Origin: Marvania coccoides
Taxonomy: Eukaryota; Chlorophyta; Trebouxiophyceae; Chlorellales; Chlorellaceae
DNA: 64,000 bases
Reading direction: 5' to 3'
Assembly: GCA_963854735.1 (NCBI GenBank)
Contig: OY978098.1
Span: 806,001 to 870,000, forward strand
Shown here piece by piece: positions 1 through 64,000 of the stretch. The notes under the pieces were generated by a model. It was given only the letters and a program-made list of their open reading frames with translations. It was not told the DNA's origin and searched no databases. Numbering within the stretch: position 1 is the stretch's first letter; each line of letters opens with the position of its first letter. The position numbers and the translations under genes were made by a program.

Positions 1-673
1 ACGCAGTCATGATGATCAACTCCCCGAAAACCTCCATCAAATCCACAATGCCGGTGTCGTCCCACTTGGCGAAGTACTCCTCCGCCTCCTGGACGAACAT
101 AGGCACGTAGGACTTGAGCTTGGCGGACTTTAAGGCGTCGCCGACGATGCGAAACTGCTCGGCGCGAATCTTCACGTCCACGTCGTAAACGACGCCCTTG
201 CCGAAAGTGGGGACGTTGAAGTTGTAGACCTCAGTCTGGGACATCTTGTCGTCGGTGGAGTTGAAGAAGTGGGGGGCAACGTATGGCCCGATCAGAAAGG
301 TCATCTTTTTGTGAAGGATGGGGATGGTAAACACCTCGCCGTGCTTGTCATACATCTCAGTCATGAGCTCCAACGGACCCTGCGCAGAGCGGTGTAATTT
401 TGAGGGGGTTGGGGCCGGGAAAATAGGGTCTAAGGAGGGGTGGCGGGAAAATAAGACATTTAATAGTTTGGTTTTTAATACCTTGCTGAACTTGATGAGG
501 CCGCCGACAAAAGGGATGCCTTCATCCACGGGCGGGGCCTTGCCATGAAACTTGTTGGACAGCACCCGCAGCGCGATGGCTGCCAGGGCCACCACCAGCG
601 TGGCCGCCGCAATGAGGGTCCCAAGGGGCAGCGCCTGCACCCCTGCAGACAAAGCCGCGATGTCCACTGCCAT
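1..673 (-). CDS. CYP51: Sterol 14-alpha-demethylase (CYP51), N-terminal part
   Basis: Cytochrome P450 that removes the 14-alpha methyl group of sterol precursors in the ER membrane. Exons read on the minus strand are 673..482 and 379..1, and the gene runs off the left window edge. The start is ATG at 673, followed by a hydrophobic anchor at about residues 16-40 (ALPLGTLIAAATLVVALAAI). Exon 2 carries strongly conserved CYP51 stretches, including DDKMSQTEVYNFNVPTFGKG and LKSYVPMFVQEAEEYFAKW. The single visible intron (380-481) is a GT-AG phase-0 intron. The heme-binding cysteine lies outside the window. It is divergent to the Mis18 gene, with 314 bp between start codons. The family call is firm; the gene is incomplete only because of the window edge. 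Confidence 0.93.
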   Translation of the reverse strand, partial: MAVDIAALSAGVQALPLGTLIAAATLVVALAAIALRVLSNKFHGKAPPVDEGIPFVGGLIKFSKVLKTKLLNVLFSRHPSLDPIFPAPTPSKLHRSAQGPLELMTEMYDKHGEVFTIPILHKKMTFLIGPYVAPHFFNSTDDKMSQTEVYNFNVPTFGKGVVYDVDVKIRAEQFRIVGDALKSAKLKSYVPMFVQEAEEYFAKWDDTGIVDLMEVFGELIIMTA

Positions 674-987
674 TGTCACAAAGTTTGCACCACAGCGAGT
701 GCCCGAACACAACTGGCTGCTTTCGAGGAGAAAAAGGTCGATCGATCAGAGCTCGTTCATCAACTCCAACAAACTGAGGGGGCGCTGGCGCGGCAGCAGT
801 GTTCAGATCGGCACCAGGCAGGTGTTCTGACGCTTGACTTCCCGTCTACGTCGCTTTTGAGGCATCAGGCGGGCTGCGTGCACCGTCTTTCTTTGAAGCC
901 TTTTGAATTCTTTTCTCTGCTACAGCCAGCGTGGCGCACCTGATCCGCTGTTTGGGCCGATGCAGCAGCAAAAAAATACCCATTAAT
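674..987. promoter_or_regulatory. Divergent promoter region, CYP51 / Mis18
   Basis: This 314-bp stretch lies between the start codons of two divergently transcribed genes, so it must hold both promoters and 5' UTRs. No convincing TATA box or known motif was recognised. ORFs here in several frames show no family similarity and were left out. Confidence 0.4.
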
Positions 988-1751
988 ATGCCTCCCAAGA
1001 CCTCGGTCTCATTCGACCCACTGCCAGGCGTGGTGCTGCAATGCTCCAGCTGCAAAACGATCGTGGGCGACACCCAAGAGTTTGTGTGTGCCGCCACACT
1101 CCCCAATGCAAAGCTCATCGTCATCAGAGGTAATAAAATAAATACCATGCCGTCGAGCTGCAAAAATCACGTCTTTTCCAGTCTAAACACTGTCACCGCC
1201 CCTGTCGCCGCCATGAACTGCTTTTATTGGCTGCGTTTTTTAGTATTTTATTTCGAAACAATCCGACCCATTATTTATCACTACGCTTACCACCCCTTGC
1301 AGCTGCCACCGACGTGACCGTCGACCGCATCCCCACCACTGCCACCTCTCAAGGCCGCCGCCAAACTTTCTTCCACGTGTGCTGCGCGGGCTGCGGCAGC
1401 GCACTGGGCAGGATGTACACTGACGCGCCCCCCAACCTGGCAGCCCTGGTCAACACCTTTGCGTTTGAAGTTGCCAAGTGCGTGAGCTACCGGGTTGGGT
1501 CAGCGGAGTTGAGAGTTACTGGGCAAGGGGCAGCGGCAGAAGGGGAAGACGCGGGGGCAGCAGATGGAATGGGTCACCCACCAGCCAACGGAGGAGCGGC
1601 AGCGGCAATGCATGGGGCAGACGTGGGAGAGATGGTGGCGAGGATGGAGGCGCTAGAGTCAGAGCTGTTGAAGATGCAGGGCATGATTCTGCTGCACGAC
1701 ACGCAGCTGCAAGGGTTGCCAGGCTACCCCACGCCGCCCCCCGACGGGTGA
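988..1751 (+). CDS. Mis18/Yippee-fold protein
   Basis: Protein of 196 aa from exons 988..1129 and 1303..1751, with a phase-1 GT-AG intron. Two CxxC knuckles are visible: CSSCKTIVGD at about residue 18 and CCAGCGSALGRMY at about residue 75. Their spacing and the flanking residues fit the Mis18 domain, a Yippee-like zinc fold. Mis18 proteins help load centromeric histone H3 (CENP-A) in animals, yeast and plants, and that role here is inferred from family only. The C-terminal 80 residues are Gly/Ala-rich and end in a predicted helix (VARMEALESELLKMQGMI). ATG at 988 was chosen because the open frame upstream has only non-ATG starts. A simpler Yippee-like protein is the alternative. Confidence 0.75.
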
Positions 1752-1920
1752 TGAGCGAACTTGTAGTTAAAGAAAACAAATTTGACGCTTTAAAAAAAAA
1801 TGCATAAAAAATGTACCAAAATAAAACACATACTAATGGTTTGTACTCTCTGTATACTCGTTACGCGTACCAAAAAAATGGACTTCAATGCGAACATTAA
1901 AAACATAAATAAACACACTT

Positions 1921-3718
1921 TCACAAGTCGAGACTTTCCACACCCTCCACTTCGTCGTCGTCTCCGGCACCTAATAATGGCTGCACGAGGTTATTATCAT
2001 GGCGGCTGTTAAACCTCGTCCTCATCCGCATCCACTGCCACCACCCTTCATTCCCCCCACCAAACAGCTTATCGCAGCGCCGCTTGGCAGCAAAGAAGTT
2101 CGGAGCCAGCAGCCGCCACCTCATGGTGTCCAAATCCAGCTCCCACGCGTCGTTAAGCTTGCAGCGCTGTAGCGTTTCCCCTCCAAACACGTACAAATTG
2201 GGGGAGGGCGCCCCAGCAGGCCGGTGCTGCGTCGATGAAAACAAAAATCGGGGCAACGGCTGCAGCCCGTACTCCTCCACCCTGTTCCACTGCCTCGTGG
2301 CCAGAGTAAACATCCATAGGTCGTTCAGAGGCGCCGCAGACGGGAAAGTCGGCCCAGAGATGCCTCCCCACACCACAAGTCGTCCGTTTCGGTAAGCAAC
2401 GGCGTGGTGAGCGCGAGCAGGCGGCATTGGCGACTTTACGTCTGGCTTGAGCTCCTTCCACAGTCCAGCGTCCACATCCAGCGCCCACACGTCCGAGAAG
2501 AAGCGGGCGTCGTCCCGCCCGCCAAAAATCAGCATCTCAGGGGAGGCTGCATCGTCGCGGAGGGCTGCGGCGTGGCCGTGCCGCGCTTTGGGGCAGTTTT
2601 CTCCTGGCGTAGAGCCGTCAAAGACGATCTGGCGCCAGCTGACGGTGGGCCAGGCGATGTCAGCCACCCAGGTGTCGCCGAGCTGCACCCGCTTGCTGTC
2701 CTGCCCGCCAAAAACGACGAGACGCTGCAGGAAGAAAGGAATTGCAAGGGTGCATAAATCGATGTTTTTACTGCCAGCGGGGTATTGCGTTTCCGACGAT
2801 TTGTGCTTCCAGTCCAGTCTTCTTACCTTTTGGCCGTTAATTTCCGGAGCAAGCGCCAGGGCAGTGTGGCCCCGACGGGGGGCCACCGCCGGCCCGTCTG
2901 CCCTCTCTTTCACACCCTTTCCACCAGCTGCATCCTCCGGCTCCACCAGCTTGGCCCTTTCCCACTTCAGCAGCGCCAAGTTCAGCAGCCACACGTCGAG
3001 GTAGTAGCCCTCCCTTCCTTTACCAGCTTTCCCGCCTCCGAACAGCACCAGCAGGCCAGCGGGGTCTACGGAGGGCGCCGCGGCGGATTTCCACCTGGGC
3101 AAGGGCCGTGGCGATATCAGGCTGTCGTGTTTGTCGGAACTCAGAGTGGCCCACTTTTTTGAATAAAGATCAAAGGCCAGGGTGTCGTTCTGCAGCACCC
3201 GCCGGTGGCCCATGCCGCTCCACACGATGAGCCAGTCAGAGCTGCTGTTGAGAGCGGCAGGCCTGGAGACGGAGCCGAAGAGGGACGAGGCGTTGCCGCC
3301 ACCGCTGCTGCTGCTGAAGGCAACCATCAGGGCCGACTTTCTTGCAGTTGGCGGAGCGCCTGTGGAGGAAAAAATGAGACGCTTGAGTACGTGTTAAAGA
3401 TCTTTGCAATTCTTGTTTTCGGCGTTGTGAAGGGTCGAAAAAAATTAGTCAGCGCTGACCAACGGCAGGAGGTCGCAGCAAAATCGCTGGGACCGTCAGG
3501 ATGCACAAAAAAGCTGCAACCGTCCACTTTGCTAGAACTTTCGAGGGGGTGCGGCGAGGTTTTGGAGGCTCACGAGGCGGCGGTCGAGGCGGAGGGTAGA
3601 CAGCATAATACTGCGGGGAGGAGTGGAGGCTGCCCTCCTCATCGTCCTCGTCGCTGCCTGTGGGCAACAGGAACGAATCCAAGGAGGGAGAAGGCGAGTT
3701 TTCCTCTTCAAGCCTCAT
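1921..3718 (-). CDS. Kelch-repeat protein with N-terminal membrane anchor
   Basis: Protein of 531 aa from exons 3718..3460, 3359..2827 and 2724..1921. The 102-bp second intron is a multiple of three and has no stop, so an uncorrected reading would wrongly retain it. The N-terminus has an acidic/proline-rich tail (GSDEDDEEGS, YPPPRPPPREPP), then one hydrophobic segment (WTVAAFLCILTVPAILL, about residues 65-82), which predicts a type II membrane protein. The rest holds six kelch-type blades, each with a VFGG/VWGG turn and a following Trp, as in RLVVFGGQD, EMLIFGGRDD and NLYVFGGETL. These form a beta-propeller, usually a protein or glycan binding platform. The ligand is unknown. The exon 1-2 junction is phase 1 with donor GTCAGC, and the join reads smoothly through PPAVGAPPTA. 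Confidence 0.8.
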
Positions 3719-4033
3719 TTTCAATCGAATTTCATTATAGCTGGAACAATTATTTAAAACGCCTATGTGTTGAGTGGCGGAAGTCTGGCAGCTAGCTGGT
3801 TCTCTCGTTTCGGATGCGACTGGATATATTTTTAATATTAATGTGCAATTTGGGCAAGGCAGGATTCCGAGAGAGGTTTTGAATAGAAGAGGGGGGCCCA
3901 GCAAAAATAAACGATGTTCAATACTTTATTTTTAGTAATGCAGTTTTATGTTCGTTATTCTGAATGGCATTAAAATAATAACAACACATTGGCGACGTAC
4001 CAAAGCAAAAATAAGAGCAAAATAAATCATAAA
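3719..4033. promoter_or_regulatory. Divergent promoter region, kelch gene / CBP20
   Basis: This AT-rich 315-bp interval lies between two divergent start codons. It includes a stretch rich in AATAA and ATAAT. No specific element was recognised. Confidence 0.35.
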
Positions 4034-4783
4034 TGACTTCGCTATTGCGGCAGCTCAACCCCACCATCTCGGCATACAAGTGAGTTGCCATAAACTAACC
4101 ATTGCATTGCAAGGCATGCCATCTCACTCCCTTGTGTGTGCTCGCAGGGACCGCCGATTCGATGGCAATCAGGAGCAGTTTGAGGAGTGCCTGCGCAACT
4201 CCACCACCGTCTACATAGGAAACCTGTCGTTTATGACCACAGAGGACCAGATTTTCGAGGCAAGATGCGCACACACCGCTCCCACCACACACTTTCATTT
4301 TCCCCCTCCCCTCCGCTTGCTCCTTGTTCTCACACCCCTCCCTTCTTTTTTCCTTCACTCCAGGTGTTCAGCAAGACCGGCGACATCAAGCGCATCATCA
4401 TGGGCCTGGACAAGGTCTCCAAAACCCCCTGCGGCTTCTGCTTCGTCGTGTACTACACCCGAAAGGAGGCGGAGGACTGCATCAAATACATCAGCGGCAT
4501 GATGCTGGACGCTCGTCCCATCCGTGTCGATTTCGACTGGGGCTTCCTGGAGGGGCGGCAGTTCGGGCGGGGGAAGAGCGGCGGACAGGTGCGGGACGAG
4601 TACCGTATGGACTATGACCCAGGGCGGGGCGGCTACGGCACGATTTTACGGCAGGAGCTGGACAGCCGGAAGCAGATGATGTCTGAGCTGACGGAAGAGA
4701 TGACGGGAGGGGACATGGGCGGGTACCGACAGCAGGACCAGAAGCGCTTTAGGCGAGACGAGGGCTCGGACGATGAACGATAG
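4034..4783 (+). CDS. NCBP2: Nuclear cap-binding protein subunit 2 (CBP20)
   Basis: Small subunit of the nuclear cap-binding complex, which binds the m7G cap of Pol II transcripts together with CBP80. The protein is 192 aa from exons 4034..4080, 4148..4259 and 4364..4783. The single RRM shows RNP2 (VYIGNLSF) and RNP1 (CGFCFVVYY). The hallmark tail [20 protein letters not shown] and the following [11 protein letters not shown] are near-identical to other CBP20 proteins. Intron 2 has a GC donor (GAG|GCAAGA, starting at 4260), and no GT donor keeps frame. The C-terminal 40 residues are charged, a typical extension in plants and algae. Family assignment is firm. Confidence 0.95.
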
Positions 4784-5153
4784 TTTTTGATTACTAGTAC
4801 TAGGTAGCAAGAAAAACACATAAAGAGTAGGTAGATACGTGTAAAATAGAGTGGCTGACATTCTGGGTACGAAAAGGAGATAGTGCAGTGTCCTGATGGT
4901 GGGGCTGATGAGACATACAGAAAGGCAGACAGACGTTCACTTTTACCGGCACGGGGTGGGTTTTTTCAGTAGTAGTTAAAAAAAAACAAAAAATCAGCGA
5001 GAAAACTAAAAAAAGCAAAGAAAACGACGCAAGGTTGTGTCTGTGTGGCGTGTTGAGGAGAGCAGCGGCAGCGCTCAGCGCCACCGAGCAGCTGCTCTAC
5101 AGTTCATCCCAAAGCTCGATTAAAAAGAAATTTGTTTTTTCCTTTCCGAGAGC
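4784..5153. other. Convergent 3' flank
   Basis: This 370-bp stretch lies between the stop codons of two convergent genes. It is AT-rich with A-runs and should hold both 3' UTRs and polyadenylation sites. I see no gene in it. Confidence 0.4.
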
Positions 5154-6170
5154 TTAAGCGAGCTTGGGCTTGAGAGTGGCCAAGTCCAGGGAGATGTCTG
5201 ACAGTCCGTCCGCCGCCTTCACCTTCTCCACCTCGCTCTCCACCGCCTCCCTCAGCGTGGCCACGTGCTTCTTGTACATATCAAACACCGCCTCCTCGCG
5301 AACCTTGGCCTTGTCGGTCAGACCGTGCTTGGCCTCAATCTCGCCGATCTTCTTGGTCAGCGCGGCCCACCCCTTGTCGTTGGTGGCGTCCAGCTCACGC
5401 CCTGAGGCTACCTCCGCCGCCTCCACCGCCGCCACCGCCTCCTTGGCCACTGCCTCGAGGGATCCGCTCAGTTTAAGGTCGCCCAGCACGGAGGTGACGA
5501 ACTTCTTAACGTCGTACCCCGAGCAGGCGAACGCGTACTCCATCTGCGCGTTCAGCACCTCCTCGTAGTCGGCCAAGCCAGTCTTCTTTTTCAGCGCCTC
5601 CACCTCCGCCGCGTACTTCTTCACCGCCGCATCGTCGCCGGTCAGAGGCACGGGGATGCTCTGTGTTGAGTGGGAATGAGGGCAAGATGAGCGATTATTA
5701 TTATTATTATTATTATTAGGGGGGGAATAGAGGGTGGTGAAAAACACAAGTATTTTTTTAGGGGGGTGAATGGATGAAACTGACCTCCAATCCCTGCATC
5801 ATCGTGAGATACTGCTTTTGGTGGTTTCTGAACGATGACAGGACAATGTCCTCTGCACGGGGAATAAATAGGGAAGCGATTTTAGGATTGAATGGGGGTA
5901 AACACCGAGCCTCTGGGCAAGGGTTTCGGGAGGCGATCCCAGCATCAGACCCACCATCCGCTTCTGTTTTTGCTGGTCCTCCTGCTGCAAACTGCCGGAG
6001 CTGATCGAGCTGGCAGAGAGGGCGAGCAGCAGAGGGTGCCTGCAGGTTCAGAGGAATGCTTGTCAGGCACCCATTCATCGCGCGAATAAAATGCCACGCA
6101 AATCTGAGTTGAATTGCCAGTCACTCACCAAGCGCTTGGCCGCAGAGCGGCCCAAGAACGCCAGAGACAT
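5154..6170 (-). CDS. Unrecognised protein with mitochondrial-type N-terminus
   Basis: Protein of 231 aa from exons 6170..6129, 5984..5906, 5852..5785 and 5660..5154. The start MSLAFLGRSAAKRL is short, basic and hydrophobic, like a mitochondrial presequence. The remainder is helical and rich in Lys, Glu and Ala, with no cysteine cluster or transmembrane helix, for example GDDAAVKKYAAEVEALKKK and KAKVREEAVFDMYKKH. I do not recognise the family. A peripheral subunit of a respiratory complex or ATP synthase is one possibility, not shown. The start of exon 2 is the least certain edge: an alternative acceptor upstream gives the wrong phase. Exons 3 and 4 join cleanly (phases 1 and 0). Confidence 0.65.
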
Positions 6171-6531
6171 TACTACTTTTCGCAACGATCGGCGGCTCTG
6201 CAGCACCAACAGCCCCGTCCACAAGCGTGTAAAGAATTAAAGTTTACAAGGAGTGATCGAATGAAAAGCAGGGAGAGATAGGTTCGGCCCGATTTCTCTC
6301 TCCAAAAATTTAAGAAATAGAAAACTGGAAATTTCAAGGCTTTAACAGCACGGGGGTGCGCTCTTGCTCATTAATAACATATAGACATCAAGCCCAGCAG
6401 TGAGACGCTCAGCATCTTGGCGAAGTTGTTGATCAGTAGCTCATCTAAACTTCAAGCCCTCCCTTTTCGCACGGGTCGGCACGCTGTTATACCGTTCTAG
6501 CACGCCATCAGCATCATCACACACGAGCTGA
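6171..6531. promoter_or_regulatory. Divergent promoter region before Rpn8
   Basis: This 361-bp interval lies between divergent start codons and contains short T- and A-rich runs. No known motif or RNA gene was recognised. Confidence 0.35.
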
Positions 6532-7728
6532 ATGGCGCCGCAGCTGCCGGAGAGCGTGGTGGTGCATCCGCTGGTGCTCCTTTCCGTGGTTGATCACTAT
6601 AACCGAGTGGCCAGGGACACCCGCAAGCGCACCGTGGGCGTCATCCTGGGAGAGTTTTCCAAGGGCAGGGTGGATGCCACCAACAGCTTCGCCCGTGAGT
6701 ATGATTTTCTCTAAAATAGTTCCACCTGCCGTTGCCGACGTCGCCTCTCCTTCTCTCCGTTTTCACTCGCAGTGCCCTTCGAGGAGGACGAAAAGGACAC
6801 CAACATCTGGTTCCTGGACCACAGCTACTTGGAAAACATGTTCCGCATGTTCAAGAAGGTCAACGGTATGCTTTTCATTCCTTCTTCTCGAATAATTATC
6901 GCCGCTGCTACTGCCAACCACCTTCAATTTACACCTTCAACCCCAATTATTTTCTCCCCTGCAGCCCGCGAGAAGATTATCGGGTGGTACCACACCGGCC
7001 CGCGCCTGCGCGAGTGCGACCTCGACATCCACGAGCTGATTTCTGGGTACTGCGAAAACCGCCCACCCGTGCTGGTCATCTGCGAGATCCAGCCCAAAGA
7101 CATGGGCCTGCCAGTGCACGCCTACGCCACGCGCGAGGAGATCCGCGAAGACGGCACCGAGAAGAGCCAGCGCACGTTTGTCAACCTCCCCACCGAGGTC
7201 GGCGCAACCGAGGCGGAGGACATCGGGGTTGAGCACCTCCTGCGCGACGTGAAGGACGTCAACCTCAGCACGCTGTCTGCGCAGGTGGGAGAGATGGTGG
7301 TGGGGCTGCGGGGGCTGCGGTCCCGCCTGACGGAGATCCAATCGTACCTGGAGGCGGTACTCACCGGGAAGCTGCCGGTGAACCACGACATCATGCGCAA
7401 CCTGCAGGACATCATGAACCTGCTGCCGAATTTGAACGTGGCGGAGCTATCGCGGTCGTTTGCGGTGGAGAGCAACGACATGATGATGGCGGTTTACCTG
7501 GCGTCGCTGGTGCGCTCCGTGATCTCGTTGCACTCGCTGATCGAGAACCGGGAGGAGAAGCGAGAGCGGGAGGCGGAGGTGACAAGGAAGGAGAAGGAGC
7601 GGGAGGAGGCGGCGGAGAAAAAGAAGAAGGAGGGGGAGGAGAAGGCGGCCAAGGCGGCGGAGGACAAGGCGGCCAAGGCTGAGGGCGGGGAGGATGGGCC
7701 CACTGCCATGGAGGAGGGGGACAAGTAG
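6532..7728 (+). CDS. RPN8: 26S proteasome regulatory subunit Rpn8 (PSMD7)
   Basis: Lid subunit of the 26S proteasome that pairs with the deubiquitinase Rpn11. The protein is 339 aa from exons 6532..6694, 6773..6865 and 6965..7728. The MPN domain begins at [17 protein letters not shown] and runs through [19 protein letters not shown]. The metalloprotease JAMM residues are not complete ([10 protein letters not shown] lacks the HxH/HSHP pattern), as expected for this non-catalytic subunit. The linker [20 protein letters not shown] and the helical C-terminus match the family. The last about 55 residues are a Lys/Glu-rich charged tail ending MEEGDK, the usual Rpn8 ending. Both introns are GT-AG. 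Assignment is firm. Confidence 0.96.
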
Positions 7729-7883
7729 TGGAGATTTATATGTGTGAGGCGTGGTATAACAAAATAAAATATGGCAATGAAAAATACATCATTAATGTTG
7801 TGTAAAATAAGCAGCAGGCAGCGGATACCTGCAAAGACCAGTTCGTTTTTTTTGTTTTTTTGTTAATATCAAATATAAGAAAT

Positions 7884-9093
7884 ATGGGGCTGCTACAGTG
7901 TGGATTCATTGCCAACGCTCCAGGGGAGCCGGGGTGCAGCAAGGAAATCAGCTCAGCCACGCCTGTGCCAGTGTCCGATGCGATCCAGCTGTCGAAGGTG
8001 TTTCCCGGAGGCTGGGGCTTCGGCTTGGCAGCCACGGCCGACGACAGGCTATATGCCTGGGGCGTCAACCAGGCGACGATGCTGGGAAAGAGCGGTACGC
8101 GTTGAAAAGAGTGCAAGAACTCTCTGATCGTATTTTCAAAAACTTCTTGTGATATTCATCATTTGTTCACCCCTTTTTCTAACGTCAATCTCCCTTCCAT
8201 CAGGCGATGCCGACGCGGGCTCCGATCCCACCACCCTGGACCTCGTGGCAGAGGGCGTGACAACCGCCGCTGGAGGCTTCGACCACGCTCTTATCGTCCA
8301 GCAGGGCAAAGTCTCGGTCTTTGGCCCGACTTTCAAGTCCTCCTCCGGCTCCCTCCTCACTCCCATCGACCTCCCGGAGCAGGCGGTCGCAGTGGCTGCA
8401 GGCGAGCACCATTCCCTCATTCTCACCGCCCAAGGCAACGTTTACGCGCTGGGCTCCAATCGAGAGGGCCAGCTGGGTGTGGCGTCCACTGGGACCGAGT
8501 CCATAGCGCCCGTCCTCATCCTGGGCCCCGCCAGCGCCGCTTCTGACCCCGCCATGCGGGCTCCGATTGCTGCCATCGCTGCCGGCGCCAGACACAGCCT
8601 GGCAGCGACGGCTGAAGGGCAGGTGTTTGCGTGGGGGTGCTCGCTGCACGGGCAGTGCGGCACGGGGGTGGTGACCCCTGCCGTGCCCTCCCCAACTCTG
8701 GTTTCAGCGCTGGGCCCGCTGCGCTGCGTCGGCATCGCAGCAGGCATGGCACACTCCGCAGTGCTGACGGACAGCGGAGACGTGTACGCGTGGGGGAACG
8801 GCGCCGAGGGGCAGCTGGGGGACGGCAGCGGCGCCGGCTGCGTAGCGCCAAAGTTGGTGGAGGCGTTGGGAGGTGATGTTGATGACGTGGTGAAGGTGGC
8901 GGCAGGGGGGCGGCACTGCGTGGCGCTGTGCCGCAGCGGGACGGCATACGCGTGGGGGTTCGGTCAGTTTGGGCAGCTGGGCAGTGGGGCGTTTGGCAAT
9001 GGCGCCACCCCGCAGAAAATTGCAGTGCAGGGAGGAAAGAAGGTGGCTGACGTGGCTGCTGGGTGGTGGCACACTGTGGTGCTCACAGAATGA
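7884..9093 (+). CDS. RCC1-repeat beta-propeller protein
   Basis: Protein of 366 aa from exons 7884..8094 and 8204..9093, with a phase-1 intron. It has repeated RCC1-type blades recognised by AWG...GQLG motifs: LYAWGVNQATMLG, VYALGSNREGQLG, VFAWGCSLHGQCG, VYAWGNGAEGQLGDG and AYAWGFGQFGQLGSG. About seven blades are expected for this length. RCC1-family propellers serve as Ran exchange factors, UV-B receptors (UVR8) or scaffold domains. The tryptophan-rich UVR8 signature is not visible and there is no extra domain, so the function stays open. Start codon ATG 7884 gives the first blade. Confidence 0.85.
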
Positions 9094-9215
9094 AGCCGTT
9101 TCCCTTCCATTCCCTGTTTTTAACATAGTTTTACTTCAACCATATCCATTTTTTGAGATGAAATGAAAAAATAACTCATTGTGAAAACAAATATCGATAT
9201 TGAACCATTAAAAAC

Positions 9216-11672
9216 TTAAATTGCGATGCCGCCATCCTCCGCCTTTTTGGACCGGGCCTCAATCCAGTCTGAAGCCCTGGTGAGGTGGCCTCTTTGTCCC
9301 CCATCAGGCAGCGGCAGATCGTAAAAAGTGGCCAATGCGTCGATGACGCCCTGCTCGTCGCTGGCCACCAGCACGTCGCGCATCTCGACTGTCCCCACGG
9401 TCTGCTGCTCGACGCAGCTCGCCAGGAAGTCCAGGAGGCCGTCGTAAACGCCAACGCCGGAGTCTCCTGCAAAGTTGCACACCACGATGGGGCAAGGGAA
9501 CCGAGTCCCCAGCTTCTTTAGCTGCACGAGGCACAGCAGCTCAAATAACTCGTCCTGCAAATGTACATAAGAAAGTATAAACTTCTATTTTTTTGCAGGG
9601 AGTCGAGTAAAATTTCAAGCCTCTCCATGTATCTATCGGTGGCCGGATGTCTACTCTTACCATGGTTCCCAGTCCTCCTGCCAAGAACACAAAGGCGGTG
9701 CGGTCGCTCTCCTTCATGCGCACCCCGCTGTCGGTCAGCGCCACCTTCCGTGACGACATGAAGCGGCACACGTAATTGGAATCTGCAGGCAGGTAGGAGG
9801 CAGTACGCACGGTGGTACCCGCCTCCCTCCCAATGCGGATGCCCGCCACCCGGCCCCCAGCGTCCATGGCACCCAAGGAGGCAGCTGCAGAATGAAGCGG
9901 GGGACAGAAAAATGCTATAAAAAGAAAGCATAGCAGAAGACCGTATTATTATCCTTAGATAATTGTTCTGGGTTGAGTAATTCATTCAGTCGACTAGTTG
10001 CTTCAGTTCAAAAACCCCGTGTAGATGTTGCGGTAAGAAAGGTCCCTACTGGGCAATTCCCTTCTCCCCCCGAAAACAAATTTGTATACTCCCTCACCTT
10101 CCATCATGCCGGGCCCGCCGCCTGTCCACGTCGTGCACCCCAGCAGGCGTGCCACGTCGGCACCCAACGCCCTGGCCCGCTCCCAATGCCCGCCCTTTGA
10201 GCCCTGCCTCAGTCGAGCAGAGCCGTAGTAGACAACCCCCCTCCCCTCCCGCTCAATAAGCGCGTAGCACGCCAGCAGCTCCTGCTGCACCGCCGCTGCG
10301 CTGGACCGCACGGTCTCCGCCGCCAGCTCGGCGTTGCCGCTGAAGCGCTGGTGCACCCACTCCCAGTTCTCTGGGCCCATTTCCGAGCCTAATGTTTGCA
10401 CTACAGCGCCGCCAGCGAGGCACCCGATCTCCGCTGCCCGCCGCAGCCCGAACCCCCGCAGCAGACTGAATAAAAATCCGGAAGCGAAGAGGTCGCCGGC
10501 ACCCGTAGTGTCAATGGCAGTCACCCCGCTGCACGCAGGCACCGCAATCACTTCTGAGGCACCGCGCCCTTTCACCAGGCATCCTTTTTCTCCCAGAGTC
10601 ACCACCGTGACGTCACATTGCGCTGCCAGAGCTTCCAGGCCGTGTTCGGGCGTGAACGCTGCTGCTGCTTCACCCCCGCCGTCGCTGCCCGCTGTCGCTG
10701 CCCACTCCGCGGCCTCATCTTCGTTGCAAAAGCACACAGCGACGACGCCGCTGTCGAGCAGCGCAGCGAGCTGAGGGCGAAACGCACGCACGACCTCGAA
10801 TGAAGCCAGGTCAAGTGCTATTTTGGAGCCAGCAGCGGTGGCCAGCTCAACTGCGCGGTCGACCAGGCCCTCGCTGTAGAACACGTAGCCAGAGACGAAT
10901 AGATAGGCGCAGCCGTCAAAGTGGAAGGCCTCGAGCTCGCTGGGGAGCAGCCGAGCGGCGCCATCCAGGCAGGTGCGCATGGTTCTCTGTTGAAATTTAG
11001 AAAAGGGGGAACGGAAAGTTTGATGAGGTTTGAATTATTTGTATTTCTCGTCAGTGAAAGATGGTTAGGAGTACCGTTTTGCAACAAAGTTTGATAGCAA
11101 ATAATGACGCAACGAATCGATAGATAGTTGAGATCTTGCCTGTCCCTCACAGCTCAGGATGACGCAACGCCCCGTGGCCCCCTCTTTGGGGAGCACTGCG
11201 TCCACGTTGACGCCGGCGCGGCGCATGGAGGAGATAAACAGAGCGCCAGGCTCGTCCTGCCCACGAGCGCCAACCAGCTTGCTGCCCACGCCGAAACCCG
11301 CCAAGCCTCGCTGTCAATTTTTTTTGGAGAGCGATGAAACGACGAACAGTGATGAAGGGAAAAGTAGTTTGTAAAAAAAGTGATGAAGGGAAACTTATGG
11401 TATTAATCACTGCTCACCATGACGTTGCTGGCGCTGCCTCCAGCTTTGCTGAAGTACTCTCCGACCGACAGCAGCATTTTTTGAATCTCCGGGAGGGATA
11501 CGCGGTGGCTGCCGCCCAGCTCATCGGTGACCAGGGACTTGAGAGTGTTGGCGTCTACCTTCAGGACGTGGTCGATGATTGACTGGGGCTGCAGCGCGAC
11601 CACCTCTATGCCTCTTTTTGCTACTGGCGACACCGGAGAGACGGGCTCCTCAAGCTGCTCTTTCAGGTCCAT
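9216..11672 (-). CDS. PfkB-family kinase fused to LOG-type phosphoribohydrolase
   Basis: Protein of 625 aa from exons 11672..11418, 11310..11140, 10986..10098, 9884..9661 and 9554..9216. Residues about 20-375 form an adenosine-kinase-like PfkB sugar/nucleoside kinase: GGSASNVM, GLAGFGVGSKLVG, GQRTMRTCLD and the catalytic DTTGAGDLFASG. Residues about 390-610 form a LOG/TIGR00730-like Rossmann domain: YYGSARLRQGS, GGGPGMMEAA, SSRKVAL and GGLGTMDELFELL. LOG enzymes hydrolyse the N-glycosidic bond of cytokinin nucleoside 5'-monophosphates. PfkB adenosine kinases phosphorylate nucleosides, so the two halves could act on linked steps (inference). Intron 2 has a GC donor (CAG|GCAAGA), and the spliced CEGQRTMRTC is a conserved kinase stretch, which supports it. 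The LOG loop has Ala where Pro is usual before GG. Confidence 0.88.
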
Positions 11673-11970
11673 GGTGAAGTGGACTGGCTGTAAATTGAGT
11701 GTAGATGACGAATACGGTGCTGCAATTGCAAGATATTGACGAAAACCCCACAACCCTACTTTTTGAAATTAAATAATGATCTAATAAATTAATCAAGCTG
11801 TGGTGCAGTGCGTTATGAATTTGTTAAGAGTGAACATAGAATAGACCCTTTGAGAATATAATAACTTAATTGCAGACTCAATATGTCTCGACTCCGAAAC
11901 TCAATCATTATTTTCCAATTTAATTTTGATTATGCTGGAATCTCCAGCATTATAAAAGTTATTTGCATAC

Positions 11971-12966
11971 ATGGTGAACATCGCTGGCAAGGGGCTTGGC
12001 CCCTTGATGGCAGCAGCGCTGAACTCGCTGAAACACGGTCGTCTCCCTGACAATGATCTCATTGTTGCGCTCGTCAGCAAGCTGCTGGGGCTGGGCATCG
12101 TCGCCGGCTCCACCATGGTCAAGCTGCCACAGGTACTGACTGTGATGCGCGCCCGCAGCGCCGAGGGCCTCAGTCCGCTATCGTTCGAGCTGGAGACGCT
12201 GGGCCTCGCCATCGCCGCTTCATACGGCGCCCTCCACAACCTGGCCTTCAGCGCCTATGGCGAGAGCGTGGTACGTCGAGGAGGTTGCATCACTCTCTCT
12301 GCATCTAACTCGAATAAATTAATAATTGTTCTCCTTATTCACAACTGGCCACTTGGCGGCAATAGTTCTTTCCACTTTTGGCGCTAATGTATTTTCATGT
12401 ATTTATTAATGCAAATAATTCACTCCCTTCCTCCCCAAACCTCCGTGCCGCAGGCCATGCTGTTTCAGAACATCATTCTGCTGCTGCTCATCTATCGCTA
12501 CCAGCGCTGCTCCAGCTCCCGTGTGGCACTCGTTTTCGCCTCGTTGGCGGCTTGGGCAGGCCTGTTTGCCACCGGAGTCCTGCAGGCCCGTCACCTGGCT
12601 GCCATGTACGACGTTAACAACGTCATTCTGCTTGCATCTCGGGTTCCTCAGATCCTCCAAAACTTTTCGAACAAAAGCACCGGGCAGCTCAGCATTGTGA
12701 CCTACGGGCTCAACACCGCGGGCGCGGCGGCGCGCATCTTCACCACGATGAACGAAAAGAACGCTGGGACGGCCATGCTGCGGGGCGCCTTGCTGAGTGA
12801 GTTGAAATTTTGTTTTTTATCATTGACGGAGACAAAGAGTATCTAGTAGAGTAGTTTGAGCTGAATGCTGAGTTGTTTTTGCTGTGCAGGCACAGTTTTG
12901 AATGCCGTGATGGTGGCGCAAATTGTGGGCTACGCTGGAGGGGCTAAGAAACGCAAAGCGGCGTGA
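11971..12966 (+). CDS. MPDU1: MPDU1-like PQ-loop membrane protein
   Basis: Protein of 239 aa from exons 11971..12270, 12454..12796 and 12890..12966. It has several hydrophobic helices and two PQ-loop motifs, STMVKLPQVLTVMRARSAEG and ASRVPQILQNFSNKSTGQLS. The layout matches MPDU1, which is needed for use of dolichol-phosphate-mannose and -glucose in ER glycosylation and has a seven-helix fold. The basic ending AKKRKAA could be a di-lysine-type ER retention signal. All introns are GT-AG and phases agree. Assignment rests on the paired PQ-loops and length close to the family (about 247 aa in animals). Confidence 0.9.
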
Positions 12967-13294
12967 CGTATTTTTGCATTTATTATTATATCCCTCTCTT
13001 CGACATTTCGCAGCAGTGAAATTGAATGATTCTTTCAGTCAAAGCTATGTTTGTTGTAAGGAGAAAAAGAAACGAAGGAAACCAGTGTGTTTGCGTTGTT
13101 GTTGGTATGTATACGAAGAAATAAAGGGTCCTATTGAAATTACGCAAAAAAAATGCGCCACACCACACAGGAGGGGTGAAATTGAAGGGAAAAAAACACA
13201 GAGAGGGAGGAGACAGCCCTAAGGGAAGGCTTCCTATTTACAAAATCCCAGCAGCAGCTCTGCCAGCCATTTTTCGCGGCTGCAGCACCATCAA
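12967..13294. other. Convergent 3' flank, MPDU1 / Rab1
   Basis: This 328-bp stretch lies between two convergent stop codons. It holds A-rich and purine-rich sequence and no supportable gene. Confidence 0.35.
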
Positions 13295-14358
13295 TCAGCA
13301 GCAGCTGGACTTCTGCGCCGCGATGGACTTGCCCTCCCCTGGCCTGATAGTGCTGGTGGGCTTGTTCAGCGCCGGCTCGCGCGCCATCCTGTTCTTAATC
13401 TCCGCTGCCATGGTCATGAACGCCTGCTCGACGTTGGTGGCGTCCTTTGCGGAGGTCTCGATGTAGGGCACACCGATCTCGTCGGCAAAGGCCTTGGCGG
13501 TGGCGAACTCCACCACCCGCTTGTTGACGAGGTCGCTCTTGTTGCCCACGAGCAGCTTGTTGACGCTCTCGTTAGCGTAGCGATCAATCTCGTTGAGCCA
13601 CTGCTTGACGTTGTTGAAGCTCTCCTGGTCGGTGACGTCGAATACGACAATGATGCCGTGCGCGCCGCGGTAGTAGCTACTGGTGATGGTGCGGAAACGC
13701 TCCTGGCCTGCGGTGTCCCACTGCAAGAGAGGGAGCGAGAAGGGAAGAGCACAAAACGAATGGGGGTGGTTAGAGCCCATTAAGGGGTGAAACATCGCGT
13801 GCGTCAATACTTACTATTTGAAGCTTGATCACCTTCCCGTCCAGCTCCACAGTGCGAATTTTCTGCATCAAAGGGGGGGAGATCAAAAAGTTCAGCTGCA
13901 GACTCCAGGGAGCGCCAGGGTCATTCTCGCAGCGCTAGAAACGGCGAAACTCACAAAATCCACGCCGATGGTGGAGATGTAGCTCTCCGTGTAGGTGTCA
14001 TCCTGCAAGCAAGGCCAAAGAACAAAAACTTTGAGTTCACCCATACGAACTATTTCACGCACAGCTTCGCAGCGCCAACGCACCGCGAACCGCAGCAGCA
14101 AGCACGATTTTCCGACGCCAGAGTCTCCGATCAGCAGCAGCTGCAAAAATCAAAGGGAAAGAGAAACATTTTGTTGGTTGAAAAGATGCGTGCGAAGCAG
14201 GGATTTCCGAGTGTCAGTGGCCACGCAAATGCCATGTAGCGGCCTTGAGCTTGTCACAGCCTCCACACTCGGTGCATTCCTCAAACTGGACCAAACGAAT
14301 TCGTTCCAAATTTTATTTTGAGACATACTTTGAAGAGGTAGTCGTATTCTGCACTCAT
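13295..14358 (-). CDS. RAB1: Rab1/Ypt1 small GTPase
   Basis: ER-to-Golgi Rab GTPase, 202 aa, from five exons: 14358..14329, 14140..14084, 14002..13955, 13862..13815 and 13720..13295. All joins are phase 0 with GT-AG introns. The G-box motifs are [20 protein letters not shown] and ETSAK. The Rab1-specific stretches [17 protein letters not shown] and [20 protein letters not shown] are intact. The C-terminus SSCC is a double-geranylgeranylation site. Length is the family norm. It lies head-to-head with Sec24 (295 bp between starts), another ER-export gene, which may be coincidence or co-regulation. Confidence 0.98.
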
Positions 14359-14653
14359 TTTTGCACGTTGCACGTTGTAGGCCCCGGCGTTTAATGAAAT
14401 AATTACCAAAGAGCAACGATGAAGCTGGCGAGCACGCGTTAAAACCAAACAGCTCGAGAAGAATGAAGACTTTTTAAAGAGAGTGTTCAGTAGACGATTT
14501 TTCGTGGTGTATTCTATGCATTAATGCCTCACGTACTTTTTGCAAGCATCAAGGCCGCATATAATAATAAATACGAAATTATTGTCAAAAAAAAAAAAGA
14601 TCACAACTTTTCGAGCACCTGAGAGTGGCTTTGGGGAGCAAGACCATTCTATT

Positions 14654-17600
14654 ATGAACGGAAACTCGGGTCCGCAGCCATATTACGCTGCGCGTCCACC
14701 TGGTTTCGCTCCAGCGCCAGGTCAGTCAAAAATTTTGGGATGTTTCTAGTCGATCTGCGTTTGTTGAACATTATACGCCCTTCCAAACACATCGCCCCAC
14801 CTGGAAATAATCATTATCACCACCCGCGCAGGTTTCAGCGGCGCAGGGGGTCCCCCTCAGCCCAATGGGGCGCCAGCGGCAGTTCCCGGCTTCCCGCAGG
14901 GTAGCAGAGGCCCAGCCCCTCCTCCAGGGCCCTACGGCGCGCCTCAGGGTCCCCAGCGGCCCATGGCGCAGCTGCATCAGATGAAACTGGGGGCACAGCA
15001 GCCAGCGCCAGGCTCTGCAGTGAGGCCAGCGCCAGCCAGCCCTCTAATAGCCTCTCAGCAGCCTGGCGCAGGCGGGTACGCTGCCCCGCCGCCCATGCAG
15101 CGCCTCGCTGCGTTTCCTGGAGCACCGCCTATGCAGCAGCCAATGCAGCAGGCGCCGCAGGCTCTTCCTCACCCGATGATGCCACCACCGGCAGCTCGGC
15201 CACCACCGCCAGCAGCAGCAGCAGCAGGACCACCGCCGCCCCAGACGTGGCCTGCAGGGATGCCCACGCAGCCACCAGGGCCCGCCATTCGCACCTCTGC
15301 TGCAGCAGTAATGCCAGCGCAAGCTCCGATGTTGCCTGGTGCGAGGCCTGCAGGACCTCCGCCGCCCCTACCAGCTGCAGCTACCCAGCAACCCAGGCCT
15401 CCTATCGCTGGCGGTATCGGCGGTCCTTCTTTCCCAAGAGGGCCGCCACCGTTGCAGCAGCAGCAGCAGCCTGCTGGTATGCTGCCGCAGCGGCCTCCTG
15501 GTGTGATGGGCCCAGGAATGCCGCCGCAGCCAATGTACCCAATGCGGCAGCAGCAGCAACAGCAGCAGAAGCCAATGGGAATGGGAGGGATGCGGCCACC
15601 CCCTCCCATGATGGCAGGAGGCTTTCCACCTCAGCCCATGCAACCACCGATGCAGCAGCAGCAGCAGCAGCAGGCGCCGTTGTCGCCTCTGGGGGCAGCG
15701 CGGCCACCGTTCTCCCCCGCTGCAGCGTACTCCCAGCAACAGCAGCAGTTTGGCGGCCCTCAGCTGCCGCTGGGCGGATTTGCCCCTCCTCCCGGCGCAG
15801 CAGCAATGCTGCCACCCCACCTTTCCCAGCAGCCTCCCGGTGCCTGGGCGCCGCCCTCTTTTGGCGCCCCCCCGCCCCCTGGCGCACCCCCTGGCTCCCC
15901 CAGGCCGCCCTTTTCTGGGGCGCCAGCGGGGCAGCAACTACCGCCGTCGCAGCAGGCGCAGCAGCCTATGGGGGGGCGAAACATCGACCCAGGGTCCATG
16001 CCGCGGCCGTCTCCCTGCCCTCCGCCCGCTCAGATCTTCACCACGCGGGTTGAGGGCGTGCATGCCATCCCGCCGCCCACTGAATGCCCGATTGCCGTCC
16101 GGGACACAGGGTGCGCTGGCCCGCGTCACATGCGGTGCTCGCTCAACTCTGTGCCGCAGGGCGCAGACCTGCTGAAGTCCTCGTCGCTGCCGTTTGTGGT
16201 GCTCATCAACCCCCTGGCTGTGCCAGAACACGGCGATACTGCCATTGAAGTCATTGATCCCGGGCCTGCTGGGCCCCTGCGGTGCTCCCAGTGTAAGGCC
16301 TACGTGTGCCCCTTCATGCAATGGCCCGCGGGGGGGCGCATGCAGTGCTGCTTCTGCGGAGGGCTCAGCGATGTGCCGCCGGGCGCCTTCAGCGGTGGCG
16401 GCAGCGAGGGCCCGCCGGAGCTCCGCTGCGGCTCGGTGGAGTACGAGGTAACGGGAGAATACCAGGTGCGCCCCCCCGTGGCCCCCACCTACTATTTCCT
16501 CATAGAAGTGACGGCAGCGGCGGTGGGGAGTGGCGCCACCGCGGCTGCCTGCGCCTCGCTGGCGCAGCTGCTGGACGAGCTGCCGGGGGGAGACCGCGCA
16601 CGGGTGGCGGTGGCCACGTTTGACTCCCGCCTTCACTTTTATTCGCCCAGAGAGAGCGGCGGCCAGCCCACGATGCTTGTTGTCACTGATGTGGCAGAGC
16701 CCTTCTGTCCGCTGGGTGGTGGGGTGGCGCTGCGCCTGGGGGACCACAAACCCGCGCTGAAGGCGCTGTTGGAGTCGATTCCGAAGACATTTGCTGGCAC
16801 CACAGCGGGGGAGAGTGTCGGCGGGTCAGCGCTCAAAGCAGCAGTGGACGCGCTGAAAGCTGGCACGGGCGGGCGGCTGATCGCGTTCCTAGCGTCGCTG
16901 CCGCAGACAGGCACGCTGGCGCTGCGCCCCCGCGAGGCTGGCCGGCCGCCCTCCGACCGAGACACTCTGGACGTGATGCAGCTGGAAAATAAAAGCTACG
17001 CGGCGCTGGCGGCGGACGCAGCGGACCACCAGGTCAGCGTTGACGTTTTTGCGTTGAGCCAGGGCTACGTGGACCTCGCCACGCTCAGCGTTCTCACTGC
17101 AGGGACATCTGGCTCTCTGCACCGCTACAACCCCTTCACGCCCCCAGCAGACGGTGCCCGCTTCCACAACGACCTGCGGTGGTGCCTGGTGCGCCCCCAG
17201 GGGATGGAGGCGGTGTCCCGGCTGCGCTGCTCCCGAGGTTTAGCCGTCGAGAACTACGTTGGTGCGTTCCACCGAAGAAACCTCACGGACTTGCACTTCC
17301 CGGCGCTGTCGTGCGACCACGCGGTGGCTGCGAGGCTGGTGCACGAGGAGCGGCTGCAGGAGAACTCTCAGGTGTGTCTGCAGTACGCGCTGCTGTATAC
17401 CACCACTGACGGTCATCGACGCGTGAGGGTGCACACCGTGGCGCTGCCTGTGACGCGGTCACTGGGGTCGGTGTTCAGGGGCGCGGATTTGGACACGTAC
17501 GTGACGTACGTGGCCAGGAAAGTGTCGGCGCAGCTGCCCGGGCGGGCTATCAACGCCTGCAGGGACGTTGTTATCAAGGCGGCAGTTGACACCCTGGTGG

Positions 17601-18426
17601 CGTACCGCAAGCACGTGAGTTTTATTTGGGTAATGTTCATGCTGATACAATGCTTTTATGTATTTTTGGGGGGTAGCGAATGATGTATTTCTTCAATATT
17701 TTTAGTTTACGCATTTTTTTCCAATATTGAAGTTTAATTCAATTAAATTGAATTTGTTTCACAAAATAATTGCCGCAGGTGGCCACAGCGTCTTCCTCGG
17801 GGCAGCTCATCCTCCCTGAGGCCCTCAAACTGCTCCCGCTGTACGCCCTTGGCCTCACCAAGCTCCCCTGTTTCCGCACAGACGCCAGGGCCGATTCACG
17901 CGCTGTCTGGCTCTCCCGGCTGCTATCCTGCCCGCCAGACCGCGTTATCCCGGCCGTCCACCCGCGCCTCCTCGCGCTGCGGCCCTTGGCCGACCTCCCG
18001 GCTCCCGCTGCCGGCCAGGCGGTGCGCGTCCCGGATCGGCTGTGGCTCTCTGCGGAGAAGCTCGACCCAGAGGGCATCTTCCTGCTGGAGAACGGCTTCG
18101 ACGCCCACATTTTCGTGGGTCCTGCTGCCCCCCAAGACGCCTGCCAGGCGCTGCTGGGGGTGCCGACGCCCGAAGCTGTGGATGCTTCCCTGTGGGCGGG
18201 CCCGCCTGCGTTGGACACCCCGCTCTGCCGCGTTACTAATGCGCTGCTGAATGAGGTGCGTCGGCAGCGGCGGTGCTACATGCACCTGCGGTTGATGCGG
18301 AGGGGACACCCACACGAGGCGGCGTTCATGGCATCGCTGGTGGAGGACAGGTCGCCCTCTGCAGGAATGTCCTACGTGGAGTTTTTGTGCATGCTGCACC
18401 GACAGATCCAGAACAAACTCTCCTGA
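14654..18426 (+). CDS. SEC24: COPII coat subunit Sec24
   Basis: Cargo-selecting subunit of the COPII vesicle coat at ER exit sites. The protein is 1165 aa from exons 14654..14720, 14832..17614 and 17779..18426. The first about 420 residues are low-complexity, rich in Pro, Gln, Gly and Ala, as is typical for Sec24. The zinc-finger near residue 505 reads RCSQCKAYVCPF then MQCCFCGG. It is followed by the trunk (YYFLIEVTAAA, FYSPRESG), the beta-barrel and helical regions, and a gelsolin-like C-terminus (FLLENGFDAHIFVGPAA). Poly-Gln tracts arise from CAG repeats near 15455-15680. Large antisense ORFs over the repeat region are composition artefacts. Confidence 0.96.
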
Positions 18427-18742
18427 CTATAATCTGCCCTGTTTTTTTGTTGTATGCTCCCTTTCTTTTATATCTGTCTTTCTTTCTTTTTTACCTTCCA
18501 CCATCATGGTGACCATATCCTTTCTCTCTTCTCCCATTTGTACCAGCGTGAGTTTTACACAACGTGTTGGTCAAATCATTTTATATTCTCTTCTCTCAAA
18601 TTCCTATCAAACAGAACAGCAGCAGCAGCAGCGGCAGCGGGGGCAGGGGAGAGTAAAACAGGTTGCTGTGGTTTTGTTTTTAGGGATAAACACAGGGAAA
18701 TGATGGAAATTACGGCACCACTCCCCAAATCAGTGAAATTTG
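18427..18742. other. Convergent 3' flank after Sec24
   Basis: This 316-bp T-rich spacer lies between convergent stop codons, with a short CAG/CGG run near 18620. No gene is visible. Confidence 0.35.
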
Positions 18743-20649
18743 TCACTCCGAGGTGCCTTCTCCCTCCTCATTGCCTGCTCCTGCATAAGAACTACTCGTG
18801 GTGCCCCCAGGCGCCGCGCCTGCTCCCGCTTGTGCCGCTGCCTCCACCGCCAGCGCCGCCTTGAGCTGCTCCATCACCAGGTCTGGGTTGAAACCCAGCA
18901 TCTCCGCCACGATGGGCGCCACCCGCAGGTCGGCAGACCCCGCTGCCATGAACACCGCTTTCCTAAACTCCATCGTTGTTTGTCCCAGGATGGTCTGGCC
19001 CACTAGCTCAGCTTCAGGGCTGCCCCGCGGGAAGGGATACGCGCCCAGGATGGCGACCATGCCGTTCAGCGCGCTGAACAAGCGGAAATCGTCCGCCGCC
19101 CGGAACGCCGCTTCAGCCTCGATCAGAGCAGCGCGGCAGTTGGCAGCCACCTCGCCGTGAACGATGTTCACCGCGCGCTTGTCGGGAACGCCCAAGTCGT
19201 GGGCCAGACCGCTCACAAACCGCCCCGGCTCGTACCTAAAGGGGGAAAACAAGAAAAATCGCATAAAATAATTATTCCTTTACTTATTTTGTGAAAATGC
19301 AATACTGCTTATCGAGTGCGCTTTTTAATGTTCAAAAGTGTCTGGATGTAGTGCCTCACCCTCCTAGGTCGCAGGATAGCCGCCGAAGCATTGCTTGCGT
19401 TGAGTACTTGACGGCAGCCCGAAGCAGGGCGTCACGGCCGCTCTCAGTGGAAGGCCGCACCTGCAGACCGCCCCCCTCGTGGCACACTCGGCGCATCGTC
19501 ACCAGCAGCGGCAGCGGGTAGTCCTGTCCAGCCAGCTTCAAATCCTACGAGTTTTGAGAAAAGCGAATTGTATTGTGGTCAAGCATATTTGAAAAATATG
19601 ACATCGTTTAAAAAAACCAAAAATGCACAGAAAGAATATTTGCTAGTCCCAGCCAGTTACAGATAGTTAAATAAATTGCACACCTGCAGCTCCCGCAGCG
19701 TGGCCTTTGCCTGCTTCCTCATTTCCTCCTTTCTCGACTCCGCCACGTACTTGGCGGGCTTGGGGGGCGCCCACCACTCCGGCATGGCGTCCACCGCCGC
19801 CTCCCTCTCCGTATCCACCGCTGCCACCGTCGTCCGCATCTCAGCGGCGGAGGCCAGCTCGTGGCTGAAATCCTCAGTGTCCTGCCACAACGGCCGCGGT
19901 GTAGACCCCGTCGAGGATTCATCCAGCGGCGTGTCGGGAATAAACACCATTTTCCCGCCCAGAGAGCGGTCCCTCACCCACTTCCCTCCCCCCCCCTGCC
20001 TCCGCCGCCCAGACCACGGCCACGAGAGGTTTTTGCCCCAAATTGCGTATGCTAGGCCTGCTGCGGCCAGCCCCACGACCCACCATCCCAGCGGCGAGGC
20101 CTCAGCGCCCCGGGAGGTGCCGTAGTACGCCCCAGGGTCTGGCCGACCGCCAGACACGCTCACAGAGTATAAAGGCGCGTTTTCGCCGCGCACAGCACGC
20201 TCCAACCTACGATATGCTGCCTCCGCCGACTTCTTTGCTTGGGAGAAGAGATCAGAGGGCTGCGCCTGCCTTCTCTGCTGCTGCTGCAACTGTTCCTGGG
20301 CCTTGGCAGCTGCCTGGGAGGCCTCCTCTCTGGCATGGGCGCGCGCTTTGGCGCCGACCTCGAGAGCCTCGTCCCTGATGCGGCGGTGGTGGCGGCGAGG
20401 GTGCCATTCTGCGTGCGCCGGCGGGGTGACAGCGGCGGCAAAGACGGCGGTGGCGATGACTGTGCGGCAGAGGAAAACGAGGGCCTCGGGGGGCACAGAC
20501 GGGGGTGGCGATGGATTTTGGTGGCTGTTGGACGAGGATGAAGCGCGTGCAGCCAGGCTAGCGCGGGCTTGAGCTCGAGTCAATATACTGTGATTTAATG
20601 GCAAAAAAATGCTCCGCCGGGAGGGAAGCCCGCTGATGAGCAGCGGCAT
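18743..20649 (-). CDS. Plastid-type membrane protein of unknown function
   Basis: Protein of 547 aa from exons 20649..19684, 19544..19360 and 19235..18743. The N-terminus is Ser/Ala/Arg-rich like a chloroplast transit peptide. It is followed by a hydrophobic stretch ending in AHA (TVIATAVFAAAVTPPAHA), which could be a thylakoid-type signal or a membrane helix. A second hydrophobic segment (GWWVVGLAAAGLAYAIWG) lies near residue 205. The C-terminal half begins MPEWWAPPKPAKYVAESRKE and continues with helical repeats (YSTQAMLRRLSCDLGG, FVSGLAHDLGVPDKRAV). This pattern resembles a plastid protein conserved in plants and algae, but I cannot name it. The targeting call is by eye. Confidence 0.7.
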
Positions 20650-20950
20650 GATCTCTACTTTTGTTGAAGACCCACTTGTCACGGCAAGGCGTGCGACAAG
20701 GTAAGCGAAACTTGAAATTGTTTTACTGATCAAATTCTTTTTATTTTGAGAGTGCGGGCCGCAGTGGGCGCTGTTTAATGATCAAAATAGCCTGTTAATG
20801 AATTGAATTTATTTTCTAAATTTTAGTAATGCTGAAAATATGCCTCTTGGTCTTCACCTTCTCAGTGGGTGCCCGGCGGACAACGCCGGTAAAATAAAAA
20901 ATAAAAGTGTTGCTTGTAGAGGCAGGAGTACTGTAGGGAAGCCCAATTCC

Positions 20951-21032
20951 AAACCAACCGCCTCTCTGAAGACTGCATTGCCTGCTGTGAGTTCTTCAAC
21001 CGGTTTTTCGAGCCGGACTCCGGTCGAGTTTG
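20951..21032 (+). repeat. Dispersed repeat family R1, copy 1
   Basis: This stretch shares a core with 25381-25503, 50194-50313 and the minus strand of 44370-44478. Shared blocks include GAAGACT, TTGCCTGC, CTTCAACCGG, CGGACTCCGGTCG and GTTTG, in the same order. Here only the right two-thirds of the element is recognisable. The copies are diverged but colinear. Confidence 0.7.
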
Positions 21033-21126
21033 TTACCATAGGCAGCCTCAAGGCGACTATACCGGTTGAGAGACAGAGCAGCACTTCAAAAACCTAACGA
21101 CACAACAAAACAAAACTACTTTGTTA

Positions 21127-21130
<4 letters not shown>

Positions 21131-21162
<32 letters not shown>
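21131..21162. repeat. TA dinucleotide microsatellite
   Basis: About 30 bp of alternating T and A lie in the spacer downstream of the SAM-domain gene. Confidence 0.9.
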
Positions 21163-21163
<1 letters not shown>

Positions 21164-21260
21164 TAAAAAAAAGAAAACGCTGGGACCGAAACGAAAGTTG
21201 ACAATTCAAGTGCATTTGAAGTACTCAAGCCATCAATTCATTCAAATTTAATTTCAGCTT

Positions 21261-22591
21261 TTAAGCCAGCATCGCGGCAGCAGCCTCCAGCTCCCTGCGT
21301 CGATACGCGCCCGCTTCGCCCTGCTTGGCCACAATGCCGGCTTGCAGGCGGCTGCGGTCCATCACAAACGCATCCATGTTGCGCTGCACCCACTGCAGAC
21401 ACTCGTCCACGCCCTGGCGCATCTGTGCCACGTTCTCCATGCTCTTCCGCACCATCACCTGCGCAAAGTATCGATTTTTCAAATTCAAGAGCATTATTTA
21501 AATTGGTAGTGTTCCAAATTTATCGTTTTTCGGTTCTTTTCGCTTTCCTGTTGCGCCATATTCATCATGAAGCCAGGCGCCAGCAGCGTCATGAACACGC
21601 CAGCCTGGGCTGCCTGCAGGGCGGCTTCCTGCTGGTAAGGCAGCGCTGGCAGGATCTGCCGCGCCTGGGCAATGTCCTGTGCCGCTGATTTGACCAGATC
21701 GTTGGCTCTCCTCACCATCATCACCTCGCCCACGTCCTGCAAAGAAAGAAAATCTTATCGATATTAAGCCGTGGACAAAAATAAAAATAAAACTTTATGT
21801 GTATGGGTTAAGATAAATCACAATTGATATGTATCATCGAAAGCCCCAATCGGCCGGGTTATTTTATCTATCAAAGCATTGGCCAAAATTGAACAGAAAA
21901 TAAAAATTCCTTTCCAAGAAATGATCACTTGCCAGCATCATGCCGCCCATGCCTCCCCTACGTCCCCTCCCAGGCCTCATTCCGGCGCGCCCGGGCCTCA
22001 TCATATCCATCCCCATGCCGAACGCGCCAGACAGCTTGGTGCGGCGCAGCAGCTGCATGGACTCATCGATCTTGTGGCGAGAATGGGCAAGAGAGTCCTT
22101 GGCGCGGCCGTAGGTGCCGGCGTGCGTCCCCGCCTCTGCGGTTTTGGCCTCCATGTCTCTGATGGCGAACTGAATGGAAGAAAGGGTGGGGTCGGCGCCC
22201 CATGCGGGGTCGGCAAAAATTCGATCGACTAAGGCCGACTCTGCGGAACGGGCCTGTCCCAGCTCGTTCACCTAAATAATAATATCAAGGGGAAAGGGTT
22301 AGTGGGTTAGGAGATTGCAGAATAAAGGGGAAAAAATAAGTTTGTATTTGGATAAAATCAATATATTGTTTAAATATATAATAATTTGAAGATAAACACG
22401 ATACTCACCCTGCCCATTGCAATGTCTGCCTCTTGTTTGGCAGCAGCAACCTCAGCCATCGCCTGCTGCGCCTTGGCGGCAGCTGCGGCAGTGGCGGCCG
22501 CAGCCTTTTGCGCCTCGCCCTCACAGAGCTCTGCATCATAGTATAAAAAGATGGCAATGAAATTTAATTATAAAACGAAAGTAATAATTGG

Positions 22592-22655
<64 letters not shown>

Positions 22656-23467
22656 GCACTATTATACGCAGGTTGCTCACCGCGCTGGGCTTGCTTCTTG
22701 GCAGAGCTGGAACACATCGAGAAGCTGCGGCAGAGCGTTGGAAAGGAAAAAAAAGCGCGTATTAATAATTAAAATTAGATAACCACCTATGCATATTACA
22801 ATTAAGAGGGACTACTCACCATCCTCCTCCGCCTTCGAGGTTTTTCACGACCAAGTCAGCCTGCGCCTGGGCAGCTGACGCCCTGGCGGCCTCGTTTTTG
22901 GTGGCGGCCTGCGCGGCGGCGGCCTGGTCCAAGCGCGCACGGGCAGCCGCAGCGGCAGCCTCCACCTGCGCCGCCTCCATTTCCGCAATTTTCCCACGAA
23001 GTACTTTAAACTGAGACAGTTCTTCAGGCCGAATGGAGGGCTTCTGGAAAGCGGCGGCAGGGGCTTCGCGGGCAGCAGGCTGTGGGACCGCTGCCGGGGG
23101 TGCAGCAGGAGCAGCGATGGGCGGTGCCGGTGCAAAGACCACGCCGCTCTCCTCGAGCCCGCGACGAATTTTCTTGATCTGCACAAGTTCATATTCAAAT
23201 ATTTTAAATGATTTTTGGGGGGTTTCGAATTGCGAAAGAAGTCAAATTGAGCTAGCACGATGATGAGATGTGCCATCCATTTAAAAAAAAGCCTCGAACC
23301 TGAAGGTTTGTGCATTTTAAGTCAGAAGCAAGCTCTTCATCGGTGAGCCCCAGGAGATCTTTGCCATTTACGGCGTTGCGATTAAAGTCGTCGACCACCG
23401 CGTGCAGCCCTAAGCCATCCAAAAAATCCTCTACGTCCTTCACACTCCAATTAGCTACAGACGTCAT
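21261..23467 (-). CDS. SAM-domain, alanine-rich helical protein
   Basis: Protein of 472 aa from exons 23467..23300, 23178..22820, 22724..22681, 22530..22409, 22271..21933, 21736..21548 and 21458..21261. The N-terminal about 65 residues are a SAM domain (WSVKDVEDFLDGLGLHAVV, GKDLLGLTDEEL, KIRRGLEESG), a protein- or RNA-binding fold. Next come an Ala/Pro linker, long Ala/Lys/Glu coiled-coil-like helices and a Gly/Met/Arg-rich patch (MRPGRAGMRPGRGRRGG). The function is unknown. Intron 5 uses a GC donor (CTG|GCAAGT). The intron between exons 6 and 7 has no GT donor in frame: the boundary is either CAG|GAAAGC or an upstream ATG|GCGCAA. Alternatively the gene ends 20 codons after exon 6. Exon 3 is short and its acceptor has an in-phase alternative 18 bp inward. 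Confidence 0.7.
22592..22651. repeat. CT/TA compound microsatellite in an intron
   Basis: A run of CT repeats passes directly into TA repeats, 60 bp in all. It lies in the intron between exons 3 and 4 of the SAM-domain gene. Confidence 0.95.
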
Positions 23468-23820
23468 GGTGTTCAGTATTTTAATGAAAAATATAGTATA
23501 AGGATACGATCCGAAATTTACGGAGTACAAAGTGTTTACTCTTGGTTCGAATGAATGAAGCGAAGGAGAGGACGCGTGTGGTGTTAGGTATACCCAGATG
23601 TATAGATATACCCAGATGTATAGATATACCCAGATGTATTTCGCGCAGGTACCAGGGTCAAGTGAGGCGCGCGTGGTAACTTGCCCAAGTCTGGCAAGTT
23701 GCCACCGCGGGTCCCGTAGCTGCCGACAACTCCAGTGGCAGTGACCCAACATTTTCGAAGAAGAAAAAGTCATCAGTGGTATCCCACAGCAGCAGCAAAG
23801 CAAATCTAATAGCTCGTCAT
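23468..23820. other. Spacer with short tandem repeat
   Basis: This 353-bp interval lies between the start of the SAM-domain gene and the stop of the next minus-strand gene. The only structure seen is the 18-bp tandem repeat at 23591-23638. Confidence 0.4.
23591..23638. repeat. 18-bp tandem repeat, 2.7 copies
   Basis: The unit TACCCAGATGTATAGATA occurs twice exactly and a third time for 12 bases. Confidence 0.95.
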
Positions 23821-26300
23821 TCATTTTTCCGGGCACACGATCCTGCCGCCCTCGTACTCACACACTTGCCCGGCCTTCAACAGCGTCCGCTCTTTGGGCG
23901 TCTCCGCCACGTCAATAACCAGGTGCACGCGCGGCGACGTCCCCGCGTTGTCCACGTAGTGCTCCAGCCGGTTGTTTAGCTCAAACACCAGCCCCTCCTC
24001 CACGTGGATGGGCACGCAGGTCTGCCCCTCGCACACGTGGAATGAAACGTGAGGGGAGGAGGCCACCACCAGGTGGATGCGGTGGCCGTCGGCAGAGTAC
24101 CCGCCCTTGTCGACGTGCCGCTTGATGTGCGTGCCGGGGGGCATGATGGCCAGCTGCAGCCGAATAATCTTGTTCACGTCTTCCCCCAACAGGCGGGTCA
24201 GCAACGGCTCCACCAGCGGCGCAAACCGAGACTTGTACCAGGGGAACTGAAACACCTGCTCGCCCGACTGGTCCGAGAAGATGAGGTGTATGGCTGCGGT
24301 GCCTGGTTTGAACTGCGCCAGGTTGGAAGCACGGCCTGCCAAAAAGGCGTTGTCGCGCTTGGCGCCCTCCTCCGTCCAGTCCTGCGGGGGCAGGTCCAGC
24401 ACGAACTCGCGCAGCGGGATGTGGTCCCACCGGAACAGCGGCAGCTGGGCCCCAGATTTCAGGCCGTGCGCATGGTCCTTGGTGGAAAGATTGAACCGAG
24501 GGAAGCCGCTGGCCCAGTGGCCGCCCAGGTCGGGAGGGAACGCCGCCAGCGGGTCACTGGACGGCATCGGCTCCAGCTCCAGCAGCGTCAGCCGTTTCAC
24601 CCCCACAGTTTGCCCGTTGGCGCCTTTGACGTACTCTTTGTGTGTGATCTCGTGGTGCGCGCTCTCCACCTGGTGATGCACGGCGGCCTGTCCGGCCGCC
24701 TGGCGCCCCAGGAACGCGCCTGAAGCGATCGCTTTGGCCGTCCGCAGCGCCCCGTGGTACTCAGCAGTGACCCGGTAGCCGTGGGCTGGGTTGCTCACCC
24801 ACACCGCCTGCGCCGTGCTTTCCACCTGCAGGTGAGGCGCCGCTAGCACGTTGAGCAGCCCCTGCGTGGGCAGCTGCCGCCGCCACAGCAGCACATTCTC
24901 ATTGAGATCAAACGCTGCGATCTCGCAGTTGAGATCAGTGCTGTCTCGGGCCTGGCGCTCCTGCGTCTCCGCGATGCCGAAGAACGCGATGTCGTCCACC
25001 ACGCACAGCCCCTTGAGATAGCGTTGGTTCTGCGGGGCTGTCCACAGGGCGGTCATTTTGCCAGAGTCTGGCTCTATTCTGCTGAGGGAGGCGCGGTCGG
25101 AGTCCAGAAGTATGAGAGATCCCCGCCACTGCACGGCGCCGTGCGACTTGAGGCCGATGTTGGCGAGGCGGCGCACCTCCTTGCCGGTGGCCAGGTCTAC
25201 CTCGGACAGGATGCTCTGCGATGTGAATTAGCAGTCGTTAGGGGGTAGTTTGGACGGTGGTGATGAGAATAAAAAGTGGATTTGAAGGTTTTAATAGTTA
25301 CTTATTTGAGAGGTGAAGTAAAAAGTAAAATTAACAGAAACTTATAATATAAAAAATAAAATAAAACACGGACACAACAGTTCTCGTCGCCAGAGCGATT
25401 GATAGAAAACATTTCAAACAATCCGTCTTCTCTAGAAGAAGACTAGGTTGCCTGCTATGAGTCCTTTAACCGGCTTTTAAGCTGAACTTCGGTCGGGTTT
25501 TGGTTTTCTTCCACAAAAACACAATTGATTAATCAATCGACACTCACCGGGCCCAGGTTATGCAGCACAGCCCACATGGTGCCCCTGCCGGTAGGGGACA
25601 GCGTGTTGACGTGCTCCTTCAGCGTGTACAGGTTCATGCGGCGCAACAGCTTCATGGAGGGAAATTCCAGCTCCAGCACGTGGCCCTCTCCGGTGTCGGC
25701 AGCGTACACTCGGTCCCCGGTTCTCACGGTGTCATGGGTGAACCGAGACGGCAGCGGCACGCGGCGCAGCACCTCTTTGGATGCCAGGTTCACCTCCATG
25801 AGCCACTCATTGGAGGTGGTGGGACGCCAGTTGTGGGGACGGGACACCACCCATACTGTTGCCGGAGAGCCACTGGCGTCCAGGTCCCTGCCTGGAAAAC
25901 CGCCGTAGTAGACGCCCTCCCCCTCGTGGATGACCTCAAACTCGTCGGTTGCGTAGTAGTACCACGCCAGCCGGCTGTGGGTGGCCACTAGGAGGCGGGC
26001 GGCGGTGGGGGTGGAGGGGAAGGTAGTGGCGTCCGATTTAACGGCCCGAAGGGAGAGGTCGGCCCCCAGGTGCGCGACCTCGATGGTCTTGGTCTGTTCC
26101 TTGAGGTCGCGCCGCCCCCGGGAGGGCTGCATTGAGGGCAGGTTGTCTGAATAGCGGGAGCTGCGTCGCCAGCCCAAAAAGCCGAGGAAGCAGCACACCA
26201 CGATCAGCAGCTTGCCATTCTTGCTGAACCATGATGCGTTCTTGTGGCGGGAGGGCCCCTTTCGCCGCCGCTTGTCGAAGGTTGTCGTGGGGAGCACCAT
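23821..26300 (-). CDS. Type II membrane protein with aspartyl-hydroxylase-like domain
   Basis: Protein of 715 aa from exons 26300..25548 and 25215..23821. A basic cytosolic tail (DKRRRKGPSRHK) precedes one membrane anchor (LLIVVCCFLGFLGW, about residues 31-45). The middle third has propeller-like repeats (TVWVVSRPHNW, RVYAADTGEGHVLELEFPS, GSLILLDSDRASLSRIEPDS). The C-terminal about 180 residues match the Asp/Asn beta-hydroxylase family, 2-oxoglutarate/Fe(II) oxygenases: PGTHIKRHVDKGGYS, RIHLVVASSP, EHYVDNAGTSPRVHLVID. The HVD and the later EHYV histidine are candidate iron ligands, and the Arg of PRVHL may bind 2-oxoglutarate. This predicts a secretory-pathway hydroxylase; the substrate is unknown. 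The intron (25216-25547) carries an R1 repeat copy. Confidence 0.8.
25381..25503 (+). repeat. Dispersed repeat family R1, copy 2 (intronic)
   Basis: This is a copy of the same element as 50194-50313, starting TTCTCGTCGCCAGAG and ending TCGGTCGGGTTTTGG. It lies antisense inside the single intron of the hydroxylase gene. It is colinear with the bestrophin exon 3 region on the minus strand at 44370-44478. Confidence 0.75.
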
Positions 26301-26796
26301 TTTATAAATTTGAATTTAATTTTATCTCAATCTTGTTCAACACATTAGAATGAAAGCATGGCCCGAGTCCTCTGCTTGCACCTGGTAATCAAACAATGTT
26401 TAAAATAACGTCGATCAATAGAACCAGGCTGGGTTTCTCCTCTATCCCCTTGAAGTTGGCGTGCAGGCACATATCATGCATGACGCGCACGGAACTGTCC
26501 TGCAGAATGTGCCTATTACCCCGTTTCAGAATGTGCTGCTTTAGAATGTACCCGTTCGCCAACTAAATAACGACACCAGATCGATCAGGGATGTCGTGTT
26601 TTTTACAAAATCATTTTTTTGAAAATGACCAGAGCAGAGCGCCCCACTACGGGGGCGTCTCAAAGACCGGTGAACGAGCTCCCTTTTCTCCTTTATTCTC
26701 AGATACCCAGTGTACTCCAGATAATTAAGCTCGTTGTCACCTCTGTGGGTTAAAGAGCTTCCTTTTCTGTCTTTCCCAGCAGCAACAGCCGCACCC
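26301..26796. other. Spacer of 496 bp without a gene
   Basis: No ORF with family similarity is present. It contains a few imperfect AGAATGTG repeats (26490-26560) and one copy of dispersed repeat R2 (26690-26735). Confidence 0.4.
26690..26735 (+). repeat. Dispersed repeat family R2, copy 1
   Basis: The core CCCAGTGTACTCC followed by GATAATTAAGCTCG also occurs at 45855-45905 on the same strand, and at 33604-33645 and 50905-50950 on the opposite strand. Confidence 0.65.
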
Positions 26797-29700
26797 TCAC
26801 GCCACCGCCACGTGCCCGCCGCAGCTAGGAGCGCCGCAGCAGCACGCCAGCACCTCGTCGCCGTCCTTGAAGAAGTAGCGCGCACCTGAAATATACACAA
26901 AAAATGGGGTCGGCGGTGGCGTATCAATTATTAACGCATAACCTTCAATTGCCGAGTGTAAAATATGCATGGGGTTGAAGTAAAACATGGGTAGTACGCT
27001 GCTGTGCCCCGCACCGTAGTTGTAACACAGCTCTGTGCCAGCTTCAACGTCTCGCGAGGCCACAAAGGCGATGCGGTAGGCCAGGGCGCTGCACCCGCGT
27101 GTCAGCACGGGCTGCACGATCATGTTGGGCTCACAGGAGTGGTTAAAGAACCTCCCGATGTTGCTGCTCCTCTCCGCGTCCACCACCAAGTGTTCAACAT
27201 CGGCAGCGTCAGGCACAGCCAACCCGCGCGCAAACGCTGGCATGGGGGGCAGCGCCTCGTTCTGGTCGGCGTCGTGGTGCATCACGATGAAGTGGTCCAG
27301 ATCGAAGAGGTACGCGTTGTGGCTGCGGCGCTCTTCCTACGCAATTGTTATTTTGGGGGGAGAGGGGGGGGGGTTAGTAAAGGCCGAGAATAGATTTAAT
27401 TTTGCTTCATTTATTGAGATGTGTTAAATTGGAAGATGCCTTGTTTATTGTTTTATTCCCACTCACCGCTTCCATGTTGGTGATGAGCTCGCCTTCGTAC
27501 GTCGCCACCACTTGGCCAGCGCAGAGGTCTCGGGCGCAACGCACCCCCCACCCGCGCCCCACCGTGCGAAACACCTCCAGCGGCAGCGCCAGGCCGCGGG
27601 TCACCACGCTGTTGCCAGCGCAGGCCCCGCCGCCGCGGCAGGCTGCCCCGCCACAGCACTCCCACACCCCCGCTGCTTCGCTGGCCCTCAGCAGCCCCGT
27701 TTCGTTGTAGTACGCCCGCGCCTGATCCTGCCCCGCCTCAGGTGCGCCAGGCCGCACCACTGGCAGCCGTCTGGCATCGCCGCAGCACTGGCCGCTGCGA
27801 TGGCTTGCGCCTCCGCCGAGCCGTGCACCGCCGATTCCCGCACGTACCGCAGGTCCTCAGGCAGCATGGCACCGTCCCCCGTGGCGTTGAACACCGGAAT
27901 AGGCCAGGTTTCAGCGCCGTGGGTGATGTCTTCGCAGATCAACCCCGGCTTGGTGCGGGCCAACGCCGTGAAGGCCTCAGGCGTGAGATCCGGCTCTCGC
28001 GGGGCTGCAGGCGCCTTTCGCTTCTTGGACTTGCGGGAGGCGGAGGCGGAGGCGGCTGCGCGGCGGCGGGGGCGGGGCCCGCTTCCTGCCAGCTGCATGC
28101 TTTTGAAGCCGCGCAAGGACATGAAGGTGACCTTCTTGGAGGCCTTGTAGTGCCCCGGGAGCCCCACCAGCGTGAAGCGGCACACCTGGAAGCCCCTAAT
28201 GCCGGGCACCAGCTCGGCAGCCACCACTGGAAGAAAGAGGGAATTGAGGGATGAGTGAAATGACCTAAGGAAGAAAGGAAGGAAGAAAGACCACCGATTG
28301 CACCCGGAGAGGGGTGAATAACGAGCTTCGGGCGAGCTGCGTCGTTCTCAGGGAGGAGCAGATGCAGCTGAGCGGTCGAGAAAATAAAATCGCTGCAACA
28401 ACAATAAAATTGAAATTTAAACTCACCAACGTACAGCCCGTCGTAGGTGTAGCTGAACTCCTTGGTGTCCGCGTTCTCCTGCCCCCGCATCACCCTCACA
28501 GGCACCCCCATCTCGCAGTTGCGCTGCAGCGCCGCGTTGTTGTCGTCCTTGAAGCTCTGGTCCTGGGCCTGCTCAACCCCGCCCACCCTGCCCCCCACGC
28601 CAGTGTAATACAGCCAGTCCCCGTGATCATCATCGTCCTGGTACTTCCCGCTGAGCACGATGGCGTAAGCAGGCTTGCCTTTAATGGAGTCTATTCCCCG
28701 GAAGTATTGATGGTGGGCCCCCGCCAGCCACAGCTCCGCCCGCCCCCCAAACGGTCACCCGGCACCACCCCAGGCGGGTGTCCGTGCTGCTTGTCCCACG
28801 TGGGCCACTCCTCGTTGCGCTCTTGCAGTGCCTTCACAGCCTTCATGTCAGGCTTGGCGCGCACGATCTTCTTCTGCCGCTCCAGCTCCGCGCGGAACAG
28901 CGCCAGCCGCCCCTGCGCCTCCTCCGCGTCCTCCGCCGACACCTGCGCCTGCCCGGCGTAGTCTGCCAGCGTGTGCGAGGGGAGTCTTGCGCGCAGCTGC
29001 TGCAGTACGATCAGCGGGTTAGGAGCGGCGGCAGTAGGGGCGGCGGCGGGGGTAGAGGCGGCGCCTGAGGGCCCAGCGGCGGCGTTTTTGAGGGAATCCA
29101 GCATCTCCTCCATGACAACAGCAACGGGGGTGGCGGGAAAAGCGTTATTGCGCTCCTCTTCTGCTGCTGCTGCTGTTGGAAGGAGCGCAGGGTCGGCTGC
29201 AGTGGCAGCGTCTCGCATGGGACCATCATCTTCTCCTCGAAGTGGTTCTGCGGCGGGGGTTTCCGCCGCCGTTTCTGCCTCGTCTTCTTTTTTATCCATG
29301 GCAGCTTCTTGCAGCAGCGGCTCTGGCGAGGGAGGGCTTGCCGCTTCCTCGTTTTCCTCCCCCACCTCCGTAGGAGCAGCTGCTGCCTCTGAGGGCGGCT
29401 CGGCAGGGCCCCTTTGAGGGTCGGTTGGCATCTCCAGCTGCCCAGCAGCAGCTGCTGCTGCTGCATTTGTCAGGTGCTCTCTAGAGCTCGAGACGAAGAG
29501 AGCGAGATCCAGCACTGTGGCCGCCTCCGGAACAGCCGCAGCTGCAGCAGCGTTCTCACCCCCGCCGTCGATGTGGCCAGCTGCGCCAGCTGCCGCCCCG
29601 GCCGCAGGGCTATGAGCAGTAGTGCCACCCTCCATGGGTAGTAACGCCTGGTACAGATCGAAGAAAGGCGGCCCCATGGGCGCCGCTGAGGGCTCCATGA

Positions 29701-30141
29701 AGTGTTGCTGCTGGAGGTGGTGGTGGTGGTAGTCAGCGCCAACAGCGGTGTCATCGTGCAAAGCGGCCCCCAGGTACTCGAATTGGTCAAAACGAGGCTC
29801 AGGATTGCCAGGGGTCTGCTGTGCAGCGGAAGAAACGGCAGCATGCTGAGCAGCGCCTCCAAAGAAGAAGGGATTGAAGCCTGAGCCAGCCGCTGCAGCC
29901 TGCGTACCGCTGGCATCGCCAGAAGGGGTGTTAAGGGGCGTCCAGAAGGGGTGTTAAGGGGCGTCCAGAAGGCGTCAGCCTGGGGTTTGCAGGGCCCAGA
30001 CCCTGCTGCAGTTGAAGAAGGCGTGAAATGGGCCTCCTGGGTGGCTGCAGTTGAAGCGCTGGGCGGAAGGGGCGGCGGAGGGAAGGGCGGATCGGCAGTG
30101 ACGGGAGCCGAAGGGGGATCCGAGGGCTGAGATGTGTTCAT
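26797..30141 (-). pseudogene. SUVH-like histone H3K9 methyltransferase with broken frame
   Basis: Exons 30141..28427, 28226..27467, 27336..27015 and 26885..26797 encode, in order, a Pro/Ala-rich N-terminus, an SRA/YDG domain (GRAELWLAGAHHQYFRGID, SGKYQDDDDHGDWLYYTG, VPGIRGFQVCRF), a reduced pre-SET region, SET (FFNHSCEPNM, ELCYNYG) and post-SET (CCCGAPSCGG). This is the plant/algal SUVH layout, which reads methylated DNA and methylates H3K9. The frame is broken by a 23-bp tandem duplication at 29919-29964, by a one-base loss near 28743-28751 at the start of SRA, and by a further -1 shift near 27740-27760 in pre-SET. The first might be bypassed by a downstream ATG or a short intron; the other two cannot be explained by splicing. 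Sequence error is the main alternative to a decaying gene. Confidence 0.7.
29919..29964. repeat. 23-bp tandem duplication inside coding sequence
   Basis: Two exact copies of a 23-bp unit starting CCAGAAGGGGTGTTAAG are followed by a partial third. The length is not a multiple of three. Removing one copy would join the ATG 30141 frame to the downstream open frame. Confidence 0.95.
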
Positions 30142-30476
30142 CTCAAGCGCTCTGAAGATCAGTTGATTTAAAAAAAAAAAAATGCGTGCGCCGCACAAAG
30201 TGGGCTAAGCGCCGGCCGTATAATCGAAACAGTTCAATTATTTTTTCTAGAATTTAATTAAAGGCAAAGATGCGGTTTTCGATCGTTTTTTGCGTGGACA
30301 TTCATTTCCATGAGGCGAAGAAAAATTGGAATTTTTGTATGGTTAGAGCTTTCAGATAAACCACATTCAGTTACCCAATACTCTCACGACGCCCGGCTAT
30401 CCCTCGCCCAGGAGCATTGGACTATAGAATTAAACAGGCTTTGCTTGATTTTTGAGCCACACAAAGTTGGAGAAAA
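30142..30476. promoter_or_regulatory. Divergent promoter region, SUVH-like gene / ABC transporter
   Basis: This 335-bp interval between divergent start codons has an A-run and AATTATTTTTT-like AT-rich blocks. No specific factor site was recognised. Confidence 0.35.
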
Positions 30477-33173
30477 ATGCAGCGATGCAGCAGCCCTGCG
30501 GCGGCAGCGAAGCTGCACGCACTGCACATCAATTTGCCTCGCGCCCAGAGGCCAAGACCCCCCTTCCAAGCCAGGCATCCGCCTAGAAAAGGAGCAGCAC
30601 TGTCGCCGCCGGCCCCACGACCCCTACTACCTTTCAAAGCAGCTGCAGCGGCGGTGCAGGGCGCCATAGAGAGCGGCGGTGAAGAACAGGAGGTCGCTCA
30701 GGTGGCTGCCTCCCTGTCTCTGCGCGATTTGTGGGCGTTGTTGCGGCCTGACTGGTTCCTGGTGGCCGGATGCTTTGCCGCCACCTTTGTCAGCGTCGCC
30801 AGCTTTGTGTGTGTGGCGCCGTGCCTGGGCAAGGTCATCGACGTCATTTCCGCCCCTGGATCGACGGTGCAGCAGCTGGTGGTGGCAACGGCAACGCTGG
30901 GGGGCGTCTACATCTGCAGCAACCTGGCGCTGGCCCTGCAGGTGGCGCTGGCCATGGACGTGGGCGAGAGCCTGGGGGCCAGGCTGCGGCGCCGTCTGTT
31001 TCGCGCGCTGTTGGGCCACTCTGCCGAGTTTTACGACACCGGTAGGTTGAGAGGGAGGAAGTTTATTGGTTTTTAGTAGAGGTGGTTTCCTTTCTTCTTT
31101 TCCTGCATGTTTGAGGTTGCTCCTTCTATGGTACGGGAGCATTTAGGATGTGTAGACTTTGACTGTCTCTCTGTGAAAAGAGAAATCATTCTGCTCATTC
31201 TTTCTTATTCATTCCAAACACTTTAATTAAGCCATTGACCATTTTTCTCTCTCTCTCTGCCTCGCCCTTTTTGCAGCCAGGACTGGGGCGATGACTTCGT
31301 GGCTGGGCCAGGACGTTGAGGTGCTGCAGGCTACGGTGACCAAGCTGCTGGGGGCCAGGGGGATGCGCGCGGTGCTGGAGACGGTGGGCATAATCTCCGT
31401 GCTGTTTTACTTGTGAGGCCGATGTTTTTGTGGATAAATTGATGTATGAGATCTGCAGGCTTTGCCCCGTTGCTGTTTGAATGTTTTTATGGCGCTAGGC
31501 GAGATGCAACTGTTTGGCCAGCGAAAGAGAACAACCATTCTATCTAGCCCATGCATCCATGAATTGCCTTGGAATGATTTCTAATTGATTTCTAATGTTC
31601 AACTAAAATATTCTTTTGTCATTCACTCCCCCCCCTCTCCTCTCTCCAGGTCCCCTCCTCTAGCAGCAGCCCTGCTGCTGGCGGCGCCGCTGGTAGGCCC
31701 CGTGGTCGCCGCCGCCACCCGCAACATTCGCGGCGCCTCCCAGGGCGCTGAAGAGACCGCCTCCGCTGCTGCCGCCGCCGCAGACGAGGTGGTCGAAAAC
31801 ATCCGCATCGTGCGCGCGTTCAGCGCCGAGCAGCGGCAGATTCGGCGCTACCAGGGCCTGGTGGACGCCGCCCACGCTGCTGCCATCAAAGTGGTGAAGC
31901 TGCAGACGCTGCTGGACGTGTCGGGGCGGGCGCGCAACACCCTGTGCGTGATGCTCACCCTCTCCATGGGGGCCCACTTGGCGCTGGCGGGGCGAGTCAC
32001 CATCGGCGTGTGTTACTCGTTCTTTGTGTACTCATTTTCCTTTGCTTTCGCGCTTTCCAACGTGACCAACACCATGGGCGACCTCAGTCGCGCGGCAGGC
32101 ACGGTGGCCCGCACGCTGTGGGTGCTGCGGCGGTGCGAGGCCGAGGACGCCAGAAGCAGCGAGAGGAGCGGCCGCCGCCGCATCGATGCCGCCGCGTTCC
32201 GGGGCGAAATCGAGTTCAGAAACGTGTGCTTCAGTCACCCCGGCGGGTGGTCCATGCGAAACGTGAGCTTTTTGGCGCCAGCTGGGTCAACTTTGGCGCT
32301 GGTGGGTCCCTCGGGCGGCGGCAAGTCCACCATCGCGGCGCTGCTGCTGGGGCTGTACACCCCCGAAAGCGGCGAGATTCTGATCGACGGCGTGCCGCTG
32401 CGGGAGCTAGACCTCAATTGGTGGCGGCGACAGGTTTGTTGAAATACTGATTTGTTTTCGTTTTGTTTCGCGCCGGTACGATACTTTACGCAGCTAACAC
32501 ATTTTGTGTGTCTTTCCCAACGTGATTACCTTCAATTCAGGTGGGCGTGGTGGAGCAGGCGCCAGGGCTTCTCACCGGCGCCCTTGAGGGCGTTGTGCGG
32601 TACGGCAAGCCAGAGGCCACCCCAGCAGAGATATCCAGCGCACTGGCAGACGCCCAGGCCACCGGCTTCGTGGCTGGCCTCCCGGCTGGCGCTGAAACCA
32701 CGCTGGGACCTGGTGGCGTTGAGTTGAGCGGGGGGCAGCGGCAGCGGCTGGCGCTGGCACGCGCTTTGCTGCCTCGCCCCGGGGTGCTGGTGCTGGACGA
32801 GGCGACCTCCGCGCTGGACGTGGGCACCGAGAGCGCCGTGGCCGACGCGTTGCAGCGGCGGGGCGGGGCCAGGAGCGACAACAGCGGCGCGGCCACTATG
32901 GTTGTGATTGCGCACCGGCTGAGCACCGTGCGGCGGGCGGACCGCATCGTGGTGGTGGCTGGCGGAGGGGTGGTAGAGGCAGGGCCCCCCAGGGAGCTGG
33001 AGGCGATGGAGGGCGGGGTGTACGCTCGAATGCTGAGGAGAGCAGAGGAGGAGAGAGGAGGGGACAGCGTGAGCGGGGAGTGGGGTGAGGTGTTGAACGT
33101 GGAGGAGGGGAGGGAGGAGGAGGGCGAGGGCGCGAGGAGAGCGGCAGCAGCGGCAACAGCGGCAACAGCATAA
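30477..33173 (+). CDS. ABC half-transporter, ABCB/TAP-like, probable organelle
   Basis: Protein of 705 aa from exons 30477..31041, 31277..31412, 31650..32433 and 32541..33173. The N-terminal about 60 residues are Ala/Pro/Arg-rich without acids, like a plastid or mitochondrial transit peptide. One transmembrane domain follows (WFLVAGCFAATFVSVASFV, AAALLLAAPLVGPVVAA, IGVCYSFFVYSFSFAFAL). The single ATPase domain has Walker A GPSGGGKST, signature LSGGQRQRL, Walker B VLVLDEATS and H-loop IAHRLS, all intact. One TMD plus one NBD makes a half-size transporter that must dimerise. The closest plant counterparts are the plastid/vacuole TAP-like ABCB proteins. The substrate is unknown. The tail is an acidic then Ala-rich extension. 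Confidence 0.9.
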
Positions 33174-33337
33174 AATGCCATTATATTTACATTGTTGTTG
33201 TTGTTGTTGTTGTTGATTTCTTCTTGTTTGAATGCAAGCGAAACGGGGGGATGAGTAATTTGATGATAATAAGCTTATAAAAACATTGAAATCTTGAACC
33301 TTACTCATTTGTTGTCCGGGTTGGGTTTCAAAATTTC

Positions 33338-33777
33338 ATGTGTTGCCAATCCGCCCAGCGAGGCGGCAGCTTTAGCCGACATGGACGCGCGCAGCGAACG
33401 CGAGCTGGCCCCCCGCCAGCTGGGCGCGGCGCAGCGGGAGAGTGTGCTAACTGCAACGGCGGCTTCTGGCACGACGTCATCATGGCGGAAGAAGTGCATC
33501 GGTAAGACAGTTTGGCCGTGTATAAAACTTGGTGGCAATCTGCATTAGCTAGAGGATTAATTTGTTGTGTCTTTAAATCTTATTTTTGTTGAGAAATAAG
33601 ACTGAGCTTAATTATCCTCGGTTCTTATTGGGCCATATGAATTCATTCATTTTTTTCTTCAGGTGGTGGTGCGGCACCCCGCCCTGGGAGTGCTGTGCCC
33701 CAGACAAGCTGCACCGGTCTTTCCCGCTTCTGGAGCAGCAGTGGGCCCTGGACTTGACGAGGGCGTCAGAGAAATGA
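33338..33777 (+). CDS. Small Cys/Trp-rich protein
   Basis: Predicted 92-aa protein from exons 33338..33501 and 33663..33777, joined in phase 2 by a GTAAGA...AG intron. The first half is Arg/Gly-rich. The second half has clustered cysteines and tryptophans: ECANCNGGFWHD, then WWCGTPPWECCAPDK. Two CxxC-like pairs suggest a small zinc site (inference). No family was recognised. The intron contains an R2 repeat copy in reverse orientation. The intact splice and shared frame across two exons are the main support. Confidence 0.45.
33604..33645 (-). repeat. Dispersed repeat family R2, copy 2 (intronic)
   Basis: Reverse-strand copy reading GAGCTTAATTATCCTC on the plus strand, then GGGCCATATGAA. It lies in the intron of the 92-aa gene. 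Confidence 0.6.
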
Positions 33778-34477
33778 GAGTGTGTGGCGGAACGAAGCAC
33801 ACTTGGTTCTGCGAATTTCTTTATGTATCTACATTATAGTGCCACAGACTGCGTATTCGTGCGTTACATGGCATCAACCGAGTTTCAGGTTTGCACACTC
33901 CCCTCTTGGGAGCGCATGAAATAATTTAGATTAGATTAGAGTATTACAGCGTACTCTCAGCTGAGAGCCTGGCTACTAAAATATTTATGGGAAAAGGTAA
34001 ACCCTTATGGCACTGTTTTCAGTCCATGAAATAATTTATAAGCAGCAGCAAAAAAACATGCTTTCTTTTTGCAACCTTGTCGACCCCTAATAGCGCTGCT
34101 TCTTTTTAGAATTTAAATTCATTAATGTTAATTTTAATTTAGTTTTCATTTAAACTAAGGCGCCGAAGAAGTAATACACAGGTAAGGCATAATCCCTTCT
34201 CCATGAGAGCAGCAGGGCCATTTGCCCCCAAAACTCTTAGTTTTTTTCTCCCTCTTCTCGTTTCTGCGGCGCTGTGCGCTGAATGCCACTCCCCTGGTTG
34301 CCCGCACTCCGCTGGCCCTGGCTGCCTTCTCCTGTTTGCTGTTGCCCTCCAACATATTCTGATCTATTTTTTTTAAACTTTTTTTGCATGTTTCCCCCCG
34401 CTCTCTAACAGCCCGCTAATCATGCTCAATTTAACCTTGTATTCTGTTATTGACTTGCAGGCGCCAGTTTGAACACC
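33778..34477. other. Gene-free leader of chimeric gene A
   Basis: This 700-bp interval holds the left inverted repeat (33861-33950) and, from 34004, the start of the duplicated module shared with gene B. A probable 5' UTR exon ends at CACAG|GTAAGG near 34180, with acceptor TTGACTTGCAG at 34460, just before the start codon. The second copy has the same signals. Confidence 0.5.
33861..33950 (+). repeat. Left inverted repeat, about 90 bp
   Basis: The sequence from GCGTTACATGGCATCAACCG to GATTAGAGTATTACAGC is present as an essentially exact reverse complement at 40238-40327. The two arms face each other across 6.3 kb. The inner end carries an ATTAG repeat, as in some retroelement tails. Confidence 0.93.
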
Positions 34478-35261
34478 ATGCCGAAGGTGAATGGCCGGCC
34501 AGTGTTTTGTTGCTGTGAAAACCTGCTATTTCTCCTCCCCCATGGCTGCGAGAGGAGCAGTTTCTATTCCATAACAAATAGCGTATGTAATCTCTTTGCT
34601 TGGGAGCTAACCCGTTCACGCATTCTTCTTGCAGGTTGCCCCGCCCAAGGGCTTTAAGACCAAGTCAATCCACAATTTCATGATAAAGAGCTCGGTATGG
34701 TCAGCAAGCCACGCACATGCCCATTCTCACTTCGTTCTTTGTTTGCTTCTCGCTCTGAGCCGTTGATGGCGTCCCTCGTTCAAAATATTTCACCAACCGC
34801 CTGCACCGCTCTCTCAGCCTCATCCCCTTTTGGTATTCCCTTCTTCCTCATCGCAGGCTGGAGCATCGTTAAACCAAGACCCGGCACCCAAGACCGAGGC
34901 AGCGGCCGCTGGGCCGTCGCAGCCGAAGCGGCAGGGGCCCGAGCCTGCCCCCGCCGCTCTCCCCGCTGCCAACCAAATCGAGGTGAGTTCTACTTGCTAG
35001 GTCCAGAAAGTTCACCCCTTGGCACATTCCACATTTTGTTTGAGAATAATTCTCTCTGCCTTTTTTATTTTCCTGGAGTGCTCTCAAAAAGAAAGCATTC
35101 AACGCTCGCTCTCTGGGGCCAGCCCTAAAATAAATTCGGTTGTTTGAATCGGTCTGCAGGACGCCGGCGCGGCAGTCGCTCTTCCCGCCCCTCCCCTCGC
35201 CCCCTCCACCACCGAGGACGAGATCGGCACCCTGCCCCTGTTGGTGGACGGCGACGACGAC
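34004..35261 (+). repeat. Duplicated 5' gene module, copy A
   Basis: Direct duplicate of 38024-39303, at high identity through upstream region, 5' UTR intron, four coding exon starts and the introns between. Similarity stops inside the exon encoding LPLLVDGDDD, immediately after GACGACGAC. Confidence 0.9.
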
Positions 35262-36967
35262 AAGCACCGCCACAAGGCCGAGGACCTCCTCAAGCTGTGC
35301 CTCATCGAGGTGAGTTGCATCGAATGGTGTGTTTATATTTTTTGCAACGCTCCGCTTCACCTCACACAACAAACCGATTTTGCGCCGTGCAGCGGGGACG
35401 TGAGGTCGGCATCACCCTGAAGACGGCCCCCGACGGCGCCATCGCAGACCTCATCTGTGAGTTTGCTTTTCATTTTTACACATTAGTCCGTTCAGCGCCC
35501 GTATATGTTTTTTTTTCTTCATATGTTTTAAATTAAAAACCTTGCTTCCAACGTGATCTTGTAGTGGAGCACCAGGAGGATGGGCGCCCCCTTCCCCGGT
35601 ACATGCGGCTGCAGCTCAAGACCTGCTCGGTTTTGAGCGCCAGCGGCAGCGGTGGCGTGGGGTTTAAAAAGGACCGGGTCCGCGGCGTCCACCTGCCATG
35701 GTCAGCGGTCTACCCCAAGACGCTGATGGTGTTCTACTCACCACTGCTGGACAACGCCATCGTGTGCCCCAGCACCGCGATGGAGGGCATCACCCCCTGT
35801 AAGTGGTCTGTACACCCCCCCGCGTGTTTTCACTTTCTCAAAGATCGTTTTATTTTTATGAACTAACATCGAATACGTCACTTTCTTCTCTTTTTATTTC
35901 GTAGCGCACTACGCCCCGGTCCACCAAACCAAGCTACACGTGGCAGGGTCTGCCTACAGGACCCTGGCCAACCATCACGCCTACCCCACCGGCGACGACC
36001 CCATCGGTGCCATCATCGAGGCCGTGCGGGACGCGCGCGACAACCCCCCCAGCGCCTTCTGCGACGACCTCGCAGAGGCTGTTGCGTCCCACTCAGAGGC
36101 AAACACCGCTGAGGGGCGCAACATGCTGGCGGTCCAGCGATACTTGGCGCCATACGGGGTCAGCGTGGAGGGGGCTCACTTCGCATGTGAGCTCTACGAC
36201 TCGCTGTTCACCTTTGAACGCGGCTCCTCTCCAGGTACGCATTTTGTTGCTATCGTCTCGCCCATGCCAGCAGAAATGTGTTGATGTTACTTGTTGCTGC
36301 TGTTGGTTGGAGAAACAAAATGTGTTTGGCCGTTAGTATGAATTTCCTGACTACTTTGTATCTGGGCATCATGACAAAAAGTTTCTAATTAATTCTTTTT
36401 TTCTTTCCTTCGTTTTTCCCCCTTGCTGCAGGTATTTCCCACCCCATCCAGGAGAAGGTGGCAGGCATGAAGCTCGACAATTCAAGATGTCGCCTCATGG
36501 TGATGCTGGTGGGGTCAGAGAACGGCGCCCCAAGGCCGTACATCTACGGCAGCGAGCGCGGGGCGGCGGCGGTGGTCGTCCACCTGGTGCACCACGTGAG
36601 CAAGCAGCACACTGGTGTCGCCTTGGTGATCCCCAGCCAAGTGCTGAAGGCGGCCAAGCTCATGCGGAGGACCCCGGATGACGATTCCGCATCCAGCGGG
36701 GCCGTTCACATCCGGTTCGCCCCCGCGGACGGCGCCAATGCCGACCTGCAGGGCATGGGAAACAACGCCCTTGACTTCGTGCTCCCCTTTGACCTCGCCA
36801 ACTTGGAGGAGAAGGAGCGCAGGTGGGTGATGTTGGAGCTGGAGCAGCGCATGGCTGGCCGCGGGGTCCGCATCCCGTGTGCCGAGTGGCTGTGCAAGTA
36901 CAAGCTGGCAGCCGCTGCCGCTGTCCCGGACAGCATCGTCGACTGGACCTTTTTGAAGCGCGGATGA
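34478..36967 (+). CDS. Chimeric gene A, shared N-terminus plus possible nuclease-like domain
   Basis: Protein of 502 aa from eight exons: 34478..34486, 34635..34694, 34857..34982, 35160..35309, 35393..35456, 35565..35798, 35905..36234 and 36432..36967. Residues 1-103 form a disordered, Pro/Ala-rich segment with PSQPKRQ and EDEIGTLPLLVDGDDD, shared with gene B. The unique part starts KHRHKAEDLLKLCLIERGRE. ERG, then IADLI, then RLQLKTCS resembles the E...D...(E/Q)xK pattern of PD-(D/E)xK nucleases. This is weak evidence and needs a structure search. The C-terminal half (VYPKTLMVFYSPLLDNAIV, LMVMLVGSENGAPRPYIYG) is unrecognised. All introns are GT-AG and all phases agree, so it looks like an active gene. 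It sits between inverted repeats. Confidence 0.75.
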
Positions 36968-38511
36968 GAATGTGGTCTTTTCCTAAAATGAGTTTTCCCC
37001 TTTTGGCTTGGGCAGCTTAATTCTCCCCCCCCCCCCCCCTCCTGGCCCCTTTTTTTACAAGACCCATTACACTTGTTTGTTTACTTTCCTCGTCTGCACC
37101 ACCTCGCACCACCTTGCACCTCTCATTCTCATTTCATGTCGGCGGAGCATACTTTCTTTCGTTACTTTTACAAATAGTTTGATTTTGCACCTCTCAATTC
37201 GTACCAGTAAAAGTAAAAGTATTTTATCAAATAGCAATCTTGTAACTCGCACAAACTAGCAGAGAACCTAGCCTCTAGCCCCTTCCAGCAGCATCTACAG
37301 ATATTCAGGGAACTCTATCTCGTGCGCTCAGCAGCATGCACGCCTTTATATTTCTGGGGGAAACGGAGGCGGAGAGGGCCTTCTGCCACGCACCAAAGGC
37401 GCAAGATAAAAACCGTTTGCAAATGACAATTGCAGTCATTTCAGCTAAAATTCAGATTTCACGCACCTTTAAAAAAAAGTTAGTTTTTTGCACCCTCAAA
37501 TATAAAAAGCTGGGGCTTCACAGGAACTCAAGAGGAGAAAAATGGTCGTCCTCCAGCGCGCCATCACCCCTCTCTCCCCCCCCCGCAGCCCTGGAAGCCT
37601 GCTGGCTGGGCAGTGGCGGCGGTTGACGTCAAAAGCCAGCATGCTGCCACAGCAAGAGGGCCTGCATAGCCTCCAATCCAGCCAACTCTTCCCGCGTCCT
37701 CCCGCAATTTAATTTCGTCAAAGCAGCCCAAAACCACCTCCGGACAGGAAACTCGGGCTCAAAATATGCTGTCCGGTACACGCTTTCTTTTTTACAAACG
37801 TTCTTTCCAGCACTTGCAGTACCATACTGCGCACTGGCGGGCGGCCGGAGCCCGCCCTTCTTTTTGTTTTGTGGGAAGAAAGTACTATAGAGCTGCTGCC
37901 TCCATTTTCTGCAGTAGTGAAGGTGGCTGCTGTGAAAAGCAGTACAACGCCGCGTCGGCGCATTTCTTTCTTCCAGTAAGAGTGAAAAGAAAGGTGGGCA
38001 GAGCGCTCCTTGGCTGTCATTTCACTTATGGCACTGTTTTCAGCCCATGAAATAATTTATCAGCAGCAGCAAAAAAACATGCTTTCTTATGAAAAAATTT
38101 CTTTTGCAACCTTGTCGACCCCTAATAGCGCTACTTCTTTTTAGAATTTAAATTCATTAATGTTAATTTTAATTTAGTTTTCATTTAAACTAAGGCGCCG
38201 AAGAAGTAATACACAGGTAAGGCATAATCCCTTCTCCATGAGAGCAGCAGGGCCTTTTGCCCCCAAAACTCTTAGTTTTTTTCTCCCTCTTCTCGTTTCT
38301 GCGGCGCTGTGCGCTGAATGCCACTCCCCTGGTTGCCCGCACTCCGCTGGCCCTGGCTGCCTTCTCCTGTTTGCTGTTGCCCTCCAAAATATGCTGATCT
38401 AATATTTTTTTTGCATGGTTTCTGCTCTCCAAGTCCGCTGCTGCTGCTTTAACTAACCTTGTATTCCATTATTGACCTGCAGGCACCAGTTTAAATCCAG
38501 TTTGAGACATC
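36968..38511. other. Spacer between chimeric genes A and B
   Basis: This holds the 3' end of gene A, about 1 kb of T/C-rich sequence without a convincing gene, and from 38024 the second copy of the duplicated leader, including its 5' UTR exon donor (CACAG|GTAAGG). ORFs at 37336-37626 and 37718-38020 lack family or composition support. Confidence 0.4.
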
Positions 38512-39303
38512 ATGCCGAAGGTGAATGGCCAGTGTTTTGTTGTGAACACCTGCTCCTCTTTCTCCCCCCCCCCCCCCATGGCTGTGAGATGGCAGATTCT
38601 ATTCCATCAAAAAACACCCTCTGTAATCTCTTTGCTTGGGAGCTAACTCGTTCACGCATCGCAAACCTTCTTGCAGGTTTTCCCGCCCAAGGGCTTCAAG
38701 ACCAAGGCAATCAACGTGTTCATGGCCAATAACTCGGTATGTTCAGCTAGCCACAAATGTGCCCCCTCTCACCTCGTTTTTTTGTTTGCTTCTCGCTCTG
38801 AGCCGTTAATGGTACCCCCATTTAAAAAGTTTCGCCAACCGCCTCCACAACTCAGCCTCACCCCCCTTTTTGTGTTTCCCCCTTCTTCCTCATCGCAGGC
38901 TGGAGCATCGTTAAACCAAGACCCGGCACCCCAGACCGAGGCAACTGCCGCTGGGCCGTCGCAGCCGAAGCGTCAGAGGCCCGAGCCTGCCCCCGCCGCT
39001 CTCCCCGCTGCCCCCCAAATCGAGGTGAGTTCTACTTGCTAGGCCCAGAAAGTTCACCCCTTGGCACATTCCACATTTTGTTTGAGAATAATTCTCTCTG
39101 CCTTTTTTATTTTCCTAGAGTGCTCTCAAAAAGAAAGCATTCAACGCTCGCTCTCCGGGGTCAGCCCTAAAATAAATTCGGTTGTTTGAATCGGTCTGCA
39201 GGACGCCGGCGCGGCAGTCGCTCTTCCCGCCCCTCCCCTCGCCCCCTCCACCACCGAGGACGAGATCGGCACCCTGCCCCTGTTGGTGGACGGCGACGAC
39301 GAC
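38024..39303 (+). repeat. Duplicated 5' gene module, copy B
   Basis: Second copy of the 34004-35261 module. Introns match almost as well as exons, so this is a recent genomic duplication rather than an mRNA-derived copy. Confidence 0.9.
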
Positions 39304-40148
39304 GAGCCCATGACCGATGCCGAGGTAAGGGCACAGCTTTGAACGCAAGGCTGCGCTGCTGTCGCGGCTCCTTGATGTGGAGAGCATCTTGTTGACCACC
39401 CACACCCGATCAAAATCCTTCTGCTTTTTATTATGTTTGATACACCCTCCCCCAAATATGAAAAACCCTCCTCCATTTTTAACAAATACTCAAACGCATG
39501 CCCCCCTTTTCTCTCCTTTTCTCACCCGCCCACGCCTCCCCCTTAATATTTGTGCAGGTCATGGAAGTACTGGGCCCAATGACGAAGGAATTCGCCGACA
39601 TATTCACCCCCGAGTCGCTGGCCATCGCCGAGAGGCAGGCCGCCGCCGTGCACGCGCACGAGACGGTCGATCTCCCCCAGCGCTTCAAGGATCACTGCGC
39701 GACGGCCCTGGCCAACGCCGGGGGCAAGGTGGTCGACCTGGGCGAAGCCCTGCGGAGGAGGGACGAGTGCGGCGCGTGCCGTGTTTGCGTGGGGAAACTA
39801 AGCGGCAGGTACTCGAATAGCCGGTGCCTTCGGCTGAAAGCACATTTCCCTCTGAGGAGGAACACCGTCGCCGTCACCATGCCTCCCATCCCCACCTGGC
39901 TGCCTCAGGACGTGGCTGCGCTGGAGATGGCGCTGGCTGGGCCGCGGGGGGACCACTCGCGGCTGGAGTACGACAGGGGGGTTTTGGCGGCGCTGCTAGA
40001 CGACTGCAAGCGCCGCTGCGGCTGGTATGAAATGCCCAACCACAAAGCAGTGGCAGATTACTTCCAAGCCCGTGTGGTGGCGGCAGGGTGCGGGGGCGGG
40101 CATGATTACACGAGACGGATCCAAACGAAACTGGGACGGAAGCTATGA
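38512..40148 (+). CDS. Chimeric gene B, shared N-terminus plus Cys-rich domain
   Basis: Protein of 302 aa from exons 38512..38520, 38677..38736, 38899..39024, 39202..39324 and 39558..40148. Residues 1-99 match gene A with few changes (MPKVFPPKGFKTKAI versus MPKVAPPKGFKTKSI). After DGDDD the sequence is unrelated: VMEVLGPMTKEFADIFTPES, then ECGACRVCVGKL ... RCLRLK, then a helical, basic C-terminus. The CGACRVC...RC spacing resembles half of a CXXC-type zinc finger, a DNA-binding fold (suggestive only). TMPPIPTWLPQDVAALEMAL follows. The frame is intact and introns are GT-AG. The right inverted repeat begins 90 bp after the stop. Confidence 0.75.
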
Positions 40149-40237
40149 ATAAGAAGCGCGATTGAGCTGTGCCAGGAGGCTCAGCCCTCTTGAAACTTGT
40201 CTATTTCATGTCTGCCTTTTGCATTCAATGCATACAG

Positions 40238-40327
40238 CGGCTGTAATACTCTAATCTAATCTAAATTATTTCATGCGCTCCCAAGAGGGGAGTGTGCAAA
40301 CCTGAAACTCGGTTGATGCCATGTAAC
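40238..40327 (-). repeat. Right inverted repeat, about 90 bp
   Basis: Reverse complement of 33861-33950. No clear target-site duplication is visible next to either arm. Confidence 0.93.
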
Positions 40328-40420
40328 GCTGCCCAGGGGGGAGTGCCCTTGGGAGATCGTGTAAAGGCGGGCATATGAAAAAAGGCGGCGGGGTGGTCGT
40401 GGGAATTCTCAAAAACGCTC

Positions 40421-40535
40421 CCTAAGAATTTCTTAGGAAAAACCTTACTGTCACAGGTTGCGGGGAACTTGTTGCATTCCACTAAGAAATTATTTCTTAG
40501 GAAACAGAGTTTCCTAAGGTAACTTTCTTAGGAAA
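40421..40535. repeat. Cluster of CCTAAGAAA palindromes
   Basis: The 9-mer CCTAAGAAA or its complement occurs about six times in 115 bp in alternating orientation. Perfect stems form at 40421-40437, 40482-40500 and 40497-40517. Confidence 0.85.
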
Positions 40536-40604
40536 ACGGCGTTGAGGCGGCGGTAGTGGACCCTGCTTTAAACAAAGTAATCATCCAACTTCCTACCTGG
40601 AAAA

Positions 40605-40691
40605 TCGTGCTTCATTCTGAGCGCAGGTTCGAGTCCTGTCACCTGTACAAAAGTGCAGGTGTGGCCGAGCGGTTAAGGCGGCACGTTCAGG
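40605..40691 (+). tRNA. Circularly permuted tRNA-Leu(CAG)
   Basis: The 3' half (40605-40647) lies upstream of the 5' half (40655-40691), with a 7-nt linker CAAAAGT. The 5' half reads GCAGGTG, then the D-arm GCC-GAGCGGTTAA-GGC, then stem GCACG and TTCAGG. The 3' half reads T, stem CGTGC, a class II variable arm with a TCA/TGA stem, T-arm GCAGG-TTCGAGT-CCTGT, then CACCTGT and discriminator A. All four stems pair once the halves are rejoined (one G-U at 1-72, one G-U in the T-stem). Anticodon CAG and A73 fit leucine. Upstream ACCTG can pair with CAGGT to form the splicing helix. The B box thus precedes the A box, and TTTTTT at 40700-40705 can terminate Pol III. Confidence 0.9.
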
Positions 40692-40699
40692 TCATTATA

Positions 40700-40705
40700 T
40701 TTTTT
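40700..40705 (+). terminator. Pol III T-run after permuted tRNA
   Basis: Six T residues begin 9 bases after the end of the 5' half. A longer T-run follows near 40718-40727. Confidence 0.6.
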
Positions 40706-40727
40706 GCTACTTTTAACTTTTTTTTTT

Positions 40728-40798
40728 AAAGTTCAAGTCCTGTCACCTGTACAATTTAAGCGCAGGTGTGGCCGAGCGGTTAAGGCGGCACGTTCAGG
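40728..40798 (+). pseudogene. Decayed tandem copy of the permuted tRNA-Leu
   Basis: A truncated 3' half (AAAGTTCAAGTCCTGT then CACCTGTA, ending 40751) is followed by a 10-nt linker and an unchanged 5' half (40762-40798). The anticodon 3' stem and variable arm are missing and the T-stem no longer pairs, so this copy cannot make a tRNA alone. The downstream TTTTTGCTACTTTTAAA is also duplicated. Confidence 0.8.
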
Positions 40799-41054
40799 TC
40801 AACTTTTTGCTACTTTTAAACTTCAGCGCCTGCCCCCCTTGACCTTCTCCTCGCTCCAACATGTTGTTCAACATACGTTTGCTCGTTTGCCAATCGTCAG
40901 GCAGCAGATGGGCTGCATTTTTCGGTCGTGATGTTGGAATCTAAAATCCAATCGCAAGATTTCGAGCAAAACGCGAATTTGTATGCGCACGATGAACTTG
41001 TTCGGCACATTTCCAGAGGTTGTGGCTTGTTTTCCGCCTTAGATCCCATCCAAA

Positions 41055-42062
41055 ATGCGAGACGCGCTGATGTCAAAGCAGGTAGAAAGTCACTTTCAAA
41101 GTGTACTTCTGCTCGATGTCCAACTTTTTTTTCTGTTTTTGAAAAGTAGGCAAAACTACAAACGTTTGGCTGCCACTACCAGTAAAACACTGAATAGAAT
41201 TTTCTCAGATGACACCACCCTGGCCACCACCCACTCCACCGGTCTAGACAGGCACTCCCTCATGCTTACAAACACCTCAATCCCGCAACGCTTAAAAAGC
41301 TTGACCTGCAAAATCCGACTCAATCGCTTATTTACACGCGCTCGATTGCACATATTAAAACCGCTAACAGTGGCCGCTTCATGCCCTCTTTGCACCCACG
41401 GAAATGAAACCCAGGGACATGTACTAGGCGGATGCCAACACACAATTATTCATGGCATGGTCTGCAAAAGACACGGCAAAGCAGTTGCAATCATTGCAAA
41501 AGCCATACAAAAAGGCCCCAATGGTAACTTCCAACTATTTATGGATGCTGAAACAGTAGAACACTCCCTACCAGCCCTCCCACAATGGTTCCCCTCTGCC
41601 CCCACGGAAGTCCGGACAAAGCCTGACATCATATTCTTCCCGGCAATCCCTTCCGAATTCCTGTGCACAGAAACTGATCAACTCGCCCAAGATAAAAAAG
41701 TGGTATGGTTCATAGAAGTTGGATTCACAGGGGATGGATATATATACGACAAAATGACAACAAAATCTCAACAGCACGCCCCATATGCAGCATGGTTGCA
41801 TACCCAAGGATACAGACAGTTCGCACTTACACAATCCTCATTACCTACTCTGGCTGCATCACACACCCTGACGACAAAGCTGCTTACAGACTGTGGCCTC
41901 AACCACACAGAAATTTCATCCACAGTACGTAAAATCCACAGCCTCACAGCCAACTACAATAGCAGCTTAATATCCACTCGAAGACACCTGACCTCTCGCC
42001 TCCCTCATGCCCCCCTACTTCCACCTCCACCCCCACCTGCCCCAGCATCAGGGATCGGCTAA
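41055..42062 (+). pseudogene. C-terminal part of non-LTR retrotransposon ORF (RLE endonuclease)
   Basis: Open frame of 335 codons matching the end of an R2-type element: a zinc knuckle CPLCTHGNETQGHVLGGC, then KPDIIFF and WFIEVGFTGD, which fit the PD...E layout of the restriction-like endonuclease. DKMTTKSQQHAPYAAWL follows, as in the family. No reverse-transcriptase domain is present upstream, so this copy is 5'-truncated, as is common for such elements. Base composition is more AT-rich than in nearby host genes. The assigned start (ATG 41055) is arbitrary. Confidence 0.75.
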
Positions 42063-42140
42063 AACTTCACCCCCCCTTTCTATAGGGGCAATTTGTTGCC
42101 CCTTGAGTCATCCCCCTTGGGGTCTTTGTTTTGTTTTTTT
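41055..42140 (+). mobile_element. 5'-truncated non-LTR retrotransposon copy
   Basis: This includes the RLE-containing ORF and a 3' tail with a perfect hairpin (GGGGCAA-TTTG-TTGCCCC at 42085-42102), then a T/G-rich end near 42120-42140. The left edge was not defined, and sequence back to about 40820 may also belong to it. The end position is approximate. Confidence 0.6.
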
Positions 42141-43031
42141 GTTTCGACGGTGATGCGGCTGGTGACCGGCGTTGATGATAAACGATTCAGTACCACCCCA
42201 GATGTGCGTGAACGTGATTTCTGCTGGCTATCCTGACTGGAGTGTGATTCCGATACCATGCCCTGGGCTAGAACAGGCTCTGCTGGCGGTGTGGTGCCGG
42301 CCGACTTCCGCTGAGGACCTGCCGCAGATGTTCAGAAGGCTAGAGAGTGACGTGTCCGACATCCATGCCCAACATCCGCAAATCGACGCGCCGCCTTGCC
42401 ACAGTAAGACAGTTCCCCTCCCATCCGTGGGTTCACCCTCAGATACTGTGGACCACGCTGTTTCTTTTGGCGGTTGGGTTTTCTATCATTTCAACATAAA
42501 CACATTAATTTATTATTTCTGCTTGCACTTCGGTGCCAGTCTGCTATGGGGCATTATTTGCCCTTTTGTGCTGACTTGAAACCATGTAATGCATGCTGTA
42601 TGCATGCCGCTGCCGGGTATCTTAAAAAGGTTTAATGCAGGCATATTAAAAACTTGGGAATGAAAAATATAGCATGAATGCATTTGCTTCAATGGATGGA
42701 AAACTAGCTTGCAGTGCATTCAACCCCACTAAGAGTAATCAGGGTTTTGCCGAAAATTTATCGACAATGAAAAAAAAACATTTAGAAGGGGGGAACGCCG
42801 ACTGAAATGCCGACCAAGGGAGAACAAAAACTATATTTTATTGCGGCAATTGTGAGATGCTGAAGGAAAAAGGTGAATAGTTCAAAATAAAGAAGTAAAT
42901 TTTCCAATACATAAAAAGATGAAAAGCTCCATGTTTAAGTAGGTTTCTTCGTTTCTTTTAATATACTCTATTATTTATTAGCAGTGTGCCAGCTAATTCC
43001 TTAAGCGCTGGCAACCAAGAAGCGAAGCAGC
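42141..43031. other. Spacer without supportable gene
   Basis: The 135-codon ORF at 42172-42579 has no recognised motif and ends in AT-rich sequence. The rest up to the bestrophin stop codon is AT-rich. Confidence 0.35.
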
Positions 43032-45443
43032 TCAGCACATTTTATCGCCCGAGGTCGGCACTGCCAGCGAGTTTCCCTCCTCGTCGAACCCTGCGACGAG
43101 CATGAACTCGGTGAGCAGATCCAGCGTGTCCCGAGCGATGAGGTCCAGGGGGAGGTCGTTGTAGTCGCTGCCAAAGGGCATTTCTACCTCCACGGCCGAC
43201 TCCTCGACGCCCATCACGCCGTAACCCACAAACAGGCACAGAATCATCGAGTACCTGCGAAAAAACGTTTGTGGCAATGGGAGTTAACACTCAGCTTCCT
43301 CACCCACACCATCCTCCGGAAGAAGATTATACGTGGTTTGGTAAACAAAATACAGCCCTTTGCTCTCCTCAAGAACAACATGCTTCTTACCAGCCGTAGC
43401 TCGCGACAAAGGTCCAGGGCAGCAGCGCCAGCCAGATGAAGAGGAAAGACCTCAGGTGAGAAAGGTACTGCAAGGAAGAAAAAGAGAAGAGGAGTAAGAA
43501 AAGTCGTCAGGATTCGAGAGTTGACTCCGCACAGAAGGGAAGGGGAGGAAGAGGCAACAAAAAACCACACAGTAGAGAAGCAAGCTTTGGGACTGTGAAA
43601 CATGTATGAACGCTTCAATCTTTGTAGCGTTTGAAAATCTCGCAAGAATAACAACACAAGTGCCCAAAAGTTGTGTTCACGCTCAGAAGTGCAAGTTGAA
43701 GATTCCCTCAAAAAGGTCCTGCCGCCCGCCGTACAAAATGCCCGCCGCGTACAAATTGGATCCTCAAACTTTCGCATTGTATCATCTTCTTTCCAGCCGC
43801 CCGCAGACAGGTATCCTTTGAAAATTATCCCGCCAAACCCTCATTTGAGAAAACAAAACCCTGTAAATTTTAATAAATGGCCAACTCACGGCGAAAGGCA
43901 TGGGCGTCCGCATTATCCTCCAGCATGCCGTGTAGGAGTTCAAGATGCCGTAGACCGCTGCGCACAGAAAAACAGCCATTCTTGTTTAGTTAATGGTCGC
44001 CAAATAAAGTGGTTATAGCCCAAACAAATGATTTGCAAATAATATAAATAAATGCTTAAACAGTACAATTTCCCGCTGACCGACCTTTCATCACTTCTTC
44101 GCAGGCCTTGGTCGCCGTTTTGCCGGTCTGGTCGATCTTCACAGCCAGCTTGTTGTACCGGTACAGGCACCACTGGAACTTGTCGTGCCTGTCGGCAATT
44201 TCGACCCACAGCTCCGTCGGCATGACTCGCTCAAGCAGGGTGAAATCCTGCAGCGCAAAAGCAAAGGGGCAGCGATTGAGGAAGCGGTATGAAAACCTGT
44301 CATTGTAATCCCCCCGTGGTTGATAACAATCCAATAAAAAAACTCAGTAGATATGCCCCAAGATTGGAAGCAAACCAACAACCGACTCAAAAGCCGGCTG
44401 AAGAACAGACAACGTTGGCTTCGTAAAAGACGGGATTGTCTGAAATATTCTCAATCACTCTGGCCTGGCGAAGAGAGCAGACCGGAAAGAAGCTAAACAC
44501 AAAAGGCATGAAAGATGGTATCAACAGCAGCATCCATTTTTCCTGCTAACCCCCTGGCCAAAACTTAGCGTTGCATGTGTGGATAGCAACACATCAATGA
44601 AAGGAAACCCTAGCTGGGAATATCACTCTCTGATAGTACTAATTACGCTTTTTTCTAGGACAAAAAAATTTGACAACTCTTCCCTTTCGTACTCAAAAGA
44701 AAAAAACTTGCCGCGACTCTGCGAGAGGCGCGCAACTGCTGCTTGGCGGTGAACATGGCTGCAAACAGCCACCACAGCAGCTCCATCGCATGGGGCATGG
44801 GCGTGACTGAAGCCACCTGGCGGGCAGCGTTGCTCACAAACCCACACAGGTCGTAAAATTTGGTGGCTCCATCGTACCTGCACACCGACAGGTAAATATA
44901 TAATTCACGGTGTCAACAAAATTTATTAGGCGCGAAAAGAATGCATCAAAATAAAATTTGTATTTGGGACAACTAGTTAACTTGCCACCGCTGGTAACTG
45001 GCGTTGTTCCTAAACGTGAGCACCAGGAAGACGGCGAGGCCCAGCACCTGCGACACGTCTTTGAGCTCCGGCTTCATCGTCTTCAGGCTGTCCAGGTCGC
45101 CGGCGTCGGCCATGTACTCTGTTCCGAAAACGATGACAGCGGAGCAGTACACGGCGTAGAAAATGAGGGGGAGGAGGGGGAAAGGTCGGCCTTTCATCGA
45201 CAGCAAGGTGTAGAGCCAGTAGGCGGAGATGTTGGAGAAAAAGCCCGGGTCCTTGGCCCTTCTCAGGCGCAACGCCTCTGTTGCCTCGCCGCCGACGTTA
45301 GTGTTTAGCAGCTCGTTCATGAACTTGGTCATCTCCCGACGGTGGACCTCCAGATCGCTCTGGCTCTCCTTGAGCGCGCGGGAGCCCCCAGGGGTGCCGT
45401 CTTGCTGCGGGTGATCATTGGAGGAAGATGTTTTCTCCGACAT
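43032..45443 (-). CDS. Bestrophin-type anion channel
   Basis: Protein of 402 aa from exons 45443..44986, 44877..44712, 44464..44411, 44247..44085, 43957..43890, 43467..43391 and 43254..43032. Family features are FLVLTFRNNASYQRWYDG, several hydrophobic helices (LPLIFYAVYCSAVIVFG, FLFIWLALLPWTFVASYGW, YSMILCLFVGYGVMGVEE) and the acidic end MPFGSDYNDLPLD, which matches the bestrophin calcium-clasp region. Algal bestrophins conduct chloride or bicarbonate, some in thylakoids; the location here is not evident. Intron 1 has a GC donor (GTG|GCAAGT) and rebuilds RWYDG. The exon 2 donor is GC at 44711 or GT six bases earlier. Exon 3 (54 bp, phase 0-0) lies inside a copy of repeat R1, and its donor could be three bases inward. 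Confidence 0.9.
44370..44478 (-). repeat. Dispersed repeat family R1, copy 3 (contains bestrophin exon 3)
   Basis: Read on the minus strand, TTCGCCAGGCCAGAGTGATT ... GTTGTCTG ... TTCTTCAGCCGGCTTTTGAG lines up in order with the plus-strand copies at 25381 and 50194. The match spans the acceptor, all of exon 3 and the start of the following intron. Confidence 0.75.
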
Positions 45444-46519
45444 GGCTGAAATGGCTGTTTGCGCGACTCCGTGCGTTATTAATACGTCCAAAGTGTTGCC
45501 GAAAGCTCTAATTCCTCAAAAAGTCTCAAGGATTGCGTTAGTTAAAGCAATTCTGCGATACAACCACTACGCAACGCCGCCAAGATAAGCTGAGCCGAGC
45601 CGACGGCAGGCCCGCACCGTAGACAATTGATTCTAGATTTGAAACAAAGAGAAAAAATAGCTTTTTCTGCAGCTGCCGATCGCCATCTGCGGCTAAATTT
45701 CTTCATATATTTTCAAGGAAAGAAAATGGTGGCGCCTTTGACTTTCTTTTTAACTGTCTTTATGATTTATTTGAAGGATTCTCGAGGGAATCAAGCGGCA
45801 TGGCAAATTCTCTTCAAGGGCTTCAGGGGTCGCGCAGGGCCTGCGCGTTTGCGTAGTTTTTTTTCTTTCCATGTGCCCAGTGCACTCCGAGGATAATTAA
45901 GCTCGTCTTGTTTTTCGAAAATCAAAGAGTTCACAGGGGAAGTTATTATAGTTAAAGAGTTCACAGGGGAAGTCTCAAATTGGATCCCCAAACCCTCGCA
46001 TTGTATCAGCTGTCCCGCCGGCCCCGAGCATGTCTCTCTCTGATACAGCCTATAGCGTTCAGAGAACACCCTACCGCCTTCACTTCCAAATCAAAAGATA
46101 ATATCTAACGGGCAAAAGTCAAACTATGCAATCAAATCGAACCTTCCGGCCCCTAGCAAAAAAATGCCCGTAAGAAAAAGGAAAAACACTATGTCTGCCA
46201 GGGAGTAAAAGTATTCGCATTTCTTCCAGCTGGATAGCGATGCTTTTAGACCGAGAGGTCGGCTTTTTCTCTACTGAATACTTGTCGCAGCAATAAAGCT
46301 GAGCCTCGCGTGCGTCCCAGTTGCTGCATGCCCTTTCTTTCCTACGCAGCCCCTACAGATGTCTTGGTCCTTACTGATAAGCTGGTTATGAAGAATGCGA
46401 CGATGTTAATTTGCAAGTGCAAGTATTAAATCCTCGCACCGCCAAGCAAAGGTCTTCGCATCAGAGAGGCAGGTAACTCTTTCTGCAATGGATCAGAAAA
46501 CCGCATGCCCTGCCCTCCG
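45444..46519. other. Repeat-containing spacer, 1.08 kb
   Basis: No gene was recognised. It holds an R2 copy (45855-45905), a 20-bp direct repeat around AAGAGTTCACAGGGGAAGT (45925-45972) and a block near 45974-46010 also found in a bestrophin intron (43752-43790). Confidence 0.5.
45855..45905 (+). repeat. Dispersed repeat family R2, copy 3
   Basis: Reads ATGTGCCCAGTGCACTCCG then AGGATAATTAAGCTCG. It is the clearest copy together with 50905-50950. Confidence 0.65.
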
Positions 46520-47829
46520 TCAGCTACTCCCCTCCGCCATAATCTCCACCAACTCTGCCGCTACCTGCTTAAAGGGGTCTGCACATGGCAACACATATGG
46601 AAATTTAATAATTTAAATGAAAAATACAAAACCAATACAGTAATAAACAGGCAGCGTGTCTCACCATCGTGCTGCAGGCGGGGAGGACGTGCTGCACCTG
46701 ACGCTGCTCCTGCTGCTGCCTTTTTTCCTCCTCCTTCTCCCGCCTCTACCACTTTAGCTTGCCCCTTCCCCTTCCCCTTCCCATCCTGCCGCTTCCTCCC
46801 CTTCGCATCGGCGGATTTAGGACGCTCCAGAAAGGTATAGTGCGCGGCAGCCATGCTGGGGCATACCCTGATGCGCGACTGCTCCTGCTGTGCCGCTGCC
46901 GCCAGCGCAGCACCGCCACCCTGCGGACGCTCGGACGCCGTGGCCGCCATCGCCTCCACCATCGCCTCCGCCTCTCCCCTCTCCCTTCCACCCGCTGCCA
47001 TTTCTTCCAAGGCAGCTCCCCCACTGCCGCTCGCCCAGCCCCCGCCGCCCACTCCTTCCTCCTCCATCAACACCCGCCTCCCCAACAAATCCACAGTCAC
47101 CGTCAACCGCCGCCGCGCTGCCTCCGCTGCCGCCTCCTCCGCCGCCTGCCGCGCCTTCAGCTCAGCGCGCTCTTCGTCAGACAGCCAGGCGTTAGAGTCG
47201 ATCGCAAAGTAGTCGCTCTGGTCGTCCAACACAGTGGTGCGCTTGGCAGAGTGCCGGTCAAACTGCACCAGGCGGTCTCGCAGCGCCACGGCCGCCGCCG
47301 CCGCCGCGTCCAGCTCCCCTTCTGGCCGCGCGTCCCGCCGCAGACGCACCTGCAGCCCGCAAAAGGTGCAGACGCCGCCTGATGCCAAGAACGCCAGCGC
47401 ATCCCTCCCTGGCTGGCGGCAGTCGTAGACCTTGCCGCAGGCCAGGCAATTCACCACAGGACGATCTGCTTGAGAGGCCCTGCCGTCCGGCTGCTGCTGC
47501 TGCTTTTGCTTATTGCGCTTCACGGTGATCTTGACGTTGTCTCCCATGTAGAGCGCGGCATTGAGGTCGGCATCGCTGGGACCAGGCTGCTGCTGTTCTT
47601 GTGGCGGCGCAACTGCTGCTGCCGGCTGCGCGGGGAACTTTGTCGTGGCGTAGGCCTCGATGGCCTTGCGGGCGTCCACATTGGAGGTCTCGATGAAGTC
47701 CTTGACGATGCCGTCAACCTCTGCGCGGGATTTTGCGCCAGCAATGGCTCCCACAACGCCGTCAACGACGGAAGCGTCCCAGTCCGGCAGCAGCGAGGAC
47801 AGCTGGGAGCGCAGCCTCTGCTCCGTCAT
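46520..47829 (-). CDS. TRIP4: TRIP4/ASC-1 transcription coactivator, ASCC subunit
   Basis: Protein of 407 aa from exons 47829..46665 and 46578..46520. The C2HC5-type zinc finger is intact: VNCLACGKVYDCRQPGRDAL and GGVCTFCGLQVRL. The downstream signature RLVQFDRHSAKRTTVLDDQS and YFAIDSNAWLSDEERAELK is diagnostic for TRIP4. TRIP4 is part of the ASC-1 complex used in transcription coactivation and in rescue of stalled ribosomes. Reading through the donor at 46664 would add a false hydrophobic tail, while splicing gives a short acidic-helical end (DPFKQVAAELVEIMAEGSS). The C-terminal AS CH domain of animal TRIP4 is not present, so this is a short form. Confidence 0.92.
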
Positions 47830-48202
47830 GCTGCCAAGAAATGCCGATGCAATGGGCGTAAGAAATCAAGGAGCAGCAAGCCAGAAGCCCGCGCCAAAGG
47901 ATTGAAATAATTTCGAGATTAGTTTGGGTACCTCATGACGCAAAAGCGAGCTCATTGTAGGCATAGAATTCACGGTGCGCGATTCGTGTTTATTGTAACG
48001 CGTCCCTTTTCGTTCTTTGCCCCCAAAACTACTCGTCCGGAGAAGAAAACGGCTGCTTTAAAAAAACGATCCACTCAATTCTTGATGAACACAGCTGTTA
48101 ATTAATAATATAAATTAATTGTTAAAACCGTGCAGCGGGGGACTAGCGTGCCGCCCGTCATCTTGTCGTTGGGAGAAGGGTAAACATTTTGAGGAAGTAG
48201 AG
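47830..48202. promoter_or_regulatory. Divergent promoter region, TRIP4 / KH protein
   Basis: This 373-bp spacer between divergent start codons is AT-rich near 48100. No specific element was recognised. Confidence 0.35.
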
Positions 48203-49478
48203 ATGGAGGGAACAAGCGACGACATCGTCAATGGCGGTGTCGGCGATGTGCCGATGGATGGAGAAGAGAGAAATGAGGCTGTCCAGCAGCCAGAGGAGCC
48301 GCAGTCTGATGGCGAAGAGGCGGAGGCTGGGGCAGATGAGAACCAAGCGAGCGTCCACCAGGAGCGAGTCGTGGTAAGTGCATGGGGCTGTGCAGCACGA
48401 CATCGACACTGCACTCATTTCAGGGCTCTCAACCATCACACCGCTCCTCCAATTTTGACCAATTCGCAGGTCAAGTTTTTGATCCCAAATGTGGCTGCCG
48501 GCAGCATTATCGGCAAAGGGGGCGCCAACATCACGGAAATTCAGACCCAATCAGGGGCCCGGATGCAGGTGCGCGCCGCAATGCCCCCTCCAGCCATTAC
48601 CAGCCCATTTTTCGCTCCATACATCTTCCCCTCGCTCACTGTGTTCCTCCTCCAAACAAACCCTCGTGCAGCTCTCCAAGGCGGGTGAATACTACCCCGG
48701 CACCACCGACTCTCAGGACCGCATCCTGCTCGTGTCGGGCACCGTGGACCAGCTCCTCACAGCGCTGCACCTGGTGCTGAGCAAGCTCATGAGCGAGGCG
48801 TCCGCCCTGCGTGCCGTCCAAGCCAAGGAGGGCGACAAGCTGCAGCTGCGCATGCTGGTGCACACCCGGCTGTGCGGCACGCTCATCGGCAAGGGCGGCG
48901 CCACCATCCGCTCTTTCAACGAAGACAGCCACGCCGCGTTCAACATCTCGCCGCCGCCAACCATCTCGGGGCTCACCGAGCGGGTGGTGAAAATCTCGGG
49001 AGACCTGGACGGTCTCATGCGCGCGGTAGCTCTGGTAGTGACCAAGCTGTCAGAGAACCCTGACTACCACCTCCTCACAGATGCCAACTTGAGCTACTCT
49101 TCTCGAGTTGGCGGCGGTGGCAGCGGCATGGCGGCGATCGGCAGCAACGGCGGCAGCAACGGGGGAGGGGGAGGGGGGTACGGCGGCGGGGACCGACACA
49201 CAGCGCAGCAGCAGCACGGCGGTGGCGGCGGCGGGTATGGCGCTCATCACACATCGGTGACGCTGGCCATCCCTGAGGCGCGGGTGGGGACGGTGATTGG
49301 AAAGAACGGGGCTGTGGTGAACCAGATCAAGGACCTGGTGAAGGTGACGATCAAGATCAGCAGGCGGGGGGAGCATTTGCCGGGGACAACCGACCGGGCG
49401 TGCGAGATCACGGGGGCGCCAGAGTCGGTGGAGCTGGCGCAGCGGCTCATCATGCAGAAGATGGAGGGAGGGAGCTGA
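48203..49478 (+). CDS. Triple KH-domain RNA-binding protein (PCBP-like)
   Basis: Protein of 358 aa from exons 48203..48373, 48470..48568 and 48672..49478. The acidic N-terminus is followed by three KH domains with GxxG loops: IIGKGGANITEIQTQSGA, LIGKGGATIRSFNEDS and VIGKNGAVVNQIKDL. The last two are separated by a Gly-rich linker (GGGGGGYGGGD). This layout matches poly(C)-binding/hnRNP-K-like and plant KH proteins that control mRNA stability, splicing or translation. Both introns are GT-AG and phase 0. The exact RNA target is unknown. Confidence 0.92.
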
Positions 49479-50193
49479 GATGAGAGCGGAAAAAAAATTT
49501 GCTGAAGAGGGAGAGAGCGCGCGCGAGTTCAATAACAGTTTCAAACAAAACAAACAATTTATGTTTTCTGTCTGTTTCCTGTCTTTTCTATTTTGATTTT
49601 TTTAGCTGTGGGGGGGTGTGGCTCCCTGACTCCAGGCCCGTCTTTCCCAGCTACGCAACAAACAATAAAGGACTTAAATTTTCCTTTTCTTTTTATCTTT
49701 ATTTACTATTTTTTTCGGGCCTGGTTTTCTTTTATCGTGCACTCCTAAAGCCAATCCCGTCACGTGCCCCTTGTTTGTTTCTTCATAAGAAATAAACGCC
49801 CGTTAAGGCCCCATCAGCCTTGTCTTTAGGGGGTGTCTCTGTATTCATCCAAGGTTTTCGTCCTGCCGCCGACGGACAGCCGTTTTTTCATCCTTCCTTT
49901 TGGAGGTGTACTAGACACGATTGTCCAAACAGTCCGGCATTTCAATTTATTCGCCCCTTATTCACTGCTGCTGCCCCCTGCTGATGTTCATCGGCAGCGT
50001 GAGGGCGGCCTCTGCTGCTAATGTTTTAGTGAGAACGGAGCACAAAGATAAGATGGCTCTGGGTGCAACTGGAGGCGTGGGGGCATGAGCACGTTCGTGT
50101 TTAAAAAAAAGAAAGAAATTATGAAGGGAAAAAAACAGAGGAGACAACGCCAGATCTTTGGTGCCTTTCATGATACGCTTCTTTAAACGGGCT

Positions 50194-50313
50194 GTTCTCG
50201 TCGCCAGGCCAGAGTGATCGAACATTTTCCAAACCAAACGTTTTCTCTGAAGACTACGTTGCCTGCCGTGTTTCTTCAACCGGCTTTTTGAGTCGGACTC
50301 CGATCGGGTTTGC
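50194..50313 (+). repeat. Dispersed repeat family R1, copy 4
   Basis: The most complete intergenic copy, from TTCTCGTCGCCAGGCCAGAG through TTCTTCAACCGGC to GATCGGGTTTGC. Confidence 0.8.
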
Positions 50314-50586
50314 TTGATGGAAAGCTTCAAACGCTGGAAATCTGTCTCACTGAGTGGACAAGCCATGAAGAGTTTGGTTAAGAAATGAGATTGCCAGGGG
50401 CCAGCAGCATATGCCAGGTGTTTTTGCACAGGCTGTCAGCCCCAGACTGATTATTCCCTTCTGCCCCATCATTTTAGGCGTTGGTGTTTCTTCCCAAGAA
50501 GCCTCTTTGATAGAGCAGGTGAGAATATGGGGTGGGGTGGGTGGGCAGCCTTTTTTTGAGGCCACCGCTACTTGTCCACTGTGATT

Positions 50587-50808
50587 CTACTTTTGTTTCG
50601 AGGTGCTGTTTAAGGCTTTCCCAGGCCTTCTCTCCGACGCTGCACTTCTGGTCTTTCCAACCAGGGAGTTTCCAAACGCCAGGACGTCCTTACACAGCTT
50701 CACCTCAAAGTCCTCCATCGTCTCCTGAACTGCCAACCGCGCTTCTTCAGAGCACCTCAACGGCTCAGGTCCCGCGTCGTTTCCGATCTCCTTAATGATG
50801 CGGCGCAT
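50587..50808 (-). CDS. Short ORF with histone H3-like fold segment
   Basis: Predicted 73-aa ORF from ATG 50808. RRIIKEIGNDAG and LRCSEEARLAVQETMEDFEV align by eye with the histone H3 core (REIAQDF..., LRFQS..AVLALQEAAEAYLV), keeping Leu-Arg, Ala-Val-Gln-Glu and the following Leu and Asp. The usual H3 tail and the start of the fold are missing and an in-frame stop lies upstream, so it may be a fragment, or an exon spliced from further right. The C-terminal 25 residues do not match H3. A CENP-A-like or other histone-fold protein is possible. Confidence 0.4.
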   Translation of the reverse strand: MRRIIKEIGNDAGPEPLRCSEEARLAVQETMEDFEVKLCKDVLAFGNSLVGKTRSAASERRPGKALNSTSKQK

Positions 50809-50904
50809 GGCTCAGTGCGTGCGTCATGGACGATCAAACCAGCGAGTAGTGACAGGCACCGAGGCTGGCGTCCTCCCCCTGGGACTCTTTGCTTAAAAAC
50901 AAGG

Positions 50905-50950
50905 CGAGCTTAATTAATTATCCTCTGAGTACACTGGGCATATGAATAAT
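50905..50950 (-). repeat. Dispersed repeat family R2, copy 4
   Basis: The plus strand reads GCGAGCTTAATTAATTATCC then GAGTACACTGGGCATATGAA, the reverse complement of the 45855-45905 copy. Confidence 0.65.
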
Positions 50951-51696
50951 GACTCCACGACCACAGAGAATTTTATCTGGGCCTGCCTCACCCGCTTTCG
51001 CAGGCGCTGCAACCAACATGGCCCAGCATGTTTGTTTCTTCGCCCATCCCCGAACCCTGCTCTAAGCTAACTAACTAGCTACCTTCTTTGTTAAATTATC
51101 GAAGAAAAACCCTCTAGTTGTTACACCACCTCCAATATATTCCCATGCTCCTTAATAATGTACCAACAAAAAACCTGCCCTTCATATACTTTAGCCCCTT
51201 CCAAATACCGACAAATAGAAAATCTACGTTTAAAATGAACCATTGATTGGCGCAATACGTTGTCTAAACAATTTTATTATGTGTGTGTGTGTTTGTGGCG
51301 CACCTGCGGGGGTGTCAGAACGCACAGAAGAATCAAGAATGCTGGATTGACGAGTACATTGCCACGCCAAAAAAAAACCGATGAAAAACAGGGTGTGAGC
51401 AGCAACGTGTTGGAAGAAAAGTTGGAAGAAGGAAGTATGGGACCATTCGTTCATTCGTTCATTGGAATAGATGTTGTTGTGGTTGACGTTCCTATGCTGA
51501 CTGGTCGTGTTCAAGTGAGTAAGGCCGCGCCAAGGCGGCAAAAATGAGAGTGGGAAAAAGAGATAGTGTTCGGTGTATATGAGTATTTGCCACACTCAAT
51601 GGTGGGCCATGGGGGGGGGGGGGGATGTTTGTGTGGTGTAGTGAAGCACACCGTGCCGCTCAAAAATGAAAACCCCCGAGTTCAGTTATTTGATGA

Positions 51697-52943
51697 TCAT
51701 CGGTTCTCCGGCATGCCAACGAAATCTTCGGCGCTGTCGGCGTAGGGAGTGGCGCGGAAGGCGTCCCCGCTGCGCACAGCGTCCACCGCTTCGCGGACCG
51801 CCTCCTCGCTGGCGGCGGCCCCGCCTCCCACCCCTGCCATCGCACTGATGGCCCGGGCACGGTCCACCGCCGCTGCCGACCGAGCAGGCTGCTGCCGGGA
51901 GGCGCCGGCGGGCGTGTGCTGGGGGGTGTCAACCTGGGGGTCGTGCCCCAGCAGGCGCAGGTCCTCGTAGCCGTGCGCAAACGTGCATGAGGCGCCGCGA
52001 GCACAGTACCCGGTCTGCATGTATCGAATGCACAGCCGCGTCTTGAAGTACACCTGAGACTTGTTGCGCTGGTCGCCTGCCTGCTGCTGGTCTTGCTCCT
52101 GCAGCAGCTGCTGCTGTTGGTGTTGTTGCTGGAGCTGCATCGTGTGCTGCGGTTGCTGTTGCTGTTGCTGCTGCTGCTGCTGGTGTTCCCCCATTGCCGC
52201 CACCTCTTCTTTGCCGCCGTTTGCTTGGCGGCCTGGAGAGGGCGAGGGCGTCGGTTTCTGCAGCTGCTCCTGCACGCGCTGCTCCCTCTCCAGCTGTGCG
52301 AGCAGCTCTGGCGGGATGTAGCGCAGCTCGTGCTGGCCGTGAGCGTAGGTGCACTTGTCGCCAAAGGGGCAGTTGCCACCCCGCCATCTGCAGAGAAACA
52401 CACGAAAATGGTCAGAAACTGTTAAAAAGAAAAGGTTCTGAATACGGCCCTCTTTGTAGCACGGCCTAATGATGCAGCTCCCTCTCACTTGTTGCACAGC
52501 CTGGTCTTGAAAAACACGTTGCTGCCTCGGCCGCCGCGCGCTGACTCTGCCAGCATCTGCGTCAGCTGCGGCGTCATGCCCATGGGGGGCGGCGGCGGCA
52601 CTGGGACCATCGACGGCCCCTGCGCCATCATCATTCCGGGGTAGAGGCCGTACTGGGGTTGCATCATCATCTGCGGCATCATTCCCTGTATTCAAGAAGA
52701 GCGAGCGCGGATCTATTAGTACGTACATTTTAGGCTGCAGCAAGATCGAATCGAAAATTCTCATCGCGGGCCCGGACGGGTGGTACTGTGACAGCACAGC
52801 GTTCCGACACAGAGGATTTGATGTACCAGTGAGAATGCACGCAATAAAGGACTCGCCTGCGCCATCTCCGGCAGCCCAGGTGGAGGCATCATGAAAGGCC
52901 CGCCCGGGGGTAGCGGGAAGACCCGCTGCTGCTGTCGATCCAT
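51697..52943 (-). CDS. Tandem CCCH zinc-finger RNA-binding protein
   Basis: Protein of 324 aa from exons 52943..52857, 52685..52489 and 52387..51697. Two CCCH fingers are visible: FKTRLCNKWRGGNCPFGDKC with TYAH, rebuilt across intron 2, and FKTRLCIRYMQTGYCARGAS then CTFAH. Each is preceded by the FKTRLC lead-in typical of TTP-type fingers that bind AU-rich RNA. Between them lies a Gln-rich segment made of CAG repeats (52090-52190). Intron 1 has a GC donor (CAG|GCGAGT), and GT alternatives break the frame. It is likely a cytoplasmic mRNA-decay or translation regulator (family inference). Confidence 0.9.
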
Positions 52944-53150
52944 GTGCCAGGTTTTGTAGAGCACAGGGTGTAAATATTGGCAAGGGTGGGGCCCGAAAAT
53001 TTCAGCAAATGAGGAAAATAAGCGCCACCTCGTGTGCTTTCTTTTGCGACGAAATCTGCTTGCGATCGGCATGTTTTCTGACACAGCGGGAGGAAGCGCA
53101 CAAACTTACCACGTCTCTTCACTCAACACCCGAATCAAAACTCAGGCAGG
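52944..53150. promoter_or_regulatory. Bidirectional promoter, CCCH protein / PsaG
   Basis: Only 207 bp separate the two divergent start codons, so the promoters must overlap or be shared. No light-response motif was confidently seen. Confidence 0.4.
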
Positions 53151-53901
53151 ATGCAGTCGACTCTCACCAGCACCCGCGCTTTCGTCGCAAAGGTAGGGGT
53201 AAATAACGACGCTTTCGGCGACGCTGATTGCATTTCAACCCCAAATCGGGCGTGATAACCCCACCCACGGGGAATTTGCGTCGGATACTAGCTGCGCGGC
53301 CTCGCAGCTCAACACAATTCGACTCGACAATGTTTTGTTTCCCACTATAAACCCTCCCCTCATTTCGGAGTCCCGTCACTTCAACGATCGCATGGTTCCT
53401 TCCTTGACTGCAGCCCGCGTCCGTGGCCAGGCCCGTCGCCCGCACCCGCATGGTGACCAAGGCCCTGTCCGACGTCAACTTGGTAGTGGGTGGAGCCACC
53501 GTGGCTGCGCTCGCCCTGGGCCGCTTCGTGGTGCTGCCCTACCACCGCGCCCAGCTTGCCAAGGCCGGCAAGCCCACCCAGAACGGCGTGACCCACTTTG
53601 AGGCGGGAGACCGGCTGGCGGAGGAGGTGACTTTCTTCACCAACTCCAACGACCCCGCTGGCTTCTCGATCATCGACGTCATGGCCTGGGGTGCGCTCGG
53701 CCATGCCGCCGGCTTCTACATCCTCGTGAGTGTTGGCACCATTTGTCTGGATTTGTGTTTGAATAATAAGAATGGCGTGACTTGGGAAGCGATTGGTTTA
53801 TCTATTAAAAGCATGGCTGAGTACTAACTCGGTTTTTTTTTTTTCCCGCCTCTTTCTTGCAGGCCACCGCCAGCCTGGACAAGGCCCCCATCCCCTTTTA
53901 A
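53151..53901 (+). CDS. psaG: Photosystem I subunit G (PsaG)
   Basis: Nuclear-encoded PSI peripheral subunit that anchors the light-harvesting LHCI belt. The protein is 130 aa from exons 53151..53192, 53414..53725 and 53863..53901. The start MQSTLTSTRAFVAKPASVAR is a plastid transit peptide without a preceding ER signal. The mature part shows the two PsaG/PsaK helices: LVVGGATVAALALGRFVVLP and IIDVMAWGALGHAAGFYILA. The motif NDPAGFSIIDVMAWGALGHA is diagnostic for PsaG. Reading through the second donor would give a false tail; splicing adds TASLDKAPIPF. This gene is the strongest evidence for a primary green plastid. Confidence 0.95.
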
Positions 53902-54199
53902 ATGCTTTAGCTTGCGAATGATGAGAAGAATAATTTTCCTTTTTGTATCAACATATTGTTGCACTTTTTAAACTGCGGTGTCTTGATGGTGGTATCTGAG
54001 GCAGCATCTATGCGCTGATTCTGGTGTAAAAAACATATATAAGAAAACGACAGTAATGCCAGCAGCAAGAAAGAAGGGGAGAAACAGTATTAAGCAAATC
54101 GCGTAATATTAAATGTATGTCTGGGGTTGCATTCATCCTACCAATTAATTTATCAACCAAATGATTAAGAGACCATTTTATACCAGTATACATGTTTCA

Positions 54200-55720
54200 T
54201 CAGTTGAACTTTGACGCGCGAATCCACCGCGTGGCAATCCACTTCTCCCCTTCCAGGACGGGGCACCCGCTGTGGTACGCCCCCTCCACCGGCGCCGCCG
54301 TGGGGTCCGCCGTGCCGTCTTCAAACGACCCCGTGCCGCTGCCGTCGACCGGCGCATAATCCCAAAACATCGTCATGTCGCCAGGATTGGGCGCTACGCC
54401 CAGCACCGGCATGTCCTCTTCGCAGTACCACGTGTGCCCGCCGTCGCCCTGCAGCCCCGCCGCTGCCATCGCCTCTCGCGTCTGCGCCGCCTCGGGAAAC
54501 ACCGTGCGCCCCCCTCGCTGGGGCGTCGCCAAATGGAGGATGACCGTCGCGATGCGGTCGCCGCAAGATGAACCGCCACCCGCGAGGCCGCACCCTGGTC
54601 CCCCGGAGCGCTTGAGAAATCCTAGGCAACCCTCGTCGACCTCAGTAGGGAGGTAACCATTTTCTAGGTCCACGCAGTTGTCAGCGTGCCTGCGTCCAAA
54701 TTTTAAAGAGAGGAATTGATCAGAATTTGTTTCCCTCTTTCATGAGATAAGATTTCCGCCAATTCATTCAAAAACCAGTGCTTTTACCACCGAACCCCAA
54801 GAATGACTCACGACTCGTAGCGCTGGCCGATCTGGTAGTTCAGGACGTGAAAGTCTTCCCCAAACTCCTTTGGTATGCGCATCAGGCGGTGGACGCGCTG
54901 CGCGATGCGCTCAAACACGTCGTCATTAGGCGGCCAGGCCCCGTAAGAAGTGCGAGCATCGTCGACCAGCTCCTCCCCCTCGTCCAGCTCAGACACCACC
55001 TGAGAGCGCTGAAGCATGCCGCGGGCCACCGCGATGATGTGGCCCACCTCTTGGGGGGTGAGGAACGAGCGGAACACGGCGGCACGGGGCTCGTCCCAGC
55101 TGACCACTCTGGCTGACGGGTGCTGCACCGCGAAGTCATAGACCGCATCGCTGAGGTTCCACCCGCCCTGGAAAAAGTTTAAGAGAGAAGAAAAAATGTT
55201 AAAAATCTCATTCTACAGTCAGGAAATAAAACATCATTTTTGAAGAGTTTTATATTACCTTGAGCTCGGCTTGGGTGAGTCGCTTCAAAGGGGGGATGCG
55301 GGCGTAGGTCTTGTGGATGTCTGTGTCGAAGTGCGGCGTGGCCAGCGCCACTGCTTCCATGTCCAGCTCAACTTTGCTGCCGGGGAGTGGCGGGGGGGCC
55401 TTTGCTCGCTCTTCCTCCTCATTTTCCTCTTCCTCCAAAAGACCGCGCGAGGAGGCTGCATCCCCCCTTCGAAACTGGGGCTGCTGAGTACCCCGCCTGT
55501 CCAGCCCCTCTCCTAATGCCTCTGGTCCCCCCGCTGCCACCTGGCGATCGCCTTCCAAGCTGCGGTGGCGTGTTAAAAGGGCAACCGTAAGCGCCAACAG
55601 CAGCACGATGATCACGCCCCATGAATTGTCGCTGCCAGAAGGCCTTGGCTTTCGCTTTCCCGTCGAGTCTTCTTCAAACTCATCGCTGTCATAAGAGGCC
55701 GCTTGTCCTCGTCGCAGCAT
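54200..55720 (-). CDS. P4H: Prolyl 4-hydroxylase, type II membrane protein
   Basis: Protein of 435 aa from exons 55720..55259, 55167..54812 and 54689..54200. The N-terminal tail and signal anchor (WGVIIVLLLALTVALL, about residues 34-49) place the enzyme in the ER/Golgi lumen. The catalytic domain of the 2-oxoglutarate/Fe(II) oxygenase family shows the HxD pair in YESHADNC, rebuilt across intron 2, and the distal His with Lys in YHSGCPVLEGEKWIATRW. LNYQIGQRYES precedes the first iron ligand as in plant P4H. A likely substrate is proline in cell-wall hydroxyproline-rich glycoproteins. Confidence 0.93.
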
Positions 55721-55897
55721 ACTGGACCCGCCCTCCTGCTGCAGATCCAGTGGTGGGTTTCAATTCTAATGCATTGACCGAGCCCAAAGTGACCGGGAAT
55801 GCACGTCTCATAGCGTTTCTTGCACCGCAGCAAAGAAGATAGAGATTTTTTTGCATGTCCACAACGTTTCGATTGATGGTTTACAAAATTTTGAAAA
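55721..55897. promoter_or_regulatory. Bidirectional promoter, P4H / PP2C
   Basis: The 177-bp gap between divergent start codons is among the shortest in the window. No specific element was recognised. Confidence 0.4.
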
Positions 55898-57232
55898 ATG
55901 CCTGTATACGCCAAGGTGCCCGCTTTTCGGGCCCAGGCCCCTTTCACCTCGAGAAAATGCATGATCTCAAGGCCTCGGGTCTCAACATCAGCGATGATTG
56001 CAGAGACGGGCATCTCATCGGTGCAGGGCACATCCCGCAAGCAGAATGAGGACAGATATGGCATCGATGTGAGAAATATTTGCTGCTCTGTGGAAGAAAT
56101 TATCGTTAACCTTATTTTCAAACACACCTCAATTCTATATGCAGCTTGAGGGGGAGTCGAGCTCAGTGCCATACGCAGCGGTGTACGACGGGCATGGTGA
56201 GGAATTTTCGTGATTTAAAAAAAAAAAACCAGCTGAACAACAATATTTTTTTCTTGTTCTCCGTTGGAATCTATCTCACCATGCTGTATTGCCCCGGTGC
56301 AGGCGGATTTGCTTGCGCTGACTGGCTGTCCCTTAACTTCCCCGCCTACATCAGCAAGTTTTGGGAGGGCGGGACAGCGCCGGAGGCTGCCATCACGCAG
56401 GCCTTCCTGGCTGCAGACCGCAAAGTGCTGGCACCCAAAGCAGGATTCTTTGGCGCCATGGGAGAGCGCGGCATTGGGGGCAGCAAGTGCGGCGCCACAG
56501 GCGCAGTTGCCCTGTTCTTCAAGGTAATGGAAAAAACGTTTTAATAATTATAATAATAATTATTATTATTATAAACTTTTTTGTTTTCTGTACCTCTTGC
56601 CTGAATTTAAAATACAACCAAACCATTTCCCCCCAAACTTCCCTCATCTTCTTCCGATCCCACTACAACAGGACAAGTCTGGGGCACTGAAGCTGCTGGC
56701 TGCCAACGCCGGCGACGCCCGCGTGGTGCTCGGCCGCAAAGACGGCACCACCGTGCAGCTCACCGTGGACCACGTGCCCGACAGCGAGAACGAACGAAAG
56801 CGCATCGAGGGACAGAACCCCAACCCCAGCCTCCCTCTGGTTCGCTACGTGGGGGGCACCTGGCGCGTGGGCGGCCTTTTGGCACTGTCCCGCGCTTTCG
56901 GCGACGCCTACCTCAAAGGAACCGGGCAGTTTGAGGGCATCCAGGCTGGTGGTGACAACTACAGCTCTGGCTTCGGCGTTGTCGCCGAGCCTGACGTCAC
57001 GGTGACGGAGTTGAAGCCGGAGGATCTGTGGGTGGTCATTTCGTCGGATGGGCTGTTTGAAAACGTGGAGCGCGGCGGCGGAGGTGGGCTTTCCAATGAA
57101 GAGGTGATTGGCGTGTGCAACAAGCTGGCTGGAAAGTCCTGCAAGGAGATTGCGGCGACGTTGGCGGAGGGGGCGCAGGAGGCGGGCAGCACGGACGACG
57201 TCACCGTGGTGGTGCTGAGGCTGCAGATTTGA
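55898..57232 (+). CDS. PP2C-type protein phosphatase
   Basis: Mn/Mg-dependent Ser/Thr phosphatase of 334 aa from exons 55898..56068, 56145..56196, 56303..56523 and 56672..57232. The motifs in order are GTSRKQNEDRYGID, VYDGHGG (rebuilt across an intron), GATGAVALFF, ANAGDARVVLG, GLLALSRAFGDAYLK, VVISSDGLFENV and GSTDDVTVVVLRL. The metal-binding aspartates are present. The N-terminal about 30 residues are basic and could be a transit peptide, as in plastid PP2Cs that act on thylakoid proteins, but this is not certain. All four exons agree in phase. Confidence 0.95.
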
Positions 57233-57556
57233 TTGTTTATTCTTTCATTATGTTGTTTCATTTTTTTAAAAGAGTGTTTGATGCATTGTAAAACGTTATT
57301 TGAGGTGGTGGTGAGGCGACGGGCGGTTGGAAAATGAGAGAGTTTGGGGCGCTGCACCTTGCTTCTGCCATAGAACCAGTCACGGCCCTCGCTCGTGCGG
57401 GTGTCTATACTAGAGGGAGGCATTCAGGCAGCTTGCTGCAGTAGTGGGCAGATGGCTCAGGCCTTCTTCGAGCCCAAAATTGAAATTTTAAGTTGTATGC
57501 ACATTTTTTAATTATTTTTAAATTCCAAGGAAACCCATTGGGACGGTTGGGTCAGG
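57233..57556. other. Spacer between PP2C and Scc2 genes
   Basis: This 324-bp interval contains the PP2C 3' UTR and the Scc2 promoter. No gene is seen. Confidence 0.35.
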
Positions 57557-59742
57557 ATGGCCTCGAGCGGAGGCTCTGAGGGCAAAGTTTCAACAGTAAA
57601 AATTCGAATTTCAGATGTTCATATTCCCGATATTTTGCCCGTCCTTGGCATTCCCATTCTCTCTGCCCCGCCGCGCAGCGCCCATGAAGTCGAATCAGTG
57701 AATGGCGCGGCGCTGGAGAAGCCTTCTGCCGCTACTTTGGAGACTGTGATCAAGATGCTCAACGAGGCAGACATCAAGCAGCTGTGAGTTTCAATGGCTC
57801 GCCTAACGCTGAATTTATGCACTAACACCCGATCGTTGGCTTCGTGCAGGCGCCCGCTGGAGCAGCCCAAGCTACGGCCAGACTCAGCGACCCCGCTGAT
57901 ACTGCAGGTGCAGGCCCAAGCCCCTGGCGCACTGGTGCTCAAGACAGGCGGTGCGTGTGTCATTGGTTACGCATTTATGATCTAACCCCCAAAACCAGCT
58001 GAAGAACCCCTGTTGACCCCATTTTGTTTCTCTCTCTCTCTAAATATTTGTCACCGCAGACTTGCAGCCCCGCCGGTCCGTGAAGCGCAGCTCTGAGGCG
58101 ATGGCGCAAGCCACCCCTCCCCATGACACCCCTCCTTCAGCCGACCAGGCCAGAGTGCCAGCCACTGCCTCTGCCGAGCGCGCCAACAAGCGCCCCCGCG
58201 CGTCCCTCAAACTCACCATCGCCACAGCAGACAAGGCAACGCTGGCGCCCACCCTGGCGGAGGAGACCGCCACTCTGGCCAAGGCGCTCGTCGACGCCCT
58301 GAAAGAATTTTGCAGAAGCCACCCCGACCTGCTGGCCGCCCAGCAAGGCGAGTTTTTTTTTTTTTTTTTTTAATCCACATTTTCCGCATTATATTTCTGC
58401 TATAAAAAATTAATTTGAATATAATACCCCTCTTCTAATTTTGTATGCAATAGGCGAGGCTGAGGACATGGAGCAGGATGAGCCAGAGGAGGGGGCTGCG
58501 GCAGGTGAAGAAGATGGAAATGAGGAAGAAGACGGAGGAGGGAAGAAGCCCAAGGACGCAGGCGCACACCAGAGCTCTGCAGAGCACCGCCTGCTGGCCG
58601 ACGTGCGTCGCGTGAGCGATGTTGCCGTCCGTGCATGCGGCGTGGCGGCAGCGATGCGCCAAGTCCCCCGGGAGACGCTGTCGCGGGCGCTACGCGCGCT
58701 GCGCGCCGCCACCGACCGCGGGAGGCACGTGCTGCTGGAAGAAGGCGACGTGGAAGAGAGCAGCCACGTGGTGGTGGCGATGGTGGCGCTGGAGGCAGCG
58801 GTGGTGGTGCTGCGGTTCAGCGTAGGGGCTGCCGCGGTGGCTGACGCTCACGTGGTGTCGGAGGAGGCGGTGCAGGCTGCCATTGAGGCCTCTCGCTTCC
58901 AGCTGCAGCACAACATTTTGCCGTTTAATGATGCCCGACTACGGTCTGCTACTCGGCCACAGCTAGGGGCCGCGCCACCCAGCGATGAGGAGGAAGAGAA
59001 CGCTAACGCAGCAGGGCCTAGTACCAAGCCGGCCGAAGGGCGTGGAGGCAAGGGCGGTCGCGGAAAGAGCAGCGGCGGCGGCCGCGGCGGAGGCAAAGCG
59101 GTGCAGAAAGTCGGCTTGCAGTGAGTTTCAACTATCTTGAATCCGTAATTATTTTTATTTTATTTGTTTATTTATATTGGAAACAATGTTACCTTAGTAG
59201 TACATCATTCTATATAATCCCCCCCCCTCATTTCTGTCACTTCCCCCCACAGGATCCCTCGTGCGGTGCTTGCCATCTCGGACCGAGTCCAGGCCGTGCT
59301 GAGCCTGCTGTGCGATCTCCTCCCCGCCGTCAAGGTTCCCGCCGCCATGTTGATCCCGTTGCTGCGCTCTGCCGTGGCCACCCTCACCGTGCGCTCCCTC
59401 GCGTCCCTGCAAGTCAAGAGCGTCTCCCTCATGGCAGCGGCTTTCCGGACCCACGCAGACCTGCGCCGCACCATCCTGGACGACCTGTTCACCCACGCAG
59501 CGCCCTTTTTGGGGTCTGGTCACTCGCTGCGCCGTGAGTTTGCGCTGGGCGGCGGCTCCTCTGCCGGCATCCAGATGTTCACCGCGGCGGTGATGCAGAT
59601 GGTGCAGGGCGCGGCGGACATGCCCCGCGGTGACGCCACCCCCGCCGAGGTCATCGCTGCGTATGGCACCGCCATGAAAGCAGCCGATTATTTTTGGAGC
59701 CAGTGCCTCGAAAAGTGAGAGAAAAAGAAGAAAGAGCCATTT

Positions 59743-59789
<47 letters not shown>

Positions 59790-62465
59790 GTCTGCATTTC
59801 TATTACTACACTGTGGACCTAAAATGTGAATTATCAACTCCGTTTTCACTCATTTACCCTCGCACCGTTCTTCGATGTTTTTCAGGCTGCCTTCTGCGCG
59901 TGCCATCAAGGCGGAGACGGATCAGGACTTAGTGGGATTGGTGCATGGCGTGGTGGCCGACCTGCTGGAGGCCTCAGCCCTTCCCGAGTGGCCCGCTGCC
60001 AGTGCCATGCTGCTCCGTCTTGCCGGCTCGATCAACTCGCAGCGTGGCCTGCAGCACACCGACCCAGCGGTGCGCCAGTTCTGCGTAGAGCTGCTGGGGC
60101 GGCTGCTGAGCTCGATTCACGCTGTGAAAGCGGCGGCGCGGGCGGACGCAGAGTGGCTGGAGGGCGTGGCAGCAGACAACGGTGAGAGCGAGAGGGAGCG
60201 AGAGAGAGAAATTGTCATTGCATTAGGGAATAGAATTTGCCGTTGATTCTTACACTGTTCGATAACTACCTACTTCGGATTACTTAAATAATATATTTAG
60301 ATTTTTTTCATTTTCTTCCCTTGTTGTGTGTTCTTTTCTCGGCAGGCTTCGGAGATGTGCAGCACGCTGCCGAGGAGCTGCTTCTCAAGTACCTCGCAGA
60401 CCGGCAGCATGCTGCCACCCCGGCCTCAGCCCTGGCGCGCCGCTTCTGGATCGTGCGCACGCTGTCTGAGACCGCCGCTGCCGCCGCCACCGCCGTGGAC
60501 TTAGAAGGACCATCAGCAGCCGAGCAGGAGCAGATGTCCGCCGCATTGATGGAGGCCCGGAAAAAGTCCGACGAGCTGGACGCTTCCGTGGTGGAAACGG
60601 GGCTGGACGCGGATGAGGCGACCCGGCTGATGCGCCCGCTGCTCCACGCGGCGTTCGAGCCTGCTGCGCCTGCTATGCTGTCCTGGCTGCTGGAAATGCT
60701 GGACCCCAGGGCGCAGGCGCCCACCACGCGCGCCAAAACTGTCAAGGCGCTGGCTGATGTGGCTTCTACCGACTCTGCCGTGCTGTCGATGCCTTCTGTC
60801 CAGGCAGCGGTGGAGAGGTCGCTGGGGGACGAGGCCATCAGCGTGAGGGACGCGGCGTTGACGCTGCTGGGGCGCCACATGGTGGACGACCCTGAGCTGG
60901 CGCTGCAGCTGCTGGACACAGTCATCAAGGCAGTGGACGGCAAGTTTTAATTATTATTGGTTTTATTATTTAATTATACCTGACAAAAAGACATTTCCCT
61001 CTTTTCTTTCTTCATTATGTGGGGACAAATGCTTTTTTATAATAGCTGTTTAAACCTCTTTTATTCATTTTTCTCATGCAGACCCGGGGGCCTCTGTGCG
61101 CAAGGCGGCCATCAAGATCCTTCGGGACGCTGCCATCATCGTGCCAGGCTTCCCCCGCGCCACCGACGCCGCGTGTGCGCTGCTCCCCAAAGCCTCAGAC
61201 TCGGAAGAAAGCGTCCAAAACGCCGTGGCCAAGGTTTTCCACTCGTTGTGGTTTGGCGACGGCGGCGCCACAGCAGAGCGCGCACAGCAGCTCGCTGACG
61301 TGGCGGAAGCCACCTACGACGCCGGCGGCGCCTCCATCCACCTCCCGCTCGACTCGCAGCACCCGCTGGTGAGCGTGCTGCGTGCTGCGCTGGCCCATGA
61401 AGCGCGTGGAGACCTCACAACTGAGTGGCGGGCGGGGCGGCAGGTCGCAGAGGCCCTGCTGGAGTCCATCCTCTCCCATCAGCAGCAACAGCAGCCCCAA
61501 AACGCACACAATGGTGGTGCAGCAGACGGCAGCGATGACAACGCCTCTCGCCCCGCCCTGCTGGCCCTCCATGCTCTGGCAGTGACTGATGCTGATTTTT
61601 GCCTGCCAGAGACGGATCCGCAGCGCTTTTTGCGCGCGTTGGCGCCCTACCTCAAGGCCACCCCCGACTCTAAAGATGCGCCCGAGATGGACCGCCGCTG
61701 CGCCGCAGAGCGCATGCTGTGTGTGCTGAGTGTGGTGGAAAGCGTGCTGAGCCAAATTTCCCACCTGGACGACTCCCTGGGTGCGCTGAACGACGTCCCT
61801 GGCGACCTTGTGGACCTCATCAACAAACACAGGTACACCCAGGTGGTGGCGGCTGCTTCCAAGTGCCTGGCGGCGCTGGCAGAGAGGAGCCCCGCTGCCG
61901 GCACTCGCCTGGTGCAGGTGGCCCAGGTGTACTGGGGATGGCTGCAGAACCCCGTGGGACACAGCCTCGGCAATCTCCCCCGCTTCCTGTTCATCCTGGG
62001 GCAGCTGTGCCGCCACGGAGCGGACATCATTCAGCGGGCGGCGGCGGCAGCGGCTGCCGGGGGGGGCCCTCCCCCGGGGACGACCCGCATTACGGTGCCG
62101 CAGTGCCTGCAGCTGTTCACCAAGTACTGGAAGTTCTCTGGGGGCACGCAGCAGCTGCGGGAGCTCGTGCAGAAGTGTGCCCTGGAAGCCACCGGGCAGC
62201 TGGCCATCGCCCGCCCGCTGACAATGGTGGAGGCTGGATCAGACGCCAGGGCGATGTGGGACAGGGCGCTGAAGAGCTACGCGTCTCCAGCCTTTAAGAT
62301 CGCGGCCTTGGGGTCTCTCACTGAGCTGCTGCAGGCCGACGCTGAAAATTTGGAGCACCGTCAAAAGGCGCAGATGCAGGCCGCTACTACCACCCCCACA
62401 AAGAGGCGTGGCAAAAGCGGCGGCGCAGCAGGAGGGACTACCTTAAAAAAGGGCCCCCCTGCTGC

Positions 62466-62498
<33 letters not shown>

Positions 62499-63546
62499 GG
62501 CTGTGGCGACTGAGAACGGCGAAGGCGATTCGCTGTCCCAGAGCAGCGCGGTGCTGCAGCAGCACTGGGAGGCGGTGCTGGAGCTGGCCACGGACCCGGG
62601 CGCGCGGTCCGTGGCCGACGGTTTGGCGGTGCGGCGGCGGGTGATGGCGCTGATAGACGTTGTGGTTAGGGACGGCCTGGTGGGGCCCTGGACGGCTGTT
62701 CCCGCGCTGGTGGCACTGGCCAGTGACGTGCACGTCGACGTGTCGAAGCGTGCGCTGCGCGTGCTGGCGGAGCTGGCTGAGAAGTTCCCCCAGTACGTGG
62801 ACGCTGGGCGGCTGATTGCCGGGCTAGAGCAGGCCTCGCTGCTGCACAGCGGCGGCGGTGGGGGTGGAGGAGTAAGCCCCCAGAAGCAAGTCCAGCGGCT
62901 CAAAGGTGGGGCTCCGCCCCCTGCTGCAGCGTTGGCCGCACTGGGAAATATGTATGCGAGGCTGGTGTGGCCCTCCCGCCCCCGCCGCAACGAGTTCCTG
63001 CGCGCGCTGCTGCGCCAGTTCCGCGCCCCGCTGGCGGGCAGGGCCGCCAATAGCCGCCCCCCCCCGCTGCGGCTGATGAACTTCACCGCCGCGGTGGCGG
63101 CCTCGCTGCCGCTGCGCCGCGCTGAGGAGGCATGCGTGCTGATCCAGGAGGCAGCGGGGGTGTGCGCCTCGCACTCTCACGCTGTACTGGTGGAGCTGCA
63201 GGCCTTGCTGGGGGATGAAGACGATGATGATCGACAAGGGCCGGCTGCAGCTGCGGCGAACAACCCCGCTGCGCTGGAGGCGCCCTGCCTGGCGGCCGCC
63301 GCGCTGTGCATGCTGCACCGCCTGCGCACCCGCCTGGAGCTGTGCTACGGCATCTCTGCGGAGCGCGCTGCAGCGTTTGCTGCTGCCGGGAAGAAGAAAA
63401 CTGCAGAAGAAAGCACCAACATCGTGGCAGATCCCTCTGCCCCGCCGCTGAAGCTGGAGGACTTGGACGTGGTGGGGGCGGTGAGCGAGGCTGTGGCCCG
63501 TCGGCTATATCGGGAGCTGGAGGAGCTGCATGGCTGCGGCGACTGA
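57557..63546 (+). CDS. SCC2: Cohesin loader Scc2/NIPBL
   Basis: HEAT-repeat protein of 1699 aa from exons 57557..57783, 57850..57950, 58060..58347, 58454..59120, 59253..59714, 59886..60181, 60346..60939 and 61082..63546. With Scc4/MAU2 it loads cohesin onto chromatin. Strong family similarity lies in DEAISVRDAALTLLGRHMVD and DDPGASVRKAAIKILRDAAI, the conserved Scc2 HEAT pair, and in NKHRYTQVVAAASKCLAAL and GNLPRFLFILGQLCRHGAD. The N-terminal third is disordered and basic. Introns 3 and 7 have GC donors (CAAG|GCGAGT and GACG|GCAAGT), and intron 7 falls within the conserved motif, so its splicing is well supported. A CTTT microsatellite lies in intron 5. The C-terminus has Ala and Gly runs. Confidence 0.93.
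59741..59788. repeat. CTTT microsatellite in Scc2 intron
   Basis: About eleven TTTC/CTTT units form an uninterrupted run in the intron between exons 5 and 6. Confidence 0.95.
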
Positions 63547-63771
63547 TGTTCAACAGATAATGAAAACTGACTGACCATATTCCTTGACAACAGAGACCGG
63601 TTAACAGATTAAGTGACAGTTAAATTTGAGCGTGCACTGAACCCCAATTTCAACCTGCCCAGACAGCAAGTCGAACAGAAAGCACAGAAGAAAGGGTTTT
63701 GAAAAATGAGAGATTTGAGGCCGAAATGAACCTTGAAAGCTTAAACATTAATTTTAATTTGCCCGGCAAAA

Positions 63772-63969
63772 ATGGCAGTTTATACACCAAGGCGCTATAA
63801 GCGCATGCACAAGGACTTGGCCCCAACAATAGCTTCCTCAGGGAACACAAATATATGGTTGCTCCTCCTGTTGCTCTGCGGCATTGCATGGCTCTCAATA
63901 TCTCTGATTTTCGCTACCAATAAATTGTCCGGGGTGAAGGAGCTGCGAAAGAGTGGGGGAGGCATTTGA
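63772..63969 (+). CDS. Small single-pass membrane protein, unknown
   Basis: Intact ORF of 65 codons. A basic N-terminus (YTPRRYKRMHKDLAP) is followed by a strong hydrophobic helix (IWLLLLLLCGIAWLSISLIF) and a short polar tail (KLSGVKELRKSGGGI). The pattern fits a small tail-anchored or single-pass membrane protein. No family was recognised. It lies 225 bp after the Scc2 stop and has no visible intron. The ORF may be genuine or chance. Confidence 0.4.
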   Translation: MAVYTPRRYKRMHKDLAPTIASSGNTNIWLLLLLLCGIAWLSISLIFATNKLSGVKELRKSGGGI

Positions 63970-64000
63970 AGTTTCTGCAACAGCATGCAACCTAGCTCCT

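Follow-up and report, generated by a model that had tools for sequence, protein, structure and literature searches.

According to the portions of Soma 2014 (PMC3978253) drawn on here, 34 permuted tRNA genes had been described by 2014, in six algae and one archaeon, with intervening sequences (linkers) of 1-74 nt. The same portions give 11 such genes for Cyanidioschyzon merolae, including a type II tRNA-Leu(CAG) gene with a 9-bp linker. Permuted tRNA genes are also described in those parts of the literature that concern the Amorphochlora nucleomorph (PMC4494063) and Auxenochlorella UTEX 250-A (PMC12636532, PMC12633428), and excerpts of two further papers (PMC13353863, PMC9871001) add none. Here we describe a tRNA-Leu(CAG) locus with its halves in reversed order and a linker of 7 nt, which falls within this known range. 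We conclude that it is, very probably, a nuclear gene that functions in circularly permuted form, with a type II junction (37/38).

Layout and genomic setting of the tRNA-Leu(CAG) locus

The locus lies in a 64-kb stretch of DNA, the window of this analysis, which corresponds to positions 806001-870000 of contig C2 (3.03 Mb) in a 22.46-Mb assembly of 15 contigs. Sequence similarity places the host among chlorophytes near the Chlorellales: the best named matches to its Rpn8 are from Micractinium (60-65%), although an odd Reevesia pubescens entry (55% over 67%) tops the list, and its mitochondrial Nad2 matches Chlorella vulgaris at 71% and Auxenochlorella at 64%. Unnamed database proteins reach 83% and 80%, over most or part of the query. 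Two contigs, C14 (49 kb) and C15 (100 kb), are organellar, with ORFs that we take by eye to be mitochondrial nad2, cob and atp6 and plastid psaA, psaB and chlB; the Nad2 family assignment was confirmed by search. A plastid or mitochondrial origin of the locus can be rejected, since the window is on C2 and the organelle contigs are separate.

On the plus strand of the window, at 40605-40691, tRNA positions 38-73 come first, followed by the linker and then by positions 1-37 (Table 1). An earlier note on this DNA had claimed swapped halves separated by 7 nt, and the claim is exact. Its account of the rejoined molecule also stands: pairing is complete in the acceptor (7/7), anticodon (5/5) and T stems (5/5), the D stem, read by hand, comprises 3 bp (GCC/GGC), the anticodon is CAG and the discriminator A73. 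The conserved residues T8, G18G19, T33, TTC and A73 are all present by eye. The B box stands ahead of the A box and a T6 run follows the gene, both as that note had it. The junction is of type II, with no intron and CCA not encoded; its placement is ambiguous by one base because a T follows G37 and a T precedes the 3' stem strand. Just 7 nt, free of any T run, separate the halves, an arrangement that does not correspond to a split (trans-spliced) tRNA.

Two further features were observed near the locus. Just upstream, ATTTCTTAGGAAA repeats are clustered at 40424-40535, some of them in inverted orientation. On the other side, an ORF at 41043-42062 on the plus strand, a few hundred bases downstream of the tRNA unit, matches zf-RVT below threshold (E 4.5e-05; 24.5 bits where the cut-off is 27.5) and is possibly the remnant of a non-LTR retrotransposon.

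Table 1. Features of the tRNA-Leu(CAG) locus (window positions) and the other permuted tRNA genes (contig:position)
Feature	Position	Strand	Remarks
TTTAAA, candidate TATA-like element	40567-40572	+	about 33 nt upstream of position 38
Leader ACCTGGA	40595-40601	+	complementary to TTCAGGT, 40686-40692 (anticodon loop and first trailer base)
3' half, positions 38-73	40605-40647	+	from sequence and ARAGORN on rejoined halves
T38	40605	+	within 3' half
Anticodon 3' strand CGTGC	40606-40610	+	within 3' half
Variable arm	40611-40622	+	within 3' half; class II tRNA
T arm/B box	40623-40639	+	within 3' half
Acceptor 3' strand	40640-40646	+	within 3' half
Discriminator A73	40647	+	end of 3' half
Linker CAAAAGT	40648-40654	+	7 nt, between acceptor 3' and 5' strands
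5' half, positions 1-37	40655-40691	+	from rejoining with 3' half
A-box motif	40662-40679	+	within 5' half
Anticodon CAG	40688-40690	+	within 5' half
T6 run	40700-40705	+	starts 9 nt after position 37
Second-unit 3' fragment (T loop, T-stem 3' strand, acceptor 3' strand, A73)	40731-40754	+	96% identical, 24 nt; R1 E 0.0014
Second-unit complete 5' half	40762-40798	+	identical over 37 nt; in 44-nt repeat, 98%, spacing 107
TTTTT after second 5' half	40804-40808	+	
Ser(AGA)	C3:117520	-	linker 71
Ser(GCT)	C3:1990492	+	linker 6
Arg(CCG)	C11:309109	+	linker 6
Tyr(GTA)	C3:566949	-	linker 8
Asn(GTT)	C5:154691	+	linker 51; anticodon stem 4/5 pairs by hand
Phe(GAA)	C5:1241718	+	linker 8
Leu(AAG)	C4:440589	-	linker 6
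Ala(CGC)	C6:847173	+	linker 21; 3' half seen in part, anticodon read by hand

Detection, precursor fold and processing

That a standard tRNA scan would miss this gene had been predicted, and proved correct. Run in place on the window, ARAGORN left the permuted Leu gene uncalled, its sole call being a tRNA-Ser elsewhere, and Rfam at gathering scores reported nothing in the window; once the halves are rejoined, ARAGORN returns tRNA-Leu(cag). The tRNA-Ser(gct) call (15166-15250, minus strand) lies inside a proline-rich ORF which we take, by eye, to resemble Sec24, and is probably false, since Rfam omits it and the genome has a permuted Ser(GCT) gene on C3.

Permuted-tRNA searches, by contrast with these scans, do recover the locus. 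We used a purpose-written scanner and R1, a covariance model built by rotating eight of nine normal-order nuclear tRNAs, none of them leucine, into a fully nested structure; the sole junction that either covers is 37/38. Across the window, R1 found the Leu(CAG) locus with an E-value of 3.9e-12, a second unit downstream (Table 1), and nothing else up to E 10. Over 51 sources (157,772 bases), it gave Leu(CAG) 41.9 bits, against at most 28.1 at any normal-order gene. As a chance control, the scanner was run on 60 first-order Markov sequences of 64 kb each (7.68 Mb over both strands), with no strict and four loose matches, and on 19 control loci (57,304 bases, both strands), with no loose match. 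Its false positives were a neighbouring pair of plastid Gly and His tRNAs and one low-complexity minus-strand match in another genome stretch. A chance origin is rejected on the R1 E-value and the absence of strict matches in the Markov sequences. An assembly error has in its favour that near-repeats such as the 107-bp one at the locus are prone to misassembly, but both error and chance are countered by the spread of the nine clear permuted genes, which occupy separate sites on six nuclear contigs, and by the empty strict scan, and we give these explanations together almost no credence.

The rejoined 80-nt sequence, searched against the whole genome, matches this locus only, in four pieces, and no other intact, normal-order tRNA-Leu(CAG) gene was returned. 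A diverged copy could escape such a search, because the diverged Leu(AAG) gene was not returned by it. A-box and T-arm patterns found no leucine isoacceptor besides Leu(CAG) and Leu(AAG). Of the 299 leucine codons in six ORFs of the window (stop-to-stop frames, as opposed to annotated genes), 192 are CTG.

Pairing of the upstream leader with the anticodon had been put at 5 bp (ACCTG/CAGGT). The pairing exists, but its extent is greater: ACCTGGA and TTCAGGT form a helix of 7 bp, one of them G-U, directly beside the anticodon stem, and this is the best-scoring leader/loop pairing of the eight permuted genes tested. The minimum-energy fold of 40590-40700 contains the leader helix, the anticodon stem and an extended acceptor stem, to which A73 and the linker add two pairs that close an AAAA loop; D and T arms are absent from it. 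Only one of 200 shuffles of this segment folds as well. Across the eight genes (Ala left out) the pairing rule weakly beats swapped partners, with a mean of 10.25 for a gene's own leader against 8.84 for mismatched gene pairs; 3363 of 40320 permutations do as well as the true pairing, which falls short of proving a general co-adaptation of leader and anticodon.

Further upstream, TTTAAA is a candidate TATA-like element by analogy with the genes treated in the cited part of Soma 2014 (PMC3978253). TATA-like words occur upstream of several other permuted genes, though not clearly so for Asn(GTT), in a survey that covered the upstream region of Leu(AAG) in part and excluded that of Ala. The A+T content upstream of Leu(CAG) is in weak excess (0.50 against a background of 0.44). 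At the other end, a run of at least four T lies within 20 nt after position 37 in all nine permuted genes, against 8.9% of random window positions, and the T6 run at Leu(CAG) is probably an RNA polymerase III terminator.

How might such a gene give rise to a tRNA? RNA polymerase III would transcribe the leader and the 3' half first, then the linker, the 5' half and the trailer, and the leader would pair with the anticodon loop beside the anticodon stem to form an hBH-like splice substrate. Sen2/Sen34 endonuclease would then remove leader and trailer, and a ligase would close the circle through the anticodon loop, after which RNase P and tRNase Z would excise the linker. Addition of CCA would complete a tRNA-Leu(CAG) that could be charged. 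The cell thus probably makes each permuted transcript circular before opening it again as a normal tRNA. Two exons of the host genome carry a tRNA endonuclease domain, and a PDB sequence search led from one to Sen34 and from the other to Sen2, so that the endonuclease on which a permuted tRNA would depend is represented by Sen34-like and Sen2-like exons. A B-block TFIIIC domain match on C8 (E 9.4e-11) points but faintly to TFIIIC, because 4 of 14 prokaryote controls are hit by that model as well.

The second unit and the origin of the locus

The second unit, overlooked in the earlier note, lies 107 bp downstream and consists of a 3' fragment and an identical 5' half; the repeat spans the T loop through the T run, with a spacing of 103-107 bp. 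Missing from the fragment are the anticodon 3' strand, the whole variable arm and the T-stem 5' strand, so that neither 5' half can make a tRNA with it. Between the second 5' half and the first 3' half, pairing over a linker of 114 nt is conceivable in principle. The trailer of the second 5' half differs from that of the first (TCAAC against TCATT).

This unit raises the question of whether the locus should be read in another order altogether. The first 5' half (40655-40691), an intron and the downstream 3' fragment (40732-40751) would form a normal-order gene with the A box and B box in their usual succession, but such a gene would be missing two of its eight stem strands (anticodon 3' and T-stem 5') and its variable arm, and ARAGORN makes no call there. 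We reject this reading, which has a negligible chance of being correct. Alternatively, the locus might be a dead remnant: a tandem array of tRNA-Leu genes, each with an intron and in normal order, would have lost its outer halves, the permuted appearance would be a by-product and no tRNA would be made. The order of 3' half, 5' half, 3' fragment and 5' half does fit an array trimmed at both ends, as considered in the available part of Soma 2014 (PMC3978253), and derivation of the Leu locus from intron-bearing genes trimmed in this way is possible. That it is a dead remnant appears improbable, however: the first pair of halves is intact in every stem and has a matching leader helix and terminator, the genome search found no other copy of the sequence, and only Leu(CAG) and Ala(CGC), among nine permuted genes in the stretches examined, possess an extra piece. 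We accordingly retain the functional permuted gene as the preferred reading.

At Ala(CGC), on C6, the extra piece is a copy of the 5' half, identical in sequence and lying 61 bp downstream (847173, 847234); each 5' half has its own T run, the second a T8. Our reading of the extra 5' halves in these two of nine genes is that they are partial tandem duplications of existing permuted genes. The second unit at Leu(CAG) would then be one such duplication, unable to yield a tRNA alone.

Permuted tRNA genes across the genome and in known systems

Where the earlier note treated the locus as isolated, the genome contains at least nine permuted genes. Conserved A-box and T-arm patterns, followed by inspection of small genome stretches, brought the clear nuclear cases to nine (Leu CAG, Leu AAG, Ser AGA, Ser GCT, Arg CCG, Tyr, Asn, Phe and Ala CGC), located on contigs C2, C3, C4, C5, C6 and C11. 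When seven of the eight sister genes (all but Ala) were rejoined, ARAGORN gave the expected anticodon in 7/7. Ser(AGA), with its long linker, is not listed by R1, and Leu(AAG) scores 25.1 bits, below the best normal-order gene; these two consequently rest on pairing and ARAGORN.

A tenth candidate, at C2:2868955 (2868908-2868972), has the permuted succession of T arm, acceptor with pairing strands and A box and reaches 42.1 bits with R1, but is left out of the nine for want of a readable anticodon arm and of an ARAGORN call when rejoined. There is no T run nearby, and a decayed gene, an extra intron or another junction are candidate explanations. Also left uncounted is a leucine-like orphan 5' half at C9:405999, for which we found no T-arm-like partner among TTCRA motifs in 3 kb and, by eye, no valid anticodon arm; the 5'-half-like motif is closely followed by a run of about 14 T. 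Twelve A-box/T-arm stretches were inspected, seven of which contained no recognizable tRNA. Beyond the genes counted there are at least seven further good tRNA-like sites, namely six T arms (of 12 nuclear rows), at C2:1103866, C2:2922908, C3:84612, C9:612103, C11:860325 and C13:298699, and one A box, at C4:12859.

For comparison, twelve normal-order nuclear tRNA genes were read (Val, Gln, Met, Gly, Glu, Cys, Asp, Lys, Thr, Ser(TGA), Ser(CGA) and Arg(ACG)), the last three together with Cys, Lys and Thr containing introns. The anticodons of Ser(TGA) and Ser(CGA) were read by hand, ARAGORN labelling these genes Thr and Gly. Permuted genes thus make up 9 of the 21 unambiguous nuclear tRNA genes read, in a sample that is biased: the initial search scored 63 of 454 candidates, the patterns were better suited to certain families than to others, and the count does not extend to many of the rows they returned. 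An earlier figure of only nine normal-order nuclear tRNAs was dropped, given that fraction of candidates scored and the subsequent appearance of Ser(TGA), Ser(CGA) and Arg(ACG). A G1-U72 first acceptor pair was noted by hand in nuclear Leu(CAG), Leu(AAG), Arg(CCG), Gly(TCC) and Lys(CTT).

Taking the nine clear genes together with one doubtful gene and the seven or more further sites, we tentatively suggest that in number of permuted tRNA genes this nucleus may surpass every genome in the literature compared (11 in C. merolae). If so, the extra 5' halves might be live traces of the partial tandem duplications by which permuted genes are created and reshaped, a spare 5' half being able to pair with the same 3' half if termination fails. 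We put this proposal somewhat short of an even chance. A core chlorophyte with at least nine permuted genes, among them the only copy found of the tRNA for the commonest leucine codon, would suggest a systematic feature in part of the Chlorellales and not a curiosity. It would also offer a tractable gene set for the origin of permuted tRNA genes and for how RNA polymerase III reads a B box ahead of an A box, and it indicates that standard scans can undercount nuclear tRNA genes in such algae.

How, then, does this gene set compare with those already described? The Leu(CAG) gene of C. merolae, though from a distant lineage, shares with ours the anticodon, the 37/38 junction, the lack of an intron and of an encoded CCA, and its nuclear location; both linkers are very short, 9 bp there and 7 here. 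A second 5' half is not mentioned for it in the portions of the literature cited, whereas one is present here. According to the same portions, junctions in C. merolae fall at several positions, whereas our nine genes fit 37/38, the sole junction searched, and C. merolae is without a TFC1/TFC3 homologue, whereas our host has a B-block TFIIIC match, to a model that also matches 4/14 prokaryote controls. Ostreococcus, Micromonas and the nucleomorphs of Bigelowiella and Amorphochlora have in common with our host the green lineage and a junction mostly at 37/38, and O. lucimarinus Cys(GCA) has an extra 5' half downstream, as does Leu(CAG) here (PMC3978253, in part). In the excerpts compared, these genomes have 2 to 6 genes each, with Ser recurrent, against at least nine here (Leu, Ser, Arg, Tyr, Asn, Phe and Ala). 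For Auxenochlorella, a green alga of the order nearest to the host by protein similarity, the partial sources indicate that the standard tRNA search is incomplete there too. The Leu(CAG) gene described here therefore adds to a known class, permuted Leu(CAG) being known in Cyanidioschyzon and permuted tRNA genes in Auxenochlorella from the literature excerpts cited.
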